DNA of 64,000 bases, taken from positions 1 through 64,000 of the forward strand of contig NZ_SZQA01000017.1 in the NCBI RefSeq assembly GCF_005233835.1, read 5' to 3'. Positions 1 through 64,000 of this stretch are shown here, one piece after another. Numbering within the stretch: position 1 is the stretch's first letter; each line of letters opens with the position of its first letter. The position numbers and the translations under genes are program-made. The notes under the pieces are model-generated. The model was not told where the DNA came from. It saw only the letters and a program-made list of their open reading frames with translations, and made no database searches. This DNA comes from Herbidospora galbida (GTDB lineage Bacteria; Actinomycetota; Actinomycetes; Streptosporangiales; Streptosporangiaceae).

Positions 1-2
1 TC

Positions 3-503
3 GCCGACGGGGGCGCGCCCGAGTCGGCGCCGGCCCGGCGGGTCGGCTGGGCCGCGCTCGGCGGGGTGGCGCTCACGTTCGTCGTCCGGGGGTCGCTGGC
101 CTGGTGGCGTGGCGCGCCGGGGCCGACCCGGGCCTCCCTCGTGATGCGCGACCACCCGGCCGCCGACCTCGGCCCGTCGTCGGGTCTCACCGACGAGGTG
201 CGCCACGCCGCCACCTATTCCCGCAGCGTCGTCCTGTCCTACGCCGGTCCGGGCGGCCCCCGTTCGGTGGCGGTCAGCGCGGTGACGTCGGTCAGCCCGT
301 CGGGCGAGATGCGGGTCATCGCCGGAGACGAGGCGTGGGAGGCGGTCGAGCGCGATCCGCGCGTGGCGGTCTTCGTCGGCGACCCCCGGTTCTGGGCCGA
401 GGTGCGCGGAGTGGCCATCGCCGACAACGACGTTCTGCGGATCACCCCGCGTGAGGTTCTGGTCCGGGAATATCCCGGCCGCCACCAGGCTCGCACGCGC
501 TAG
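3..503 (+). CDS. Possible pyridoxamine-phosphate-oxidase-like (FMN-binding split-barrel) protein, 5' end outside window
   Basis: The frame is open from the first bases of the window, so the gene probably starts upstream; internal GTG codons at 66 and 141 are alternatives. Visible residues begin with a hydrophobic stretch (possible membrane segment), followed by about 110 residues whose pattern (a strand giving RSVVLSYAG, then VAVSAVTSV, then DPRVAVFVGDPRFWAEV) resembles small F420/FMN split-barrel oxidoreductases, where a substrate-binding barrel is followed by a 'prVav.v.dp..' strand. The function is inferred from this weak pattern only. The gene ends about 55 bp before the AAA+ gene, with the same orientation. 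It could also be an unrelated membrane-associated protein. Confidence 0.5.
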   Translation, partial: ADGGAPESAPARRVGWAALGGVALTFVVRGSLAWWRGAPGPTRASLVMRDHPAADLGPSSGLTDEVRHAATYSRSVVLSYAGPGGPRSVAVSAVTSVSPSGEMRVIAGDEAWEAVERDPRVAVFVGDPRFWAEVRGVAIADNDVLRITPREVLVREYPGRHQARTR

Positions 504-559
504 GTCCACCCATTCGTCTTTCCCGTGCGGTATAACCGGGGGCGGACCGGGGAGGCAGG

Positions 560-2905
560 ATGCGGGAGGACGGCCGAGCCCGCCCCACGGGGCGAGTGGC
601 TGCGAGAAACGCTTTCGAGCAGGCGCGACAGCGCTATTTCGCTCTTCCTCCGGTCGCCCGAAGAACCATTTTCATCGTGTTACTGGTGGCTTCGGTGGCC
701 CTGGCCGCAGGGCTCGGCTGGGATATGCTCTATACCTTTTTCGCCACCTTGACGATCCTGGCGTTCACGGTCCTGGCCCTGCATTTCCCCCGTGGCGCGG
801 CGACCCTTCTGGTGGTCGCGGTCTGGTCGGTGATCTGTCCCTTCATCATGGTCGTGGCCAACAGCCAGGCGATCGGCTCCTTCCTGCTGTTCCCCCTGTG
901 GCTGCTGGGCCTCGTGGTCGCCGGGATCGCCCACCTGATCCGCTGGGTGCCCCCGTGGCTGACGACCGCGCTCGCGCTGGGCGCCGCCGCGATCACCGGC
1001 ATGCTGCTGCGCCTGGTCAGCGACCCGGCCGCGCTCTACGGCGCCTACGGCGGCGCCGCCGTCGTGCTGGTCTGGCGGTTCGTGCTGGCCCGGCAGGCCA
1101 AGGCCCGGCAGGCGCCCCCAGAGGTGCCCGCGCAGCAGCGCGTACGCGCGGGCGGCGCGCCGCCCCATCCGCACGCGCAGGGAGAGCCGGGCCGCCCCCC
1201 GCAGATCACGGTCGAGCAGGCCCTCGCCCAGCTCGAAGGCATGATCGGCCTCGAACCCGTCAAAGAGCAGGTCCGCTCGATAGCGGCCTCCATCGAGGCG
1301 GCCCGGCTCCGCCGCGAGGCCGGGCTGACCTCCGACGCGCCGATGCGCCACTTCGTCTTCGTCGGCCCGCCCGGCACCGGCAAGACCAGCGTCGCCCGCA
1401 GCCTCGCCTCGATCTTCTACGCCTTCGGCCTGCTCGAGACCCCCTACGTCGTCGAGGCCCAGCGGGCCGACCTGGTCGGCGAGTTCCTGGGCGCGACCGC
1501 CATCAAGACCAACGAGCTCATCGACCGCGCCCTCGGCGGCGTGCTGTTCATCGACGAGGCCTACGCGCTCATCAACTCCGGTGACGGGCAGACCGACCGG
1601 TTCGGCCACGAGGCCGTGCAGACGCTGCTGAAGCGGGCCGAAGACGACCGCGAGCGGCTCATCATCATCCTGGCCGGATACGAGAAGGAGATGACCGCGT
1701 TCCTGGCCTCCAACCCGGGTCTGTCGAGCCGGTTCTCCACCCGCGTCCGGTTCCCCAGCTACCAGCCGGCCGAGCTGCTGGAGATCACCGAGGCGCTCCA
1801 GGTCAAGCGCGGCGACCGGCTCGACCCGGCCGCGCGGCCGGTGCTGCTGGGGCTGTTCGACGACGTCCACCGGCGGGGCCTGGTCGACGAACTGGGCAAC
1901 GCGCGGTTCGCGCGCAGCGTCGTCGAGGCCGCCGCGCAGGCCCGCGACGTGCGGGTGATCAGCGTCGGAGGAGCCCCCCGGGGCGAAGACCTGGTGACGA
2001 CGACGGCCTCCGACGTCTCCAAGGCGTTCGGCGAGATCACCGCCCGGTTCCGCGGCTACCAGGCGACCCCCACGCTGGAGGACGCGCTGGCCGACCTCGA
2101 CCGCATGGCCGGGCTCGAACCGGTGAAGCGGCAGGTCAGGGCCATCACCGCGCAGCTGCGGGTGGCCCGGATGCGCGAGGAGCAGGGGCTCCCGGTGCAG
2201 TCGCAGACGCGCCACTTCGTGTTCGTCGGGCCGCCCGGCACCGGGAAGACGAGCGTGGCCCGCATCATCGGCCGCATCTTCTCGGCGCTCGGCCTGCTGG
2301 CCCGGCCCGACGTGGTCGAGGCGTCGCGACCCGACCTCGTGGGCCAGCATCTGGGCGCGACCGCGATCAAGACGAACGAGCTGGTCGACCGGGCCCTCGG
2401 CGGGGTGCTGTTCATCGACGAGGCCTACGGCCTGGTCAACGCGGGCTACTCGGGCGGTGACGCGTTCGGGGCGGAAGCCGTACAGACCCTTTTGAAAAGG
2501 GCCGAAGACGACCGCGACCGGCTCGTCATCATCCTGGCGGGCTACGAGCGCGAGATGGACGCGCTGCTGGCCACCAACCCCGGGCTGGGCAGCCGGTTCA
2601 ACAGCCGGGTCGTGTTCCCGAGCTACTCGCCGCAGGAGCTCGCCGAGATCGCCGAGATGACCGCCGCAGACGCGGGCGACCGGTTCGACGCCGCCGCCGC
2701 GCGCGACCTCGACGACGTGTTCGGCTACGTGTGCCAGGAGCGGCTCATCGACGGCCTGGGCAACGGGCGGTTCGCCCGGTCGCTCTACGAGCGGGCGGCC
2801 ATGCGGCGCGACGTCCGGCTGGCCGCGCAGGGCAGCGCGACCTCGGCCGAGCTGACCACCATCACCGGCGACGACGTGCGGTCGGCGGTGGACGAACTGT
2901 CCTGA
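560..2905 (+). CDS. Membrane-anchored tandem AAA+ ATPase, CbbX/SpoVK/EccA clade
   Basis: A 781-residue protein. Residues about 34-172 form a run of five or six hydrophobic segments, then a basic Pro-rich linker, then two homologous AAA+ modules. Walker A motifs GPPGTGKT lie at residues 269-276 and 557-564, and Walker B motifs (GVLFIDEAY) at about 327 and 615. Each module carries the 'GLEPVK.QVR' entry and 'GNARFARS/GNGRFARS' exit typical of CbxX/CfqX ATPases. Known relatives remodel Rubisco (CbbX) or assist type VII secretion (EccA), with one AAA module each. Two modules on a polytopic membrane anchor is a different layout, and the substrate is unknown. A GGAGG sits just upstream of the ATG at 560. 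No ESX genes are visible nearby. Confidence 0.85.
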   Translation: MREDGRARPTGRVAARNAFEQARQRYFALPPVARRTIFIVLLVASVALAAGLGWDMLYTFFATLTILAFTVLALHFPRGAATLLVVAVWSVICPFIMVVANSQAIGSFLLFPLWLLGLVVAGIAHLIRWVPPWLTTALALGAAAITGMLLRLVSDPAALYGAYGGAAVVLVWRFVLARQAKARQAPPEVPAQQRVRAGGAPPHPHAQGEPGRPPQITVEQALAQLEGMIGLEPVKEQVRSIAASIEAARLRREAGLTSDAPMRHFVFVGPPGTGKTSVARSLASIFYAFGLLETPYVVEAQRADLVGEFLGATAIKTNELIDRALGGVLFIDEAYALINSGDGQTDRFGHEAVQTLLKRAEDDRERLIIILAGYEKEMTAFLASNPGLSSRFSTRVRFPSYQPAELLEITEALQVKRGDRLDPAARPVLLGLFDDVHRRGLVDELGNARFARSVVEAAAQARDVRVISVGGAPRGEDLVTTTASDVSKAFGEITARFRGYQATPTLEDALADLDRMAGLEPVKRQVRAITAQLRVARMREEQGLPVQSQTRHFVFVGPPGTGKTSVARIIGRIFSALGLLARPDVVEASRPDLVGQHLGATAIKTNELVDRALGGVLFIDEAYGLVNAGYSGGDAFGAEAVQTLLKRAEDDRDRLVIILAGYEREMDALLATNPGLGSRFNSRVVFPSYSPQELAEIAEMTAADAGDRFDAAAARDLDDVFGYVCQERLIDGLGNGRFARSLYERAAMRRDVRLAAQGSATSAELTTITGDDVRSAVDELS

Positions 2906-2930
2906 CCGACACCTGGCACGGGTTTTGCGG

Positions 2931-2960
2931 CCCCATCGGTGGCGTGATCACATGATGGGG
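2931..2960. promoter_or_regulatory. Inverted repeat in the leader of the first peptide-importer operon
   Basis: CCCCATC (2931-2937) and GATGGGG (2954-2960) are perfectly complementary arms separated by 16 bases that include the 8-base palindrome GTGATCAC. The right arm lies 4 bases before the ATG of the substrate-binding protein and contains the only G-rich ribosome-binding-like sequence. A hairpin could therefore mask translation, or the dyad could be an operator. No regulator is encoded next to it. This is inference from sequence symmetry. Confidence 0.4.
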
Positions 2961-2964
2961 TCCC

Positions 2965-4710
2965 ATGAGGAAACGTGCCGGCCTGCTGGTCCCGGCCCTC
3001 TCCATGGTTCTCGTGGCCTGTGGGGGCGGTCAGACCACCGCGACAGGGAGCGGGCCGCAGAGGGGCGGCATGCTCAGGGTCGTCGGCTCCGGCGACGTCG
3101 ACCACCTCGACCCGTCGTCGTCCTACACGGTCGTCGCCTACAACCTCGGCCGCACCTGGACCCGTCAGCTGGTGACCTATCCGGCCGGGAGCGACATCTC
3201 GGTCGCCGGGAACGTCGTCCCCGACGTCGCAGCCGCGCTGCCGAAGGTGAGCGACGACGGGAAGACGTACACCTTCACGCTCCGGCCCGACGTCATGTGG
3301 AACACCAGCCCGCCGCGCCCGGTCGTGGCCGCCGACTTCGAGCGGGGGCTGAAGCGGCTGGCCAACCCCGTGCAGCCGTCGGGCGGCATTTCCTATTACA
3401 CGCAGACCATCGCCGGTTTCCAGGAATTCTTCACCGCGTTCCAGAAGCAGCCGAAGACGGCCGCCGGAATGGCGAAGTTCATGAACTCCACCCGCATCGC
3501 GGGCGTGCAGGCGGTGAATCCGACGACGCTGAAGATCCAGCTCACCGCGCCCGCCAGCGACTTCCTCAACATCATGGCCCTCGGTTTCGCCTCGGCCGCT
3601 CCGGTCGAATACGAGAAATACGTCCCCGACGGGCCGGACTTCCGGCAGAACACCATTTCCGCCGGGCCCTACCAGATCGAGACCTATTTCGCCGGGCGGC
3701 AGATCCTGCTGGAGCACAACCCGGTGTGGAAGCAGTCGAGTGATCCGGTACGCCGCCGCTGGGTCGACCGCATCCTCGTCACCCTGGGCCAGGACAGCCC
3801 CGACGTCGTCCAGCAGCAACTGGAGGCGGGCGTCGCCGACCTGTCGTGGGACCAGCCGGTGCCCACCTCGGCCATTCCGCGCCTGACCGGCAACCCGGCC
3901 TACAAGGTCTACGAGGGCTCGACCCTGAACCCGTTCCTGGCGTTCAACATGCAGAGCCCCAACAACAACCGCGCCCTCGCCAACGTGAAGGTCCGGCAGG
4001 CGATCAACTACGTCGTCAACAAGGCGGCCATCGCCCAGATCTACGGCGGCTCGAAGATCAACTCCGTGCTCGACGGGGCGATCCCGCCGGGTTCCATCGG
4101 CTATGACGCCGCCGTCCGCCCCTACGCCACCCCGGGCGGCCGGGGCGACGTGAACCGGTGCAAGGCGCTGCTGGCCGAGGCCGGGGTCGCCAACCTGAAC
4201 CTGCAGTTCCCCTACCGCACCAACGGCAACCACCCGAAGGTCGCCCAGTCGATCGCCGGCGACCTGACCAAGTGCGGCATCACCACGCAGCTCATCCCGA
4301 CCGCCCCCGACGACTTCTACGGCCGCTACCTGTCGAGCGTCCAGAAGAGCCGCGAGGGCAAATGGGACATCGGCGCGCCCGGCTGGATCCCCGACTGGTA
4401 CGGCAACAACGCCCGCTCGATCGTGGTGCCGCTGTTCGACGGCCGCAACTACACCGAGGGCTCGACGAACTACGGCGCCTACAACGACCCGGCCGTCAAC
4501 GACCTCATCACCCGGGCGCTGACCGCGCCCGACGCCCGCGCGGCCGAGGGCCTGTGGCGGCGGACCAACGCCCGCATCATGGCCGACGCGCCGATCGTGC
4601 CGCTGACCTCCCAGAACGTGCCGATCTTCCACTCGTCGCGGGTGCGCAACGCCCTCTACACGCCGCTCACCCAGCAGTTCGACTACACGCAGCTCTGGCT
4701 GGCCTCATGA
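2965..4710 (+). CDS. ABC transporter substrate-binding lipoprotein, family 5 (oligopeptide/dipeptide type)
   Basis: A 581-residue extracytoplasmic solute-binding protein (SBP_bac_5, OppA/DppA-like). A short basic N-terminus, a hydrophobic stretch and a lipobox ending VAC (Cys about residue 19) predict a lipid-anchored protein outside the membrane. The family marker region 'DVMWNTSPPRPVVAADFERGLKRL' is recognisable near residue 110, and the length fits the family. It would hand peptides, or another family-5 ligand such as nickel chelates, to the permeases encoded just downstream. Its stop overlaps the next start (ATGA), so it is translationally coupled to the ATPase genes. The exact ligand cannot be read from sequence. 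Confidence 0.93.
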   Translation: MRKRAGLLVPALSMVLVACGGGQTTATGSGPQRGGMLRVVGSGDVDHLDPSSSYTVVAYNLGRTWTRQLVTYPAGSDISVAGNVVPDVAAALPKVSDDGKTYTFTLRPDVMWNTSPPRPVVAADFERGLKRLANPVQPSGGISYYTQTIAGFQEFFTAFQKQPKTAAGMAKFMNSTRIAGVQAVNPTTLKIQLTAPASDFLNIMALGFASAAPVEYEKYVPDGPDFRQNTISAGPYQIETYFAGRQILLEHNPVWKQSSDPVRRRWVDRILVTLGQDSPDVVQQQLEAGVADLSWDQPVPTSAIPRLTGNPAYKVYEGSTLNPFLAFNMQSPNNNRALANVKVRQAINYVVNKAAIAQIYGGSKINSVLDGAIPPGSIGYDAAVRPYATPGGRGDVNRCKALLAEAGVANLNLQFPYRTNGNHPKVAQSIAGDLTKCGITTQLIPTAPDDFYGRYLSSVQKSREGKWDIGAPGWIPDWYGNNARSIVVPLFDGRNYTEGSTNYGAYNDPAVNDLITRALTAPDARAAEGLWRRTNARIMADAPIVPLTSQNVPIFHSSRVRNALYTPLTQQFDYTQLWLAS

Positions 4711-5636
4711 GCCTCCTCGAGGTCGCCGGCCTCCGCGTGACCTTCTCGACGCCCGACGGTGACCTGCGGGCGGTGCGCGGCGTGTCGTTCGAGGTCGAGG
4801 CCGGGCAGACGCTCGGCGTCGTCGGCGAGTCGGGCTCGGGCAAGAGCGTGAGCGTCCAGGCGCTCCTGGGCCTGATCCCCGGCGCCAAGGTCGAGGGCTC
4901 GGCCCTGTTCGACGGCGAGCAGCTCATCGGCATGCCGGCCGAGCGGCTGCGCCGGATCCGGGGCGCCCGGATCGGGATGGTCTTCCAGGACCCGCTGTCG
5001 AGCCTGCACCCGATGTACTCGGTCGGCCGGCAGATCGCCGAGGCGGTGCTGGTCCACCGCCGCGTCAGCAAGGAGCAGGCCTGGTCGGTGGCCCGGGAGC
5101 GGCTCGAACAGGTCGGCATCCCCGGCGCGCGGGCGCGCGACTACCCGCACCAGTTCTCGGGCGGCATGCGCCAGCGGGTGATGATCGCCATGGCGATGGC
5201 CCTGGATCCCGAACTGATCATCGCCGACGAGCCGACCACGGCCCTCGACGCGACGGTCCGCGCCCAGATCCTCGAACTCCTCGGGCGGCTGGGCTGCGCG
5301 CTGATCATCATCACCCACGACCTGGGCGTCATCGCCGACATGGCCGACGAGGTCATGGTCATGTACGCCGGCAAGCCCGTCGAGAAGGCCGGCCGCCGGG
5401 CGCTGTTCCACGACCCGCGCCACCCGTACACCCGGGGCCTGCTCAACTCCCTGCCGCAGGGCAAGGAGCGGCTGAAGCCCATCGAGGGCCGCCCGCCCAG
5501 CCTGCTCAGCCCGCCGACGGGCTGCTCCTTCCATCCCCGCTGTCCCGTGCGGATTCCGCGCTGCCCGATCGAGGAGCCGCCGATGCTGGGCCCGGACGAC
5601 CACCCCGACGCCTGCTGGCTGGAGGAGGGCCGGTGA
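4707..5636 (+). CDS. Peptide ABC transporter ATP-binding protein, OppD/DppD type
   Basis: A 309-residue ATPase starting at the ATG that overlaps the preceding stop (ATGA). Walker A GESGSGKS is at residues 40-47, the ABC signature FSGGMRQR at 150-157, Walker B with ADEPT follows, and the H-loop is in ITHDLG. The C-terminal tail has the oligo_HPY extension with a Cys-rich stretch (GCSFHPRC...C) found in OppD/DppD/OppF proteins. It pairs with the next ATPase to energise the permeases encoded at 6627-8504. Its stop overlaps the next start (GTGA). Confidence 0.93.
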
Positions 5637-6595
5637 GCCTTCTCGACGTCTCCGACGTGCGGAAATACTTCCCGATCAAGTCGGGGATCTTCTTCCGGCG
5701 CGAGGTCGGCCGGGTGCACGCCGTCGACGGCGTGAGCCTGTCGGTCGAGGCCGGGGAGACGCTCGGCGTGGTGGGGGAGTCGGGCTGCGGCAAGTCGACG
5801 CTGGCCCGCTGCATGACCGGCCTGTACGAGGTGACCTCGGGCACGATCACGTTCGACGGCGACATGCGGCGCGACGTGCAGATGGTCTTCCAGGACCCGT
5901 ACGGATCGCTGAACCCCAGACGCCGGATCGGGTCGATCATCGCCGACCCGCTGGTCATCCACCGCGAGGGCACCCCCGCGTCCAGGCGCCAGCGGGTCCG
6001 CGACCTGATGGCGCTCGTGGGCCTCAACCCCGAGCACTACAACCGCTTCCCCGCCGAGTTCTCCGGCGGCCAGCGCCAGCGCGTCGGCATCGCCCGCGCC
6101 CTGGCCCTCAACCCCCGCCTGGTCGTCTGCGACGAGCCCGTCTCCGCCCTGGACGTCTCCATCCAGGCCCAGGTCGTCAACCTGCTCAAGGACCTGCAGA
6201 CCGAACTCGGCCTCACCTACGTCTTCATCGCCCACGACCTCTCGGTGGTCCGGTACGTGAGCGACCGCGTGGCGGTCATGTACCTCGGCAAGATCGTCGA
6301 GATCGCCCCGGGCGAGGAACTCTACGAGCGCCCCCGCCACCCCTACACGGCCGCCCTGCTGTCGGCCGCCTCGGTCGCCGACCCCGACCGGCAGAGGGAC
6401 CGCGTCGTCCTGCGCGGCGACGTGCCCTCACCGATCTCCCCGCCGTCGGGCTGCCGCTTCCACCCACGCTGCCCGAAAGCGCAGGACCGCTGCACGGTCG
6501 AGGAACCGCTGCTGCTGGGAGACGGCCACAAGTGGGCCTGCCACTTCCCACTGGAACCCGGCGAACGCCTCCAGACCCGGACGGAGGAACAGTGA
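5633..6595 (+). CDS. Peptide ABC transporter ATP-binding protein, OppF/DppF type
   Basis: A 320-residue ATPase starting at a GTG that overlaps the stop of the OppD-like gene. It has Walker A GESGCGKS, signature FSGGQRQR, Walker B with CDEPVSALD, and the HDLSVVRY switch typical of OppF. The C-terminal oligo_HPY tail again has clustered cysteines (GCRFHPRC, then DRC). It forms the second half of the heterodimeric ATPase of the first importer. A 31-bp gap with GGGGAGG follows before the permease gene. Confidence 0.93.
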
Positions 6596-6626
6596 GACCA
6601 CCTCACGCACCTGAGGGGAGGCTCGG

Positions 6627-7547
6627 GTGAGCCTCACCGATGCCGCGTTCGAGGCGGAGCCCGTCCATGCCGAGGTCGTGCACGGCAAGGGGCCCTGGCG
6701 GCTGGCCTGGGAGCGGATGCGGCGGGACAAGGCCGCGGTCGCGTCCATGGTCGTGATCGTGCTGGTCGCGCTGCTGGCGCTCTTCGCGCCGCTGTTCGCG
6801 CTCATCACCGGGCACGACCCGCTGACGCAGTATCCGTCGACCGCGCTGACGCCCGAGGGGCTCCCCGTCGGGCCGGGCGCGGAGTTCTGGCTCGGGGCCG
6901 ACAGCCTCGGGCGGGACCTGTTCGTCCGGCTGGCCTACGGGGCGCGGATCTCGCTGCTCGTGGGGCTGAGCGCCACCGTCCTCGCGACCGTGTTCGGGGT
7001 CGTCGTCGGGCTGCTGGCCGGGTTCTACGGCGGGTGGGTCGACGGGGTGCTCGCGCGGGTGCTCGACGTCGTGCTGAGCTTCCCCTATCTGCTGGTCGCG
7101 ATCGTGCTGGTCGCGGCCGTGGGGGCGTCGGTGCCGCTGACGATCTTCGTCATCGCGTTCTTCTCGTTCGCGGCGATGGCGCGGGTGGTGCGGGGGCAGA
7201 CGATCGGGTTCCGGGAGCGGGAGTTCACCGAGGCCGTCAGGTCGCTCGGCGCGTCGCCGCTGCGGATCATGGTCATCGACGTGCTGCCGAACCTGGTCGC
7301 GCCGGTCACCGTGCTCGCCTCGCTGCTCATCCCGACCTCGATCGTCTTCGAGGCGACGCTCAGCTTCCTGGGGCTCGGGGTCGACCCGCGCACCCCAAGC
7401 TGGGGCGCCATCCTGGCCGACTCGACCGACTTCTACCGCGTGGCCCCCGGGCTGCTGATCTTCCCGGCCGTGCTGCTGCTGCTCACCACGCTCGCGTTCA
7501 ACCTCCTCGGAGACGGCATCCGCGACGCGCTCGACCCCAGGAGGTGA
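6627..7547 (+). CDS. Peptide ABC transporter permease, OppC/DppC type
   Basis: A 306-residue inner-membrane permease. It has a cytoplasmic N-terminus, a first helix at about residues 32-55, a periplasmic loop with the '[21 protein letters not shown]' OppC marker, and about five more helices. The EAA cytoplasmic loop ([21 protein letters not shown]) docks on the ATPases. The GTG start at 6627 is preceded by GGGGAGG at good spacing. The order D-F-C-B reverses the classical A-B-C-D-F order. It ends 3 bp before the OppB-type gene. Confidence 0.93.
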
Positions 7548-7550
7548 CCT

Positions 7551-8504
7551 GTGTGGCGCTTTCTCATCCGGCGGATCGTCTTCGGGATCGTCGTGCTGTG
7601 GCTGGTCGCCACGACGGTGTTCCTGCTGTTCTTCGCCGGCCCGGCCGACAGCGTGGCGCGGCGGCTGGCCGGCCCCCGCGCGCCCATCGAGGTCGTCGAC
7701 CAGATCAAGGACACCCTCGGGCTCGACCGGCCGCTGTTCACCCAGTACCTCGGCTTCCTCGGCAACCTGCTGCGCGGTGACCTCGGCACCTCGTTCATCA
7801 GCCAGACGCCCGTCTCCACGCTCATCCTCCAGAGCCTCCCCGGCACGCTGTGGCTGGTCTTCGGGGCGGCCGTGCTGTGGATGATCATGGGCGTGGGCGG
7901 GGGAGTGGTGTCGGCGACCAAGCCGCGCAGCCTGCGCGACCGCACGCTCACCGTGCTCGTCCTGGCCGGGATCTCACTGCCGACGTTCGTGCTCGGCATC
8001 CTGATGATCTATCTCGCGCTGTCGGTGTTCCCGGGGACGGGGCTGCAGCCCGGTCCCTACATCTCCCCGTTCATCGACGTCGGGGCGTTCCTGTCGACCA
8101 TGGTCATGCCGTGGATCTGCCTCGCGGTGGTCCAGGCGGCGGTCTACGTACGGCTGACCCGGGGCTCGATGCTCGACACGATGGGCGAGGACTTCATCCG
8201 TACGGCCCGCGCCAAGGGCGTCCCCGAGCGGTCGGTCACCTACCGGCACGGCCTGCGGGCCGCGCTTACGCCGGTGATCACCCAGTTCGGCGTGGATGTC
8301 GGGACTCTCCTCGGCGGCGTGGTCGTGACCGAATCGGTCTTCGGCCTGCAGGGGATCGGGCAGCTCATGATCCGGTCGGTGCGCGACGGCGACCTGCCCG
8401 TCATCATCGGCGCGGCCATCATGGCCGCCGCGTTCATCGTGATCGCCAACATTCTCGTCGACGTGGCGTACTCGTTCCTCGATCCACGCGTTCGGCTCGC
8501 CTGA
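7551..8504 (+). CDS. Peptide ABC transporter permease, OppB/DppB type
   Basis: A 317-residue permease beginning WRFLIRRIVFGIVVLW, the usual OppB N-terminal helix, with the 'LGLDRPLFTQYLGFLGNLLRGDLGTSF' region and an EAA loop (TARAKGVPERSVTYRHGLRAALTPVI). It pairs with the preceding OppC-type permease. The GTG start is preceded by GGAGGTGA. This is the last gene of the first importer; the next gene is another OppB-type permease starting about 50 bp later, where the mirror-image second importer begins. Confidence 0.92.
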   Translation: MWRFLIRRIVFGIVVLWLVATTVFLLFFAGPADSVARRLAGPRAPIEVVDQIKDTLGLDRPLFTQYLGFLGNLLRGDLGTSFISQTPVSTLILQSLPGTLWLVFGAAVLWMIMGVGGGVVSATKPRSLRDRTLTVLVLAGISLPTFVLGILMIYLALSVFPGTGLQPGPYISPFIDVGAFLSTMVMPWICLAVVQAAVYVRLTRGSMLDTMGEDFIRTARAKGVPERSVTYRHGLRAALTPVITQFGVDVGTLLGGVVVTESVFGLQGIGQLMIRSVRDGDLPVIIGAAIMAAAFIVIANILVDVAYSFLDPRVRLA

Positions 8505-8554
8505 TTTGATCACGCTCTGCCACTACTCTGTGACGCGAGGTGGTGGTGGGAATC

Positions 8555-9499
8555 ATGGTGCGACTGGTGAACTACGCGGCGTTGATCGTCGTCGCCTCCA
8601 GCCTGGCGTGGCTGCTGGCCGCCGTGACCCTCGATCCCCGGGCCAACTACGCCGGCCGCACCCCCGCGCCGCCGGTCGCCGTGGTCGACGCCGCCCTGTC
8701 CGAGGTCAACCTCAACGACCACGACCCGCTGCTCGACCGCTACCTCACCTGGGTCTCCGGCCTCGCGCGCGGCGACTTCGGCCGCACCTGGGACGGCCTC
8801 AGCGTCGGCGCCGACCTGGCCGACCGCGCCGGGGTGACGCTCCGGCTGGTGACGGCGGGGCTCGTCGTCGGCGCGCTGCTCGGCCTCACGGTGGGCACCC
8901 TCGCCGCCGTCCACCACCGCCGGTGGTTCGACCGGCTGTCGGGCGGGCTGGTGTTCATGCTGCTGGCGGTGCCGACGGTGGTGCTGGCCAACGTGCTGAT
9001 CCTCGGCACGGTCTGGTTCAACGACGCGACCGGGGCCCGGTTCCTGATGGTCAGCGGCGAGACCGGCGCCGGCGGCCCGTTCGACCGGCTCCGGCATCTG
9101 GTGCTGCCCGCGCTCACCCTCGCCCTGCCGCTGGCCGCCGTCTTCAGCCGCTACCAGCGCAACGCGATGCTCGACGTGCTGAACGCCGACTACGTCCGCA
9201 CCGCCCGCGCCAAGGGCCTGCCCCGGCGCACGGTCATCGTCAGGCACGCCCTGCGGACCGCGCTGATCCCCACGACCACCTACCTGACCTTCACCTTCGG
9301 CGCGCTGCTGGTCGGCTCGACCGTCACCGAGACGGTCTTCGGCTGGCACGGCCTCGGGCAGCGCCTCATCACCGCGATCCAGACCAGCGACGTCAACACC
9401 GTCGCCGGGATCACCGCCGTGGCCGCCGTGGCGCTGCTGCTGTCGGCCGTCGCGGCCGACGCGCTGCAGCGGGTGCTCAACCCCGGGAGGGCCCGATGA
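8555..9499 (+). CDS. Second importer: OppB/DppB-type permease
   Basis: About 314 residues. GTG codons at 8540, 8543 and 8546 are also in frame, but the GGTGGTGGTGGGA just upstream makes ATG 8555 a reasonable start. The protein has six predicted helices, an OppB-like 'YLTWVSGLARGDFGRTWDG' segment and an EAA loop (TARAKGLPRRTVIVRHALRTAL). It is only distantly similar to the preceding OppB, so the second importer is not a recent tandem duplicate. It is coupled to the next gene by ATGA. Confidence 0.9.
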   Translation: MVRLVNYAALIVVASSLAWLLAAVTLDPRANYAGRTPAPPVAVVDAALSEVNLNDHDPLLDRYLTWVSGLARGDFGRTWDGLSVGADLADRAGVTLRLVTAGLVVGALLGLTVGTLAAVHHRRWFDRLSGGLVFMLLAVPTVVLANVLILGTVWFNDATGARFLMVSGETGAGGPFDRLRHLVLPALTLALPLAAVFSRYQRNAMLDVLNADYVRTARAKGLPRRTVIVRHALRTALIPTTTYLTFTFGALLVGSTVTETVFGWHGLGQRLITAIQTSDVNTVAGITAVAAVALLLSAVAADALQRVLNPGRAR

Positions 9500-10368
9500 G
9501 CGCGACGCTCCCCACCGTCTCCACCCCCGCCGAGGCGCCCCCGGAGCCACGGCCGCGCATGTTCTCGGCCACCGGCATCGCCGGGCTCGCCCTGCTCAGT
9601 TTCCTCGGCGCGCTCGCCGTCCTCGGCCCGATCCTGGTGCCCTGGACGGCCGCCGACCGCGACTTCGAGGCCTTCCTGCAGCCGCCCTCGGCGAACCACC
9701 CCTTCGGCACGACCGCCTCCGGCGGCGACATCCTCGTGCTGACCCTGCTGGGGCTGCGGAGGTCGCTGCTCATCGGGCTCGTGGTGGCCGTCGCGGCGAC
9801 GACGATCGCGGCGCTGGTGGGGGCGTTCGCGGGCTACTTCCTCGGCTGGGTCGACCGCACCCTGATGTGGGTCACCGACCTGCTGCTCGTCATCCCGGCC
9901 TTCCTCGTCGTCGCGGTCGTGTCGTCGGGGCAGGACGACTGGATCGCCCTGGTCGTGCTGCTGACGGCGTTCATGTGGATGGTCACGGCGAAGGCGGTGC
10001 GCGGGTCCACCATCGTGATGCGCGACCGCGAATACGTGAAGGCGGCCCGGTTCATGGGCGTGCCGTCGCACCGCATCGTGCTGCGGCACGTCGTCCCGAA
10101 CCTCGCGTCGCTGCTCGTCGCCGACGCCACCGTGAACGTCGGCGCGGCGATCCTCGCCGAGACGTCGCTGTCCTACTTCGGGTTCGGGGTGGTGCCGCCC
10201 GAGGTGTCGCTCGGGTCGCTGATCGCCGACGGGGCGCCCACCGCGCTCTACGCGCCCTGGACCTTCTGGTGGGCGACCGGCCTGCTCATCGCCCTGATCG
10301 TCGCGGTCAACCTGGTCGGCGACGACCTGCGCGACCGGTTCGACCCGGCCCTGCGAGCGTCCCGATGA
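9496..10368 (+). CDS. Second importer: OppC/DppC-type permease
   Basis: A 290-residue permease whose ATG overlaps the stop of the OppB-type gene (ATGA). A Pro-rich cytoplasmic N-terminus precedes the first helix (about 28-50), the 'HPFGTTASGGDILVLTLLGLRRSLLIG' OppC-type region and an EAA loop (KAARFMGVPSHRIVLRHVVPN). It partners the permease at 8555-9499 and is powered by the fused ATPase that follows, again through an ATGA overlap. Confidence 0.92.
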   Translation: MSATLPTVSTPAEAPPEPRPRMFSATGIAGLALLSFLGALAVLGPILVPWTAADRDFEAFLQPPSANHPFGTTASGGDILVLTLLGLRRSLLIGLVVAVAATTIAALVGAFAGYFLGWVDRTLMWVTDLLLVIPAFLVVAVVSSGQDDWIALVVLLTAFMWMVTAKAVRGSTIVMRDREYVKAARFMGVPSHRIVLRHVVPNLASLLVADATVNVGAAILAETSLSYFGFGVVPPEVSLGSLIADGAPTALYAPWTFWWATGLLIALIVAVNLVGDDLRDRFDPALRASR

Positions 10369-12044
10369 TCGACGTCACCGACCTCTCCGTCTCCTTCGGG
10401 ACCACCCCGGCCGTTCAGGGCCTGAGCTTCTCCGTCGCGCGGGGCGAGGTCCTCGGGCTCATCGGGGAGTCGGGCTCCGGCAAGTCGGCGACCGCGCTGG
10501 CCGTCATGGGGCTGCTGCCGCCCACGGCGTCCACGACCGGGTCGATCCGGCTGGACGGCGAGGAGCTCACCACCGCCGGAGAGAAGCGGCTGACCGCGCT
10601 TCGCGGCCGGGCGATGGCCATCGTGTTCCAGGACCCGCTGCAGGCGTTCACCCCCGTCCACCGCGTCGGGGCGCAGATCGCCGAGGCGATCAGGGCCCAC
10701 CAGCGGGTGCCCCGGAAGGTCGCCGCGCGGCGGGCGGTGGAACTGCTCGACCTGGTCGGCATCCGCGACCCCCACCAGCGGGCCAGGTCCTATCCCCACG
10801 AGTTCTCCGGCGGCATGCGGCAGCGCGCGCTCATCGCGATGGCCGTCGCCAACCGCCCCGACCTGCTCATCGCCGACGAGCCGACGACCGCGCTCGACGT
10901 GACCGTCCAGGCCCACATCCTCGACGTGCTGAAGACCGCGCAGCGCGAGACCGGCGCCGCGCTGCTGCTCATCACCCACGACCTCTCCGTGGTCGCCAGG
11001 GCCGCCGACCGCGTCCACGTCCTGCGGGGCGGCCTGACCGTCGAGACCGGGACCGTCGAGGAGGTGCTGCGGGCGCCGCGGGAGACGTACACGAAGACCC
11101 TGATCGCGGCGATGGAGGCCGGCGACCGGCCCGCGGCCGCGCGGCCGGTCCGGACCGTTCTCGAGGTGCGCGACCTGGTCCGCCACCACCCGGGCGTCAG
11201 GGCGGTCGACGGGGTCAGCTTCGACCTGCGCTCGGGCGAGACCCTCGGGCTCGTCGGCGAGTCGGGGTCGGGCAAGACCACGCTCCTCATGGAGATCATG
11301 GCGCTGGCCCGGCCGCAGCGGGGCCGCATCACCGTGCTCGGCCGCGACACCGCCCAGCTGTCGCGGCGCGACCGCCGGCGCGTCCGGCGCGACCTGCAGA
11401 TCGTCTTCCAGGACCCGTCGGCCTCGCTCGACCCGCGCATGACCGTCGGCGCGATCGTCGCCGAGCCGCTCCTCACCCACGGCCGCTCACCGGGACGGGT
11501 CCCCGAGCTGCTGGCGCAGGTGGGCCTGCCTGCCGCCTACGCCGCCCGCCACCCCGTCCACCTCTCCGGCGGCCAGCGCCAGCGGGTGGCCATCGCCAGG
11601 GCCATCGCGCTCGACCCGGCGGTGCTGGTGCTCGACGAACCCGTCTCGGCCCTCGACCCGACCATCCGCGCCGAGATCGTCGGGCTGCTGGAGAACCTGC
11701 GCGCCGAACGCGGCCTGTCCTACCTGTTCGTCGCGCACGACCTGCCGCTGATCCGGCGCATCGCCGACCGCGTCGCGGTCATGTACCGGGGCCGTATCGC
11801 CGAGATCGGCCCGGCCCACCAGGTGTTCACCGCCCCCGGCCATCCGTACACCCGAGCCCTGCTGCGCGCCTCCGCCCTGCGCGACGACGACCCGCCGATC
11901 GCCACGGGCTGCCGTTTCCGCCCCCGCTGTCCCCTGTACGCCGAGCTCCCCGCCGCCCCGAGATCCCGCTGCGTCACCGAGGAACCCGAGATCAGCGGCG
12001 ACTCGGGAGCCGCCTGCCACCACCATCCAGGAGAAGCACCGTGA
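10365..12044 (+). CDS. Second importer: fused OppD-OppF ATPase (two ABC domains)
   Basis: A 559-residue protein with two complete nucleotide-binding domains on one chain. The first has Walker A GESGSGKS and signature FSGGMRQR; the second has GESGSGKT and LSGGQRQR, each followed by Walker B and an HDLS/HDLP switch. The first domain matches OppD and the second OppF, but only the C-terminal end carries the oligo_HPY Cys-rich tail (GCRFRPRC...C). Fusion fixes the D:F stoichiometry, unlike the split pair of the first importer. It starts at the ATGA overlap and is coupled to the downstream binding protein by GTGA. Confidence 0.93.
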
Positions 12045-13714
12045 AACGCGCATGCGCCCTGCTACTGGCCCTGACGACCGCCGCCTGCGCGGCCCAGCCG
12101 GGAGCGCCCGGCGAGCAGGCCGCCCAGGTCACCGCGGCCGACCTCAACCTGACCCCGCGCGAGAAGATCAAGACCGGCGGCACCCTCCGCTGGGGCCTGA
12201 CCGAATATCCGGCCCAGTGGAACCAGAACCACATCGACGGCAACCACATCAACGTCAAGACCGTCATGGACGCCCTCATGCCCCGCCCGTTCCGCTCCGA
12301 CGAACACGGGGTGCCGGCGCTCGACGCCGACTACGTGGCCGCGGCCGACGTGACGGCGACCTCGCCGAAGCAGGTGGTGACGTACACCCTGAACCCCAAG
12401 GCCCGCTGGTCGACCGGTGAGCCGATCACCTGGGCCGACTACGACGCCCAGTGGAGGGCGCTGCGCGGCAAGGACCCGGCCTTCCACGTCGCCAACGTGA
12501 CCGGCTACCAGGACATCGCCTCGGTGACCAAGGGCAGGAACGACTTCCAGGTCGTGGTCACCTTCGCCCGGCCGTTCGGCGACTGGCGGTCGCTGTTCGC
12601 GCCGCTCTACCCGAAGAGCGCGACCGCCTCGCCGCAGAACTTCAACGCGGGCTGGGTCGGCAAGATCCCGGCCACGGCCGGTCCGTTCCGGTTCGGCGCC
12701 TTCGACACCCGGGCCAAGACGATCACCCTGAGCCGCGACCAGAAGTGGTGGGGCGAGCCCGCCAAGCTCGACTCGATCGTGTTCCGCGGCCTGGAGTCCG
12801 ACGCCCGCGTCGCCGCCTTCGCCAACGGCGAGCTCGACGTGTTCGACATCGGCCCGTCGGCGGCCGACCTCTCCCGCGCCAAGTCGGCCGAGGGCGCGGT
12901 GGTCCGCCAGGCGGCCGGTCCCGACTTCCGCCACTTCACCTTCAACGGCGAGAGCCCGATCCTCTCCGACGTCCGGGTCCGCCAGGCCGTCGCGCTCGGC
13001 ATCGACCGCGCGGTCATCGCCAAGAGCGATCTGAAGGGCCTCAACTGGCCGGTCACGCTGCTCGACAACCACTTCCTGATGAACAGCCAGCAGGGCTACC
13101 GCCCCAACGCCGGCGAACTCGCCGCCCCCGACGCCGCCCGCGCCGGCGCGCTGCTCGACGCGGCCGGCTGGCGCATGAACGGCTCGGTCCGCCAGAAGGC
13201 CGGCAAGCAGCTCGACCTGCGCTTCGTCATCCCCTCGGGCCTGCAGCTGGCCCGCTCGGAGGGCGAGATCACCCAGGCCATGCTGGCCAAGCTCGGCATC
13301 AAGCTGACGATCGAGACCGTGCCGAGCAACGACTTCTTCACCAAGTACGTCATCCCCGGCAACTACGACATCGCGCCCTTCTCGTATGTCGGCACCCCGT
13401 TCCCGGTCTCGGCCTCCTACGGCACCTACGCCGACGGCGTGCGCTCCCAGGGCGACGACATCTCGTGGAACGCCAACCTCGGCCGCAGCGGCAACGCCGA
13501 GATCGACGCGAAGCTGAGGGCGGCCATGGCCGAACTCGACCCCGGCAAGGCGCTGAAGCTGATCAACGAGGCCGACCGGCTGGTCTGGCGCGAGGTCAAC
13601 GTCCTGCCGCTCTACCAGCGGCCGCAGACCGTGGCCGTCGACGCCAAGCTCGCCAACGTCGGGGCCCGCGGGTTCCGCGACCTCGACTACGCCGACATCG
13701 GATTCGTGTCGTAG
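12041..13714 (+). CDS. Second importer: substrate-binding lipoprotein, family 5
   Basis: A 557-residue SBP_bac_5 protein starting at a GTG overlapping the ATPase stop. The signal is [16 protein letters not shown] with the lipobox cysteine at about residue 16. The N-terminal 'GGTLRWGLTEYPAQWNQNHIDG' and 'ARWSTGEPITWADYDAQWRAL' segments fit the family. It is clearly divergent from the binding protein at 2965-4710, which suggests a different ligand. It is the last gene of the importer block; the next gene starts 21 bp downstream. Confidence 0.92.
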   Translation: MKRACALLLALTTAACAAQPGAPGEQAAQVTAADLNLTPREKIKTGGTLRWGLTEYPAQWNQNHIDGNHINVKTVMDALMPRPFRSDEHGVPALDADYVAAADVTATSPKQVVTYTLNPKARWSTGEPITWADYDAQWRALRGKDPAFHVANVTGYQDIASVTKGRNDFQVVVTFARPFGDWRSLFAPLYPKSATASPQNFNAGWVGKIPATAGPFRFGAFDTRAKTITLSRDQKWWGEPAKLDSIVFRGLESDARVAAFANGELDVFDIGPSAADLSRAKSAEGAVVRQAAGPDFRHFTFNGESPILSDVRVRQAVALGIDRAVIAKSDLKGLNWPVTLLDNHFLMNSQQGYRPNAGELAAPDAARAGALLDAAGWRMNGSVRQKAGKQLDLRFVIPSGLQLARSEGEITQAMLAKLGIKLTIETVPSNDFFTKYVIPGNYDIAPFSYVGTPFPVSASYGTYADGVRSQGDDISWNANLGRSGNAEIDAKLRAAMAELDPGKALKLINEADRLVWREVNVLPLYQRPQTVAVDAKLANVGARGFRDLDYADIGFVS

Positions 13715-13735
13715 CCGTCCGATAGCGTCCGGGCC

Positions 13736-14815
13736 ATGGACCTGACATGGCCCCAAGTGCTGGCGTGGCGGCTCGGCCGTCAGTTCGTGACCTCCCCCGG
13801 CCCCGGCGCGGTGGCCGTGGCCGAACGGCTCTGCGGGGTGCAGGCTCAGGTCGCGTCCTCGGCCGAGCTGGCGATCTCCCTCCGGCTCGGCCGACCGGCC
13901 GGGCCGGAGATCGAGCAGGCCCTCTGGACCGACCAGACCCTCATCAAGACCTGGTCGATCCGGGGCACCCTGCACCTGCTGCCGACCGCGTCCTGGCCGG
14001 TCTACCGCGCGGTCCTGGGCACCCTCCGTTACTGGGACAAACCCTCCTGGCACCGGGGCAGCGGCGTGTCGGCCCAAGAGCTCGACGCCATCATCGGCGC
14101 GGTGCCCGAGGCGCTCGCGGGCGGGTCGCTGACCAGGGAGGAACTGGTCGACGCGGTGATCGCGGTGACCGGCGACGAGCACCTGCGCGAGAAGCTGGCC
14201 TCCGGCTGGGGCCAGCTGTTCAAACCGCTGAGCTTCCTCGGCGAGCTCTGCCACGGGGTGCCGCGCGGCGGCAAGGTGACGTTCACGGTGCCGCCGAGGG
14301 TGGGGGAGATGTCGCCCGAGGAGGGCGGCGTCGAGCTGCTGCGGGCCTTCCTGGGCGCCCACGGCCCGGCGAGCATGGCCGCCTTCGACGGGTGGCTGTT
14401 CCGGGGGCTGACCCGGCGCGCGGTCCTCCGCCGGTGGTTCGCCGATCTCGCACCCGCGACGATCACCGTCGAGGGCGAGGAGCTGTTCGTCCTCCCCGAA
14501 CACGTCGACGACCTGAGGGCGGCCCGTCCGTCGGAGGAGACCTACCTGCTGGCCGGCTTCGACCAATACGTCATGGGCGCCCCCCGCGACCTGGAGCCCC
14601 TCCTGCCGGCGGCCGCCAAGGCGGCGGTCAGCAGAACGGCGGGCTGGATCTCCCCGGTCGTGGTCCACCGGGGCCGCGTGGTCGGCACCTGGGACGCCCG
14701 CGACGGCGTGCTGACCGCGACCATGCTGGAGGAGGCGCCCGGCGTGGAGAAGGCGGCCGAGAAGGTCGTCGACGTCCTGGACAGACCCCTCACGGTCGTG
14801 GTGACCCGGGCCTGA
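13736..14815 (+). CDS. Winged-helix DNA-binding domain protein (HTH_42, YcaQ/AlkX-like family)
   Basis: A 359-residue protein with the layout of HTH_42 proteins: N-terminal 'QVLAWRLGRQFV...VAERLCGVQAQVASSAELAISLRLG', then 'LIKTWSIRGTLHLLP' and a C-terminal 'YLLAGFDQYVMG' segment. Some relatives (AlkZ/YcaQ) are DNA glycosylases that unhook crosslinks through a QxQ motif; here 'GVQAQV' preserves QAQ, so a repair role is possible but unproven. There is no clear ribosome-binding site; a TAGCGT-like hexamer just upstream suggests a leaderless transcript. Its 3' end overlaps the convergent pxpC by 26 bp. Confidence 0.8.
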   Translation: MDLTWPQVLAWRLGRQFVTSPGPGAVAVAERLCGVQAQVASSAELAISLRLGRPAGPEIEQALWTDQTLIKTWSIRGTLHLLPTASWPVYRAVLGTLRYWDKPSWHRGSGVSAQELDAIIGAVPEALAGGSLTREELVDAVIAVTGDEHLREKLASGWGQLFKPLSFLGELCHGVPRGGKVTFTVPPRVGEMSPEEGGVELLRAFLGAHGPASMAAFDGWLFRGLTRRAVLRRWFADLAPATITVEGEELFVLPEHVDDLRAARPSEETYLLAGFDQYVMGAPRDLEPLLPAAAKAAVSRTAGWISPVVVHRGRVVGTWDARDGVLTATMLEEAPGVEKAAEKVVDVLDRPLTVVVTRA

Positions 14816-15713
14816 CCGGCCGGAAGCGGAGCCGGTCGCCCGGCCTGAGCTGGGCCACCTTCGGCAGGTCCGCCGTGGTCACGACGCCGATCACCGGATA
14901 GCCGCCGGTCGGCGGGTGGTCGGCGAGGAAGACGATGGGCTGGCCGTCCGGCGGCACCTGGATCGCGCCCGCGACCATGCCCTCACTGGGCAGCTCCCCG
15001 GTCCGCGCCCGCCTGAGCGCCGTCCCGGTCAGCCGCGCCCCGACCCGGTTGCTGTCCTGACTCACTCTGTACGCCCCCGCGCACAACGTGGCGAAACCGT
15101 CGTCGGTGAACCAGTCGTCCCGGGGCCCGCGCACCACCTCGACGGCCGGGTCGGCCGAGATAGGGCGCTGCGGCGCGACGTCGGCGTGCAGTCCGAACAT
15201 CGGCTCACCCAGCGGCAGGACCGTTCCCGCCGCCAGCGGCGCGGGCCCGAGCCCGGAGAGCGAGTCGGTCGACCTGCTGCCCAGCACCGGCGGCACGCAG
15301 ATCCCGCCCCTGACGGCCACATAGGTCCGCAGTCCCTCGTAGGGCGCGCCGATCTCCAGCGTCCGCCCGGGAGCCACCCAGAAGGGCGCCCACATGCCGC
15401 CCGTCGAGGTCGGCGCCGGCGCTCCGGCCAGCGCCACCCATGCACCCCGTCCGAACCTGAGCGTCGCCCCGCCGAAGGTGAGCTCGATCGCGGCGGCGTC
15501 CTCGGCGTTGCCCACCAGCCGGTTGGCCAGCCGCAGGCTCGGCAGGTCGGCCGCCCCCGACCGGGGCACGCCGAGATGGGCGAAGCCGCGCCGTCCGAAG
15601 TCCTGGACGGTGGCGTAGGGACCGGGGACGACGACCTCGACGTCGCGTCCTTCCGCGCCGGACGGGTCGCGATGGCCCCCGCCGGAGATCTCGTGATCTG
15701 GTCGTCCGGTCAC
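14790..15713 (-). CDS. pxpC: 5-oxoprolinase subunit C (biotin-dependent carboxyltransferase family, KipA/AHS2)
   Basis: A 307-residue protein. The GTG at 15713 is chosen because it overlaps the pxpB stop (GTGA); homology starts at 'VEVVVPGPYATVQDFGRRGFAHLGVPRSGAAD', the AHS2 signature. With PxpA and PxpB it forms the ATP-dependent prokaryotic enzyme that opens 5-oxoproline (pyroglutamate) to glutamate in the cytoplasm. Related AHS1-AHS2 pairs occur in allophanate and urea carboxylases, but adjacency to PxpA points to 5-oxoprolinase. The C-terminal 26 bp overlap the convergent winged-helix gene. Confidence 0.9.
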   Translation of the reverse strand: MTGRPDHEISGGGHRDPSGAEGRDVEVVVPGPYATVQDFGRRGFAHLGVPRSGAADLPSLRLANRLVGNAEDAAAIELTFGGATLRFGRGAWVALAGAPAPTSTGGMWAPFWVAPGRTLEIGAPYEGLRTYVAVRGGICVPPVLGSRSTDSLSGLGPAPLAAGTVLPLGEPMFGLHADVAPQRPISADPAVEVVRGPRDDWFTDDGFATLCAGAYRVSQDSNRVGARLTGTALRRARTGELPSEGMVAGAIQVPPDGQPIVFLADHPPTGGYPVIGVVTTADLPKVAQLRPGDRLRFRPVRPGSPRP

Positions 15714-16297
15714 GCGGCGACCATCCGGACCCGCGTGCCCGGCCTGAGCAGGGCGGGGGAGTCGCTCGTCACGTCCCACACCGAGAGGGTGGTGTGTCCC
15801 AGCAGGCGCCAGCCTCCCGGTGAGGCGGCGGGATACACCGCCGAATAGGCCCCGGCGATCGCCACCGCCCCGGCCGGCACGGCGGTCCGCGGCCGGTCGA
15901 GCCGGGAGACGTGCAGAGAGGAGTCGAGGCCCACCAGGTAGGCGAACCCCGGTGCGAAGCCCAGCCACCCGGCCACGAACTTCGAGCCCGTGTGCCGGGC
16001 GATCACCTCGTCGACGGAGATCCCCGCCAGCGCGGCCACGTCGGCGAGGTCGGCGCCGTCGTACACGACCGGGATCTCGACCGTCTCCCCGCCCGCGTCG
16101 TGCAGGGGGGCGTGGTCGAGCTGCTCGATCAGGGGGATCAGCTGCTCGGCCCGGCCGCCCACCACCAGCACCGTCTCGGGCCCCGGGACGATCTCCTCCA
16201 CGTCGGTGAGCAGCCGCAGACGGGCGTCGAGCCGGTGGGAGGCGGCCAGGGAGCCCGTCTCGACGAGCAGGGCGCGCTCGCCCACCCGCCGGATCAC
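15710..16297 (-). CDS. pxpB: 5-oxoprolinase subunit B (KipI/AHS1 family)
   Basis: A 195-residue protein from the GTG at 16297 that overlaps the pxpA stop (GTGA). It carries the AHS1 pattern: a middle 'VEIPVVYDGADLADVAALAGISVDEVIARHTG' and then 'GWLGFAPGFAYLVGLDSSLHVSRLDRPRTAVPAGAVAIAG'. It acts as a complex with PxpC to activate 5-oxoproline for ATP-driven ring opening by PxpA. In Bacillus the homologue KipI also inhibits the KinA kinase, but no such partner is seen here. It is translationally coupled on both sides. Confidence 0.9.
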   Translation of the reverse strand: MIRRVGERALLVETGSLAASHRLDARLRLLTDVEEIVPGPETVLVVGGRAEQLIPLIEQLDHAPLHDAGGETVEIPVVYDGADLADVAALAGISVDEVIARHTGSKFVAGWLGFAPGFAYLVGLDSSLHVSRLDRPRTAVPAGAVAIAGAYSAVYPAASPGGWRLLGHTTLSVWDVTSDSPALLRPGTRVRMVAA

Positions 16298-17034
16298 GCG
16301 AACGCCTCTACGGCCACACCCGCGCCGGTCAGCGCGTCGCGGACGGCGCGCGCGAGGCCTACCGCACCCGGAGTGTCGCCGTGGACGCAGATCGACCGCG
16401 CCTCCACCCGCACCTGCGACCCGTCGACGGCCGTCACGACGCCCTCGCGGGCCATCCGGACCGCCCGCGCGGCCACCTCGCCGGGATCGTGCAGCACCGA
16501 ACCGGGTTCGCGCCGCGACACCAGGGCGCCCTCGGGGGTGTACGCCCGGTCGGCGAAGCACTCGGCCACGGTCGGCGCCCCCAGCCCGTGGACCGCCGAC
16601 CCCGGCAGCGTCAGCACCGGCAGCGGGCCGTAGTCGGTCACCGCCTCGACCACGGCGCGCGCCTGCACCGCGTCCCAGATCACCCGGTTGTAGAGCGCTC
16701 CATGCGGCTTCACGTAGGTGACCCGCCCGCCGACGGCCCGCGCGATCCCGTCGACCGCCGCCAGCTGGTAGAGGATCTCGGCCCGCAGCTCCTCGGCCGG
16801 CACGTCCATCTCACGCCGCCCGAACCCCGCCAGGTCGCGGTAGGAGACCTGCGCGCCGATCGCCACGCCGCGGGCGACCGCCGCCTCGCACACCCGGCGG
16901 ATCGTCAGGGGGTCGCCCGCGTGGAAGCCGCAGGCCACGTTGGCGCTGGTCACGATCTCCAGGAGCGCGTCGTCGTCGCCCAGCGTCCAGGCCCCGAACC
17001 CCTCGCCGAGGTCGGCGTTCAGGTCGATCCTCAT
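16294..17034 (-). CDS. pxpA: 5-oxoprolinase subunit A (LamB/YcsF family)
   Basis: A 246-residue protein opening with MRIDLNADLGEGFG, followed by 'ANVACGFHAGDP' and 'VTYVKPHGALYN', the three hallmark motifs of PxpA. Length is typical (about 250). It hydrolyses the phosphorylated 5-oxoproline formed with PxpB/PxpC. Pyroglutamate is released when peptides with N-terminal Gln are degraded, so location beside two peptide importers makes metabolic sense (inference). It starts 10 bp after the stop of the 520-residue unknown gene, so all four genes are probably one operon. Confidence 0.93.
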   Translation of the reverse strand: MRIDLNADLGEGFGAWTLGDDDALLEIVTSANVACGFHAGDPLTIRRVCEAAVARGVAIGAQVSYRDLAGFGRREMDVPAEELRAEILYQLAAVDGIARAVGGRVTYVKPHGALYNRVIWDAVQARAVVEAVTDYGPLPVLTLPGSAVHGLGAPTVAECFADRAYTPEGALVSRREPGSVLHDPGEVAARAVRMAREGVVTAVDGSQVRVEARSICVHGDTPGAVGLARAVRDALTGAGVAVEAFA

Positions 17035-17044
17035 GATCCCCAGC

Positions 17045-18607
17045 CTAGAGGGGCGGCTCGTCGGGGATGTCGGCGATGTCGTCGAGGGCGGCGGCGAGTT
17101 CGTCGGGGTGGTCGCCGATGCGCTCGGCGATCTCGATCAGCACGTGTAACACGTCGTGGCGGTCGTGGCCGAGGTCGATCAGGCGCTGGGCCGCCTCCCA
17201 CATCTGGGGCGGGTCGCCGTCCCACAGGCGCTTGGCGATCTCCTCGTGCCAGGCCAGGTGCTCGGCGAAGTCGGGCCGCGACAGCTCCCCGGCGTGGTCC
17301 ATCTCCAGCAGGATCCGCCGGTCGGCCTCGTCGGCGGGGTTGAGGCGGTCGAGTTCGACGTCGCCGTACATGCCCTGGAGGACCGGGAACACGAACGCCC
17401 GCCGCGCGAGCGCGGAGAGGTCGCCGTCGGGCAGCAGCCGCTCGACCAGCTCGCGGTCGAGCCCGAACGACGTCGGGTCGCGGTAGGCCACGCCGAACCG
17501 GGCGGTCGCCTCCCAGACCGCGTCGAGCGTCGCCCTGATCGCCTGGTCGGGCAGGCCGATGCGGGCCCCCGCGAAGCGCACCCAGGCGGCCAGCACGTGG
17601 GGCATGGCGTCCTGCTGCGCCGGGGTCAGCATGATCTTCCGGGGCAGCCAGTCGAGCAGGAACGTCTCGCACTTGGCCGGGCTGACCCGGTGCGGACGGC
17701 CGAAATCCTGGTCGCAGCCGTAGTCGATGATGTGGTCGGCGCAGCGCGAGGCCGCCGACGGGTCGCTCAGGTTCTCGGCCGCGTCGCTGGCCAGGAACTC
17801 GGCCGCGAGCATGGCCCGCCGCTCCCGCGTGTAGGGCGCCTCGCTGTGGGCCGGGGCCGGCCGCTTCCGGCCGGGCGGCAGCGCCTTGATCCGGGAGCGC
17901 GCGAAGGCGTGGTAGGCCGAATAGCTGTCGCTGACGACCTTGGGCGCCTTGCGGTCGTAGGCCTCCTCGCGGGCCGCCTTCATGGCGAACTCCAGCAGCG
18001 CCCGCGCCTGCTGCGGCTCGATCTCCTCGAACCGGAGCATCGGGTTGCCCGCGGCCTCTAGGCCGGCCTGCTCCAGCAGCTTGTCGACCTGCGTGGAGAC
18101 CCAGGCGTCGCGGGCCATGCCGCGCATGTTGTAGTCGACGACGAGCACCAGCGCGTGGGTGTCGTCGCCGTTGTAGGCGAAGGTGCTGACCACCGTGTCC
18201 TGGTCGCCGTAGATGTCGCGGGAGACATAGCAGCCCTGCGGCTTGACCGCGCCGACGCGGTCGGCCCAGCCGGGGCGGGCGACGTCGGACTCCATGAGGG
18301 CCAGCGCGGCCCCCTCGGCCTTGGCGGCCTGCCGGGCGGTGCCGAGGTAGGCGACCGAGATCAGCAGCGTGAGCGCGGCGGGCGTGCCCGCCTTGGCGGC
18401 GTAGTCGACGAGGCCCTCTCCGAGGATCTGCTCCACGTCGCCGCCGCGAAGCCGCTTCCCCCACCAGGCGCCCAGCATGTCGGACACCATGAGCTCGGCG
18501 TCCAGCGGACTCCTGACGGCGAGTAGCTCGCGGGCCGCGAGGAGCATCTCCGCGAAGACGTCGTCCGGCGGATTTTCCCGGGGATCTCGTCTCCGTCTTC
18601 GACTCAC
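17045..18607 (-). CDS. Unknown 520-residue cytoplasmic protein upstream of pxpABC
   Basis: I do not recognise a family. The GTG at 18607 is preferred because AGAAGG lies 7 bases upstream; an ATG at 18643 would add 12 residues. The protein is soluble, mostly helical, with an N-terminal Arg-rich patch and a D/E-rich C-terminus (DDIADIPDEPPL). A central block contains 'QGCYVSRDIYGDQDTVVSTFAYNGDDTHALVLVVDYNM', a helical segment with 'YAAYHAFARSR'-like spacing, and 'KCETFLLDWLPRKIMLTP', reminiscent of C-terminal helical domains of actinobacterial proteins of unknown function. It lies 10 bp upstream of pxpA in the same orientation. No catalytic motif is evident. Confidence 0.8.
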   Translation of the reverse strand: MSRRRRRDPRENPPDDVFAEMLLAARELLAVRSPLDAELMVSDMLGAWWGKRLRGGDVEQILGEGLVDYAAKAGTPAALTLLISVAYLGTARQAAKAEGAALALMESDVARPGWADRVGAVKPQGCYVSRDIYGDQDTVVSTFAYNGDDTHALVLVVDYNMRGMARDAWVSTQVDKLLEQAGLEAAGNPMLRFEEIEPQQARALLEFAMKAAREEAYDRKAPKVVSDSYSAYHAFARSRIKALPPGRKRPAPAHSEAPYTRERRAMLAAEFLASDAAENLSDPSAASRCADHIIDYGCDQDFGRPHRVSPAKCETFLLDWLPRKIMLTPAQQDAMPHVLAAWVRFAGARIGLPDQAIRATLDAVWEATARFGVAYRDPTSFGLDRELVERLLPDGDLSALARRAFVFPVLQGMYGDVELDRLNPADEADRRILLEMDHAGELSRPDFAEHLAWHEEIAKRLWDGDPPQMWEAAQRLIDLGHDRHDVLHVLIEIAERIGDHPDELAAALDDIADIPDEPPL

Positions 18608-18673
18608 TGTTCTACCTTCTCGCATTACGACGCCAAAAGGCACCGTAACGCGGCCCGGTGACTACCCCGTTAT

Positions 18674-18928
18674 TTATCTCCTGCCCGGAGGCGCGGAGTT
18701 GACCAGGGCGAGAAGGTGCTCCCGGGCGATGCGTTCGATGCTCGCGGGAGTGACGTCGACACCGAGGTGCTCGGTGCAGGCCCAGACGTCGTCGACGCAT
18801 CGTTCGACGGTGACCAGGGGGACGGTGAGGAATTCCTCGGAGAGCCGGGCGGTGAGGGCCTCACGTGTTCCAGCGCGTGTCGCGGCGGCTGTGGAGCTCG
18901 TGGCGAGAGTAGGCATAGAGGCAGGCAT
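18674..18928 (-). CDS. Small DUF3562-like three-helix-bundle protein
   Basis: About 84 residues if the ATG at 18928 is used (an ATG at 18916 is also possible; upstream extension lacks conserved-looking sequence). The C-terminal 55 residues (ALTARLSEEF, then VERCVDDVWACTEHLGVDV, then PASIERIAREHLLAL) match the pattern of the short actinobacterial 'three-helix bundle dimerization domain' proteins, which have a Val-x-x-Cys/Leu-Val-x-Asp helix. Such proteins are usually orphan genes of unknown role. It shares a divergent region of about 160 bp with the HhH-GPD gene. Confidence 0.65.
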   Translation of the reverse strand: MPASMPTLATSSTAAATRAGTREALTARLSEEFLTVPLVTVERCVDDVWACTEHLGVDVTPASIERIAREHLLALVNSAPPGRR

Positions 18929-19086
18929 CCTCGCTGAATGTGGGAATTCCGGTGCTCGGTGGGGCACCGGTTGTCGGGCGAAAGTGCCGTCTCTCATTCC
19001 ATAACTTTCCGCGCTGGTGTCAACCCTCCGCGTGGTTTTGTTACATGAGCCAAACACACCAGGGTGACGCGTGCGAAGCTGGAAAC

Positions 19087-19653
19087 ATGTACATCCGGCT
19101 AACACAGCGTCCCGAGGCCGACGAACTCCTCGGGCGCAGTGGCCTGGCCCTGCTCGTCGGCATGCTGCTCGATCAGCAGATCCCCATGGAGTGGGCGTTC
19201 CAGGGTCCCCACACGATCTCCGAGCGGCTGGGGCACGACCTCGACGCCCACGAGATCGCCGCGATGGACCCGGAGGCCTTCGCCGCGATACTTTCGGCGA
19301 AACCGGCCGTGCACCGTTATCCCGGCTCGATGGCCGGGCGGATCAGGCAACTGGCGGCCCATCTGGTGGACCACTACGATGGCGACGCCGAGCGGGTCTG
19401 GGCCGACGCTGGCAGCGGAGCCGAACTGCTGCGCCGCCTGACGGGCCTTCCCGGGTTCGGCAAACAGAAGGCGCAGATCTTCCTGGCGCTGCTGGGCAAA
19501 CAGCTCGGCGTTCAGCCGCCGGGCTGGCGCGAGGCCGCGGGGGCTTACGGCGAGGAGGGGGCGTTCCGGTCGGTCGCCGACGTGGTCGACGCCGGCAGCC
19601 TCGCCAAAGTGCGGGCGACCAAGCAGGAAGCGAAGAAGGCCGCCAAAAAGTAA
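19087..19653 (+). CDS. HhH-GPD family protein, probably lacking glycosylase catalytic residues
   Basis: A 188-residue single-domain helix-hairpin-helix protein of the endonuclease III fold ('LLVGMLLDQQIPMEWA' N-terminal helix, 'LTGLPGFGKQKAQIFLALLGKQLG' hairpin). In EndoIII the hairpin lysine and an Asp about 18 residues later are catalytic; here the lysine position reads Gln and the Asp position falls in VQPPGW. The Fe-S cluster loop is also absent. It matches the set of actinobacterial 'uncharacterised HhH-GPD' proteins. The C-terminus is Lys/Ala-rich (KQEAKKAAKK). Start ATG 19087 follows AAGCTGG. A DNA-binding role is likely; glycosylase activity is doubtful. Confidence 0.85.
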   Translation: MYIRLTQRPEADELLGRSGLALLVGMLLDQQIPMEWAFQGPHTISERLGHDLDAHEIAAMDPEAFAAILSAKPAVHRYPGSMAGRIRQLAAHLVDHYDGDAERVWADAGSGAELLRRLTGLPGFGKQKAQIFLALLGKQLGVQPPGWREAAGAYGEEGAFRSVADVVDAGSLAKVRATKQEAKKAAKK

Positions 19654-19830
19654 GTCAGATCTTGCTGCGCGAGGTGGCGCTTTTTTGACAGGATGCGTTG
19701 ACCGCATGCCGGGCGGGGCTTCCGTCCGTGCGTGCCCATCGCCGATGATGTAGGGCAGAACTGCGCTACTCAATACAGTTATGGAGATGTGCCTCGTGGG
19801 AGACCCTGGCACGCGACGGAGGTGCCGACC

Positions 19831-21927
19831 ATGAGCGCCGAAACCTCCGTGCCCCGTCCCCGGGAGTCGGGTTTGGACATCTCAGACTCTGCCCTGTTCA
19901 AGGGCCTCATGTCGGAGGCTCCCTACGCCTTCGCCTTCTTTGACACCACTGGCCGTTTTGTCCGTGTCAACTCGACCTTTACCGAGCTGACCGGGATCGC
20001 TGTCGACCGGCATATCGACCGCCTCCCCGCCGACATCCTGTCGGCCGACCTGGCCACCGTGATCGACTCCGCCCTGCGCAGGATCAACGACGACCGTCTT
20101 CCCGTCACCGACCAGCGGCTGCGCACCCGCGCCGAGAACGGCGACGCCCGCCACTGGACCATCTCGTTCTTCCCGCTCCACGACGACGAGGGCGCCGCCA
20201 TCGGCACCTCCCTGTTCGGCGTCGACGTCACCGAGCGCCAGACCACCGAAGAAGACCTGCGCCGCAGCGAGGAGCGCTACCGCTCGCTCGTCGAGTCGCA
20301 GCAGCAGCTCGTCTGGATCACCTCGCCCAGCGGCGCCGTCGTCGAAGACGCCCCGCAGTGGCGCGCCATCACCGGCCAGGGGCTGGAGGAATACCTCGCC
20401 CACGGCTGGCTCGACGCCGTCCACCCCGACGACCGCCCGGCCGCCGAGGAGGCCTGGCGCGAGGCCCTGCGCGGCCGGACCATGTTCGAGTGGAGCTACC
20501 GCGTCCGCACCCGGGCCAGCGGCTACCGCGACTTCGAGGTCCGGGCCGTCCCGATCATCCGCCACGGCCGCGTGGTCGAGTGGGTCGGCGCCAACTCCGA
20601 CGTCACCGCCCAGCGTGAGGCCGAGGAGATGCGCGGCCGGCTGACCGACCAGCTCGGCGCCGCCGCCCTGCGCACCGCCCGGCTCCAGGGCGCGACGGCC
20701 ATACTGGCCGAGGCGCTCACGGTCGAGCAGGTCGTCCAGGTCATCATCGACGTCGGCCGCACCGCCCTCGCCGCCGACCACTCCGCCGTCGCGCTGCTCG
20801 ACCCCGACCGCGGCACCCTCAAGGTGATCAACTCCGGCGCCATCCCCGACGCGGGCGGCGCTCCCGGCGAAGACATCTCACTGTCGCGCTCCAGCGTGAT
20901 GACCATGGCCGTGAACAGCCGCCGCCCGGTCTTCGCCGAGTCGCCCGAGAGCCTGCGCGCCCAGCTCACCGACGCCGGCGGGGAGACCGACCAGATCAAC
21001 GGCTTCCTCGCCCACACCCAGGAGCGGGCCTGGGTGGGCCTCCCGCTGCTGGCCGCCGGACGCGCGCTGGGAGCGCTCCGTTTCTCCTTCACCCGCCCCC
21101 AGAAGATCTCCCAGGAAGACGGGGTGTTCCTGGAGGCCCTGGCCGGTCAGTGCGCGCTGGCCGTCGAGCGGGCCACCCTGTTCGAGCGCGAGCACCGCAC
21201 CGCCGAAACGCTCCAGCGCAGCCTGCTCCCCGAGCGGCTGCCGGTCGTGCGCGGCCTCGTGCTGGCCCAGCGCTTCCGCTCGGGCTCGCGCCACGTCCAG
21301 GTCGGCGGCGACTGGTACGACGCCTTCGTGCTCCAAGACGGCCGGGTGGCCGCCGTGGTCGGCGACGTCATGGGCAAGGGCGTCAAGGCCGCCGCCGGAA
21401 TGGGCCGCATCCGCAACGCGATGCGCGCCCTGGCGCTGACCAACCCGCCGCCCGCCGCGGTGCTCACCGGCCTCGACCGCGTCTTCGAGGCGACCGAGGA
21501 GGAAGAGCAGGTCACGACGCTGGCCTACATGGTCGTCGAACCCACCACGGGCGAGGGCACCCTCGCGCTGGCCGGCCACCCGCCGCCCCTGCTGGTCTCT
21601 CCGCAGGGCACCGCGATCCTCCAGGAGAGCGACCAGCCCGGCACCCCGCTGGGCTGGGCCACCAGCCGCAAGCAGTTCCGGTTCGCCGTGCCGCCCGGCC
21701 ACACGGCGGTGCTCTACTCCGACGGTCTCGTCGAAAACCGCAAACGGGGCTTGGACGCGGGCCTGCGGGAGCTCTCCGCGGTCGTCGCGGAAGCTCCAGA
21801 GGAGATCTTGACAAGTCCCCATATGTTGCTTGATTTCCTGGTGGACCGGATGTTGTCCGGGTATGAACAGGATGATGACGTCACGGTGCTTGCGGTTCAT
21901 GTCCCCGCTGCCACGAAGAGTGACTGA
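19831..21927 (+). CDS. PAS-PAS-GAF-SpoIIE (PP2C-type) serine phosphatase
   Basis: A 698-residue soluble sensor phosphatase; ATG 19831 is chosen for GGAGGTG 8 bases upstream. Domains: PAS about 20-135, PAS/PAC about 145-270, GAF about 285-450, then the SpoIIE/PP2C domain about 465-690 with metal-binding Asp in GGDWYD (residues 492-497), 'VVGDVMGKGVKAAA' and 'LYSDGLVEN'. Such enzymes dephosphorylate anti-anti-sigma (STAS) proteins to release sigma factors in response to ligands sensed by PAS/GAF. There is no kinase domain and no STAS or anti-sigma gene nearby. It lies about 220 bp upstream of the principal sigma factor gene. Confidence 0.92.
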   Translation: MSAETSVPRPRESGLDISDSALFKGLMSEAPYAFAFFDTTGRFVRVNSTFTELTGIAVDRHIDRLPADILSADLATVIDSALRRINDDRLPVTDQRLRTRAENGDARHWTISFFPLHDDEGAAIGTSLFGVDVTERQTTEEDLRRSEERYRSLVESQQQLVWITSPSGAVVEDAPQWRAITGQGLEEYLAHGWLDAVHPDDRPAAEEAWREALRGRTMFEWSYRVRTRASGYRDFEVRAVPIIRHGRVVEWVGANSDVTAQREAEEMRGRLTDQLGAAALRTARLQGATAILAEALTVEQVVQVIIDVGRTALAADHSAVALLDPDRGTLKVINSGAIPDAGGAPGEDISLSRSSVMTMAVNSRRPVFAESPESLRAQLTDAGGETDQINGFLAHTQERAWVGLPLLAAGRALGALRFSFTRPQKISQEDGVFLEALAGQCALAVERATLFEREHRTAETLQRSLLPERLPVVRGLVLAQRFRSGSRHVQVGGDWYDAFVLQDGRVAAVVGDVMGKGVKAAAGMGRIRNAMRALALTNPPPAAVLTGLDRVFEATEEEEQVTTLAYMVVEPTTGEGTLALAGHPPPLLVSPQGTAILQESDQPGTPLGWATSRKQFRFAVPPGHTAVLYSDGLVENRKRGLDAGLRELSAVVAEAPEEILTSPHMLLDFLVDRMLSGYEQDDDVTVLAVHVPAATKSD

Positions 21928-22145
21928 ATGAATCAGTCATAACGGTTGCTTTCGGGTATCGGTGACCGGCTTCCGTACGCACCAGTGTCTCGGTCGGCCT
22001 AGGGTGGAGGGCAACCGGCCGGAGGTGGCCGTACGGGGTGTCGCGGCGTGCCAGAATGGTTTGTCGCCCTCCGCGCGGCCTCGCCATCGGAAAAGAAGCA
22101 ACCACCTGGGTCCATTCTCGCCATGCGTTCGTTCGAGAGGTGTTC

Positions 22146-23813
22146 GTGTCGCCTGCAAGTTCGACTCGCTCGAAGCCGTCGGAGCTGAACGAGCCAGTGA
22201 TTCAGCAGCTCCTCGAGCGTGGGCGCTCGCAGGGTTTCCTCGAAGCCGAGGATGTCCGCCGGGCCGTCGAGGAAGCGGACATTCCGGTACCGCAAGTCGC
22301 CGGAATCCTGCGTAGCCTCAGCAAAGAGGGCATCATCGTCAGGCTCACCGCCGAAGACTCCGCGGGGCCGAAGAAGGCGAAGCCCCCCGCGAAGAGCCGT
22401 GCCAAGGCCGCGCCCGTCAAGAAGACGTCCACCAAGGCCGCCGCCGCCAAGGAGTCGCAGCCCGAGACCGTCACCGCCGTGGTGACCGATCCGGCGCCCG
22501 CTCCGGCCGCGAAGAAGCCGGCCGCCAAGAAGGCCGCCCCGGCCGCGAAGCCCACCGCGTCCGCGAAGAAGACCGCCCCCGCAGCCAAGCCCAAGGCCGA
22601 TGCGCCGGCCACGGGTCCCGCCACCCCCGCAGGCAAGGCCGACACGAAGCCCAAGTCGGCCGAGCTGTCCGAAGACGACGACGACATCGAAGACGTCGAC
22701 ATCGAAGACTTCGACATCGAGGACATCGAAGACGTCGAGGTCGACGTCGAGTCCGAGGAGACCGAGACCGAGGGCGACTCCGAAGAGGAGACGACCGACG
22801 AGCCCAAGGGCGCCGAGGTCGTGGCGAAGGTCGAAGAAGAGGTCCTGATCCTCACCGACGACGACGATGACGCCCCCGTGGCGCAGGTCGCCGCCGCCGG
22901 CGCCACCGCCGACCCGGTGAAGGACTATCTGAAGCAGATCGGCAAGGTCCCCCTGCTCAACGCCGAGCAGGAGGTCGAGCTCGCCAAGCGCATCGAGGCC
23001 GGCCTGTTCGCCGAGGAGCAGCTGGGCACCGACGGTGACCAGCTCCCCGTCGACGTCCGCGCCGAGCTCGAGTGGATCGCCGAAGACGGCCGCCGGGCCA
23101 AGAACCACCTGCTGGAGGCCAACCTCCGTCTGGTGGTCTCGCTGGCCAAGCGCTACACCGGCCGCGGCATGCTGTTCCTGGACCTGATCCAGGAGGGCAA
23201 CCTCGGTCTGATCCGCGCCGTCGAGAAGTTCGACTACACCAAGGGCTACAAGTTCTCGACCTATGCCACGTGGTGGATCCGGCAGGCGATCACCCGGGCC
23301 ATGGCCGACCAGGCGCGGACGATCCGCATCCCGGTCCACATGGTCGAAGTGATCAACAAGCTGGCCCGCGTGCAGCGCCAGATGCTCCAGGACCTGGGCC
23401 GCGAGCCCACCCCGGAGGAGCTGGCCCGCGAGCTCGACATGACCCCCGAGAAGGTCATAGAGGTCCAGAAGTACGGCCGCGAGCCGATCTCGCTGCACAC
23501 CCCCCTCGGCGAGGAGGGCGACAGCGAGTTCGGTGACCTGATCGAAGACTCCGAGGCCATCGTCCCGGCCGACGCCGTCAGCTTCACGCTGCTCCAGGAG
23601 CAGCTCCACAGCGTTCTGGACACCCTGTCCGAGCGCGAGGCGGGCGTCGTCTCGATGCGGTTCGGTCTGACCGACGGTCAGCCCAAGACCCTCGACGAGA
23701 TCGGCAAGGTCTACGGCGTGACGCGCGAGCGCATTCGTCAGATCGAGTCGAAGACGATGTCCAAGCTGCGTCACCCGTCGCGTTCGCAGGTCCTGCGCGA
23801 CTACCTCGACTAA
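22146..23813 (+). CDS. hrdB: Principal RNA polymerase sigma factor, HrdB/SigA type
   Basis: A 555-residue group 1 sigma-70. GTG 22146 is chosen because GAGAGG lies 6 bases upstream and region 1.1-like sequence ([20 protein letters not shown]) follows directly. After that come an Ala/Lys/Pro-rich linker (about 75-165) and a run of Asp/Glu (about 175-240), then region 1.2 from about 257 ([15 protein letters not shown]), region 2 ([21 protein letters not shown]) and region 4.2 ([20 protein letters not shown]). It recruits core polymerase to housekeeping promoters. The HrdB-DUF7455-ParE neighbourhood matches that of streptomycetes. It is followed by a strong terminator. Confidence 0.96.
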
Positions 23814-23826
23814 CGGATATCCGTTA
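23811..23826. repeat. 16-bp perfect palindrome across the hrdB stop codon
   Basis: TAACGGATATCCGTTA reads the same on both strands and includes the TAA stop. Its last five bases are the start of the left arm of the terminator hairpin, so the two structures cannot form at once in RNA. It may be part of the termination signal or a protein-binding site; the sequence alone does not decide. Confidence 0.5.
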
Positions 23827-23880
23827 ATACGGCCCGGTATGCGATATTGCGTACCGGGCCGTATTAACGTTCTGTTTTTA
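23822..23880 (+). terminator. Strong intrinsic terminator of hrdB
   Basis: An 18-bp perfect inverted repeat (CGTTAATACGGCCCGGTA at 23822-23839 and its complement at 23852-23869) with a 12-base loop, followed by TTCTGTTTTTA. Long GC-centred stem plus U-rich tail directly after the hrdB stop is a textbook Rho-independent terminator. Confidence 0.93.
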
Positions 23881-23938
23881 CGTGGGCGTAACACGAAAGT
23901 TGCGCGTGACCAACTCGTCACTTCTATGCTGCCGCCCC

Positions 23939-24916
23939 ATGGGAGTAATCGAAGTGGATCGAGCACGTGCTCGGGGGCCACGAGTGATCCCGGACCGCCC
24001 ATGGGCGGACATCATGCTGGACGAGGCGGTTCTGGCCGTTCAGCGCCGTAACGTCGAGGCGGCCATTCCCCTCCTGGCCGCCACCAGAGGCGATCCCGAA
24101 GTGCGCGCCCTGCGTATCGAGGCCCTCTCCCGCGCGGCGGTCGGAATGAGCCGCGGCATCGAAAGCCTCATCGCCCGGGATCAGGCCAATCCCGATTTAT
24201 GGCTGTGGCTGGGCAGAACCAGAATCGAGGAAGCCTTCGAGATAAAACCCGAAGTGAAAGCCCGGGCCGTGCAGGCCCGCAGGCTGGAGGCCTACCACTC
24301 CGCCATGGAGTCGGCCCGCCAGCCGCTCGTGACCGCGGCCGGCCTGATGCCCGCCGATCCGGTCCCCTGGGAGTCGATGCTCTGGCTCGCCGTCGGCCTC
24401 GAACGGCCGCGCAGCGACAAGGACTCGGTCTGGTACGAATGCGCCCGCCGCTGGCCGACGCTCTATCCGGCCAACGTGGCCAGACTGATCACGCTGTCGC
24501 CCGGCTGGGGCGGCACCGCGACCGAAATGCTGGAATTCGCCCGTACGGTGGTGGCCAAGGCCCCCGAAGGCAGCCCCCTGCCGGCCCTGATCCCCTTGGC
24601 CCACTTCGAGAACGTCGCCGCGGAACGCACTCCCATGTCACGGGGCGGCTGGTTCGGCTTCGACGCACAACGGGAGATCGTCGCCGCGGCGGGCCAGTGG
24701 TCGCAGCGCCGGATCGGCCCCGCCCACCCACGATCGATCGAGGCCCACAACGCCTTCGGGGCCGCGTTCTTCCTGTCCGACCTGCGACGTCCGGCGAGGG
24801 GACATCTCACGCGGACGGGTGGCCGGTTCAGCAGGCTGCCGTGGTCGCACCTCGGCGGGGAACCGGAAAACCAGTTTCAGCGGGCCTGTAACAAACTGAA
24901 CGTCATCACGAACTGA
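23939..24916 (+). CDS. Unknown 325-residue helical (TPR-like) protein
   Basis: I do not recognise a named family. ATG 23939 is taken as start; the extra residues possible upstream lie close to the terminator and look non-coding. The protein is soluble, about 70% helical by composition, with Trp/Leu helical-repeat spacing (DEAVLAVQRRNVEAAIPLLAATR, then ANPDLWLWLGRTRIEEA, then WESMLWLAVGL, then WYECARRWPTLYPANVARLI), like tetratricopeptide-type repeat proteins. Its last 11 bp overlap the convergent yaaA. Location right after hrdB and its terminator implies its own promoter. Confidence 0.78.
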   Translation: MGVIEVDRARARGPRVIPDRPWADIMLDEAVLAVQRRNVEAAIPLLAATRGDPEVRALRIEALSRAAVGMSRGIESLIARDQANPDLWLWLGRTRIEEAFEIKPEVKARAVQARRLEAYHSAMESARQPLVTAAGLMPADPVPWESMLWLAVGLERPRSDKDSVWYECARRWPTLYPANVARLITLSPGWGGTATEMLEFARTVVAKAPEGSPLPALIPLAHFENVAAERTPMSRGGWFGFDAQREIVAAAGQWSQRRIGPAHPRSIEAHNAFGAAFFLSDLRRPARGHLTRTGGRFSRLPWSHLGGEPENQFQRACNKLNVITN

Positions 24917-25637
24917 GCACCACGTCGAGCCTGCCCGGGTGGAGCTCGACGGCATGACCGAGCCTGGTCAGCAGGTGGGCGAGCTCGCCGGCGTCTTTCG
25001 CCGGGGCGGGGCTCTCCACCAGCGACCGGGCGATCAGACCCCGGGTGAGCTTGGCCATGTGGCTGACGACGGTGCCGTCGGCCCTGAGGACCCGCACCGC
25101 GACCGTCTCCCTCTTCGGCTTCCAGGCCGCCGCGTAGGTCGACGACCTGAGATCGACCACGAGCCCGGTGCCCTCGTCGAAGATCGGCGCGAGGGTGGGC
25201 TTCCAGAACGCGGCGAGGCCGCCGACGGGCGGGAGACGGACCCCCATCGAGAGGCGGTAGGGCGGGACCCGGTCGCCGAGCCTGAGTGCGCCCCAGAGCC
25301 CCGAGAAGACGACGAGCCGTTTGGTGGCACGGGCTCTGGCCTGGGAATCGAGCGTGGCGAGGCTGAGGGCGTCGTAGAGGACGCCGGTGTAGAGATCGGC
25401 GACCTTGACGGTCCGGGCCGATCGCAGGCCCCGGTTGCGGCTGATCTCGCCGGCCAGGCCCGGAGGCAGGCCCAGGACCTGGTGGGCCTGCTCGGGGGTG
25501 TGGCAGAGCTCGACGAGCGCGTCGAGGACCTTCTCGCGGGAGGAGGTCAGCTCGGGGAAGCTCAGCGAGCCGAGATCGACGGGACGACCCCGGCCGGAGG
25601 CCGCCTTGCCCTCCGAGGGCGGCAGGAGGATCAGCAC
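24906..25637 (-). CDS. yaaA: Peroxide stress protein YaaA (DUF328/UPF0246)
   Basis: A 243-residue protein with the diagnostic N-terminus MLILLPPSEGK, then 'LYTGVLYDAL', 'VFSGLWGALRLGDRVPPYRLSMGVRLPP' and 'VVDLRSSTYAAAWKP'. YaaA in E. coli lowers intracellular free iron and protects DNA from peroxide damage; the fold binds DNA. It starts with GTG, cytoplasmic, length typical for the actinobacterial members. It is convergent with the unknown helical gene and overlaps it by 11 bp. Confidence 0.92.
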   Translation of the reverse strand: MLILLPPSEGKAASGRGRPVDLGSLSFPELTSSREKVLDALVELCHTPEQAHQVLGLPPGLAGEISRNRGLRSARTVKVADLYTGVLYDALSLATLDSQARARATKRLVVFSGLWGALRLGDRVPPYRLSMGVRLPPVGGLAAFWKPTLAPIFDEGTGLVVDLRSSTYAAAWKPKRETVAVRVLRADGTVVSHMAKLTRGLIARSLVESPAPAKDAGELAHLLTRLGHAVELHPGRLDVVLSS

Positions 25638-25709
25638 GCGCCTAGCCTAGGGCGAAACCGCAGGCTGACGGCACGTCGTGCTGGTGAGCCGTAAAGGCGG
25701 AAAGAACGA

Positions 25710-25740
25710 CGGCGTGACCAGGGAGAGCCTGGTCACGCCG
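25710..25740 (-). terminator. Intrinsic terminator of the DUF7455 gene
   Basis: CGGCGTGACCAGG (25710-25722) and its perfect complement (25728-25740) flank a 5-base loop. Read on the minus strand, it lies 25 bp past the stop of the DUF7455 gene and is followed by TCGTTCTTTCC. On the plus strand it is followed by a TCGTCGTTTTC run, so it may also stop transcripts coming from the other side. Confidence 0.75.
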
Positions 25741-25764
25741 CCGTCGTCGTTTTCGGCCGCCGGA

Positions 25765-25995
25765 TCACCGCTCGTCGGGAGCGGCGGAGGCGGGTGTCGT
25801 ACTGAGTCGGGCCGACTCGTCCTGGATCTCAGCGCCCTTGTCGCGCAATGCGGCCACGTGCTGTCGGCCGTGGTGTGCGCAGAACAGGAGTTCGGCGCCT
25901 ACCGGAAGAGTCGCGCGAATGTAGGCCTGAGCGCCGCATCGGTCGCAGCGGTCTAGGGCGGTCAGCGGCTTGGTGGGGGCGAGAGCTCCAGTCAC
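25765..25995 (-). CDS. DUF7455 small zinc-ribbon-like protein
   Basis: A 76-residue protein with the DUF7455 pattern: 'LTALDRCDRCGAQAYIRATLP' then 'LLFCAHHGRQHVAAL'. The CxxC plus C-x-H-H ligands suggest a single bound zinc. Start GTG 25995 follows AAAGG. In streptomycetes the homologue also lies between hrdB and the ParE-type topoisomerase gene, and this synteny supports the call. The role is unknown. It is transcribed divergently from parE. Confidence 0.88.
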   Translation of the reverse strand: MTGALAPTKPLTALDRCDRCGAQAYIRATLPVGAELLFCAHHGRQHVAALRDKGAEIQDESARLSTTPASAAPDER

Positions 25996-26174
25996 GTATC
26001 GCCTTTCGGGTCACCCCGTTGACCGGGGATGTTGGCGTCACAGTCACTTGGGACAACATCTAACCGGATGAGGGCGTTCCCAATCACCTCCTGACTACGC
26101 CGAGAGCGGAATGTTCCGAAAGGTGACGTGGATCACACCGCAGGTAACGAGAAGCCCTCGACAGCTGGCAAGCT

Positions 26175-26198
26175 GGTAGGCGTAAAACCACGCCTACC
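26175..26198. promoter_or_regulatory. Perfect inverted repeat upstream of parE
   Basis: GGTAGGCGT (26175-26183) and ACGCCTACC (26190-26198) are perfect complements around AAAACC; with one bulge the arms extend by AGC/GCT. It ends 45 bp before the chosen parE start, so it is either in the promoter region (operator) or in the leader RNA. No matching regulator can be named. Confidence 0.45.
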
Positions 26199-26243
26199 GC
26201 TAAGCTGCGTACGCGTGTTCGACTGTTGAGCGTGGGAGCTGGA

Positions 26244-28310
<2,067 letters not shown>

Positions 28311-28318
28311 CCTCGCTC

Positions 28319-28358
28319 GTGACGACCTGGCCGCCCGCACGGGCGGCCAGGTCGTCAC
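28319..28358 (+). terminator. Hairpin terminator downstream of parE
   Basis: GTGACGACCTGGCCGCCC (28319-28336) and its perfect complement (28341-28358) with a 4-base loop GCAC, starting 8 bp after the parE stop. The stem is an 18-bp perfect GC-rich hairpin, but the following GTTGTACGG is only weakly U-rich. A hairpin of this strength in this position is most simply a terminator. Confidence 0.8.
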
Positions 28359-28447
28359 GTTGTACGGCCGCTGCCGCGGCGAATGGGCCGGCGGTCGAAA
28401 CCGGGCTGGTGTGATCTGCACGCCTGCCTGGTGAGCGGCGTGTCGGG

Positions 28448-29197
28448 TCAGAGCATGCGGCGGAAGTGGTGGGTCCGGCCGACCGGGGTGAAACCCAGGC
28501 GGCCGTAGAAGTCCTTGGGCCAGTCGGCCTCGTCGGCCTCCAGGAACAGGGTCAGGCCGCCCGCTCGGCGGATCGCCTCCGTCACCACGGCTCGGGCGTG
28601 GCCCCGGCGCTGGTGGTCGGGGTGGGTCGACAGGTCTTCGAACTGGGCCATGCCCGAGGGCCGGTGGAGGTAGAGGTCGCCGTGGCAGACGATGGTCTCC
28701 CCGTCCCGTACGGCCAGGAAGGTCGTCTCGTAGCCGTCCTGGACGACGGTGGCGCGGCGTTCGGTGAGCTGGTCGAGTTCCTCCTCGGTCAGCTGGGGGA
28801 GGTCGGCGGCCCAGCTGGCCCGTACGGGCTCGTGGAGGTCGGCCAGGGTCACGGTCACCACGCGGGCTGAAACGGGCCCTGGTGCGCCCTGGTGGATCAT
28901 CAGGAGGTTCGACTCGCGCTCGTAGCCCGCCTCGGTCAGCGCACCGGTCACGGCCAGCGCCGTGGGCTCGTGGTGGATCTCCACCAGGCGGTGGGCCGAC
29001 CCCGCGAGGGCGCGGTCGGCCAGGGCCAGGATCTCCGGCGCGTCCGCCGGGCCGGTGATCACGACCTTGTTGTGGTGGTGCGAGGCGGCGTACCGGCGGT
29101 TGCGGACGGCGAAGCCGAAGAGGTGCTCCTGGACGTCGTCGGCCTGGGAGCGGATGTGATCCTCTTTGAACCGGAGGATCCGGTCGAGCTCGGTCAT
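28448..29197 (-). CDS. GNAT-family N-acetyltransferase
   Basis: A 249-residue protein; ATG 29197 overlaps the stop of the carbonic anhydrase gene (TAATG). The C-terminal half carries the acetyl-CoA site: 'FEDLSTHPDHQRRGHARAVVTEAIRRAGG' (the Q/R-x-x-G-x-A loop) and 'FYGRLGFTPVGRTHHF'. The N-terminal half looks like a degenerate second acetyltransferase-like domain ('FGFAVRNRRYAASHHHNKVVI'), a two-domain layout common in actinomycetes. The substrate is unknown. It is translationally coupled to the carbonic anhydrase. Confidence 0.87.
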   Translation of the reverse strand: MTELDRILRFKEDHIRSQADDVQEHLFGFAVRNRRYAASHHHNKVVITGPADAPEILALADRALAGSAHRLVEIHHEPTALAVTGALTEAGYERESNLLMIHQGAPGPVSARVVTVTLADLHEPVRASWAADLPQLTEEELDQLTERRATVVQDGYETTFLAVRDGETIVCHGDLYLHRPSGMAQFEDLSTHPDHQRRGHARAVVTEAIRRAGGLTLFLEADEADWPKDFYGRLGFTPVGRTHHFRRML

Positions 29198-29715
29198 TAC
29201 GCGGCGGCGTCCCGGCGGAATTCCTCGACCCGGGTGAGCTTGCCGGTCCGGACGTCGTAGATCGCGCCGCCGACCGACACCACGCCGTCGAGGAACGGGC
29301 TGGTGCGGATGCGGATGAGGTCGTGCCGCAGGGCGGCGTTCTGGTCGGGGACGGTGTGGAAGTCGAGGCTCCGGGTGTCGACACCCTGGGCCAGGGCCAG
29401 GTCGTGGATGTCGTCGTCGGTGACCTTCGTCATGCCGCAGTCGGTGTGCGGCATCACGAGGACCCGGTTGACGCCGAGGACGAACACGGCGACGACGAGG
29501 GTACGCAGCACGTCGTCGGTCACGCGCGCGCCCGCGTTGCGGAGGATCTTGGCGTCGCCGGGCTTGAGTCCCAGCAGGCCGAGGGGGTCGATGCGGGAGT
29601 CCATACACGTGACGACGGCCAGTCCGCGGGCGGCCGTGCCGGTCAGGCCGGAACCCGTGAACGTGGCGGAGTAGGTCTCGTTGGCCGAGAACAGATCATC
29701 GAAGGCACCGTTCAT
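29197..29715 (-). CDS. Beta-class carbonic anhydrase
   Basis: A 172-residue protein with the zinc ligands Cys37, His90 and Cys93 (VTCMDSRID, then MPHTDCG) and the catalytic Asp39/Arg41 pair. It interconverts carbon dioxide and bicarbonate in the cytoplasm, supplying bicarbonate for carboxylases such as the AccD-type enzyme in this window. Its short length is typical of actinobacterial beta-CAs of clade with 'SFLDGVVSVGGAIYDVRTGKL' C-terminus. It forms a two-gene unit with the GNAT gene; the start is ATG 29715. Confidence 0.93.
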   Translation of the reverse strand: MNGAFDDLFSANETYSATFTGSGLTGTAARGLAVVTCMDSRIDPLGLLGLKPGDAKILRNAGARVTDDVLRTLVVAVFVLGVNRVLVMPHTDCGMTKVTDDDIHDLALAQGVDTRSLDFHTVPDQNAALRHDLIRIRTSPFLDGVVSVGGAIYDVRTGKLTRVEEFRRDAAA

Positions 29716-29852
29716 GTACCGAATGTTCCCGCAGACCGCATTCGTGACCTTTCCCGGGGTCTACCAATGCGATGAAGCACCGCCGAACTCGTGTCACCCT
29801 AGGTAATTATCCGTGACGTAAAGTCGCCGACCGTCTGAGGAGACCCGAGAGC

Positions 29853-30140
29853 ATGAGCACCACCGCGCCCCTGTCCGACCATCTCCGCGCCCGCGCCCGC
29901 CACCGTCTCGACCGCGTGGAGCCGTCTGACGAGGGCCGCAACGCCCGCCTGGCCCTCGCGCTGATCGACGCGGCCTGTTATGTGGACACGCTGCCGGAGG
30001 ACGACCCGTTGATCATGGCTCTGTGCGAGGCGGGGATGTTGAAGCCCGACGGGTTCGAACCGGGCGACCGTGAGTCGCAGCTGCTGGCCGACTGGGCGGG
30101 CGGCGACCCGGCGCAGTTGCTGGAGGCGCTGGCGAGGTGA
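29853..30140 (+). CDS. Small unknown protein, 95 residues
   Basis: I do not recognise it. It is soluble, acidic and helical, with 'ARLALALIDAACYVDTLPEDDPLIMALCEAGML' in the middle and 'LLADWAGGDPAQLLEALAR' at the end. Codon use is normal for the region and the ATG is preceded by GGAGACC. It stands alone between the divergent carbonic anhydrase and the VOC gene. A T-arm-like string inside it (around 30049) is not a tRNA. Confidence 0.65.
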   Translation: MSTTAPLSDHLRARARHRLDRVEPSDEGRNARLALALIDAACYVDTLPEDDPLIMALCEAGMLKPDGFEPGDRESQLLADWAGGDPAQLLEALAR

Positions 30141-30240
30141 CGCGTCCGGCCGGGGGAGTGGGGTAATTGCCTGGCTTATCCGGCGACACCGGTATAGGTT
30201 CTTAGCCGGTTACATCGTTACGGGAAAGCAGGAGACGTCC

Positions 30241-30603
30241 ATGGCCATCGCCACCCTCCATTCGTTCGTGTACGACTGCCCCGACCCCAAGGCCCTCGCC
30301 GACTTCTATGCGGAACTCCTCGGCTGGGAGATCGTGAAGGACGACACCGACTGGGTCACCATCGGTGACGGTGGCCCGGTGCACCTGGCGTTCCAGCACG
30401 CCCCCGACTACGTCCCCCCGGTCTGGCCGCAGGTCGACCACCCGCAGCAGGCCCACCTCGACGTCGTCGTCGACGACCTGGTCGAGGCCGGGAAGAAGGT
30501 CGTCGCCCTGGGGGCGGTCAAGCACCACCACCAGCCGGGGAACGAGGAGGGCTTCGTCGTCTACCTCGACCCGGCCGGCCACCTCTTCTGCCTCTGCGAT
30601 TGA
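30241..30603 (+). CDS. VOC (glyoxalase/dioxygenase-fold) family protein
   Basis: A 120-residue protein of two short beta-alpha-beta modules ('LADFYAELLGWEI' and 'AHLDVVVDDLVEA', 'VYLDPAGHLFCLC') typical of single-domain VOC proteins annotated as glyoxalase/bleomycin-resistance-like. ATG 30241 follows GCAGGAG. The precise substrate is unknown; such proteins bind a metal or sequester small molecules. It is the first gene of a small unit with the ArsR regulator, whose operator-like dyad fills the gap after its stop. Confidence 0.87.
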   Translation: MAIATLHSFVYDCPDPKALADFYAELLGWEIVKDDTDWVTIGDGGPVHLAFQHAPDYVPPVWPQVDHPQQAHLDVVVDDLVEAGKKVVALGAVKHHHQPGNEEGFVVYLDPAGHLFCLCD

Positions 30604-30635
30604 CGTCTTATATTCCCGAAGGGGAATATAAGACG
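30604..30635 (+). promoter_or_regulatory. Perfect 14-4-14 palindrome filling the VOC-arsR gap
   Basis: CGTCTTATATTCCC (30604-30617), loop GAAG, then the exact complement (30622-30635). It starts on the base after the VOC stop and ends on the base before the ArsR GTG. The core is AT-rich in a GC-rich region, as in ArsR/SmtB operators. The only ribosome-binding-like string (GAAGGGGA) lies in the loop and right arm, so the same element could also act as an RNA hairpin that hides the start of the regulator. No T-tract follows, so a terminator is unlikely. Confidence 0.7.
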
Positions 30636-30938
30636 GTGGACGTGTTCGCCGTACTCGCCGAGCCGGCCCGCCGCCGCATACTCGACCGGCTGCGCCGGTC
30701 GGAGAGCAGCGTCGGGGATCTCGTGCGGGAGCTGTCGATGGGCCAGCCCGCCGTCTCCAAGCATCTCAAGGTGCTCCGGGAGGCCGGGCTGGTCTCGTCG
30801 CGTACGGCCGCGCAGCAGCGCATCTACCGCGTCGAGCCGCGTCCGCTGGCGGCCCTGGACGAATGGCTGGCGCCCTACCGCCGCCTCTGGGACGACCGCC
30901 TCGACGCCCTCGAAGCCCACCTCGACAGCCAGGAGTAG
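30636..30938 (+). CDS. ArsR-family winged-helix transcriptional regulator
   Basis: A 100-residue protein from GTG 30636 (GTG 30642 and an in-frame TTG at 30600 are alternatives). 'VFAVLAEPARRRILDRLRRSESSVGDLVRELSMGQPAVSKHLKVLREAGLVSSRTAAQQRIYRV' is the full ArsR winged helix. No metal-site cysteines are present, so it likely belongs to the non-metal-sensing group that controls a SRPBCC partner. The perfect dyad just before it is a probable autoregulatory site. It is followed 3 bp later by the SRPBCC gene. Confidence 0.92.
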   Translation: MDVFAVLAEPARRRILDRLRRSESSVGDLVRELSMGQPAVSKHLKVLREAGLVSSRTAAQQRIYRVEPRPLAALDEWLAPYRRLWDDRLDALEAHLDSQE

Positions 30939-30941
30939 GCC

Positions 30942-31433
30942 ATGGAACTCGCCGACGTCACCGCCGGCCCAGCAGACGACGGCCGCTGGACGCTCGTCTT
31001 CACCCGCGACCTCCGCCACCCGCCCGAGAAGGTCTGGGCCGCGCTGACCGAACCCGGCCGGCTCAGAGAGTGGGCCCCGTTCGAGTCCGACCGCGATCTC
31101 GGCACGCCCGGCGACGCCACCCTGGTCATGGACGGCGCCGGCACCGAGGAGACCATCCTCAGGGCCGACCGCCCCCACCTGCTCGAATACACGTGGGGCG
31201 GCGACCTTCTCCGCTGGGAACTCGAACCCACGGAGTCGGGCACCCGCCTGCGTCTCTCCCACACCATGCCGGGCCCGGAATGGGCGGCCCGCAACGCGGC
31301 CGGCTGGCACGTCTGCCTCGACACCGCCGACCTCCTCCTCGCCGGCACCCCGCAGGGCCGCGTGGTGGGCGACGACGCCCGCGACCACGGCTGGCAGGAC
31401 CTCCGCGACGCCTACGAGACCAAGCTGTCCTGA
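30942..31433 (+). CDS. SRPBCC (AHSA1-like) family protein
   Basis: A 163-residue protein of the START/Bet v1 fold: 'FTRDLRHPPEKVWAALTEPGRLREWAPFESDRDLG' and the C-terminal helix with 'GWHVCLDTADLLLAG'. ArsR plus SRPBCC gene pairs are common in actinomycetes; the SRPBCC protein is thought to bind a hydrophobic ligand, with the ArsR partner regulating it. Here the pair forms a unit with the VOC gene in front. The ligand is unknown. Confidence 0.9.
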   Translation: MELADVTAGPADDGRWTLVFTRDLRHPPEKVWAALTEPGRLREWAPFESDRDLGTPGDATLVMDGAGTEETILRADRPHLLEYTWGGDLLRWELEPTESGTRLRLSHTMPGPEWAARNAAGWHVCLDTADLLLAGTPQGRVVGDDARDHGWQDLRDAYETKLS

Positions 31434-31580
31434 CCCGAGGCCGGTCGGCAGATGGGGGCATCCGGCAGGGCGCCGGTCGTCTGCGGGTGAGCCCTTCTCA
31501 CGCACCGCCAGGTACAAGAGGCCTGCGAAGATCCAGCTCCTACGTCCCGGCGGGTGAACCGCGGGGCCCATCTGCCCGGA

Positions 31581-32006
31581 TCAGCCGACCTCCTCCGGGT
31601 GGAAGCACAACTCCACGTTCTTCTCCGCCGCGAACAGCTCCAAGGCCCCGACCGCGTCGTCCACCTCCCGCCCGAACCTCCTCCGGGCCAGGTCGACGAG
31701 GGTCGCCGTATCGAAGAGCCGCAGGATCTCCGTCGCCAGGATCACGGTCGGCGGCTCCGGGCCTTCGGTCTCGGTCGCGATCTCGACCGGGTCGTCGACC
31801 GTGAAGCCGCCGTGCGTGAGGTGCCACAGCGGGCTCGACCAGCCCGTCTGGTCGGCGACCAGGTCGCCGTAGGCGATGGCCAGGTCGGCGACCTCATAAC
31901 CCGCCGGGACCACCGCCGTGGACACGGGAGGCGTCTGGCTCACGGCCTCGGCGTGGGCCCGGATGGCCGCGCACAGACGGTCGGCGGCCTCCAGGATCTC
32001 GCTCAC
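31581..32006 (-). CDS. Unknown 141-residue protein coupled to parC
   Basis: GTG 32006 overlaps the parC stop (GTGA), so the two are translationally coupled. The sequence is soluble and mixed: '[18 protein letters not shown]' N-terminal helix, then a strand-rich middle ([22 protein letters not shown]) and a C-terminal '[38 protein letters not shown]'. I see no named domain. Coupling with a topoisomerase subunit suggests a role linked to ParC expression or function, but that is inference. The 140 bp downstream to the convergent SRPBCC gene hold no clear element. Confidence 0.75.
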
Positions 32007-34444
32007 AAGGCTCCGCCGATCGCCGAGACCGTGTGGGTCAGCCGCACCCCGGAGCCGTCGCGCCGGCCGATCTCGTCGGGCAGGGGCACCGGCTTGCCGA
32101 CCGACGACACCGCCTTCGCCGGCCCCGGGCCGGCCCAGGCCAGCAGCAGCACGTCTTCGCCCTTGAGGAAGCGCTGGGCGCGGACGCCGCCCGTCGCGCG
32201 GCCCTTGGCGGGGAACTCGGCGTAGTCGGAGATCTTGCCGCCGCCGATCTGGGTGCCGGGCAGGGCGGTGGACGAACCGGCGATGGTCACCACGCGGGAC
32301 TCGCGCGACGGGTCGATCGCGCCGAACCAGATGACCTTCGCGCCCGGTTCGACCCGGATGCCGGCCATGCCGCCCGCCGGGCGGCCTTGGGGGCGGACGT
32401 TGGTGGCGGAGTAGCGCAGGAGCTGGGCGTCGGAGGTGATGAAGACCAGGTCGTGGTCTTCGGAGGTGAGTTCGACGGCGCCCACCACCGTGTCGCCGTC
32501 GCGGAGGCCGATGACCTCGAACTCGTCGCGGTTGGCCGGGTAGTCGGGGACCACCCGCTTCACGACGCCCTGTTCGGTGCCGATGGCCAGGCCGGGGCCG
32601 TCGGGGTCGAGGGAGCCGAGGCCCACGACGGTCTCGTCGGCGGCCAGCGAGACGTATTCGGCCACCGGGTGGCCGCCCGCCAGGGACGGCGGGTTGGCCG
32701 AGGCCGGCAGGGTCGGCAGGTCGACCACGCTCACCCGGATCATGCGGCCGAGCGAGGTCACCACCCCGACCTCGCCACGCACGGTCGAGCGCACGGCCGA
32801 CACGAGCACGTCGTGGACGGTGCGTTCGCCCGTGGCGGGCAGCGGGGAGGCGTCGGCCGTGCGGGCCAGCAGGCCGGTGGAGGAGAGCAGGACCAGGCAC
32901 GGGTCGTCGGCGACCTCCAGGGGCACCGGCGCGAGCGCGGCCACCCCACCCTCCAGCAGGAGCGTGCGCCGGGGGGTGCCGTAGGTCTTGGCGACCTGGG
33001 CCAGCTCGTCGGAGACGACCTTCCGGAGCTTCAGGTCGGAGGAGAGGATCTCGGTGAGCTCCGCGATCTCGCGGGTCAGCGTCGCCTTCTCCTTGTCGAG
33101 CTCCAGGTTGTCGTAGCGGGTCAGGCGGCGCAGCGGGGTGTCGAGGATGTAGTTGGCCTGGATCTCGCTCAGCGAGAAGCGCTCCATCAGGCCGCTCCGG
33201 GCCGCCGCCGAGTCGTCGGAGGTGCGGATGACCTGGATGACCTCGTCGATGTTCAGCAGGGCGATGATCAGGCCCTCGACCAGGTGCAGCCGCTCTTCGC
33301 GCTTGCGCCGGCGGTGGAGGGACCGGCGGCGGACGACGTCGATGCGGTGCTCGACGTACACGGAGAGGAGTTCGCGCAGGCCCAGGGTGCGCGGCTGGCC
33401 GTCGACGAGGGCCACGTTGTTGATGCCGAACGTCTCCTCCATCGGCGTCAGCCGGTAGAGCTCCTCGAGCACCGCCTCGGGGTTGAAGCCGTTCTTGATC
33501 TCGATGACCAGCTGGAGGCCCTTGTGCCGGTCGGTGAGGTCTTTGAGGTCGGCGATGCCGGTCAGCTTCTTGGACGTCACCAGTTCCTTGATCTTGGTGA
33601 CGACGCGCTCGGGGCCCACGTTGTAGGGGAGCGCGGTGATGACCAGGCCCTTGCGGCGCGGGGTGACGTTCTCGACCGTCGCGGTGGCCCGCATCTTGAA
33701 GGTGCCGCGGCCGGTCCGGTAGGCGTCGTGGATGCCCGACAGGCCGTTGATGTAGCCGCCCGTGGGCAGGTCGGGGCCCGGGATGAAGTTCATCAGGTCG
33801 TCGAGCGTCGCGTCGGGGTGCTTCAGCAGGTGCCGCGCGGCCGCCACGACCTCGACCAGGTTGTGGGGGGCCATGTTGGTCGCCATGCCGACGGCGATGC
33901 CCGTCGAGCCGTTGACCAGCAGGTTGGGGAAGGCCGAGCCCAGGACCGAGGGCTCGGTCTCCTGGCCGTCGTAGTTGGGCTTGAAGTCGACCGTGTCCTC
34001 GTCGATCGACTGCACCATCAGCATCGCCGCGTCGGACAGGCGGGCCTCGGTGTAGCGCATGGCGGCCGGCAGGTCGTCGGGCGAGCCGAAGTTGCCGTGG
34101 CCGTCGACCAGCGGCAGCCGCATCGAGAACGGCTGGGCCTGGCGGACCAGCGCGTCGTAGATCGCGCCGTCGCCGTGGGGGTGGAGCTTGCCCATGACCT
34201 CGCCGACGACGCGGGACGACTTCACGTGGCCCCGGTCGGGGCGCAGCCCCATCTCGTTCATCGAGTAGAGGATGCGGCGCTGCACGGGCTTGAGCCCGTC
34301 GCGGGCGTCGGGGAGCGCGCGCTGGTAGATGACGCTGTAGGCGTATTCCAGGAAGCTGGTGCGCATCTCCGCGGACACGTCGATGTCGACGATCCGCTCC
34401 TCGAAGTCCTCGTCGGGCGGGGGGCTGGTGGTTCGTCGGGCCAT
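32003..34444 (-). CDS. parC: DNA topoisomerase IV-type subunit A (GyrA/ParC family)
   Basis: About 813 residues from ATG 34444 (ATG 34453 or GTG 34468 also possible; 'MARR...DDFEERI' fits streptomycete ParC). Breakage-reunion domain with the catalytic Tyr131 in AMRYTEARL, the QRDR segment HGDGAIYD, and the C-terminal pinwheel with degenerate GyrA-box-like repeats ([21 protein letters not shown]). In E. coli GyrA numbering Ser83 is Gly here while Asp87 is kept. ParC with ParE decatenates chromosomes. parC is about 4 kb from parE and on the opposite strand, with the accessory genes between them. Confidence 0.92.
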
Positions 34445-34481
34445 GTCGAACATTTTGCCGGTCCGCACCGACGCTTGCGAC

Positions 34482-34967
34482 TCAGACCTTCGAGACTTCC
34501 GTCTTGTACAGGCGGAATCCCCTGGCCTCGTAGTTCCCGCGGGCCGCCGGGGAGTCGAGGGAGCAGGTGTGCACCCAGACTCTCTCGGCCGACGACCACG
34601 CCCGGGCGGTGCCGAAGTGCAGGAGGTGGCCGCCGAGACCCTTGCCGATCGCGAAGGGCATCAGCCCGAAATAGGCGATCTCAACGTCGGAACCCTGCGG
34701 TTCCAGGGCGATGTAGCCCGCCGGGGTGCCGCGGAGGTAGGCCACCCAGGTCTCCACGCCCAGGTCGAGCCAGGAGAGCCACTGTTCGTCGGTCCAGTCG
34801 CGGCGGTCGGTCCACTGCCAGCCGCCGCCCACGGCCGAGTAGAGGAAACGATGGAAATCGGCCGAGGGGATCTCGGCCCGGACGATGTCGACATCGTCGC
34901 GCGGGGGCCGGGCGGGGCGCAGATCGGAGGGGGCGGTCTGTTCCAGGTACCAGGTGGTGACGTCCAC
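34482..34967 (-). CDS. GNAT-family N-acetyltransferase
   Basis: A 161-residue protein with the acetyl-CoA-binding block '[25 protein letters not shown]' and the terminal '[18 protein letters not shown]' that closes GNAT proteins. The N-terminus ('[16 protein letters not shown]') matches the group often annotated as small-molecule acetyltransferases in actinomycetes. GTG start at 34967. It is divergent from the RecQ-like gene, with about 30 bp between starts, and ends just before parC's start region. Confidence 0.88.
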
Positions 34968-34996
34968 ACCCGGAGATTACTGGTACTAAGGACACC

Positions 34997-37069
<2,073 letters not shown>

Positions 37070-37082
37070 GTATAGGGGAGGG

Positions 37083-38273
37083 GTGCTTCCCTCCCACCGC
37101 GTCGCGGACGCCCTCGTCACCGTCACCGCCGATCAGAACCCCGTCGCCGGGCAGGACGTTCTCGTCAGGCAGACCGATCACGAGTTCCTGTTCGGCTGCA
37201 CCGGCTTCGACCGCGACATCCCCTTGGCCGACCAGTGGTTCGAGCTGTTCAACTTCGCCACGCTGCCCTTCTACTGGGGGCAGTTCGAGGGCGAGATGGG
37301 CAGGCCGCAGACCGAGAAGCTGATGGAGATGGCGTGGTTCTTCAAAGACCGGGGGGTGCCGGTGAAGGGCCACCCGCTGGCCTGGCACACCCTCGCCCCC
37401 GACTGGCTGCTCGACCTGAACAACGGCGAGATCGCCGCCGCCCAGGTCGCCCGCATCACCCGTGAGGTCACCGACTTCTCCGGCGTGATCGACATGTGGG
37501 ACGTGATCAACGAGGTCGTCATCATGCCGATCTTCGACAAGTACGACAACGGCATCACTCACCTGTGCCGCGACATCGGCCGCATCCCCATGATCCGGAT
37601 GGTGTTCGACGCCGCCCGCCACGCCAATCCCTCCGCGACCCTGCTCCTCAACGACTTCGACATGTCGGCCGCCTACGAGTGCCTCATCGAGGGCGTGCTC
37701 GAAGCGGGCGTCCGCATCGACGCGCTCGGCCTGCAGAGCCACATGCACCAGGGCTACTGGGGCGAGGAGCGCACCCTGGAGACCCTCGACCGCTTCTCCC
37801 GGTACGGCCTGCCGATCCACTTCACCGAGACGACCATCGTGTCGGGGCACCTGATGCCGCCCGAGATCGTCGACCTGAACGACTACCAGATCGACGAGTG
37901 GCCCTCCACGCCCGAGGGGGAGGAGCGCCAGGCCGACGAGATCGTCCGCCACTACCGCACCCTGGTCGGCCACCCCGCCGTCCGGGCGATCACCTACTGG
38001 GGCATCCAGGACGGCGAATGGCTGGGAGCTCCGGGCGGTTTCGTCCGGGCCGACGGCACCCCCAAGCCCTCCTACCACGCCCTGCGGAACCTGGTCAGGG
38101 GCGAGTGGTGGCTGCCCGAGACGACCGTCCGCACCGACGAGGAGGGCCGGCTCCCGCTGCGGGGCTTCAAGGGGACGTACACGATCGAACACCAGGGCCG
38201 GACGGGCACGGTGAACCTCGGAAACGGTAGTACTCCGGGCGGATCCGCGATCGTCTGCGAACTCGTACCATGA
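37083..38273 (+). CDS. Glycoside hydrolase family 10 (endo-1,4-beta-xylanase-like), no signal peptide
   Basis: A 396-residue TIM-barrel protein with GH10 hallmarks: 'FKDRGVPVKGHPLAWHTLAPDW', acid/base Glu144 in MWDVINEVV, 'LLLNDFDM', 'IDALGLQSHMH' and nucleophile Glu249 in IHFTETTI. The N-terminal 40 residues form a small beta domain and the last 60 another ('GFKGTYTIEHQG'), possibly carbohydrate-related. There is no secretion signal or Tat motif, so it probably acts inside the cell, perhaps on imported oligosaccharides or glycoconjugates. GTG 37083 follows AGGGGAGG. It ends 4 bp before the sensor kinase gene. Confidence 0.88.
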   Translation: MLPSHRVADALVTVTADQNPVAGQDVLVRQTDHEFLFGCTGFDRDIPLADQWFELFNFATLPFYWGQFEGEMGRPQTEKLMEMAWFFKDRGVPVKGHPLAWHTLAPDWLLDLNNGEIAAAQVARITREVTDFSGVIDMWDVINEVVIMPIFDKYDNGITHLCRDIGRIPMIRMVFDAARHANPSATLLLNDFDMSAAYECLIEGVLEAGVRIDALGLQSHMHQGYWGEERTLETLDRFSRYGLPIHFTETTIVSGHLMPPEIVDLNDYQIDEWPSTPEGEERQADEIVRHYRTLVGHPAVRAITYWGIQDGEWLGAPGGFVRADGTPKPSYHALRNLVRGEWWLPETTVRTDEEGRLPLRGFKGTYTIEHQGRTGTVNLGNGSTPGGSAIVCELVP

Positions 38274-38277
38274 CGGC

Positions 38278-39348
38278 GTGTGGAACGAGCCGCGTCCTCT
38301 TCCGCCTCCCCCCACGCGGGTCTGGCGTGACCTTGCGCTGATCGGCCTGCTGGCCCCGGCCGTGGTGCTCGAAGGGGTGCTGCGGCCGGAACTGCCCCGG
38401 CCGGTGGTGGCGCTGACGCTCGCGCTGGTGCCGGCGCTGTGGTGGCGGCGGGCCCATCCGCTGCTCGTGGTCGTGCTCGCCTTCGGCGGCACCCTCGTGG
38501 CCGACCTGCTGATGGGCCGCCCCGACGACACCTACACGGCGGCGTTCCTGCTGATCCTGCCCTACACGCTGGGCCGGTGGGGGTCGGGGCGGGAGATCCT
38601 GGCGGGCGCCGCGCTCATGGCGGGCAACGTCGTCCTGTCGGTCCAGGCGCCCGGCGACCTGGTCGGCGCCCTCGCCGTCGTCTCGATCGCGCTGCTGGCC
38701 GGGATCGCCGTCCGGTTCCGGGTCCGGGTCCAGCAGCGCGACCGCGAGCAGGTGAAGCTGCTCGAACGCGAACGCCTGGCCCGCGACCTGCACGACACCG
38801 TCGCCCACCACGTGTCGGCGATGGCGATCCGGGCCCAGGCGGGGCTGGCCCGCGCGGAGAAGGACCCCGGCGCGGCCGTGGAGGCGCTGAAGGTCATCGA
38901 GGCCGAGGCGTCGCGGGCGCTGGCCGAGATGCGGACGATGGTCCGGGTGCTGCGCCACCCCGCCGACCTCGATCCGGCCCGCGGCGTCGCCGATCTGCCG
39001 GAGCTCCAGAAGGGCTCCGGCGTCCCGGTCGACGTCGAGGTGGCCGGCGACCTCGGCAGCCTCCCGCCCCCGACCGACGCGGCGATCTTCCGGCTGGCCC
39101 AGGAGTCGGTCACCAACGCCCGGCGGCACGCCCGCCACGCCACCCGCATCCACGTGCTCGTCGCGGCCGACGGAGACCGGGTCAGGCTACGGGTCACCGA
39201 CGACGGGGAGGCCCCCGTGCCGGGCGCGACGGGTTATGGTCTCCTCGGCATGGCCGAACGGGCCACCCTCCTCGGCGGCACCTGCGAGGCGGGCCCCGCC
39301 CCCGGCCGTGGCTGGACCGTCACCGCCGTGCTCCCGAGGACCGCATGA
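38278..39348 (+). CDS. NarL-type sensor histidine kinase
   Basis: A 356-residue membrane kinase: five or six hydrophobic helices in the first 145 residues, then HisKA_3 with the phospho-accepting His in 'RERLARDLHDTVAHHVSAMAI' and a HATPase_c domain ('FRLAQESVTNARRHARHA', 'LRVTDDGEAP', 'GYGLLGMAERATLLGG'). There is no separate extracytoplasmic sensor domain, so the signal is probably sensed in the membrane. It starts with GTG 38278 and is coupled by ATGA to the response regulator. Confidence 0.93.
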   Translation: MWNEPRPLPPPPTRVWRDLALIGLLAPAVVLEGVLRPELPRPVVALTLALVPALWWRRAHPLLVVVLAFGGTLVADLLMGRPDDTYTAAFLLILPYTLGRWGSGREILAGAALMAGNVVLSVQAPGDLVGALAVVSIALLAGIAVRFRVRVQQRDREQVKLLERERLARDLHDTVAHHVSAMAIRAQAGLARAEKDPGAAVEALKVIEAEASRALAEMRTMVRVLRHPADLDPARGVADLPELQKGSGVPVDVEVAGDLGSLPPPTDAAIFRLAQESVTNARRHARHATRIHVLVAADGDRVRLRVTDDGEAPVPGATGYGLLGMAERATLLGGTCEAGPAPGRGWTVTAVLPRTA

Positions 39349-39980
39349 CCATTCGCGTGATCGTGGCCGACGACCAGGAGATCGTCCGGACCGGCCTGGT
39401 GATGATCCTGGAGACCCAGGACGACATCGAGGTCGTCGGCCAGGCCGCCGACGGCCGCCGCGCGGTCGAGCTGGCCCGCAGGCTCAAACCCGACGTGTGC
39501 CTGCTCGACATCCGGATGCCCGGGATGAACGGCATCGAGGCCACCCGCGAGCTCTCAAGCGAGGTCGCCGTGGTCGTCATCACCACCTTCGACCTCGACG
39601 AGTACGTCTACGCCGCGCTGCGCGCGGGCGCCCGGGGCTTCCTGCTGAAAGACGCCGGGTCGGCGCTGCTCGCGCAGGCGGTCAGGGCCGCCGCGAACGG
39701 AGACGCCCTGATCGCGCCGAACGTCACCGCCCGCCTGCTGCGCGCCTTCGCCGGCACGGCCGACCCGGTCCAGCCGTTCGAGCCGCTGACCGACCGGGAG
39801 GAGCAGATCATCACCACCGTCGCCCGGGGGCGCACCAACCACGAGATCGCCGACGAACTCCACATCTCGGTCAGCACGGTGAAGTCCCACGTCGCCAGCC
39901 TCATGGCCAAGCTCGGCGCCCGGAACCGGGTCGAGATCGCGATGTGGGCCTACGAGACGGGCCGGATCAGGAACGCCTGA
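39345..39980 (+). CDS. NarL/LuxR-family response regulator
   Basis: A 211-residue regulator: receiver with phospho-acceptor Asp in 'KPDVCLLDIRMPGMNG' (about residue 53) and conserved Lys in FLLKDAG, then a LuxR-type HTH (LTDREEQIITTVARGRTNHEIADELHISVSTVKSHVASLMAKLGARNRVEIAMWA). It pairs with the upstream kinase through an ATGA overlap. Target genes are unknown; the neighbouring GH10 gene and DUF2306 gene are candidates by position. It overlaps the convergent DUF2306 gene by 14 bp. Confidence 0.95.
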   Translation: MTIRVIVADDQEIVRTGLVMILETQDDIEVVGQAADGRRAVELARRLKPDVCLLDIRMPGMNGIEATRELSSEVAVVVITTFDLDEYVYAALRAGARGFLLKDAGSALLAQAVRAAANGDALIAPNVTARLLRAFAGTADPVQPFEPLTDREEQIITTVARGRTNHEIADELHISVSTVKSHVASLMAKLGARNRVEIAMWAYETGRIRNA

Positions 39981-40590
39981 TGGCCCATTCGGCCACCGCG
40001 GCGTTGATCGCCCATCCGGCGGCCATCGCGGCGAACCGCCCGGCGTCGTCGGGGGTGACCCCGGCGACGGCGAACGGCACATGGGTGAACGCCTGGGTGC
40101 CGGCGCCCATGGCCAGCGCGTAGGCGCGGATCATCCAGGCCCGGTGGGTGGTGAAGTCTCTGCGCCGGACCGCCAGGACGGCGTACACGACGGCGAAGGC
40201 CATCACCCCGCCGACGCCCACCCGCATGATCGTCATCGGCAGGCCGTCGTCGCTCTCCGGCATGTCGTACCAGAGGGCCATCCAGATCCCGCTGAGGGCC
40301 ACGGTGAGCCCGGCCACCGCCAGCACCCGCCCGGCCCGCCGGTGCCAGGAGCCGCGCCGCAGTGCCGGGACGAACTGGAACGCCCCCACCAGCGCGTAGA
40401 CCACCGCGCCGACGATGTGCGCCACGACGGGCAGCGGCATGTCGAAGAAGCGGAGGTTGTCGGGCGTGACGGGACCGCCGGAAGAGAGTTCACCGAGCCG
40501 GACGCCACCGCCCAGGGTCGGGATCAGGCCGAGGAGGACGAGCCCGGCGGGCAGCAGCCACGGGCGCCTGCGGGAAGCGACGAGGGTCAT
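39967..40590 (-). CDS. DUF2306 membrane protein
   Basis: A 207-residue polytopic protein with about six helices. 'FFDMPLPVVAHIVGAVVYALVGAFQFVPALRR', 'HRRAGRVLAVAGLTVALSGIWMALWY' and 'RRRDFTTHRAWMIRAYALAMGAGTQAFTHVPF' are the DUF2306 pattern, with conserved His residues in helices like those that bind heme in some membrane oxidoreductases. Function is unknown. Its 3' end overlaps the convergent response regulator gene by 14 bp. Confidence 0.9.
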   Translation of the reverse strand: MTLVASRRRPWLLPAGLVLLGLIPTLGGGVRLGELSSGGPVTPDNLRFFDMPLPVVAHIVGAVVYALVGAFQFVPALRRGSWHRRAGRVLAVAGLTVALSGIWMALWYDMPESDDGLPMTIMRVGVGGVMAFAVVYAVLAVRRRDFTTHRAWMIRAYALAMGAGTQAFTHVPFAVAGVTPDDAGRFAAMAAGWAINAAVAEWAIRRS

Positions 40591-40684
40591 GCCTCAGATC
40601 GTCGCGAGCCGGGCCACCCGTTCACATCGCGCCAACGGCTCCGGCCTGATCGTTCCAAAAGCCGGTGACCGGGCGTACTTTCGG

Positions 40685-41578
40685 CTAGAGGCGGGGCCGG
40701 GCGCCCAGGTTGGCCAGGCACTTGGCGGCCAGCGCGTTGCCCGCCGACAGGGCGTCGGCCGGCTGCTTGCCGTCGAGCCAGCTCGGCAGGAACCCGGCGG
40801 CGAACGCGTCGCCCGCGCCGGTGCCGTCGACGACCCGCTCGACCTGCTCGGCCGGGACCTTGACGGCCTCGGACCGGTTGTTGCTGTACCAGAGCGCGCC
40901 GTCGGCGTTGCACTTGATCACGACCTGCGGGAACCAGGCGGTCAGCACCTTGGCCGCCGCCTCGGGCTCGTCGCGGCCGGTCAGCACCTTGGCCTGGTCG
41001 GCGTTGGCGAACAGCAGCTTCGCGCCGTGGGTCCATTCGAGGAAGGGCTCGGCGCCGGTGCGCTCGACCGGCGCGGAGGAGGCGCAGTCGACCGAGATCG
41101 ACATGCCCGCCCGGCGGGCCAGGTCGAGGGCGGCCAGACCGGCGTCGCGGGAGCCCTCGCAGATCAGCGTGTAACCCGACATGTGCAGGTGGCTGCCCTG
41201 CGTGAACAGGTCGCGGGGCAGGTCTTCGGGCGACAGCGCGGCGTTGGCGCCGGGGTCGGAGAGCATCGTGCGCTCACCCTTGTGGGTGACCAGGACGACA
41301 CAGGTGCCGGTGGGGCGCTCGGGATCCATGACGAGCCGGGCGTCGACGCCGTAGCCCATCAGCTCCATGTCGCGGTTGCGGCCGGTGATGTCGGCGCCGC
41401 GACGCCCGATGAAGGCGACCTCGGAACCCTCGACGGCGAGCCATGAGGCGATGTTGGCCCCGGAGCCGCCACCGTGCATGGTCACCACGGCCGGAGTGTC
41501 GCTTGCCCGGGCGAGCGGATACCTGGCGCGGGCGACCGCGTCGGTCATGAGATCGCCCACCACGACGACCCGCGTCAT
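40685..41578 (-). CDS. PfkB-family carbohydrate/nucleoside kinase
   Basis: A 297-residue ribokinase-type kinase: N-terminal 'VVVVGDLMTDAVAR' and 'HGGGSGANIASWLA' (substrate-binding GG and N), and the ATP/anion-hole signature DGTGAGDAFAAGF with catalytic Asp257. It phosphorylates a sugar or nucleoside using ATP; the substrate cannot be told from sequence. Length is typical. It starts with ATG 41578 preceded by AAGGGTGG and is divergent from the Pat-like acetyltransferase gene. Confidence 0.93.
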   Translation of the reverse strand: MTRVVVVGDLMTDAVARARYPLARASDTPAVVTMHGGGSGANIASWLAVEGSEVAFIGRRGADITGRNRDMELMGYGVDARLVMDPERPTGTCVVLVTHKGERTMLSDPGANAALSPEDLPRDLFTQGSHLHMSGYTLICEGSRDAGLAALDLARRAGMSISVDCASSAPVERTGAEPFLEWTHGAKLLFANADQAKVLTGRDEPEAAAKVLTAWFPQVVIKCNADGALWYSNNRSEAVKVPAEQVERVVDGTGAGDAFAAGFLPSWLDGKQPADALSAGNALAAKCLANLGARPRL

Positions 41579-41731
41579 GATGTCACCACCCTTGCTTACT
41601 GCAAATCGACGCTGACCCCGAGAAACTTAACAGCTTCTGCAAGCTTCGTGGGGGGTGAGGCGGACACTCGTACACAGTCGATGCACATCCGTTGCCCAAC
41701 CACCTCGTTTGCGCACAGATACCCTCAGAAG

Positions 41732-44302
41732 GTGGAACCCGAGTATCCGCCGCACTGGGAGGCCGACGTCGTCCTTTCCGACGGCGGTACCGCTCACCTG
41801 CGGCCCATCCGCCCCGATGACGCCGAACTGTTGCGTTCCTTCTACTCCCGCCTCTCCGCCCAGTCGATCTACTTCCGTTTCTTCGGTCCCCGTCCGCGCC
41901 TCTCGGACCGGGAGGTCACCCGCTTCACGACGGTCGACTACAACGACCGGCTCGCTCTGATCGCCACCATCGGAGCCGAGATGGTGGCGGTGGTCCGTTA
42001 CGACCGGGTCAAGCCCGCCGACCACGCCGAGGTGGCCTTCCTCGTCGAAGACGCCCACCAGGGGCGCGGCCTCGCGGCGGTCCTTCTCGAACACCTGCGG
42101 GCCGCCGCCCGGGAACGCGGCATCCGGACCTTCATCGCCGACGTGCTGCCCGCCAACCACCGGATGACCCAGATGTTCCGGCAGGCCGGATACATCGCGC
42201 AGAGCACGTTCGAGGACGGCGTCGTCCGGATGACCCTCGACCTCGCCAGCACCCCCGACTCGCTGGAGGTGGTGACCGGGCGGGAGCACCGCGCCGAGGC
42301 CCGGTCGATCGAGCGGCTGCTCAAGCCCGAGTCGGTCGCGGTAATCGGGGCCAGCCGGGAGCCGGGCGGGATCGGGCAGACCGTGCTGCGCAACCTGCTC
42401 CGGGCCGAGTTCACCGGGCCGGTCTACCCGGTGCACAGAGAGGTGCGGGCGGTCGCGGGCGTGCGGGCGTACAAGAACATGGCCGCGATCGACGGCGAGG
42501 TCGACCTGGCGATCGTGGCCGTCCCGGCCGAGAGCGTGCTGGACGTGGTCGAAGAGTGCGCCCAGAAGGGCGTGAAGGGCCTGGTCGTGGTCTCCAGCGG
42601 GTTCGCCGAGACGGGCGAGGAGGGGCTGCGGCGCGAGCAGGAACTCGTGCGGATCTCCCGTGCCTACGGCATGCGGGTCGTCGGGCCCAACTGCCTCGGC
42701 ATCGCCAACACCGACCGGTCGATCAAGCTCAACGCCACCCTGGCCGGACGGTTGCCCGCGCGCGGGCGCATCGGCTTCTTCAGCCAGTCGGGCGCCCTCG
42801 GGACCGCCCTGCTGCACCGCGTCGACCAGCGCGGCCTGGGCATCTCCACCTTCGTCTCCGCCGGGAACCGGGCCGACGTGTCGGGCAACGACCTGCTCCA
42901 GTACTGGGAGGAGGACCCGGCGACCGAGGTCGTCCTCCTCTATCTGGAGTCGATGGGCAACCCGCGCAAGTTCACCCGGCTGGCCCGGCGGATCTCCCGC
43001 ACCAAGCCGATCGTGGCGGTGAAGTCGCAGGCCGCCGAATTCGGGCTGCCCGACAGCGCGGTCTCGACGCTGTTCGAGCAGGCCGGGGTGATCCGGGTCG
43101 ACGACCTCACCCAGCTCTTCGACGTCGCCCAGCTGCTCGCCTGCCAGCCCCTCCCCGAAGGGCCGCGCGTCGGGATCGTGAGCAACTCCGACGCCCTGGC
43201 CCGGCTGGCCGCGCACGCCTGCGTCAGCGCGGGCCTCGCCCCCTCGACCGCCGACCTCGGCGCCCGCGCCGGGGCCGCGGAGTTCGGCGCCGCGCTCTCG
43301 TCGATCCTCTCCGGCGTCGACGCCGCCGTGGTCGTCTACATGCCGCCCGTGCCCGGCCCCGACTCCGAGGTCGCCGCCGAGCTGGTGCGGGTCGCGGGGG
43401 AGAGCGGCAAGCCGGTGCTGGCCACCTTCCGGGGAGAGGCCGGGGTCCCGGCCGCGCTGCGCGCGCCGGGAGAAGGTCCCGCACGGGGTTCGATCCCGTC
43501 CTATCCGGCGCCCGAGGAGGCGGTCAGGGCCCTCGCTCTGGCGGTACGCCATGCGCAGTGGCGCCGGGGCGACGAGGGCACCGTCCCCGAACTCGGCGGG
43601 ATCGACGTGGTCGCCGCGCGCGAGATCGTCTGCCGGGCCGCCGAGGAGCCGGTCGAGATCGACGCCACCGAGCTGCTGCGGGCCTACGGCGTCGAGGTCT
43701 GGCCGTCGGAGACCGTGACCTCGACCGAGGAGGCGGTCGCGGCGGCCGGGCGCCTGGGTTTTCCCGTGGTGGTCAAGTGGGACGGCACCGGTCGCGCCGG
43801 GACGGTCCGCCTGGCGCTGCCCGACGAGGGCGCGGTCGCCAGGGCGTACACGGACCTGGAGAAGGTGTTCGGGCCCCGGCTGGCGGTCCAGCGGATGGCG
43901 CCGCAGCCGGCCGTGCCGACGGTGATCACCTCGGTGCAGGACCGGGACTTCGGGGCCGTGGTGTCGTTCGGCCTGGGGGAGATCGCCGCCCGGCTGCTCG
44001 GCGACGACGCCTACCGGCTCGCTCCGCTGACGGCTGAAGACGCCGCCGGGCTGGTCCGGGCCCCCAAGGCCGCGCCGCTGCTGTTCGGCGCGCACGGCTA
44101 TCCGCCCGTGGCGGTGGGCGATCTGGAGGAGGTGCTGTGCCGGATCGGGCGGCTGGCCGACGCGCATCCGCAGGTCGCGGCGCTGCGGCTGGACCCCGTC
44201 TTGGTGGGTGAGAACGGCGTCCACGTATTGGGCGCACGGGCGGTGCTGAAGGCCGTCACCGGGCCCCGGCCGGACGTGGGTCCGCGAAGATTGCCATCCT
44301 GA
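41732..44302 (+). CDS. GNAT / NDP-forming acyl-CoA synthetase fusion (Pat-type protein acetyltransferase)
   Basis: About 856 residues from GTG 41732 (ATG 41681 would add 17). An N-terminal GNAT domain ('AFLVEDAHQGRGLAAVLLEHLRAAARERG') is followed by CoA-binding, succinyl-CoA-ligase-like and ATP-grasp domains. This order, acetyltransferase first, matches PatA of Streptomyces lividans, which acetylates acyl-CoA synthetases and so switches them off. The catalytic His motif of active NDP-forming synthetases (SHTG) is missing: 'VAVKSQAAEFGLPDSAVSTLF' runs directly across that place. That suggests a sensor, not an enzyme, for the synthetase part. It is divergent from pfkB. Confidence 0.93.
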   Translation: MEPEYPPHWEADVVLSDGGTAHLRPIRPDDAELLRSFYSRLSAQSIYFRFFGPRPRLSDREVTRFTTVDYNDRLALIATIGAEMVAVVRYDRVKPADHAEVAFLVEDAHQGRGLAAVLLEHLRAAARERGIRTFIADVLPANHRMTQMFRQAGYIAQSTFEDGVVRMTLDLASTPDSLEVVTGREHRAEARSIERLLKPESVAVIGASREPGGIGQTVLRNLLRAEFTGPVYPVHREVRAVAGVRAYKNMAAIDGEVDLAIVAVPAESVLDVVEECAQKGVKGLVVVSSGFAETGEEGLRREQELVRISRAYGMRVVGPNCLGIANTDRSIKLNATLAGRLPARGRIGFFSQSGALGTALLHRVDQRGLGISTFVSAGNRADVSGNDLLQYWEEDPATEVVLLYLESMGNPRKFTRLARRISRTKPIVAVKSQAAEFGLPDSAVSTLFEQAGVIRVDDLTQLFDVAQLLACQPLPEGPRVGIVSNSDALARLAAHACVSAGLAPSTADLGARAGAAEFGAALSSILSGVDAAVVVYMPPVPGPDSEVAAELVRVAGESGKPVLATFRGEAGVPAALRAPGEGPARGSIPSYPAPEEAVRALALAVRHAQWRRGDEGTVPELGGIDVVAAREIVCRAAEEPVEIDATELLRAYGVEVWPSETVTSTEEAVAAAGRLGFPVVVKWDGTGRAGTVRLALPDEGAVARAYTDLEKVFGPRLAVQRMAPQPAVPTVITSVQDRDFGAVVSFGLGEIAARLLGDDAYRLAPLTAEDAAGLVRAPKAAPLLFGAHGYPPVAVGDLEEVLCRIGRLADAHPQVAALRLDPVLVGENGVHVLGARAVLKAVTGPRPDVGPRRLPS

Positions 44303-44345
44303 CAGCCCGGTGAAATCAGGGTGCTTGACAGGGCAGGATGGTCCC

Positions 44346-44930
44346 ATGAGGGATACCCGAGTCTCGGCTGCAGGTCTGCGCGAGGCCATCGACCGAAGTG
44401 GCTACTACCCCGACCTGGTCGCCGACGCCGTCGATTCCGCCCTGGGCAAGGAGAGCGTCAGCGCCTACGTCGTCCATCATGAGGCCACGTTCGACCCGGC
44501 CATGGAAGTCCGCCGGCACGTCACGGTCCTGGTGCTGTCGCCCACCCGGCTGCTCGTCTGCCACACCGACGAGCACCCGCCCGCAGAGGGAAACCCCGCC
44601 TCCCACGCGTCGACGACCACCGAGGCGGTCCGGCTGAGCCGGGTCCAGTCCGTCGCGCTCACCCGCCTGGTGCCCGACCCGGCGTCCTACTCGCCCGGCG
44701 TCGCCCCCAGCGAGGTCACGCTCACCATCGGCTGGGGCGCCATCTCCCACGTCGACCTCGAACCCGCCACCTGCGGCGACGAGAACTGCGAGGCCGACCA
44801 CGGCTACACCGGCTCGATCACCGCCGACGACCTCCAGCTCCGCGTCAGCGAGGCGGCCGACGGCCCCGAGGCCGTGCGCCACGTGCTGGCCTTCGCCCGC
44901 GCCCTGTCGGAGGCGACGGCGCGCACGTGA
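44346..44930 (+). CDS. DUF5998 family protein
   Basis: A 194-residue soluble protein from ATG 44346, preceded by AGGATGG. 'MRDTRVSAAGLREAIDRSGYYPDLVADAVDSALG', 'HHEATFDPAMEVRRHVTVLVLSPTRLLVCHTDEHP' and 'IGWGAISHVDLEPATCGDENCEADHGYTG' match the actinobacterial DUF5998 proteins; two cysteines sit near 'CGDENCEADH'. It probably has a PH-like beta-sandwich fold; function unknown. It overlaps the following phosphodiesterase gene (GTGA) and continues the pat-like gene's strand, so the run to 47.8 kb is probably one transcription unit. Confidence 0.87.
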   Translation: MRDTRVSAAGLREAIDRSGYYPDLVADAVDSALGKESVSAYVVHHEATFDPAMEVRRHVTVLVLSPTRLLVCHTDEHPPAEGNPASHASTTTEAVRLSRVQSVALTRLVPDPASYSPGVAPSEVTLTIGWGAISHVDLEPATCGDENCEADHGYTGSITADDLQLRVSEAADGPEAVRHVLAFARALSEATART

Positions 44931-46015
44931 TGGCCACCCTCGCCGACATCGCCGGTTCCGTCCACGCCACCTTCGACGGAACCGGCGGCGGCACGCTGGG
45001 GCTCGACCCGGCCGAGAAGGTGTGCCTGTTCATCGTCGACGGCATGGGCGCCGACCTGCTCGCCGCCCACCCGTCCCGCGCGCCGTTCCTCGCTTCGGCG
45101 CTCTCCCGGGTGCTCACGGCCGGCCTGCCGTCGTCGACCCCGACCAGCCTGGCGACCATCGGGACCGGCGTGCTGTCCGGCAACCACGGCATGCTCGGCA
45201 TCACCGTCGCGGTGCCCGGCGAGAACCGGCTGCTCAACTGCCTGCGCTGGCAGACCGACGGCCCGCCCGTCGACCCGGTGACCTGGCAGCCCGTCGACAC
45301 CGTGTTCCAGCGGCTGGCCCGATTCGACGTCGCCTCCTCCTACGTCGCGCCCGCCGCCTTCGACGGCACCGGCCTCACCGAGGCGGTCTACCGGGGCGTC
45401 CGCTACGTGCCGGCCGACACCCTCGACGAACGGGTCGCGGGCGTCCACGCCGCCCTGCGCGCGTCCCGCAAAGCCTATGTGACCTGCTATTACGGCGAGC
45501 TCGACGCGATGGGCCACATGACCGGCTGGGGCTCGCCCGAATGGCTCGACCAGCTGTCGGTCGTCGACGGCCTGGCCGAACGGCTCGCCGCGGCGCTGCC
45601 GCCCGGCGGGGTCCTCTACGTCACCGCCGACCACGGCATGATCAACGCCACCGACAAGGTCGACCTCGACCGCCACCCCGAGCTGACCGAGGGCGTCGCC
45701 CTGGTCGGCGGCGAGGCCCGGCTGCGCCACCTCTACACGGTCCCCGGGGCCGCCGGCGCGGTCCTGCAGACCTGGCGCTCGGTGCTCGGCGACCGGGCCA
45801 GGGTCGCCACGCGTGAAGAGGCGATCGACGCCGGCTGGTTCGGCCCGGTCGACCCCGCCCTGCTGGGCCGGGTCGGCGACGTCGTCGCCGTGGCCGAGGG
45901 GGAGTGTGTGATCGCGTCGTCCCGGGCAGAGCCGCTGGAGTGGTCGATGACCGGCTATCACGGGTCGGTCACCCCCGCCGAACAGAACGTGCCCTTCTTG
46001 GAGATCCGCCGATGA
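44927..46015 (+). CDS. Alkaline-phosphatase-superfamily nucleotide pyrophosphatase/phosphodiesterase
   Basis: A 362-residue protein of the type I phosphodiesterase/nucleotide pyrophosphatase fold: N-terminal 'VCLFIVDGMGADLLAAHPSRAPFL', then the active-site Thr region 'GLPSSTPTSLATIGTGVLSGNHGMLG' and metal-ligand blocks 'YYGELDAMGHMTGWGS' and 'TADHGMINATDKVDLD'. It binds two metal ions and hydrolyses phosphodiester or nucleotide bonds; it has no signal peptide. GTG 44927 overlaps the DUF5998 stop; ATG 44930 is equally possible. Coupled to the sulfurtransferase by ATGA. Confidence 0.9.
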   Translation: MMATLADIAGSVHATFDGTGGGTLGLDPAEKVCLFIVDGMGADLLAAHPSRAPFLASALSRVLTAGLPSSTPTSLATIGTGVLSGNHGMLGITVAVPGENRLLNCLRWQTDGPPVDPVTWQPVDTVFQRLARFDVASSYVAPAAFDGTGLTEAVYRGVRYVPADTLDERVAGVHAALRASRKAYVTCYYGELDAMGHMTGWGSPEWLDQLSVVDGLAERLAAALPPGGVLYVTADHGMINATDKVDLDRHPELTEGVALVGGEARLRHLYTVPGAAGAVLQTWRSVLGDRARVATREEAIDAGWFGPVDPALLGRVGDVVAVAEGECVIASSRAEPLEWSMTGYHGSVTPAEQNVPFLEIRR

Positions 46016-46818
46016 GCCCACTGATCACCGCCGCCGACCTCGCCGAAGCGCTGGGCGGGGTGACCGTCCTCGACGTGCGCTGGCGTCTCGGCGGCCCGCC
46101 CGGCCCGTCCGAATACGCCCTCGGCCACATCCCCGGCGCGGTCTACTGCGACCTCGACACCGCCCTCGCCGCCCCCGCCGGCTCGGGCGGGCGCCACCCG
46201 CTGCCCTCCGCCGCCGCGTTCGAGGCCTCCATGCGGTCGCTCGGCGTCTCCGGCAACCGCCCGGTCGTCGTGTACGACGACTGGAACGCCCTGGCCGCCG
46301 CCCGCGCGTGGTGGTGCCTGCGCTACTTCGGGCACGGCGACGTACGGGTGCTCGACGGCGGACTGAAGGCGTGGACCGGCGAACTGTCGAAGGACGCCCC
46401 CGACGTGACGCCGGGCGACTTCACCGCCCGCCCCGGCGGCATGCCGCTGATCACCGCCGCCCAGGCCGCGATCCTGGCCGACGACGGCGTTCTCCTCGAC
46501 GCCCGCGCCCCCGAGCGCTACCGGGGCGAGGTCGAGCCGGTCGACCCCGTGGCCGGCCACATCCCCGGCGCGGTCAACGCCCCGACGACCGAGAACCTGG
46601 AGCCCGGCGGCCGCTTCCACCGGCCCGAGTTCCTGCGCGAGCGCTTCAACACCCTCGGCGTCGTCGAGGGTGTTCCGGTGGGCGCCTACTGCGGCAGCGG
46701 CGTGACGGCGGCCCATGAGGTGCTGGCCCTGGAGTCGGCGGGCATCACCGCGTCCCTGTACGCCGGATCGTGGTCCGAATGGATCACCGGCCCGGGCCGT
46801 CCGGTGGAGAGGTCCTGA
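46012..46818 (+). CDS. Sulfurtransferase, two rhodanese domains (thiosulfate/3-mercaptopyruvate type)
   Basis: A 268-residue protein of two rhodanese domains. The first (residues 1-130) is structural; the second carries the active Cys in 'YCGSGVTAAHEVLALESAG'. The CGSGVT loop fits the 3-mercaptopyruvate sulfurtransferase type. It transfers a sulfane sulfur in the cytoplasm. It starts at the ATGA overlap with the phosphodiesterase gene and overlaps the next reading frame at its 3' end by about 40 bp. Confidence 0.93.
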   Translation: MSPLITAADLAEALGGVTVLDVRWRLGGPPGPSEYALGHIPGAVYCDLDTALAAPAGSGGRHPLPSAAAFEASMRSLGVSGNRPVVVYDDWNALAAARAWWCLRYFGHGDVRVLDGGLKAWTGELSKDAPDVTPGDFTARPGGMPLITAAQAAILADDGVLLDARAPERYRGEVEPVDPVAGHIPGAVNAPTTENLEPGGRFHRPEFLRERFNTLGVVEGVPVGAYCGSGVTAAHEVLALESAGITASLYAGSWSEWITGPGRPVERS

Positions 46819-47807
46819 TCGATTCGGCCGTCCCGGTCTCTCGGCGGCGTGGCTGGGCGACCGCGGCGATCTGGCTGATCGTCGCGCTGTTCGGCGTGTG
46901 GGCGGCGCTGCGGCTCGTTCCCGGTGACGTGGCGTTCTGGTGGGTGCAGCTGGTGGCGTTCACCCCTTACGTGGCGTTATCGTCACCGGTCGCGCTTGTC
47001 CTGGCTCTGGCCGCCCGGCGGTGGGCGGCCGGGGGAGCGGCGCTGGCGGTGTGCCTGGTCTTCGCCGCGGTCGTCGTGCCCCGGATGGTCGGCGAGAGCC
47101 CTTCGGGCGGGGGCGGGCCGCGTCTACGCGTGCTGGCGGTGAACCTGCTCGCGGGAGGGGCGCCGGCGGAGGAGGTCGTGCGGCTGGTCCGGGAGCTTCG
47201 GGCCGACGTGGTGGCTTTTCAGGAGCTCTCCCCAGACGCCGTGGAGGCGATGGGGCGGGCGGGCATCGACGCCCTCCTGCCGCACCAGGTGACGGAGGCC
47301 CGGCGCGGGACGCGCGGGTCGGGGATCTACGCCCGCTTCCCGGCCACCCGGGTGGGGCTGCTCGACTTCGGGGGATTCGGGCAGCTCATGGGGCGGCTTG
47401 ACGTTGACGGGGTGACGGTGGACATGGTGTCCGTGCACCCGTGCGCGCCTTATACGGCGGCGCTTCACCAGTGCTGGGGCGAGGGCCTCGCCGCCCTTCC
47501 TCGGCCTGGCGGTTCGGCCAAGCTTCTCATCGGCGATTTCAATGCCACGCTCGACCATGCGAGAGTCCGCGACCTGCTCGACTCCGGGTATCGCGACGCG
47601 GCCGAGGCGACGGGCAACGGCCTGCAGACGACGTGGCCGGCCCTTCCGCGCGACTTCAACGGGCTGCTGCCTATCCCGCCTGTGACCATCGACCACGTGC
47701 TGACCGACAGCCGGACCGCGATCCACGCCTTCTCGGTTCACCTGCTTCCCGACACCGACCACAAGGCGGTCTTCGCGGACGTGGAGCTTCCCGGCCCCGG
47801 GAACTGA
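46779..47807 (+). CDS. Membrane-anchored endonuclease/exonuclease/phosphatase (EEP) family protein
   Basis: About 342 residues; ATG 46779 or GTG 46770 lie inside the preceding gene and no start codon is seen later until residue 60, so the start is uncertain. Three N-terminal hydrophobic segments are followed by the EEP domain: 'LRVLAVNLLAGG', 'ADVVAFQELSPDAVEAM', 'MVSVHPCAP', 'LLIGDFNATLDH' and 'IDHVLTDSR...DHKAVFADVEL'. These are the metal-binding Asn/Glu, the GDFN motif and the final His. Membrane-bound actinobacterial members are unassigned; the active site faces either side. It ends the transcription unit before the 195-bp gap. Confidence 0.85.
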   Translation: MDHRPGPSGGEVLIDSAVPVSRRRGWATAAIWLIVALFGVWAALRLVPGDVAFWWVQLVAFTPYVALSSPVALVLALAARRWAAGGAALAVCLVFAAVVVPRMVGESPSGGGGPRLRVLAVNLLAGGAPAEEVVRLVRELRADVVAFQELSPDAVEAMGRAGIDALLPHQVTEARRGTRGSGIYARFPATRVGLLDFGGFGQLMGRLDVDGVTVDMVSVHPCAPYTAALHQCWGEGLAALPRPGGSAKLLIGDFNATLDHARVRDLLDSGYRDAAEATGNGLQTTWPALPRDFNGLLPIPPVTIDHVLTDSRTAIHAFSVHLLPDTDHKAVFADVELPGPGN

Positions 47808-48001
47808 ACGCACATCGGGTGGCGCACCCGAAGGGACCGGAGCAGGTCAATCCCTGGCACGTCGATGTCTCGCGGGCGGAAAGCCTTTCAGGCCGGCCAC
47901 CTGGGGAGTGCGGGCGTTGGTGGCATAACCGGAAATGTCGGCATGTCGGTTGGCTCCAGACGGCTGTCTTGCGAACTAGAGGACTGCGGGCGGCTGTGGC
48001 G

Positions 48002-50086
48002 TCAACCGGTGCCGAAGCAGGCGAATCCCGGCACGTCGGTGGCCACGGCCGCGCCCGCGAGGGCCTGAGCCGGGGACTGTCCCCGGGCCAGCAACCGGTG
48101 GAACTCCACCATCAGGCGGGCCGCCTCGTCGTCGCGGACCGGCACGATGCCCGCGATCACCGTGCGCGCCCCTCGGTCGAGGAAGGCCCCCGCCAGCCCG
48201 AACGCCGCTCCGTCGGCGGGAGCCGACGCCATCCCGGCGTCACACGAGGACAGCACCACGAGGGGCGGCACCCGCGTCAGGCGGAAGAACTCGTGCACCA
48301 GGAGCGGGCCGTCGTCCAGGAGGATGCTCGACATCATCGGCCGGCGCCCGGAGAAGATGCCGTGGGCGGCGATGTGCACGATGCCCGCCCGTCCGAGAGC
48401 CTCCAGCAGAGCGGCCCGCGTGGCGGGCACCCGCTCTCCCTTCTCGTGGACGCCCACCACCGCCGCCACCTCCTCCTCCGCATGGGCCAGATCGGGCCCG
48501 GCGAGCGCCACCACCGGCACGCCGACCTCCCGGCGGGTGACGGCCAGCGCGGCCGAAGGGGCGACCGACACGGCCCGCCCGCGCAGCGACGGCAGCAGCG
48601 ACCAGGGCAGGGAGTGCAACGCGACCGTGGGGACCACGCTGACGGCTCCCGGCGGCAGCCGGAGCGGCCGGATCAGCGCCTCGTCGAGCGCGGACAGCTC
48701 CCGCAGGAGGCCGGGTGACAGTCCTTCCTCACCTTCCGGACGGGTGTCGCGGAGGTTTCTCCGGCGCAGGTTGTAGCGGATCCGCACCATCGCCTCGGTG
48801 ACGGCCGACAGCGACCCCAGGCCGTGGAGCGTGACCCGGTCGCCGTGGGCGACTACGGCATGGAGGGCGTCCTGGTCGCGTACCAGCTCGACCAGCACCT
48901 CGGGCCGCTCGGCCACCGGCTCCGCACCGCTGACGAGAGCCCGCCACCGCTCCGACCAGAGCAGCACGTCGTCGGCGCTCTCCTGCCTGATGGCCAGTTC
49001 GAGCCCCAGCGTCGCGATCTCCTCGGCCACTCGGGAAACCCGCCAACGCTCATCGGCGAGCCGCCTCACGTGCGGAACGGCACCGAGTGTCGACGTCACG
49101 AAATTTCGGGACATGCGAATGGCTGGGACCGGCGGCGTGGTGGGGTGCCCGCCCGGACGACCTCCCTCCGTGACCTTGGAGACGCCGTCAGACGCCGATG
49201 CGAATCCACCCGAGTCAGGCATCGCGTCATGATGCCGATCGGTCGGCAGAGGCATCGAGGCAGGCTGCGGTGGCTCAGTAGCGCCCCGCACAGCCGCGTC
49301 CCCGGGCGACGTTTCCGAGGCCAGCCGAGACATCTCCCGGAGCGACTCGGCGAACCCCCGCCGGGTCAGTTCGAGCGCCTCGGCGAGCTCGCCGCCCACC
49401 CATCGCCGCAGCGCCTCCGCGTGAAGCCGCGTGGCCACGCACCCCGACCCGTCCCGGACCCGGTCCAGCATCCGCTGCGCGACCACCAGCCCGCCGACCC
49501 CACGACCGCACCGGCGCACGAACGCCGACACCGCGAACAGCCGCAGCTCATCGGCCTCCGACCGCCACCCCGCAGCCTCCAGTTCATCGGCCCCGGCGGC
49601 GCACTCGCCGAGCAACCCCTCTTCGATCCCGCTCTCGGCCGCCTGCGCCGGCCTGCCCAGCCTCAGTCCATCGTCGAGTCCGTTCTCGGTCGTCTGGGCG
49701 AGCCGCGCCCGTAGCAGCACGTCGCGTGCTCTGGTCTCCCACGCCGCCCGTCCCAGTCGCCCGAACTCCGTCAGCGCCGTCGAGGCCGTGTCCTCGGCCC
49801 GCCGTACATCCCCTGTCAGCAACTCGACCGTCGCCAGCAGCAGCCGGGCGTGCGCAGTGGCAGGGCGGGCCGAGGTCAGGTCGGGCAGGGCGAGTTCGAG
49901 GAGCATCCGGGCCTCGCCCGGGAGGCGTGCTCCGACGAGGGCCGAGGCGAACTCGGCTCGGGTGAGGGCCAGGCGCTCCGGGGACTCGTACAGGGAATCC
50001 TCGGCACTCAGATGGACGTCGAACGCCGCCAGGATGTCGGCGCGCCGGGCCGCCGCGAACGGGCCGTAGGACTCAGGCGCGGACAC
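48002..50086 (-). CDS. CHAT-domain (caspase-like) protease with TPR-like N-terminus
   Basis: A 694-residue protein starting at GTG 50086, overlapping the upstream gene by 14 bp. Residues 1-270 are helical repeat-like (LALTRAEFASALVGARLPGEARMLLELALPDL), about 280-345 a Pro/Ser/Gly-rich hinge, and about 430-694 a CHAT peptidase. The catalytic His575 (VHIAAHG) and Cys615 (VVLSSCDAG) are intact. CHAT proteins are cysteine proteases of the caspase/separase group, often activated by ligands or partners through TPRs. Its place in one operon with a sigma factor suggests it acts on the small middle protein or on the sigma factor (inference). Confidence 0.9.
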   Translation of the reverse strand: MSAPESYGPFAAARRADILAAFDVHLSAEDSLYESPERLALTRAEFASALVGARLPGEARMLLELALPDLTSARPATAHARLLLATVELLTGDVRRAEDTASTALTEFGRLGRAAWETRARDVLLRARLAQTTENGLDDGLRLGRPAQAAESGIEEGLLGECAAGADELEAAGWRSEADELRLFAVSAFVRRCGRGVGGLVVAQRMLDRVRDGSGCVATRLHAEALRRWVGGELAEALELTRRGFAESLREMSRLASETSPGDAAVRGATEPPQPASMPLPTDRHHDAMPDSGGFASASDGVSKVTEGGRPGGHPTTPPVPAIRMSRNFVTSTLGAVPHVRRLADERWRVSRVAEEIATLGLELAIRQESADDVLLWSERWRALVSGAEPVAERPEVLVELVRDQDALHAVVAHGDRVTLHGLGSLSAVTEAMVRIRYNLRRRNLRDTRPEGEEGLSPGLLRELSALDEALIRPLRLPPGAVSVVPTVALHSLPWSLLPSLRGRAVSVAPSAALAVTRREVGVPVVALAGPDLAHAEEEVAAVVGVHEKGERVPATRAALLEALGRAGIVHIAAHGIFSGRRPMMSSILLDDGPLLVHEFFRLTRVPPLVVLSSCDAGMASAPADGAAFGLAGAFLDRGARTVIAGIVPVRDDEAARLMVEFHRLLARGQSPAQALAGAAVATDVPGFACFGTG

Positions 50087-50534
50087 GCAGCCAGCGGGTG
50101 ACCACCGGGGGATCGCTCGGGCGGTGGTAGGCCACGCTCACCCAGCCGGGCGGGAGCCCGGCCACGGCGAACTGGCCGTCGGCGGAGGGCACGCGGACCT
50201 TCGTCACGTGCGGGGTGCGGACCTCGACGTAGGCGTCGGGCGCCGGCGGCGGGCTCACCTGGCCGGCGATCTCCAGGCGGCCCTCGGTGATGGTCGTCTC
50301 GACGTCGAGGGTCGTGTCGCCGGCCGCGAACCGGTGCATCTGGGGCTTTCCGCCCGCCCGTGCGCCGGAGGCGGCCGTCAGGTCGGCCGGGGCCGCGACG
50401 ACGCAGCCGGGCAGGCGCATCGCGAGCGCGGCCATCGCGTCGGCCGCCAGCCGGCCGGGAGCGGGGTCGGCCTGGGCCGCCAGGCGCATCGCCGCCAGCA
50501 TGTACGTCTCCAGCGCGGCGTCGTCAGCACTCAA
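50073..50534 (-). CDS. Small protein with carboxypeptidase-regulatory-like beta-sandwich, between sigma and CHAT
   Basis: A 153-residue protein. The TTG at 50534 is preferred as start because GGAGG lies 6 bases upstream; it lies inside the end of the sigma gene. An Ala-rich helical N-terminus ('DDAALETYMLAAMRLAAQADPAPGRLA') precedes a beta-sandwich domain ('TITEGRLEIAGQVSPPPAPDAYVEVRTPHVTKVRVPSADGQFAVAGLPPGWVSVAYH'), like CarboxypepD_reg domains. It could be an anti-sigma factor or a CHAT substrate. There is no membrane segment or secretion signal. No known anti-sigma motif (ZAS zinc site) is present. Confidence 0.72.
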   Translation of the reverse strand: MSADDAALETYMLAAMRLAAQADPAPGRLAADAMAALAMRLPGCVVAAPADLTAASGARAGGKPQMHRFAAGDTTLDVETTITEGRLEIAGQVSPPPAPDAYVEVRTPHVTKVRVPSADGQFAVAGLPPGWVSVAYHRPSDPPVVTRWLRVRA

Positions 50535-51081
50535 GGGGATCCTCCTTGAGCAGGGTCCGGAGTTTGGCCGAACACCGCGTCCGGGTCGGCCCCACGCTGC
50601 CGATCGGGATGTGCATCCGGGCCGCGACCTGCGCATACCGTACATCTGGATTGAGGGCGAAGAGCCGGAGCATGGTCCGGCACGGCTCGTTGAGCCGGGA
50701 CACGCGCGACCAGAGAGTGCGCCCGTAGTCGGCGTCGACGATCTCCGTCGTCGGATCGGGCGCCGCGAGCGTGGGATGTTCGTAGAGGTCGGGCGGGTCG
50801 GCCGGGAACTCCTGCCCGGCCCTGCGGCCGAGCCGCAGCGCCTCGCGCCGCGTCGTCGTCATCAGCCACGCCCCGACCGCCCGCGGGTCGCGGATGCGGT
50901 CGACGCTCTCGATCAGCCGGAGCCACGCTCCCTGTACGGCGTCGGACGCGTCGGCCGCCCCCAGCCCCGCCGCCCGCGCCACAGCCCACATCTGACTGTT
51001 GAAGCTGGCGACCAGCTCGGACCAGGCATGGTCGTCGAGCAGATCGAGAGGGATCGATTCGTCGTGAACCTCGAAAAGCAC
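50524..51081 (-). CDS. ECF-type sigma-70 family RNA polymerase sigma factor
   Basis: A 185-residue sigma factor with region 2 ('NSQMWAVARAAGLGAADASDAVQGAWLRLIESVDRIRDPRAVGAWLMTTTRREALRLGRR') and region 4 ('LNEPCRTMLRLFALNPDVRYAQVAARMHIPIGSVGPTRTRCSAKLRTLL'); regions 1 and 3 are absent, as in ECF sigmas. It starts with GTG 51081. It is the first gene of the cassette with the beta-sandwich protein and the CHAT protease. GTCAGTGA occurs twice in the 40 bases upstream of its start, possibly part of an autoregulated promoter. Confidence 0.9.
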   Translation of the reverse strand: MLFEVHDESIPLDLLDDHAWSELVASFNSQMWAVARAAGLGAADASDAVQGAWLRLIESVDRIRDPRAVGAWLMTTTRREALRLGRRAGQEFPADPPDLYEHPTLAAPDPTTEIVDADYGRTLWSRVSRLNEPCRTMLRLFALNPDVRYAQVAARMHIPIGSVGPTRTRCSAKLRTLLKEDPLEC

Positions 51082-51391
51082 GCGTCACTGACCCTTTCCG
51101 CACCAGCCTCACTGACTGTGCTGACAGAGGAGCGTTGCGTGAGCAACTCTAGCCATGGTGTCCGGCGCCGCCCGGTGAGATCGCGGAATTCCGGAAGGGT
51201 GGCCAACTTCCACGATCGCGCCGATTTACGCCTTGAGGAGAGACCGATTCGCCCGGCGGCCAAGCGGGAATCGGTATGACCCTCCTCTGGTGCCCCGCCG
51301 CGACGGACGGTAGTCTCTCCTAGAGTCACTTGTGATCATCCCAGTATGAGGCCGTTGGGGAAGGCGCACCTCGTACGAATCGGGAGGTCCG
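51082..51391. other. 310-bp divergent intergenic region
   Basis: This is the gap between the sigma gene and the DUF3145 gene, which run apart. It contains two copies of TCACTGAC (at 51085 and 51109), a short GTTGC/GCAAC inverted repeat near 51132, and a TAGAGT hexamer near 51320 that could be a -10 for DUF3145. No RNA gene or open frame with coding character was seen. Confidence 0.6.
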
Positions 51392-51889
51392 GTGGCTGCT
51401 GCTCGTGGCGTCCTGTACGTCCACTCGGCTCAGCCTGCGCTGTGCCCACACATCGAGTGGGCCGTCGCAGGCATTCTTGGCGTTCCCGTCGACCTGACGT
51501 GGACGCCCCAGCCCGCTGCGCCCGGCGCCCTGCGCGCCCAGGCCGAATGGGAGGGGCCCGCCGGCGTCGCCGCCAAGATCACCTCTTCGCTCATGGGGTG
51601 GCAGCGCATCCGCTTTGAAATCACCGAAGACCCGTCGCCGGGCAGCGACGGCTCCCGCCATGCGTACACCCCCGCCCTGGGCGCCTTCACGGCGACCATC
51701 GGCGTCAACGGCGACATCCTGATCCCGGAGGACCGCCTCCGGAACGTCATGCTGATGGCCAGCCAGGGGCGCGCGGTGCTGGAAGACGAACTCGACAAAC
51801 TGCTCGGCAAGCAGTGGGACGAGGAACTGGAGTCCTTCCGGTACGCCGGCGAGGGCGCTCCGGTGCGCTGGCTCCACGCGGCCGTCTAG
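51392..51889 (+). CDS. DUF3145 family protein
   Basis: A 165-residue protein from GTG 51392, preceded by GGGAGG. 'RGVLYVHSAQPALCPHIEWAVAGILGVPVDLTWTPQPAAPGALRAQAEWEGP', 'WQRIRFEITEDPS' and 'LEDELDKLLGKQWDEELESFRYAGEGAPVRWLHAAV' match DUF3145, a family confined to actinobacteria. In streptomycetes the gene lies next to the FAS operon (after fabF), so the synteny supports the call. Function unknown. Confidence 0.92.
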   Translation: MAAARGVLYVHSAQPALCPHIEWAVAGILGVPVDLTWTPQPAAPGALRAQAEWEGPAGVAAKITSSLMGWQRIRFEITEDPSPGSDGSRHAYTPALGAFTATIGVNGDILIPEDRLRNVMLMASQGRAVLEDELDKLLGKQWDEELESFRYAGEGAPVRWLHAAV

Positions 51890-51899
51890 CCGTAGAAAG

Positions 51900-51926
51900 G
51901 GGCGCGTGGCCTCTGACCGCGCGCCC
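51900..51926 (+). terminator. Possible terminator of the DUF3145 gene
   Basis: GGGCGCG (51900-51906) and CGCGCCC (51920-51926) form a perfect 7-bp GC stem with a 13-base loop, starting 10 bp after the stop. No T-tract follows, so the assignment is tentative. Confidence 0.35.
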
Positions 51927-52651
51927 TGCCGCCCTTCACCACGCCCACGGGCCGGGGCCGCCTTACCCGGCCACTACCTTCGTTGGCTAGGCGCTCCCTG
52001 CGGCTAGTCATCACGCTCTCCGCCTGGGTCGCCTTCCTGGCCGCCACCTCGACTGCCGCTGGCGAGGGCATCTGCTGCCCCTCGTCGTGACCGCTGGCCA
52101 GGGCCACCTTCCGTTGGCCGCCGCCTCGCACAACGCCGGCGTCCGTCATTGAGCGGTACGGTCTGTCGCCTTCTCACCTCGCCACCAGCTCGGGGTGTCT
52201 CCTGGCAGCCACCCCCCATGACGCGCGCCTTCTGCCCACATTCGGGCGGTTGGCAGGGCCTTGGCGGTGGCGGGCCGTTTGCTTCGGCCCCACATTTCCT
52301 GGAGTCCTCCCGTCCCGTCGGTTTCGGACTTCTCTCGCTTAGTGGAATCGTTTCGGTCCAGGTACCTGCCCGATTGCGGATGCCCGGGCGAAGGCCTGGG
52401 TGACACTAGGCTCACCCTTTCGCCACCTTCGTGCCCCACGGGTGCGCGGTCCTCAAATGGTGCGGGTCGGGCACCAGGTCCTTGTTCTCTCGCGGTCGGG
52501 CCGGGAACGGGATGGGCTTGCCGGAGCCCGATGACCACCTCGTCGTGGACAGCGGGCAGGTCGGTCGGTGAGCGATGCGCGCGGCGCCCCACTTGGCCGC
52601 ACCCTGCAAGAAGCGCCCTGAGCTCCGTCGGGCCGATATAACGAAATTTCG

Positions 52652-52681
52652 GGCGGCTTCAGCCACCCGATCGAAGCCGCC
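52652..52681. repeat. 9-bp perfect inverted repeat
   Basis: GGCGGCTTC (52652-52660) and GAAGCCGCC (52673-52681) with a 12-base loop. It lies about 100 bp past accD on its 3' side and just beside the palindrome CGAAATTTCG (52642-52651). It may be a second termination hairpin, effective on either strand. Confidence 0.45.
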
Positions 52682-52732
52682 GGAGATCCCGCTGGTGAGA
52701 ACCGCAGGGTGCACAGCCGGCGGAACGCCGAA

Positions 52733-52764
52733 GCGCCGCCCCCACAAGCAAGTGGAAGCGGCGC
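52733..52764 (-). terminator. Hairpin terminator after the fatty-acid operon
   Basis: On the minus strand, GCGCCGC and GCGGCGC flank inner arms CCAC and GTGG; the two bases between them can pair as G-U wobbles, giving a 13-bp stem with a 6-base loop. It lies 19 bp past the accD stop. There is no clear U-run, but position and strength fit a terminator. Confidence 0.6.
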
Positions 52765-52782
52765 TCAGGACGTACAGAGAAA

Positions 52783-54207
52783 CTAGAGCGGGATGTTCCC
52801 GTGGGCGCCCCGCGCCGGCGTCGCACGGGCGATCACCTTCGCGATGGCCCCCCGTGTCTCCCCGGGCTGGATGACCTCGTCGACCACGCCCAGGTCGACC
52901 GCGCGGTCGAGGCCGCCGGCGATCTTCTCGTGCTCCTCCGCCAGGCGGTTCTCCAGGTCGGCCCGCTCCTCGTCGGGAACGGCGGCCAGTTCGCGCCGCT
53001 TCAGGATGCGCACCGCCGCGACCGCGCCCATGACCGCGATCTGGGCCGTCGGCCAGGCGAACACGCGGGTCGCGCCGAGGGCGCGGGAGTTCATCGCGAT
53101 GTACGCCCCGCCGTAGGACTTGCGCGTCACCAGCGTCACCCGGGGCACGGAGGCCTCGGCGAACGCGTGGAGGAGCTTGGCCCCGCGCCGGACGACGCCG
53201 TCGTGCTCCTGGCCGACGCCGGGCAGGTAGCCGGGCACGTCGACCAGCACGACCAGGGGCACCCCGAACGCGTCGCACATGCGCACGAACCGGGCCGCCT
53301 TCTCGGCGGAGGTCGAGTCGAGGCAGCCGCCCAGGCGCATCGGGTTGTTGGCGATGACGCCGACGGTACGGCCGCCGAGACGGCCCAGGGTCGTCACGAT
53401 GTTGGGGGCCCACTTGGGGTGGAGCTCCACGCCCGGCTCGTCGAGCAGGCCGTTGACCAGCGGCTTCACGTCGTAGGCGCGGCGCACGTTCTCGGGCAGC
53501 AGGGTCGAGAAGTCGACCTCGCCGACCTCGCCCAGCCGCACGCGGCCCTGGTGGCCGAGCAGCGTGGCGACCTGGCGGGCCTTCAGCAGGGCCTCGGGCT
53601 CCGACTTGGTGACGATGTGGACCACACCGCTGCGCTTGCTGTGGGGCTCGGGGCCGCCCAGCGACGCCATGTCGATGGTCTCGCCCGTCACCGAACGGAC
53701 GACGTCGGGGCCGGTCACGAAGATGCGGCCCTCGTCGGCGAGGATCACGATGTCGGTCAGCGCCGGGCCGTAGGCCGCCCCGCCCGCCGCCGCGCCGACC
53801 ACGACGGAGATCTGGGGCACGATGCCCGACGCCTTCGTCATGGCCGCGAAGACGCGGCCCACGGCGTGGAGGGACTCCACGCCCTCGGCGAGGCGGGCGC
53901 CGCCCGAGTGCCAGACGCCGATGATCGGCACGCGCTCGCGGACCGCCACGTCGTAGGCGTGGACGATGTGCTCACAGCCCTCGGCGCCCATCGCGCCGCC
54001 CTGGACGCGGGCGTCGCTGCAGAACGCCACGACGGGGACGCCCTCGACGCGGCCGGTGACCGCCAGGGCCCCGCTCTTGTCCTGCGGCGAGATCAGCCGC
54101 ATGGAACCCTCGTCGAGCAGGTGGCCCAGCCGGACGACGGGATCGCGGGGGTCGGCCGCCTCCTGGTCGGAGGCGGCGGTCACCACCCTGTTGTCAACGA
54201 CAGTCAT
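52783..54207 (-). CDS. accD: Acyl-CoA carboxylase beta (carboxyltransferase) subunit, AccD6/PccB type
   Basis: A 474-residue carboxyltransferase. 'FCSDARVQGGAMGAEGCEHIVHAYDVA', 'GGARLAEGVESL' and 'GAAAGGAAYGPALTDIVILADEG' form the N-terminal crotonase-like domain; 'RKSYGGAYIAMNSRALGATRVFAWPTAQIAVMGAVAAVRIL' the C-terminal one. It moves a carboxyl group from biotin to acetyl- or propionyl-CoA, making malonyl- or methylmalonyl-CoA. Place at the end of the fabD-H-acpP-fabF operon parallels accD6 in mycobacteria, so malonyl-CoA supply for fatty-acid synthesis is likely. The biotin carboxylase subunit is not in the window. Confidence 0.93.
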   Translation of the reverse strand: MTVVDNRVVTAASDQEAADPRDPVVRLGHLLDEGSMRLISPQDKSGALAVTGRVEGVPVVAFCSDARVQGGAMGAEGCEHIVHAYDVAVRERVPIIGVWHSGGARLAEGVESLHAVGRVFAAMTKASGIVPQISVVVGAAAGGAAYGPALTDIVILADEGRIFVTGPDVVRSVTGETIDMASLGGPEPHSKRSGVVHIVTKSEPEALLKARQVATLLGHQGRVRLGEVGEVDFSTLLPENVRRAYDVKPLVNGLLDEPGVELHPKWAPNIVTTLGRLGGRTVGVIANNPMRLGGCLDSTSAEKAARFVRMCDAFGVPLVVLVDVPGYLPGVGQEHDGVVRRGAKLLHAFAEASVPRVTLVTRKSYGGAYIAMNSRALGATRVFAWPTAQIAVMGAVAAVRILKRRELAAVPDEERADLENRLAEEHEKIAGGLDRAVDLGVVDEVIQPGETRGAIAKVIARATPARGAHGNIPL

Positions 54208-54229
54208 TGCGTCCCTCTCAGACAGCTGA

Positions 54230-55462
54230 TCAAGCAGTGGTGAAGGCGACGGCGACGTTGTGGCCGCCGAAGCCGAAGGAGTTGTTGATCGCGGCGAGCT
54301 GCCCGTCGGGGAGCTTGCGCGGCTCGCCGCGCACGATGTCCACGTCGAGGCCGTCGGCCGGGTCGTCGAGGTTCGCGGTGGCGGGCACGATGCGCTCGCT
54401 CAGCGCCAGGATCGTGAAGACGGACTCGATGCCGCCCGCGCCGCCCAGCAGGTGACCGGTCATCGACTTGGTCGAGGTGACGAGCGGGGAGCCGGTGAGC
54501 GCCTCGCGGATGGCCCGCGCCTCGATCTCGTCGCCGACGGGCGTCGAGGTGGCGTGGGCGTTGACGTGGCGGACGTCGGCGGCGCTGATGCCCGCGTCGG
54601 CGATGGCCGTCAGCATCGCGGTCTTGCCGCCGATGCCGCTCGGCTCCGGCGCGGAGATGTGGTGGCCGTCGGAGGTGATGCCGACGCCGGCCGCGACCGC
54701 GTAGATCTTCGCGCCGCGGGCCTTCGCGTGGGCCTCCGACTCCAGGACGATGATGCCGGCGCCCTCGCCGAGCACGAACCCGTCGCGGCCCTTGTCGAAG
54801 GGGCGCGAGGCGCGGTGGGGCTCGTCGTTGCGGGTCGACATGGCGCGCATGGCCGCGAACGAGGCCATGTTCAGCGGGTGGATGGCCGCCTCGCTGCCGC
54901 CGGCGACGACGACGTCGGCGCGGCCGGAGCGGATCATCTCGATGGCCTGGCCGATCGACTCGGCGCCGGTCGCGCAGGCGCTGACCGCCGCGTGGGTGCC
55001 CGCCTGGGCGCCCAGGTCGATGGAGATCCAGCCCGCGGCGCCGTTGGGCATGAGCATGGGGACGGTGTACGGCGAGAGCCGGTTCCACCCCTTCTCACGG
55101 TAGGTGTCGTAGGCCTGCAGGATCGTGTTGATGCCGCCGATGCCGGAGCCGACGACCACGCCGAGCCGGGTCGGCTCGACCTCGGGCGCGCCGGCGTCCT
55201 GCCAGGCCTGCCGGGCGGCGATCAGGGCGAACTGCTCGTAGCGGTCGAGACGCCTGGCCTCGGGGCGGGGCAGCACCTCACCGGGGTCGACCGCGGCGAC
55301 GCCGGCGAACTTCGCCGGGACGGTGTCGACCCAGTCTTCGGTGAGGGTGCGGATGCCCGACCGCCCGTCGAGGAGCGCCGCCCAGGTCGAGGCGACGTCT
55401 CCACCAAGGGGCGTCGTCGTGCCGAGTCCGGTGACGACGACTCGCACCCGGTTGGTACTCAC
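54230..55462 (-). CDS. fabF: Beta-ketoacyl-ACP synthase II (FabF)
   Basis: A 410-residue condensing enzyme with the Cys-His-His triad: Cys163 (VSACATGAESIG), His303 (VNAHATSTPVGD) and His337 (TKSMTGHLLGGAGG), and Lys332. It extends acyl-ACP by two carbons with malonyl-ACP in the type II system. GTG start at 55462. It follows acpP by 43 bp and precedes accD. A polyketide KS was considered, but the ACP, FabH and FabD neighbours and lack of a chain-length factor favour fatty-acid synthesis. Confidence 0.95.
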   Translation of the reverse strand: MSTNRVRVVVTGLGTTTPLGGDVASTWAALLDGRSGIRTLTEDWVDTVPAKFAGVAAVDPGEVLPRPEARRLDRYEQFALIAARQAWQDAGAPEVEPTRLGVVVGSGIGGINTILQAYDTYREKGWNRLSPYTVPMLMPNGAAGWISIDLGAQAGTHAAVSACATGAESIGQAIEMIRSGRADVVVAGGSEAAIHPLNMASFAAMRAMSTRNDEPHRASRPFDKGRDGFVLGEGAGIIVLESEAHAKARGAKIYAVAAGVGITSDGHHISAPEPSGIGGKTAMLTAIADAGISAADVRHVNAHATSTPVGDEIEARAIREALTGSPLVTSTKSMTGHLLGGAGGIESVFTILALSERIVPATANLDDPADGLDVDIVRGEPRKLPDGQLAAINNSFGFGGHNVAVAFTTA

Positions 55463-55505
55463 TTTGGCTGCACTCCTCTACGGTCGAACGGTTGTGCGGG
55501 GGAAC

Positions 55506-55745
55506 TCAGTTCTGGATGAAGTTGATGACGTCCTTGACGGTCTTCAGGTGCTTGAGCTGGTCGTCGGGGATCTCCGCGCCGAACTCGTCCTGGGCCGCCA
55601 CGGCGATCTCGACCATCGACAGCGAGTCGATGTCCAGGTCGTCGACGAAGCTCTTCTCCGGGGTCACCTCGGAGGCCGGGATACCGGTGATCTCGTTGAC
55701 GATCTTGCCGAGGCCAGCCAGGATCTCCTGCTCGGTGACTGCCAT
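55506..55745 (-). CDS. acpP: Acyl carrier protein
   Basis: A 79-residue acidic four-helix protein with the phosphopantetheine site Ser41 in 'DDLDIDSLSMVEIA'. It carries the growing fatty acyl chain. The ATG is preceded by AAAGGAGAG. It lies between fabH (55 bp away) and fabF, the normal order in actinomycetes. Confidence 0.97.
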   Translation of the reverse strand: MAVTEQEILAGLGKIVNEITGIPASEVTPEKSFVDDLDIDSLSMVEIAVAAQDEFGAEIPDDQLKHLKTVKDVINFIQN

Positions 55746-55800
55746 GTCTCTCCTTTGAGTGGTGTTTCTGGGTTTTCGTACGGCGAAGACCGTACCGGCA

Positions 55801-56757
55801 TTAAGGGATCTCGATGACCTGGGAGGCGTAGGTCAGGCCCGCCCCGAAGCCCAGGAGCAGCGCGAGGCCGCCCGAAGGCACCTCGCCCTGTTCGATCATG
55901 CGGGACAGCGCGAGCGGGATCGACGCGGCCGAGGTGTTGCCGGCCAGCACGATGTCGCGGGCGACGACGGCCTTGTCGGCCCCGAGCTTGCGCGCGATGG
56001 CCTCGATGATGCGCAGGTTCGCCTGGTGGGGCACGAACGCCGCCAGGTCGGCGGGAGCCACGCCCGCACGCTCGCAAGCCTCTTTGGCCACCGGGTGAAG
56101 GGCCGTGGTGGCCCAGCGGAACACCGTCTGACCTTCCTGGTGAAGGGACGACGACCGGTCGTGGATCATGATGGCGTCGGCCTTGTCGCCCGCGCTGCCC
56201 CAGACGACCGGGCCGATGGCCGGGGTCTCGGACGGGACGACGACCGCTGCGCCGGCCCCGTCGGCGAAGATCACCGAGGTGGCGCGGTCGTTGATGTCGA
56301 CCCATTGGGTGAGCTTCTCGGTGCCGATGACCAGCACGTTCTTCGCCGAGCCCGCGCGGATCGAGTCGCTGGCCGCGGCGAGGGCGTAACAGAAGCCCGC
56401 GCAGGCCGCGTTGAGGTCGTAGGCGCCCGGCGCCTGGATGGCGAGCCGGTGGGCGACCCGTCCGGCCAGGTTCGGGATCGGGGCCTCGGGGGTGCACGTG
56501 GCGACGATCACGAGGTCGATGTCGGAGGCGGCCAGGCCGCTCGCGGCCAGCGCCTTTCCGCCGGCCTGGACGGCCAGGTCGATCTCGGACTCCTCGGGAC
56601 CGGCGAAGCGGCGCTCCTTGATGCCGACCCGGCTCTGGATCCACTCGTCGTTCGTTTCGATGATCTTGGCGAGATCGTCGTTGGTGACCACGTTCGCCGG
56701 CTGGTAATGGCCGAAGGCCAGCACCTTGGCTCCCGGCGCCCCCGCGGGTAGCTTCAC
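55801..56757 (-). CDS. fabH: Beta-ketoacyl-ACP synthase III (FabH)
   Basis: A 318-residue KAS III with the catalytic triad Cys119 (NAACAGFCYAL), His244 (VPHQANLRI) and Asn274 (LAGNTSAAS). It starts fatty-acid synthesis by condensing an acyl-CoA primer with malonyl-ACP; actinomycete enzymes use branched primers. GTG 56757 overlaps the fabD stop (GTGA). Confidence 0.96.
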   Translation of the reverse strand: MKLPAGAPGAKVLAFGHYQPANVVTNDDLAKIIETNDEWIQSRVGIKERRFAGPEESEIDLAVQAGGKALAASGLAASDIDLVIVATCTPEAPIPNLAGRVAHRLAIQAPGAYDLNAACAGFCYALAAASDSIRAGSAKNVLVIGTEKLTQWVDINDRATSVIFADGAGAAVVVPSETPAIGPVVWGSAGDKADAIMIHDRSSSLHQEGQTVFRWATTALHPVAKEACERAGVAPADLAAFVPHQANLRIIEAIARKLGADKAVVARDIVLAGNTSAASIPLALSRMIEQGEVPSGGLALLLGFGAGLTYASQVIEIP

Positions 56758-57665
56758 TTGATCGCCTCCTTGGCGGCGTCGAGGGCCGGGGTCAGGTCGG
56801 CGGGGGTCTTGAGCGCGACGGTCACCGAACCGGGCAGGCCGCGCTTGGCCAGGCCGGTCAGGGTGCCGCCGGGCAGCAGTTCGATCATGGTGACGGGGGT
56901 GTCGCCGGTCTCCTGCGCCATGGTCTCCATGCACAGGTCCCAGCGGACCGGGTTGCTCACCTGGTTGACCATGCGGTCGAGGGCGTCGCGGCCCGACATG
57001 ACGATCGCGCCGTCGGCGTTGGACAGCAGCCGCAGCGCCGGGTCGGCCGGGGCGACGTCGGCCGCGGCGGCGCGCAGCCGCTCGACGGCCGGAGCCATGT
57101 GGTGGGTGTGGAAGGCGCCGGCGACCGCGAGGGCGCGCAGCCGGGCCCGCTGCGGCGGGTCGGCCTGGAGGGCCTCCAGCTGCTCCAGCGTGCCGCCCGC
57201 GACGATCTGACCGGCGCCGTTGTTGTTGGCGGGGGTCAGGCCGTGCCTGTCGAGGGCGTCGAGGACGTCGACGCCGCCCAGGATCGCGGTCATGCCGGTC
57301 GCGGTGACGGCGGCGGCCTCGGCCATCGCCCGGCCGCGCTCGGCGACCAGCGAGACGGCCTGGTCGGCGGTGATGACCCCGGCCAGAGCGGCCGCGGCGA
57401 ACTCGCCGACGCTGTGGCCGGCGACGAGGTCGGGGGTGACGCCGAGCTCCTCGAAGGCGGCCAGCGCGGCGGCCACCAGAAGCGGCTGCGCGACGGCCGT
57501 GTCGCGGATCTCCTCGGCTTCGGCGGTGGTGCCGTAGGCGATGAGGTCGAGCTTCGCGATCTCGGACCATGCTGACAGACGGTCACGGAATCCGGGGAGC
57601 TCCAGCCACGGACTCAGGAAGCCTGGAGTTTGGGCGCCTTGTCCCGGCGCGACGATGACGAGCAC
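56754..57665 (-). CDS. fabD: Malonyl-CoA:ACP transacylase (FabD)
   Basis: A 303-residue acyltransferase with active-site Ser85 in GHSVGEFAAA and catalytic His186 (AGAFHTHHM). N-terminal 'VIVAPGQGAQTPGFLSPWL' is the FabD GQG motif. It loads malonyl groups onto ACP. GTG 57665 is chosen for GGGTGG just upstream. First gene of the fab operon, coupled to fabH by GTGA. Confidence 0.96.
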   Translation of the reverse strand: MLVIVAPGQGAQTPGFLSPWLELPGFRDRLSAWSEIAKLDLIAYGTTAEAEEIRDTAVAQPLLVAAALAAFEELGVTPDLVAGHSVGEFAAAALAGVITADQAVSLVAERGRAMAEAAAVTATGMTAILGGVDVLDALDRHGLTPANNNGAGQIVAGGTLEQLEALQADPPQRARLRALAVAGAFHTHHMAPAVERLRAAAADVAPADPALRLLSNADGAIVMSGRDALDRMVNQVSNPVRWDLCMETMAQETGDTPVTMIELLPGGTLTGLAKRGLPGSVTVALKTPADLTPALDAAKEAIK

Positions 57666-57734
57666 GGTACCACCCTGCCCTGTAGCCCTTCGACACAGAG
57701 CTGGGGATCCGAACGAACTTCGGCCTGCCTCTGT

Positions 57735-57749
57735 TGTGGAATCCCTACA
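57735..57749. promoter_or_regulatory. Imperfect dyad in the fabD upstream region, candidate FasR site
   Basis: On the minus strand TGTAGGGATTCCACA lies 70 bp upstream of the fabD start, with outer TGT/ACA and inner G/C symmetry. FasR proteins of actinomycetes bind upstream of fabD and activate it, and the gene beside this site is FasR-like. The exact box is not known to me for this organism; the assignment is positional inference. Confidence 0.35.
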
Positions 57750-57781
57750 GTTCTGGTTTCTCCGCAATTAACATGCGGCGG

Positions 57782-58930
57782 TCAGATTACGGTCAGTCGA
57801 CCGAGTATCAACCCAACCTGAAGGGTGAATGCGGACCGCCCCTCCGTCGGGGTGTAGCCGGTCAGCTCGGCGATCTTCCGGAGCCGGTAACGCACCGTGT
57901 TCGGGTGGACGAACAGCAGCCGCGCCGTCGCCTCCAGCGAGGTGCCCTGTTCGAGGTAGGTCGCCAGGGTGTCGAGCAGCGGCGTGCCGGCCAGCGGCTT
58001 GAACACGTTCTCGACCAGCGCCGCGCGGGCGTCCTCGTCGCCGTCGATGGCCCGTTCGGCGAGCAGGTCGTCGGCGAGCACGGGCCGGGGCGCGTCGGGC
58101 CACCCGGCGGCGGCCCGCAGCCCGGCGATGGCGGCCCGCGCCGACCGGGCGGCGGCGTGCAGGTCGGGCACCTCGGGGCCGATCACGATCGGGCCGGCGG
58201 CGAACCTCGGGACGACCAGGCGGGCGGCCTCACGCAGGCTGTCGGCCCCGCCGACGATCACGATCAGCCGGTCGCCCTGGACCCCGGCGAGCAGGTCGTG
58301 GCCCGCCCGCCGGCCCCGGTCGCGCAATCCGTCGATGACGCTCTGGGGGTCGTCGCCCGGGGCGTGCCCGGCGAAGACGACCACGGGCGCGGAGGTCCAG
58401 CCGAGGGCGGCGGCCCAGGAGTGGAGGCCGTCGTCGACCTCGCCCCGCACCAGCGCGTCGACGATCAGGGCCTCCAGCCGGGCGTCCCAGGACCCGCGGG
58501 CCTCGGCCTCGCGGGCGTAGACCTGGGCGGCGGCGAAGGCGACGTCGCGGGTGTAGCGCAGCATCGCGTTGCGCAGCACCTCCTCGCCGCCGGGCGCGGC
58601 GAGTTCCTCGACCTCGGCCTCGACGACCTCGACCACGATGCGGACGAGGTCGACGGTCTGCTGGAGGGAGACGCTGCGTTTGAGCTCGCGGGGCGCGGTG
58701 CCGAAGAACTCGATGCTCGGGGTCGGGCGGCCCTGCCCGGCGTGGCCGAACCACTCGACGAAGGCGGCGATCCCGGCCTGCGCGACCAGGCCGACCCAGG
58801 AACGGTCTTCGGCCGACAGGGCGCGGTACCAGGCGAGCTGCTCCTCCATGCGGGCCATCGCGGCGGTGCCCAGACTCCCCATCGCGCGGTCGAGCCGCCG
58901 CGCCGTGTCTTCACGCACCCTCTCGTTCAC
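57782..58930 (-). CDS. fasR: PucR/CdaR-family regulator, FasR-like activator of fatty-acid synthesis
   Basis: A 382-residue regulator. The GTG at 58930 is chosen; a TATAAC hexamer lies immediately before it, so a leaderless or slightly shorter start is possible. A helical N-terminal sensor region (RELKRSVSLQQTVDLVRIVVEVVE), a middle GGDEF-like degenerate domain, and the C-terminal PucR HTH_30 ('LLDTLATYLEQGTSLEATARLLFVHPNTVRYRLRKIAELTGYTP') are present. In Streptomyces coelicolor the homologue FasR sits at the same place and activates fabD-fabH-acpP-fabF. It likely binds the region before fabD. Confidence 0.9.
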   Translation of the reverse strand: MNERVREDTARRLDRAMGSLGTAAMARMEEQLAWYRALSAEDRSWVGLVAQAGIAAFVEWFGHAGQGRPTPSIEFFGTAPRELKRSVSLQQTVDLVRIVVEVVEAEVEELAAPGGEEVLRNAMLRYTRDVAFAAAQVYAREAEARGSWDARLEALIVDALVRGEVDDGLHSWAAALGWTSAPVVVFAGHAPGDDPQSVIDGLRDRGRRAGHDLLAGVQGDRLIVIVGGADSLREAARLVVPRFAAGPIVIGPEVPDLHAAARSARAAIAGLRAAAGWPDAPRPVLADDLLAERAIDGDEDARAALVENVFKPLAGTPLLDTLATYLEQGTSLEATARLLFVHPNTVRYRLRKIAELTGYTPTEGRSAFTLQVGLILGRLTVI

Positions 58931-58994
58931 GGTTATAGCGTGCCAGGTCGCCTGCGCGGATTCGTCAACGGTACGGGCGTGGCAAGCTGGGACG

Positions 58995-59669
58995 GTGTAC
59001 CGGGAACGGCCGTCGGTCATTCCGGGCGCGGTCGTGTGGCACACGCCTGCGGTGTCCGCCGAGGCCGCGCGCCGGGTCCTCCCCGACGGCTGCATGGATC
59101 TGCTCTGGACGTCGGGCCGGCTCGTCGTGGCGGGGCCCGATTCGGTCGCGTACGTCACCTCGATCGTCCCCGGCGCCGACTACACCGGCCTGCGGTTCGC
59201 CCCCGGCGACCTGCCCGGGCTGCTCGGCGTGCCGGCCTGCGAACTGCGTGACCGCCGGGTCCCGCTCGACGAGGTCTGGTCGGCCCGCCGGGTGCGCGCC
59301 CTGGAGAACCGGCTGCGGAGAGGCGGCGGGATCGAGGCCGTGGCCGACGGTCTCACCGCCGACCCGGTGGTCCGCGGCGCGGTCGCGCTGATCGGCGGAG
59401 GGCTGGGCGTGGCCGCCGCGGCCGACCGCCTAGACCTGGGCGAACGCCGCTTCCACCGGCTCTGCCTGCGCGCCTTCGGCTACGGGCCGAAGACGCTGGG
59501 CCGCATCCTGCGGATGAACCGGGCGCTCGGGAAGGCCCGCGCCGGGGGAGGGTTCGCCCAGGTCGCGCACGACGAGGGCTACGCCGACCAGGCCCACCTC
59601 GCGCGGGAGGTGCGGGCGCTGGCCGGGGTCACGCTGACTGATCTAGTGCGGCGTACAGATCGACGCTGA
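58995..59669 (+). CDS. AraC-family helix-turn-helix regulator (DUF6597-type)
   Basis: A 224-residue regulator from GTG 58995 (GCTGGGACG before it). The N-terminal half ('PDGCMDLLWTSGRLVVAGPDS', 'GLRFAPGDLPGLLGVPACELRDRRVPLDEVW') is the DUF6597 ligand-free-looking beta domain; the C-terminal half is the AraC DNA-binding pair ('RRFHRLCLRAFGYGPKTLGRILRMNRAL', 'VAHDEGYADQAHLAREVRALAGVTLTDLV'). It is divergent from fasR, 65 bp between starts, and its last 41 bp overlap the convergent VOC gene. Confidence 0.9.
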   Translation: MYRERPSVIPGAVVWHTPAVSAEAARRVLPDGCMDLLWTSGRLVVAGPDSVAYVTSIVPGADYTGLRFAPGDLPGLLGVPACELRDRRVPLDEVWSARRVRALENRLRRGGGIEAVADGLTADPVVRGAVALIGGGLGVAAAADRLDLGERRFHRLCLRAFGYGPKTLGRILRMNRALGKARAGGGFAQVAHDEGYADQAHLAREVRALAGVTLTDLVRRTDRR

Positions 59670-60015
59670 TGCCGTCGGGGTCGCTCAGGACCGCGTAGCG
59701 CTGGCCCCAGAAGGCGTCCCACGGCGGGAGGTGGCCGAACTCCGACATCTCGGCGTAGGTCTTGTCGACCTCGGCCGGGCCGTCGCACTGGAACGCCAGG
59801 CCCGTCCGGCCGGGGCCCGGCGTCCATTCGGGGTCGAACGACCTGATGGTCTCCTCGGTGTCCCAGCAGAGGCGGAAGCCGCCGGGCAGGGTCACCTCGA
59901 CGTGGGGCTCGCCGTCGGCCTCGGCCGGGATGTCGAGGCCGAGGCGACGGTAGAAGGCGAGCGAGCGGCCCATGTCGCTGACGACCAGGCCGATGACGTT
60001 GAACTGAATAGCCAT
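59629..60015 (-). CDS. VOC family protein (glyoxalase-like)
   Basis: A 128-residue single-domain protein from ATG 60015. 'NVIGLVVSDMGRSLAFYRRLGLDIP', 'GLAFQCDGPAEVDKTYAEM' and 'QRYAVLSDPDGISVDLYA' are the two beta-alpha-beta modules of VOC proteins. Such proteins next to AraC regulators are often their target in actinomycetes. It overlaps the convergent AraC-type gene by 41 bp. Substrate unknown. Confidence 0.87.
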   Translation of the reverse strand: MAIQFNVIGLVVSDMGRSLAFYRRLGLDIPAEADGEPHVEVTLPGGFRLCWDTEETIRSFDPEWTPGPGRTGLAFQCDGPAEVDKTYAEMSEFGHLPPWDAFWGQRYAVLSDPDGISVDLYAALDQSA

Positions 60016-60074
60016 GGTCCGACGGTACGCAGCCACGTACCGGCCTGTCTTGAAGGAATCGGACGGGGGACCCG

Positions 60075-60521
60075 TCAGATGACCGCCACCGCCGTGATGA
60101 GGCCGATGGCGACGTGGGTGACCGAGAGCAGGATGGCGGCGGGCTGGAGCTGCGGTTCGGCGACCAGGGCGCGGATGGAGATGCCGGCCACCTTGTCGAA
60201 GGCGAACATGCCGAGCGTCTGCACGGCGATGCCGAGCACGCCGAACACGGCGGTGGCGATGAGGCCCTCCTGGAGCCGGCCGCCGGAGGAGAAGATCGAG
60301 GCGGCCACGATCAGCCCGACGGCCGCCAGGCCCGCCGAGGTGAGGGCGGTCGCGTTGGGGTTGCGGTCTTCGCGGATGAGCTTGCTGAGTTTGCCCGGCG
60401 TGGCCATGTCGATGACGTAGAAACCGACGATCAGCAGCAGCACGCCGAGGACGGCGTAGGCGGCGATGGCCAGGGCGCCGTTGCCGAGGACCTCTCCGAA
60501 CGAAGTGGTGTCCATTGTCAT
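60075..60521 (-). CDS. DUF350 membrane protein (YjfL-like)
   Basis: A 148-residue protein of four hydrophobic helices in two similar halves ('GALAIAAYAVLGVLLLIVGFYVIDMATPGKLSKLIREDRNPNATALTSAGLAAVGLIVAASIFS', then a second pair), the DUF350 pattern with conserved 'D..TPG.L'. In E. coli YjfL sits with a glutathionylspermidine-synthase-like protein (YjfC) and a YgiB/YjfM-type protein; the same trio is present here. It is thought to work in membrane-stress protection. It starts 23 bp after the preceding gene's stop. Confidence 0.93.
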   Translation of the reverse strand: MTMDTTSFGEVLGNGALAIAAYAVLGVLLLIVGFYVIDMATPGKLSKLIREDRNPNATALTSAGLAAVGLIVAASIFSSGGRLQEGLIATAVFGVLGIAVQTLGMFAFDKVAGISIRALVAEPQLQPAAILLSVTHVAIGLITAVAVI

Positions 60522-60544
60522 TGACCCTGCTCCTATGGGGGGTG

Positions 60545-61705
60545 TTAACCGTTGATTCGATGGGGGACGAACGACGAGGTGTCGTCGGTGATCAGGCCGG
60601 CCGTCTCTCGGATGCCGAGCCCGGCCGACTCGTCCTCCACCACCCAGGCGCCCAAGACGGGCCGCTGGCCCTCGAAATCGGGCAGGGCCTGGAACTCCTG
60701 GAAGACGAACCCTTCGGCGCCGTAGGCGCCTCCGGTCTCCAGGGAGTGTTCGGGCGACAGGATCGTCATCGAGGCGCCCTCGCGGCCCAAGAGCGGCTTC
60801 CGGATGAATCCTGCCAGGTCACGGGGGCCGTCGAGGTAGGCCGGCAGCAGGTTGGGGTGACCGGGGTAGAGCTCCCAGAGCACCGCCAGCAGGGCCTTGT
60901 TCGACAGCAGCATCTTCCACGCCGGTTCGATCCAGGTCATCGACGGCATCAGCCGCAGCGCGTGCGCGCCGAACGGCTCGTGGACGATCCACTCCCACGG
61001 GTAGAGCTTGCAGAGCGACCGGATGACCCGTTCCTCGACGTCGACGAAGCGGCGGTTGAGGGCGTCCCAGCCGATGTCCTCCATCGCGATGGAGACGGTG
61101 GTCAGCCCGGCCTGGGTGGCGGTCTCCTGCAGATAGCCGAGGGTCATCGCCTCCTCGCCGGAGGTGTCGAGGCTCGTCCAGGCGAAGTGGGAGGGGCCCG
61201 TCGGGAGGGTCGCGGCGATGGCCTTCCAGCGGTCGACCAGGCGTTCGTGGATGGAGTTCCACTGGTCGTCGTCGGGGAAGACGTCCTGCAGCCAGTACCA
61301 CTGGACGACCGAGCTTTCGAGCAGGCTGGTCGGGGTGTCGGCGTTGTATTCGAGCATCTTCGCCGGGCCGGAGCCGTCGTAGCGGAGGTCGAAGCGGCCG
61401 AACAGGTGGGGTTCGCGGCGGTACCAGGAGTCCTTGATCGCCTGCGTCCACTCGGGCGGCACGGCGAAGTCGTGGAAGCGGCCGGTGACCACGACGTGGT
61501 CGACCGCCTCCAGGCACATCCGGTGCAGCTCCTCGACCTGGGCCTCCAGCGCGAGCACCTCGTCCATCGAGAAGACGTAGTGGACGCTCTCGTCCCAGTA
61601 GGGCCGGTCGACTCCGCGCGGATGGGCCGACCGGTGGTAGGCCAGGCCGTGGCTCTCGACCGTGCTCTCCCAGCCGGGCCGGGGTGCGGACCGTTCCCTT
61701 CGCAC
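60545..61705 (-). CDS. Glutathionylspermidine-synthase-like ATP-grasp protein (YgiC/YjfC type)
   Basis: A 386-residue protein of the GSP_synth family: 'GRFDLRYDGSGPAKMLEYNADTPTSLLESSVVQWYWLQ', 'VHEPFGAHALRLMPSMTWIEPAWKMLLSNKALLAVLWELYPGHPNLLPAY' and 'FIRKPLLGREGASMTILSPE'. The ATP-grasp fold ligates an acid to an amine with ATP; YgiC/YjfC lack the amidase half and do not make glutathionylspermidine, and actinomycetes lack glutathione, so the substrate must differ. GTG 61705; it lies 3 bp after the small protein's stop. Confidence 0.92.
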   Translation of the reverse strand: MRRERSAPRPGWESTVESHGLAYHRSAHPRGVDRPYWDESVHYVFSMDEVLALEAQVEELHRMCLEAVDHVVVTGRFHDFAVPPEWTQAIKDSWYRREPHLFGRFDLRYDGSGPAKMLEYNADTPTSLLESSVVQWYWLQDVFPDDDQWNSIHERLVDRWKAIAATLPTGPSHFAWTSLDTSGEEAMTLGYLQETATQAGLTTVSIAMEDIGWDALNRRFVDVEERVIRSLCKLYPWEWIVHEPFGAHALRLMPSMTWIEPAWKMLLSNKALLAVLWELYPGHPNLLPAYLDGPRDLAGFIRKPLLGREGASMTILSPEHSLETGGAYGAEGFVFQEFQALPDFEGQRPVLGAWVVEDESAGLGIRETAGLITDDTSSFVPHRING

Positions 61706-61708
61706 GGG

Positions 61709-62137
61709 TCAGCTGCCGCCGCTGCTGCGCGAGCCGAAGCCGCCCCGCTGGATGACCTTGCCGGACCGGGTGGAGATCTGCGCGTTCGACGGGCGCAGCG
61801 TGGTGCCCCCGCGGATGTGCGTGCCGTTGCGGACGCCGCCGTAGTACCAGCCGTAGGCGCCGTGCGAGCCGTGGTATACCCGGCCGTCGTCGTCACACAG
61901 GTCGTCGTCGACGACCGGGAAGGACCCGTCGGGAAGAGGGTTGTTCACGTCGACGCAGTCGGCGTCGACCTCCTCGTAGTCGTCGTCGACGGCCGCGCAG
62001 AAGCCCACGACCAGCACCGACAGCACGCCGATGGCGCCCAGCTTGACGGCGGTGGAGGCCTTCTTGTTCTTCTTCGGCGGCGGGCCGCCGGCCATGGGGA
62101 ACGTCGGCGGTCCCGGCGGTGGGGGTGAGGCGGCCAT
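61709..62137 (-). CDS. Small membrane-anchored protein, YgiB/YjfM (DUF1190)-like
   Basis: A 142-residue protein from ATG 62137 (GGAG before it). A Pro/Lys-rich cytoplasmic tip, one hydrophobic helix (about 31-50), then an acidic outer region with Cys pairs ('DADCVDVNNPLPDGSFPVVDDDLCDDD'), a Tyr/Gly patch (HGAYGWYYGG) and a final 'QRGGFGSRSSGGS', like the ends of YgiB-type proteins. It forms an operon with the GSP-synthase-like and DUF350 genes. DUF1190 assignment is by weak similarity plus context. Confidence 0.7.
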   Translation of the reverse strand: MAASPPPPGPPTFPMAGGPPPKKNKKASTAVKLGAIGVLSVLVVGFCAAVDDDYEEVDADCVDVNNPLPDGSFPVVDDDLCDDDGRVYHGSHGAYGWYYGGVRNGTHIRGGTTLRPSNAQISTRSGKVIQRGGFGSRSSGGS

Positions 62138-62230
62138 AAGGCTCCATGATTCCTTGAGGTCGGGCAAGCCTATCGGTGTCTGTTTGAACGGTACAAACAT
62201 CAATTCTGGCCGGTTGATAACGTCTTCGGC

Positions 62231-63235
62231 ATGGAGCCTCTTGACGCCTTGCGCCAAATCGCGTTCCTGCTCGAACGGGCCGGTGAACCCACCTATCGGG
62301 TCCGCGCCTTCCGGGGCGCCGCCAAGGTCATCGAGGACTTGCCGCGCGAGGAACTGGAGGAGCGCGCCCTCGCCGAGACGCTGACCGAGCTGCCCGGCGT
62401 CGGCAAGGTGACCGCGCTGGCGATCACCGAGGCGCTGGCCGGCCAGACGCCCACCTACCTGCGCCGCCTGGAGGCGACGTCCGGGACCGACCTGTCCGAG
62501 GCGGCCGACTCGCTGCGGCGGGCCCTGAAGGGCGACCTGCACAGCCACACGACGTGGAGCGACGGCGGGTCGCCGATCGAGGAGATGGCCGAGGCGGCGC
62601 GGGCCATCGGGCACTCCTACCTGACGATCACCGACCACTCGCCCCGGCTGACGGTGGCGCGCGGCCTGTCGGCCGAGCGGCTGACCGAGCAGATCGAGGT
62701 CATCGAGGGGTTGCGCGAGCGGTTCGCGCCCTTCCAAATTCGGACCGGCATCGAGGTCGACATCCTGGCCGACGGGTCGCTCGACCAGGATCCGGCCCTG
62801 CTGGCCCGGCTCGACTGCGTGGTCGCCTCGGTGCACTCCTCGCTGAAGATGGACGCCGGCGAGATGACCCGCCGGATGGTCACCGCCGTCGCGAACCCGC
62901 ACGTCGACGTGCTCGGCCACTGCACCGGCCGGATCGTGAAGGCGGGCGGGAAGCGCGGCGGCCTGCGCGCCGAGTCGTCCTTCGACGCCGAGATCGTCTT
63001 CGAGGCGTGCCGGCGGTTCGACGTCGCGGTCGAGATCAACTCCCGCCCCGACCGGCTCGACCCGCCCAAACGGCTGCTGCGCCTGGCCTACGAGATGGGC
63101 TGCGTGTTCGCGATCGACAGCGACGCCCACGCTCCGGGTCAGCTCGACTGGCTCATGTACGGATGTGAGCGCGCCGCCCTGTGTGGTGTGGAACCGGAAC
63201 GAGTGGTCAATACGGGTATATGGCCGCGGAGTTAG
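62231..63235 (+). CDS. HhH plus PHP-domain phosphoesterase (PolX C-terminal-like)
   Basis: A 334-residue protein: an N-terminal helix-hairpin-helix region like the first part of DNA polymerase X (IAFLLERAGEPTYRVRAFRGAAKVIEDLP, LTELPGVGKVTALAI), then a PHP domain with metal ligands (KGDLHSHTTWSDG, ITDHSPRL, VVASVHSSL, VLGHCTGR, AIDSDAH). The polymerase palm that sits between these parts in PolX is missing. It may be a stand-alone exonuclease or phosphatase acting on DNA ends. ATG 62231; divergent from the YgiB-like gene by 93 bp. Confidence 0.9.
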   Translation: MEPLDALRQIAFLLERAGEPTYRVRAFRGAAKVIEDLPREELEERALAETLTELPGVGKVTALAITEALAGQTPTYLRRLEATSGTDLSEAADSLRRALKGDLHSHTTWSDGGSPIEEMAEAARAIGHSYLTITDHSPRLTVARGLSAERLTEQIEVIEGLRERFAPFQIRTGIEVDILADGSLDQDPALLARLDCVVASVHSSLKMDAGEMTRRMVTAVANPHVDVLGHCTGRIVKAGGKRGGLRAESSFDAEIVFEACRRFDVAVEINSRPDRLDPPKRLLRLAYEMGCVFAIDSDAHAPGQLDWLMYGCERAALCGVEPERVVNTGIWPRS

Positions 63236-63282
63236 GTGGGAAATACCAGGATTTGTCGCTCACCGCACGTAACGTCGGCGTT

Positions 63283-63741
63283 ATGGACCGTCGACGTGCG
63301 CTGGTAGAGGAGTTACGGAGCAACGGGCAGCTGTCGGCCAAAGACCTCGCCGACCGGCTCGGGGTGAGCAAACGGACGGTGATCCGCGACATCGCCAGAC
63401 TCCAGGGCGAGGGCGTGCCGATCCGGCTCGACCCGGCCGGCTACACGATCGACGGGGCCGAAGAGGTCAAACGCGCCATCGACCGCGCGCTCACGGGCCG
63501 CCGGGTCCTGCGCATCGACTACCTGAACAGCAAGAGCGAGGTCAGCACCCGCGATCTGGAGCCCAGCATCATGCTGGGCGGGCGCGGCGGGTTCTGGTAT
63601 CTGGTGGCGTGGTGCCGGTTACGTGAGGACGTGCGGGTGTTCCGGGTCGACCGGATCACTCGGGCGGAGGTCCTCGACGAGCGCTACCCGGAGCCCGACA
63701 AGCAGCGGCTGTCGGAGATGACGTCGGCCTTGCCGCTCTGA
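63283..63741 (+). CDS. HTH_11-WYL domain transcriptional regulator (short form)
   Basis: A 152-residue regulator from ATG 63283. 'MDRRRALVEELRSNGQLSAKDLADRLGVSKRTVIRDIARLQGEGVPIRLDPAGY' is a DeoR-like HTH_11; it is followed by a WYL domain ('RRVLRIDYLNSKSEVSTRDLEPSIMLGGRGGFWYLVAWCRLREDVRVFRVDRITRAEVL') that usually binds nucleic acid or nucleotide ligands. It lacks the C-terminal WCX extension and is half the normal length of such regulators (about 320). It starts 48 bp after the PHP gene. Confidence 0.88.
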   Translation: MDRRRALVEELRSNGQLSAKDLADRLGVSKRTVIRDIARLQGEGVPIRLDPAGYTIDGAEEVKRAIDRALTGRRVLRIDYLNSKSEVSTRDLEPSIMLGGRGGFWYLVAWCRLREDVRVFRVDRITRAEVLDERYPEPDKQRLSEMTSALPL

Positions 63742-63754
63742 CGCGGCGGTCTCC

Positions 63755-64000
63755 CTACAGGTCCTCCACGAGCTGGCACCGGTGGCTGACGGGGTCGGCC
63801 GCGTCGGCCCGCCGGGCCAGGTGTTCGAGGGTCTGCCGGAAGGCCGTCGCCTCCGCCTCCGGCAGGTCGCCCAGCAGGTGGGCGCCGACCGCCCTGAGGC
63901 GGCGCTCGGCGTGCTCCCAGGTCTCGCGGCCGCCTTCGGTGATCACGATCCGGCGGTTGCGGCGGTCTCTCGGGTCGGGCTCGCGTCTGACCAGGCCCGC
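63755..64000 (-). CDS. MarR-family regulator, 5' end outside window
   Basis: The C-terminal 81 residues of a MarR-type winged helix: the wing 'GLVRREPDPRDRRNRRIVITEGG' and the dimerisation helix 'ETWEHAERRLRAVGAHLLGDLPEAEATAFRQTLEHLARRAD'. The frame is open to the window edge. It is convergent with the WYL regulator, ending 13 bp from it. Ligand and targets unknown. Confidence 0.88.
   Translation of the reverse strand, partial: AGLVRREPDPRDRRNRRIVITEGGRETWEHAERRLRAVGAHLLGDLPEAEATAFRQTLEHLARRADAADPVSHRCQLVEDL

Follow-up and report, generated by a model that had tools for sequence, protein, structure and literature searches.

The ECF54 group is defined as ECF sigma factors with regions 2 and 4 that lack a long extension. 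CalpL, the protease of the CalpL-CalpT-CalpS triad of protease, anti-sigma factor and sigma factor, is activated by cyclic oligoadenylate, and CnrY and NepR are small two-helix anti-sigma factors. In the section on ECF54 of a 2022 review, which cites Casas-Pastor 2021 and Huang 2015, carboxypeptidase, subtilase and CHAT domains are given for the products of conserved neighbouring genes, proteolytic control is proposed to operate without an anti-sigma factor, and the representative given is SFT86700.1 from the actinobacterium Geodermatophilus (PMC8999054). A precedent is outlined for type III-E CRISPR systems, in which an ECF sigma factor is inhibited by Csx30; the TPR-CHAT protease Csx29 cleaves this inhibitor, which would free the sigma factor (PMC10028731).

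Here we describe a three-gene locus of Herbidospora galbida whose gene context matches the one already published for ECF54, as far as that section of the review sets it out; the likeness is one of neighbourhood. Our preferred reading, which we hold tentatively and at slightly less than even confidence, is that the locus is a reduced ECF54-context sigma-protease cassette in which the middle protein is a cytoplasmic anti-sigma factor that is cleaved by the CHAT protease, and perhaps by an S8 subtilase, to free the sigma factor.

Layout of the Herbidospora locus

The locus lies in the window, which is the entire 64,000-nucleotide stretch of contig NZ_SZQA01000017.1 that was analysed, and has the following features.

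51082 to 51160, minus strand: upstream region of the operon, with the inverted repeat GTTGC-TCAC-GCAAC at 51147-51134
50524 to 51081, minus strand: ECF sigma factor gene, GTG at 51081 to stop at 50524, 185 amino acids, regions 2 and 4 (Sigma70_r2, TIGR02937)
50541 to 50547, minus strand: AAGGAGG, ribosome-binding site of the middle gene, within the sigma gene
50073 to 50534, minus strand: middle gene, TTG at 50534 to stop at 50073, 153 amino acids, proposed soluble anti-sigma factor
48002 to 50086, minus strand: CHAT protease gene, GTG at 50086 to stop at 48002, 694 amino acids, His575 and Cys615 intact

A first-pass annotation of this DNA had described three overlapping minus-strand genes encoding an ECF-type sigma factor, a small protein whose gene starts at TTG inside the sigma gene behind a ribosome-binding site, and a CHAT peptidase with intact His575 and Cys615, and all of these assignments hold. 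The open reading frames overlap by 11 bases (sigma and middle genes) and by 14 bases (middle and CHAT genes), and a gap of 6 bases separates the AAGGAGG from the TTG. The sigma factor matches Sigma70_r2 (E=7.5e-10) and, end to end, TIGR02937 (53.7 bits; cut-off 42.9), both above cut-off. Its region 4 has no Pfam match, and the region-4 stretch GSxGPTxxRC is retained by most aligned relatives. With regions 2 and 4 in 185 residues and no long extension, it has the architecture expected of an ECF54 sigma factor. The CHAT domain is recognised at E=1.2e-31, and an alignment of 6 proteins shows no variation at H575 or C615.

The same start codons, TTG for the middle gene and GTG for the CHAT gene, are found in all seven Herbidospora copies (7/7, the window counted), as is a GGAGG 5ʹ of the TTG, which has a longer spacing at locus L036. 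The upstream inverted repeat is unchanged across the 7 aligned copies and is a possible promoter or operator. Word and dyad counts over 130 upstream regions revealed no sigma-dependent promoter, and the short words and dyads that they returned, common to about 38 loci, were rejected as promoter evidence since they are conserved by descent.

Conservation of gene order and the S8 subtilase

The arrangement of sigma factor, middle protein and protease is conserved far beyond chance. The middle gene lies directly 3ʹ of the sigma gene in all 80 loci kept from a scan on the sigma side, in 74 of 84 middle-protein matches when the middle protein was the starting point for selecting loci, and, for a third locus set, in 94 of 98. 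The 74/84 count omits L058, which we take to be a ROK-like false match, together with L154, L156, L157 and L158, four weak matches with no middle domain at 1e-4; L049 and L150, where the genes are split, contribute two rows each. CHAT is present in the flank of 64 of the 80 sigma-side loci and an S8 subtilase in 66; flanks are often cut by contig ends, and both counts are therefore lower bounds. The conserved gene order that the first-pass annotation proposed to look for in actinobacterial genomes is present. Its description of the switch as self-contained is not sustained, because those 66 relatives carry a second protease, the S8 subtilase.

Across 149 loci we distinguished 17 layouts, some of which arise only from contig ends; the sigma-middle pair is constant, and CHAT and S8 vary in place and orientation. 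This set omits 4 repeated loci and loci without a sigma gene. The catalytic residues are likewise retained, with His and Cys present in 125/125 CHAT copies aligned over those residues and Asp, His and Ser in 120/120 aligned S8 copies, although further repeated loci may remain in these alignments and in the layout set.

S8 is absent from Herbidospora, Acrocarpospora and 10 others among the 80 sigma-side loci. No S8 gene was found beside the window sigma gene in the 20 kb scanned, or in the six other Herbidospora loci. Because most relatives have one in their flank, the trio seems to be a four-gene cassette in reduced form. A different contig of the same Herbidospora genome carries an S8-sigma-middle set. 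CHAT sequences at the ends of contigs C113 and C25 were considered as completing the set on C110 and were rejected, since the frame behind that set resembles an ATPase.

The N-terminal part of the window CHAT protein is shorter than in most relatives and has no Pfam match to TPR, whereas the two CHAT relatives tested match TPR models within their N-terminal parts. A search of the PDB with the CHAT alignment gave 4 matches, all of them TPR proteins, and Csx29 was not among them.

The middle protein

The first-pass annotation assigned the middle protein a CarboxypepD_reg-like domain, and the match scores 14.8 bits, below the cut-off of 32.3; of three relatives, two also match below cut-off (best 31.3 versus 32.3 bits) and the third has no match. 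AlphaFold predicts helices at the N-terminus, a floppy linker at about residues 50-64 and a C-terminal beta sandwich, with the sandwich forming a separate, confidently predicted domain. A fold search with the middle protein alone gave no match at E <= 0.001, with weak FN3/Ig-like folds among the 50 matches listed, and the 5 matches of its profile to PDB sequences have E of 0.11 or worse.

Zinc-binding anti-sigma factors carry an HxxxCxxC motif, which occurs in 0 of 289 middle domains; the window protein has one Cys. Nor is a transmembrane helix, the mark of membrane anti-sigma factors, indicated: the highest 19-residue Kyte-Doolittle mean of the window protein is 1.51, and 3 of the 289 domains exceed 1.6. 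A sample of 297 genomes of the order Streptosporangiales includes 288 with proteins of the middle family. A reading of the locus as a defence island is disfavoured because the family is near-universal in the order; PADLOC matches were weak (CHAT to BovA, 36.2 bits; the S8 protein of a relative to subtilase, 29.3 bits, and to IetS).

Structure prediction and coevolution of sigma factor and middle protein

The sigma factor and middle protein of locus L193 were modelled by AlphaFold as one chain. In a first alignment of 135 rows MAFFT placed the N-terminus of the middle protein on the sigma factor; that alignment was rejected, and a checked set of 45 rows was used. The resulting model has a pLDDT of 87.7 and a pTM of 0.66, a value at which the relative domain positions are only partly settled and which we do not take as a sign of docked helices, because helix 2 is predicted poorly over its second half. 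The blocks covering residues 191-230 (helix 1 and the beginning of helix 2) have pLDDT 90-95, and those covering 231-250, which bear the best-conserved helix motif, have 71 and 52. Residues 1-40 of the window middle protein modelled alone have pLDDT 65-80, so that the comparison of joined and separate helices is between two different orthologues. The second helix is predicted to be shorter in middle proteins of the window's family.

When the L193 model was compared with known structures by Foldseek, CnrH/CnrY (TM by target 0.61, rmsd 5.1), RpoE/NepR (0.60, 5.5) and SigW/RsiW (0.55, 5.7) superposed most closely, whereas polymerase-bound sigma factors among the matches listed had rmsd 26-27. The E-values are modest (2.8e-3 for CnrH). 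The two best E-values belong to AlgU/MucA and sigmaE/RseA, which are anti-sigma-bound yet have rmsd 12-14; SigK in an anti-sigma complex has 9.0, and SigJ, listed without an anti-sigma factor, has 8.3. The predicted sigma factor is therefore closer to some anti-sigma-bound structures (CnrH/CnrY, RpoE/NepR) than to polymerase-bound ones, and its compact form may be a default arrangement of AlphaFold. Of the two roles that the first-pass annotation offered for the middle protein, inhibitor or substrate, the former is compatible with this prediction, which falls short of proof.

Mean-field direct coupling analysis (DCA) was applied to 193 and then to 289 sigma-middle pairs (Neff 208). The top 20 couplings exceed those of all 12 within-cluster re-pairings (4.94 versus 3.27-3.72, in units of the real spread), an excess for which shared descent can account. 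The share of the helices in the top pairs (11/20, 23/50 and 48/100) is above that of fully random re-pairings and no higher than within clusters. A helix-loop patch between middle residues 11-18 and sigma region 4, chosen post hoc, performed no better than 24 within-cluster re-pairings. The analysis of 289 pairs located no interface, favouring neither the helices nor any other place.

Proposed mechanism and alternatives

In the preferred reading, the N-terminal helices of the middle protein would hold the sigma factor in its predicted compact, inactive form, with the beta sandwich hanging on the predicted floppy linker. An intracellular signal would then cause CHAT, and in most relatives perhaps S8 as well, to cleave the middle protein, whereupon the sigma factor would be released to RNA polymerase. 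Gene order, its wide conservation and the intact catalytic residues are observed directly. If the reading is correct, a caspase-like protease governs transcription in a large actinomycete group outside CRISPR, and one switch is served by two proteases that differ in fold. Direct testing is feasible, given how common the layout is and how short the genes are.

A bolder version, possible but doubtful in our estimation, is that the middle family constitutes a class of soluble anti-sigma factors (a helical clamp plus a beta sandwich) that has gone unrecognised in actinobacteria and is cut by two unrelated proteases, the caspase-like CHAT and the subtilisin-like S8. The system would then be a CRISPR-free chromosomal counterpart of Csx29-Csx30-sigma, near-universal in Streptosporangiales, which would make it a core circuit of stress or development and not an island of phage defence.

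The alternative that survives best, although we judge it rather unlikely, makes the sigma factor itself the protease substrate, with the middle protein as an adaptor or chaperone that either delivers it to CHAT and S8 or protects it against the two proteases, and with proteolysis ending the response. The constancy of the sigma-middle pair beside proteases that change place fits this equally well, and it stands near the proteolytic control without an anti-sigma factor that the review's ECF54 section proposes (PMC8999054). However, the predicted resemblance to several anti-sigma-bound sigma factors argues against it, as does the location of the longest predicted floppy stretch (pLDDT <50) in the middle protein, whereas the segment joining regions 2 and 4 of the sigma factor has pLDDT 68-70.

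The proteases might instead be the output, such that the sigma factor, kept in check by the middle protein, activates CHAT and S8 for action on further cell proteins in stress, development or cell death, and a ligand on the beta sandwich frees the sigma factor with no cleavage. CHAT and S8 are often in reverse orientation to the sigma-middle pair and thus form their own transcription units, and a separate, confidently predicted sandwich would suit ligand binding. We regard this as improbable given that the three window genes overlap in one apparent operon and that the upstream search yielded only descent-conserved sequence. That the trio represents a paralogue which is decaying or has become specialised, deprived of S8, part of the TPR region and the ancestral switch function, would fit the missing S8, the short CHAT N-terminus and the second set in the genome, but is very improbable, as the six other Herbidospora copies are well conserved (identity to the window 88-96% for sigma, 86-99% for the middle protein and 64-82% for CHAT, that of L036 aligned as two matches in the same frame) with the CHAT catalytic pair intact.

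Comparison with known systems

Like Craspase (Csx29-Csx30-CASP-sigma; PMC10028731), the locus places an ECF sigma factor together with a CHAT protease and a small protein resembling an inhibitor. However, the window CHAT scores 10.5 bits with the Csx29 model (cut-off 300), and none of the 3 matches of this model in the Herbidospora genome is above cut-off; Csx30 is absent from the 5 PDB sequence matches and the 50 fold matches listed for the middle protein; and most relatives of the cassette carry a subtilase. The CalpL-CalpT-CalpS triad, so far as its outline goes, shares the combination of protease, anti-sigma factor and sigma factor, but its protease is of the SAVED-Lon family, and Pfam finds no SAVED or Lon domain in the three window proteins. 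The predicted sigma arrangement best fits the CnrH/CnrY and RpoE/NepR complexes, from which the middle protein differs in its C-terminal beta sandwich and its linkage to a protease.

The closest counterpart by neighbourhood is ECF54, with which the locus shares an ECF sigma factor and a CHAT-domain neighbour. No Geodermatophilus locus is among the 80 on the sigma side. The locus lacks the subtilase neighbour, which in the review's ECF54 section belongs to the genetic context and is not a feature of the sigma factor. That section gives no anti-sigma factor, whereas our model assigns this role to the middle protein and, if correct, would revise the view of ECF54 sigma factors as working without one (PMC8999054). 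What is new here is the predicted domain layout of the middle protein, together with the predicted compact arrangement of its sigma factor.

Organization of the operon

The cassette in the window consists of three overlapping genes, the second of which (the middle gene) encodes a proposed soluble anti-sigma factor:

51081-50524, minus strand: ECF sigma factor, 185 aa
50534-50073, minus strand: middle protein, 153 aa, TTG start
50086-48002, minus strand: CHAT protein, 694 aa

This arrangement is as the first-pass annotation described it, with overlaps of 11 bases (sigma/middle) and 14 bases (middle/CHAT). The strong ribosome-binding site claimed for the middle gene is the motif AAGGAGG, located six bases ahead of the TTG, and both this start codon and the GTG of the CHAT gene are identical across all seven Herbidospora copies. 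The sigma factor scores over the cut-off for Sigma70_r2 and TIGR02937, as does the CHAT protein for PF12770, and the His575 and Cys615 residues of the latter, reported as intact, are invariant in an alignment of six proteins. The CarboxypepD_reg-like domain assigned to the middle protein fared less well: a match is seen, but it falls under the cut-off. An inverted repeat (GTTGC-TCAC-GCAAC, window positions 51134-51147) resides 5' of the operon and is kept in all seven aligned Herbidospora copies.

Distribution and linkage of the cassette

Profile matches to the middle-protein family (E <= 0.001, counting paralogues and some weak matches) occur in 288 of 297 genomes of the window's order, 136 of 393 in a class sample, 21 of 66 in another class and 50 of 396 in a phylum sample; a search of 41 genomes near the window gave a match in 28. 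The family is thus close to universal within the order, which is unlike the behaviour of a mobile defence island.

Conserved gene order had been suggested as a check, and it is borne out. Among the best 80 of 574 confirmed loci from a scan of named genomes, which are those closest to the window sigma factor and not a random sample, the middle gene follows sigma in all 80, and the flanks examined carry CHAT in 64, an S8 subtilase gene in 66 and both in 53. Where these loci span at least 15 kb (n=56), CHAT is present in 52 and S8 in 48. The 14 of the 80 lacking S8, some on short contigs, belong to Herbidospora (1), Acrocarpospora (3) and others (10). The nearest named sigma relative within this set is from Herbidospora solisilvae (95%, order Streptosporangiales). 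Starting instead from the middle protein, a sigma gene lies directly upstream on the same strand for 74 of 84 matches; within 9 kb, 45 have sigma together with both protease genes, 14 have sigma with CHAT, 4 have sigma with S8, 11 have only sigma and 10 lack sigma. In a third set, 4 of 98 middle genes are without sigma.

The S8 gene is found near sigma in most relatives examined, usually directly upstream (PF00082 matches of two relatives: E 2.5e-22 and 3.6e-24). Across 149 loci with sigma, including loci cut by contig ends, there are 17 layouts, all with sigma then middle; the commonest are S8-sigma-middle-CHAT (52), sigma-middle-CHAT (22) and a reversed CHAT followed by S8-sigma-middle (18). 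Catalytic residues are complete in 125 of 125 aligned CHAT copies and 120 of 120 aligned S8 copies (six left out of each, partial pieces in the case of CHAT), counts that include some genomes twice. Because two unrelated proteases stay intact beside one sigma gene, proteolysis is likely to be part of what the cassette does.

Divergent to the operon is a plus-strand gene (window 51392-51889) that we take to be DUF3145-like. Since 56 of the 167 loci examined, among them 38 of the best 80 named loci, carry a relative of it, the cassette in this family occupies one inherited chromosomal place, near genes presumed to be fabF-like (36 of 167 loci).

A probable reduced form in the window, and paralogues

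A scan of 20 kb of the window showed no S8 gene next to sigma; nor does one adjoin sigma at the six other Herbidospora loci or the three of Acrocarpospora. In Herbidospora the middle and CHAT domains lie close together, their distances ranking with the shortest in 93 same-strand measurements (median 1707 bases): about 1187 bases in the window by coordinates, 1262-1343 in five of six other Herbidospora and 1520 in the sixth. The Acrocarpospora distances are not short (2017 and 2073). TPR models gave no match to the window CHAT protein, and both relatives tested do match. Because S8 is absent, the middle-CHAT distance is short and no TPR match is found, the window trio looks like a reduced version of the cassette.

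The same genome carries two further middle genes. One belongs to a second S8-sigma-middle set (L100, contig C110:1908-4333), where the downstream reading frame is ATPase-like, not CHAT; the other directly follows an S8 gene (L101, C33:680-2090), with no sigma match beside the pair. A middle gene without sigma occurs in another Herbidospora too (L410). At one relative locus (L140, G132:C7), there are two consecutive sets of S8, CHAT and middle genes, only one with sigma. At five further loci (L105, L110, L114, L122, L132), a middle-family gene is not directly preceded by this sigma, and the flanks examined show no CHAT; an S8 match occurs at L114, and at L122 the opposite strand gives a weaker sigma match. 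Perhaps these five middle genes encode regulators of a distant sigma factor.

Predicted structure of the sigma-middle pair

Alone, the window middle protein is predicted to form helices at residues 3-19 and 27-38 (block pLDDT values of 65-80) and, from residue 65, a beta sandwich mostly above 90; residues 53-60 in between are below 50. For a joint model we used a Sporichthyaceae MAG locus (L193) in which sigma and middle genes share a frame with one stop between them; with this stop read as Ser, the two proteins form a single chain of 346 residues, joined by their natural linker. The AlphaFold input alignment held 45 rows (6 such chains and 39 middle proteins) whose placement was checked. The model has a pLDDT of 87.7 and a pTM of 0.66, so the relative places of its domains are only partly settled. 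In its middle part, one helix spans 200-214 and another 219-246, ahead of a beta sandwich that starts at 260 (pLDDT 93-98). Confidence is 90-95 for the blocks in 191-230, drops to 71 and then 52 over the latter half of helix 2, and is below 50 at 248-255.

In a Foldseek search of the PDB, E <= 0.001 was reached by AlgU/MucA (rmsd 12.1) and sigmaE/RseA (13.9) only. The best by fit were CnrH/CnrY (TM by target 0.61, rmsd 5.1), RpoE/NepR (0.60, 5.5) and SigW/RsiW (0.55, 5.7), followed by SigJ (rmsd 8.3) and SigK/RskA (9.0); among the matches listed, SigG1 stood at 24 and polymerase-bound sigma factors at 26-27. The predicted arrangement of sigma and middle protein is a compact one, in agreement with several, though not all, structures of sigma factors bound by anti-sigma factors. 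Analysis of sigma-middle coevolution gave no localisation.

Comparison with known systems

Literature searches, in which subscription papers were mostly missing, found no experimental study of the cassette. The conserved carboxypeptidase, subtilase and CHAT neighbours of the published sigma group ECF54 have led to the proposal that it is controlled by proteolysis, with no anti-sigma factor involved (PMC8999054, citing Casas-Pastor 2021 and Huang 2015). This context matches the present family very closely, so the cassette itself is not a new one; the window trio appears to be a reduced member of the ECF54 context. The earlier proposal of a self-contained sigma-protease switch is right in part: linkage is conserved and the proteases keep their catalytic residues, but the trio looks like a reduced form of a published context. 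A testable prediction is that the cassette's missing anti-sigma factor is the middle protein. By the NCBI model, the window CHAT protein is not a Csx29; the type III-E CRISPR protease switch Csx29-Csx30-CASP-sigma (PMC10028731) is the functional parallel of the cassette.
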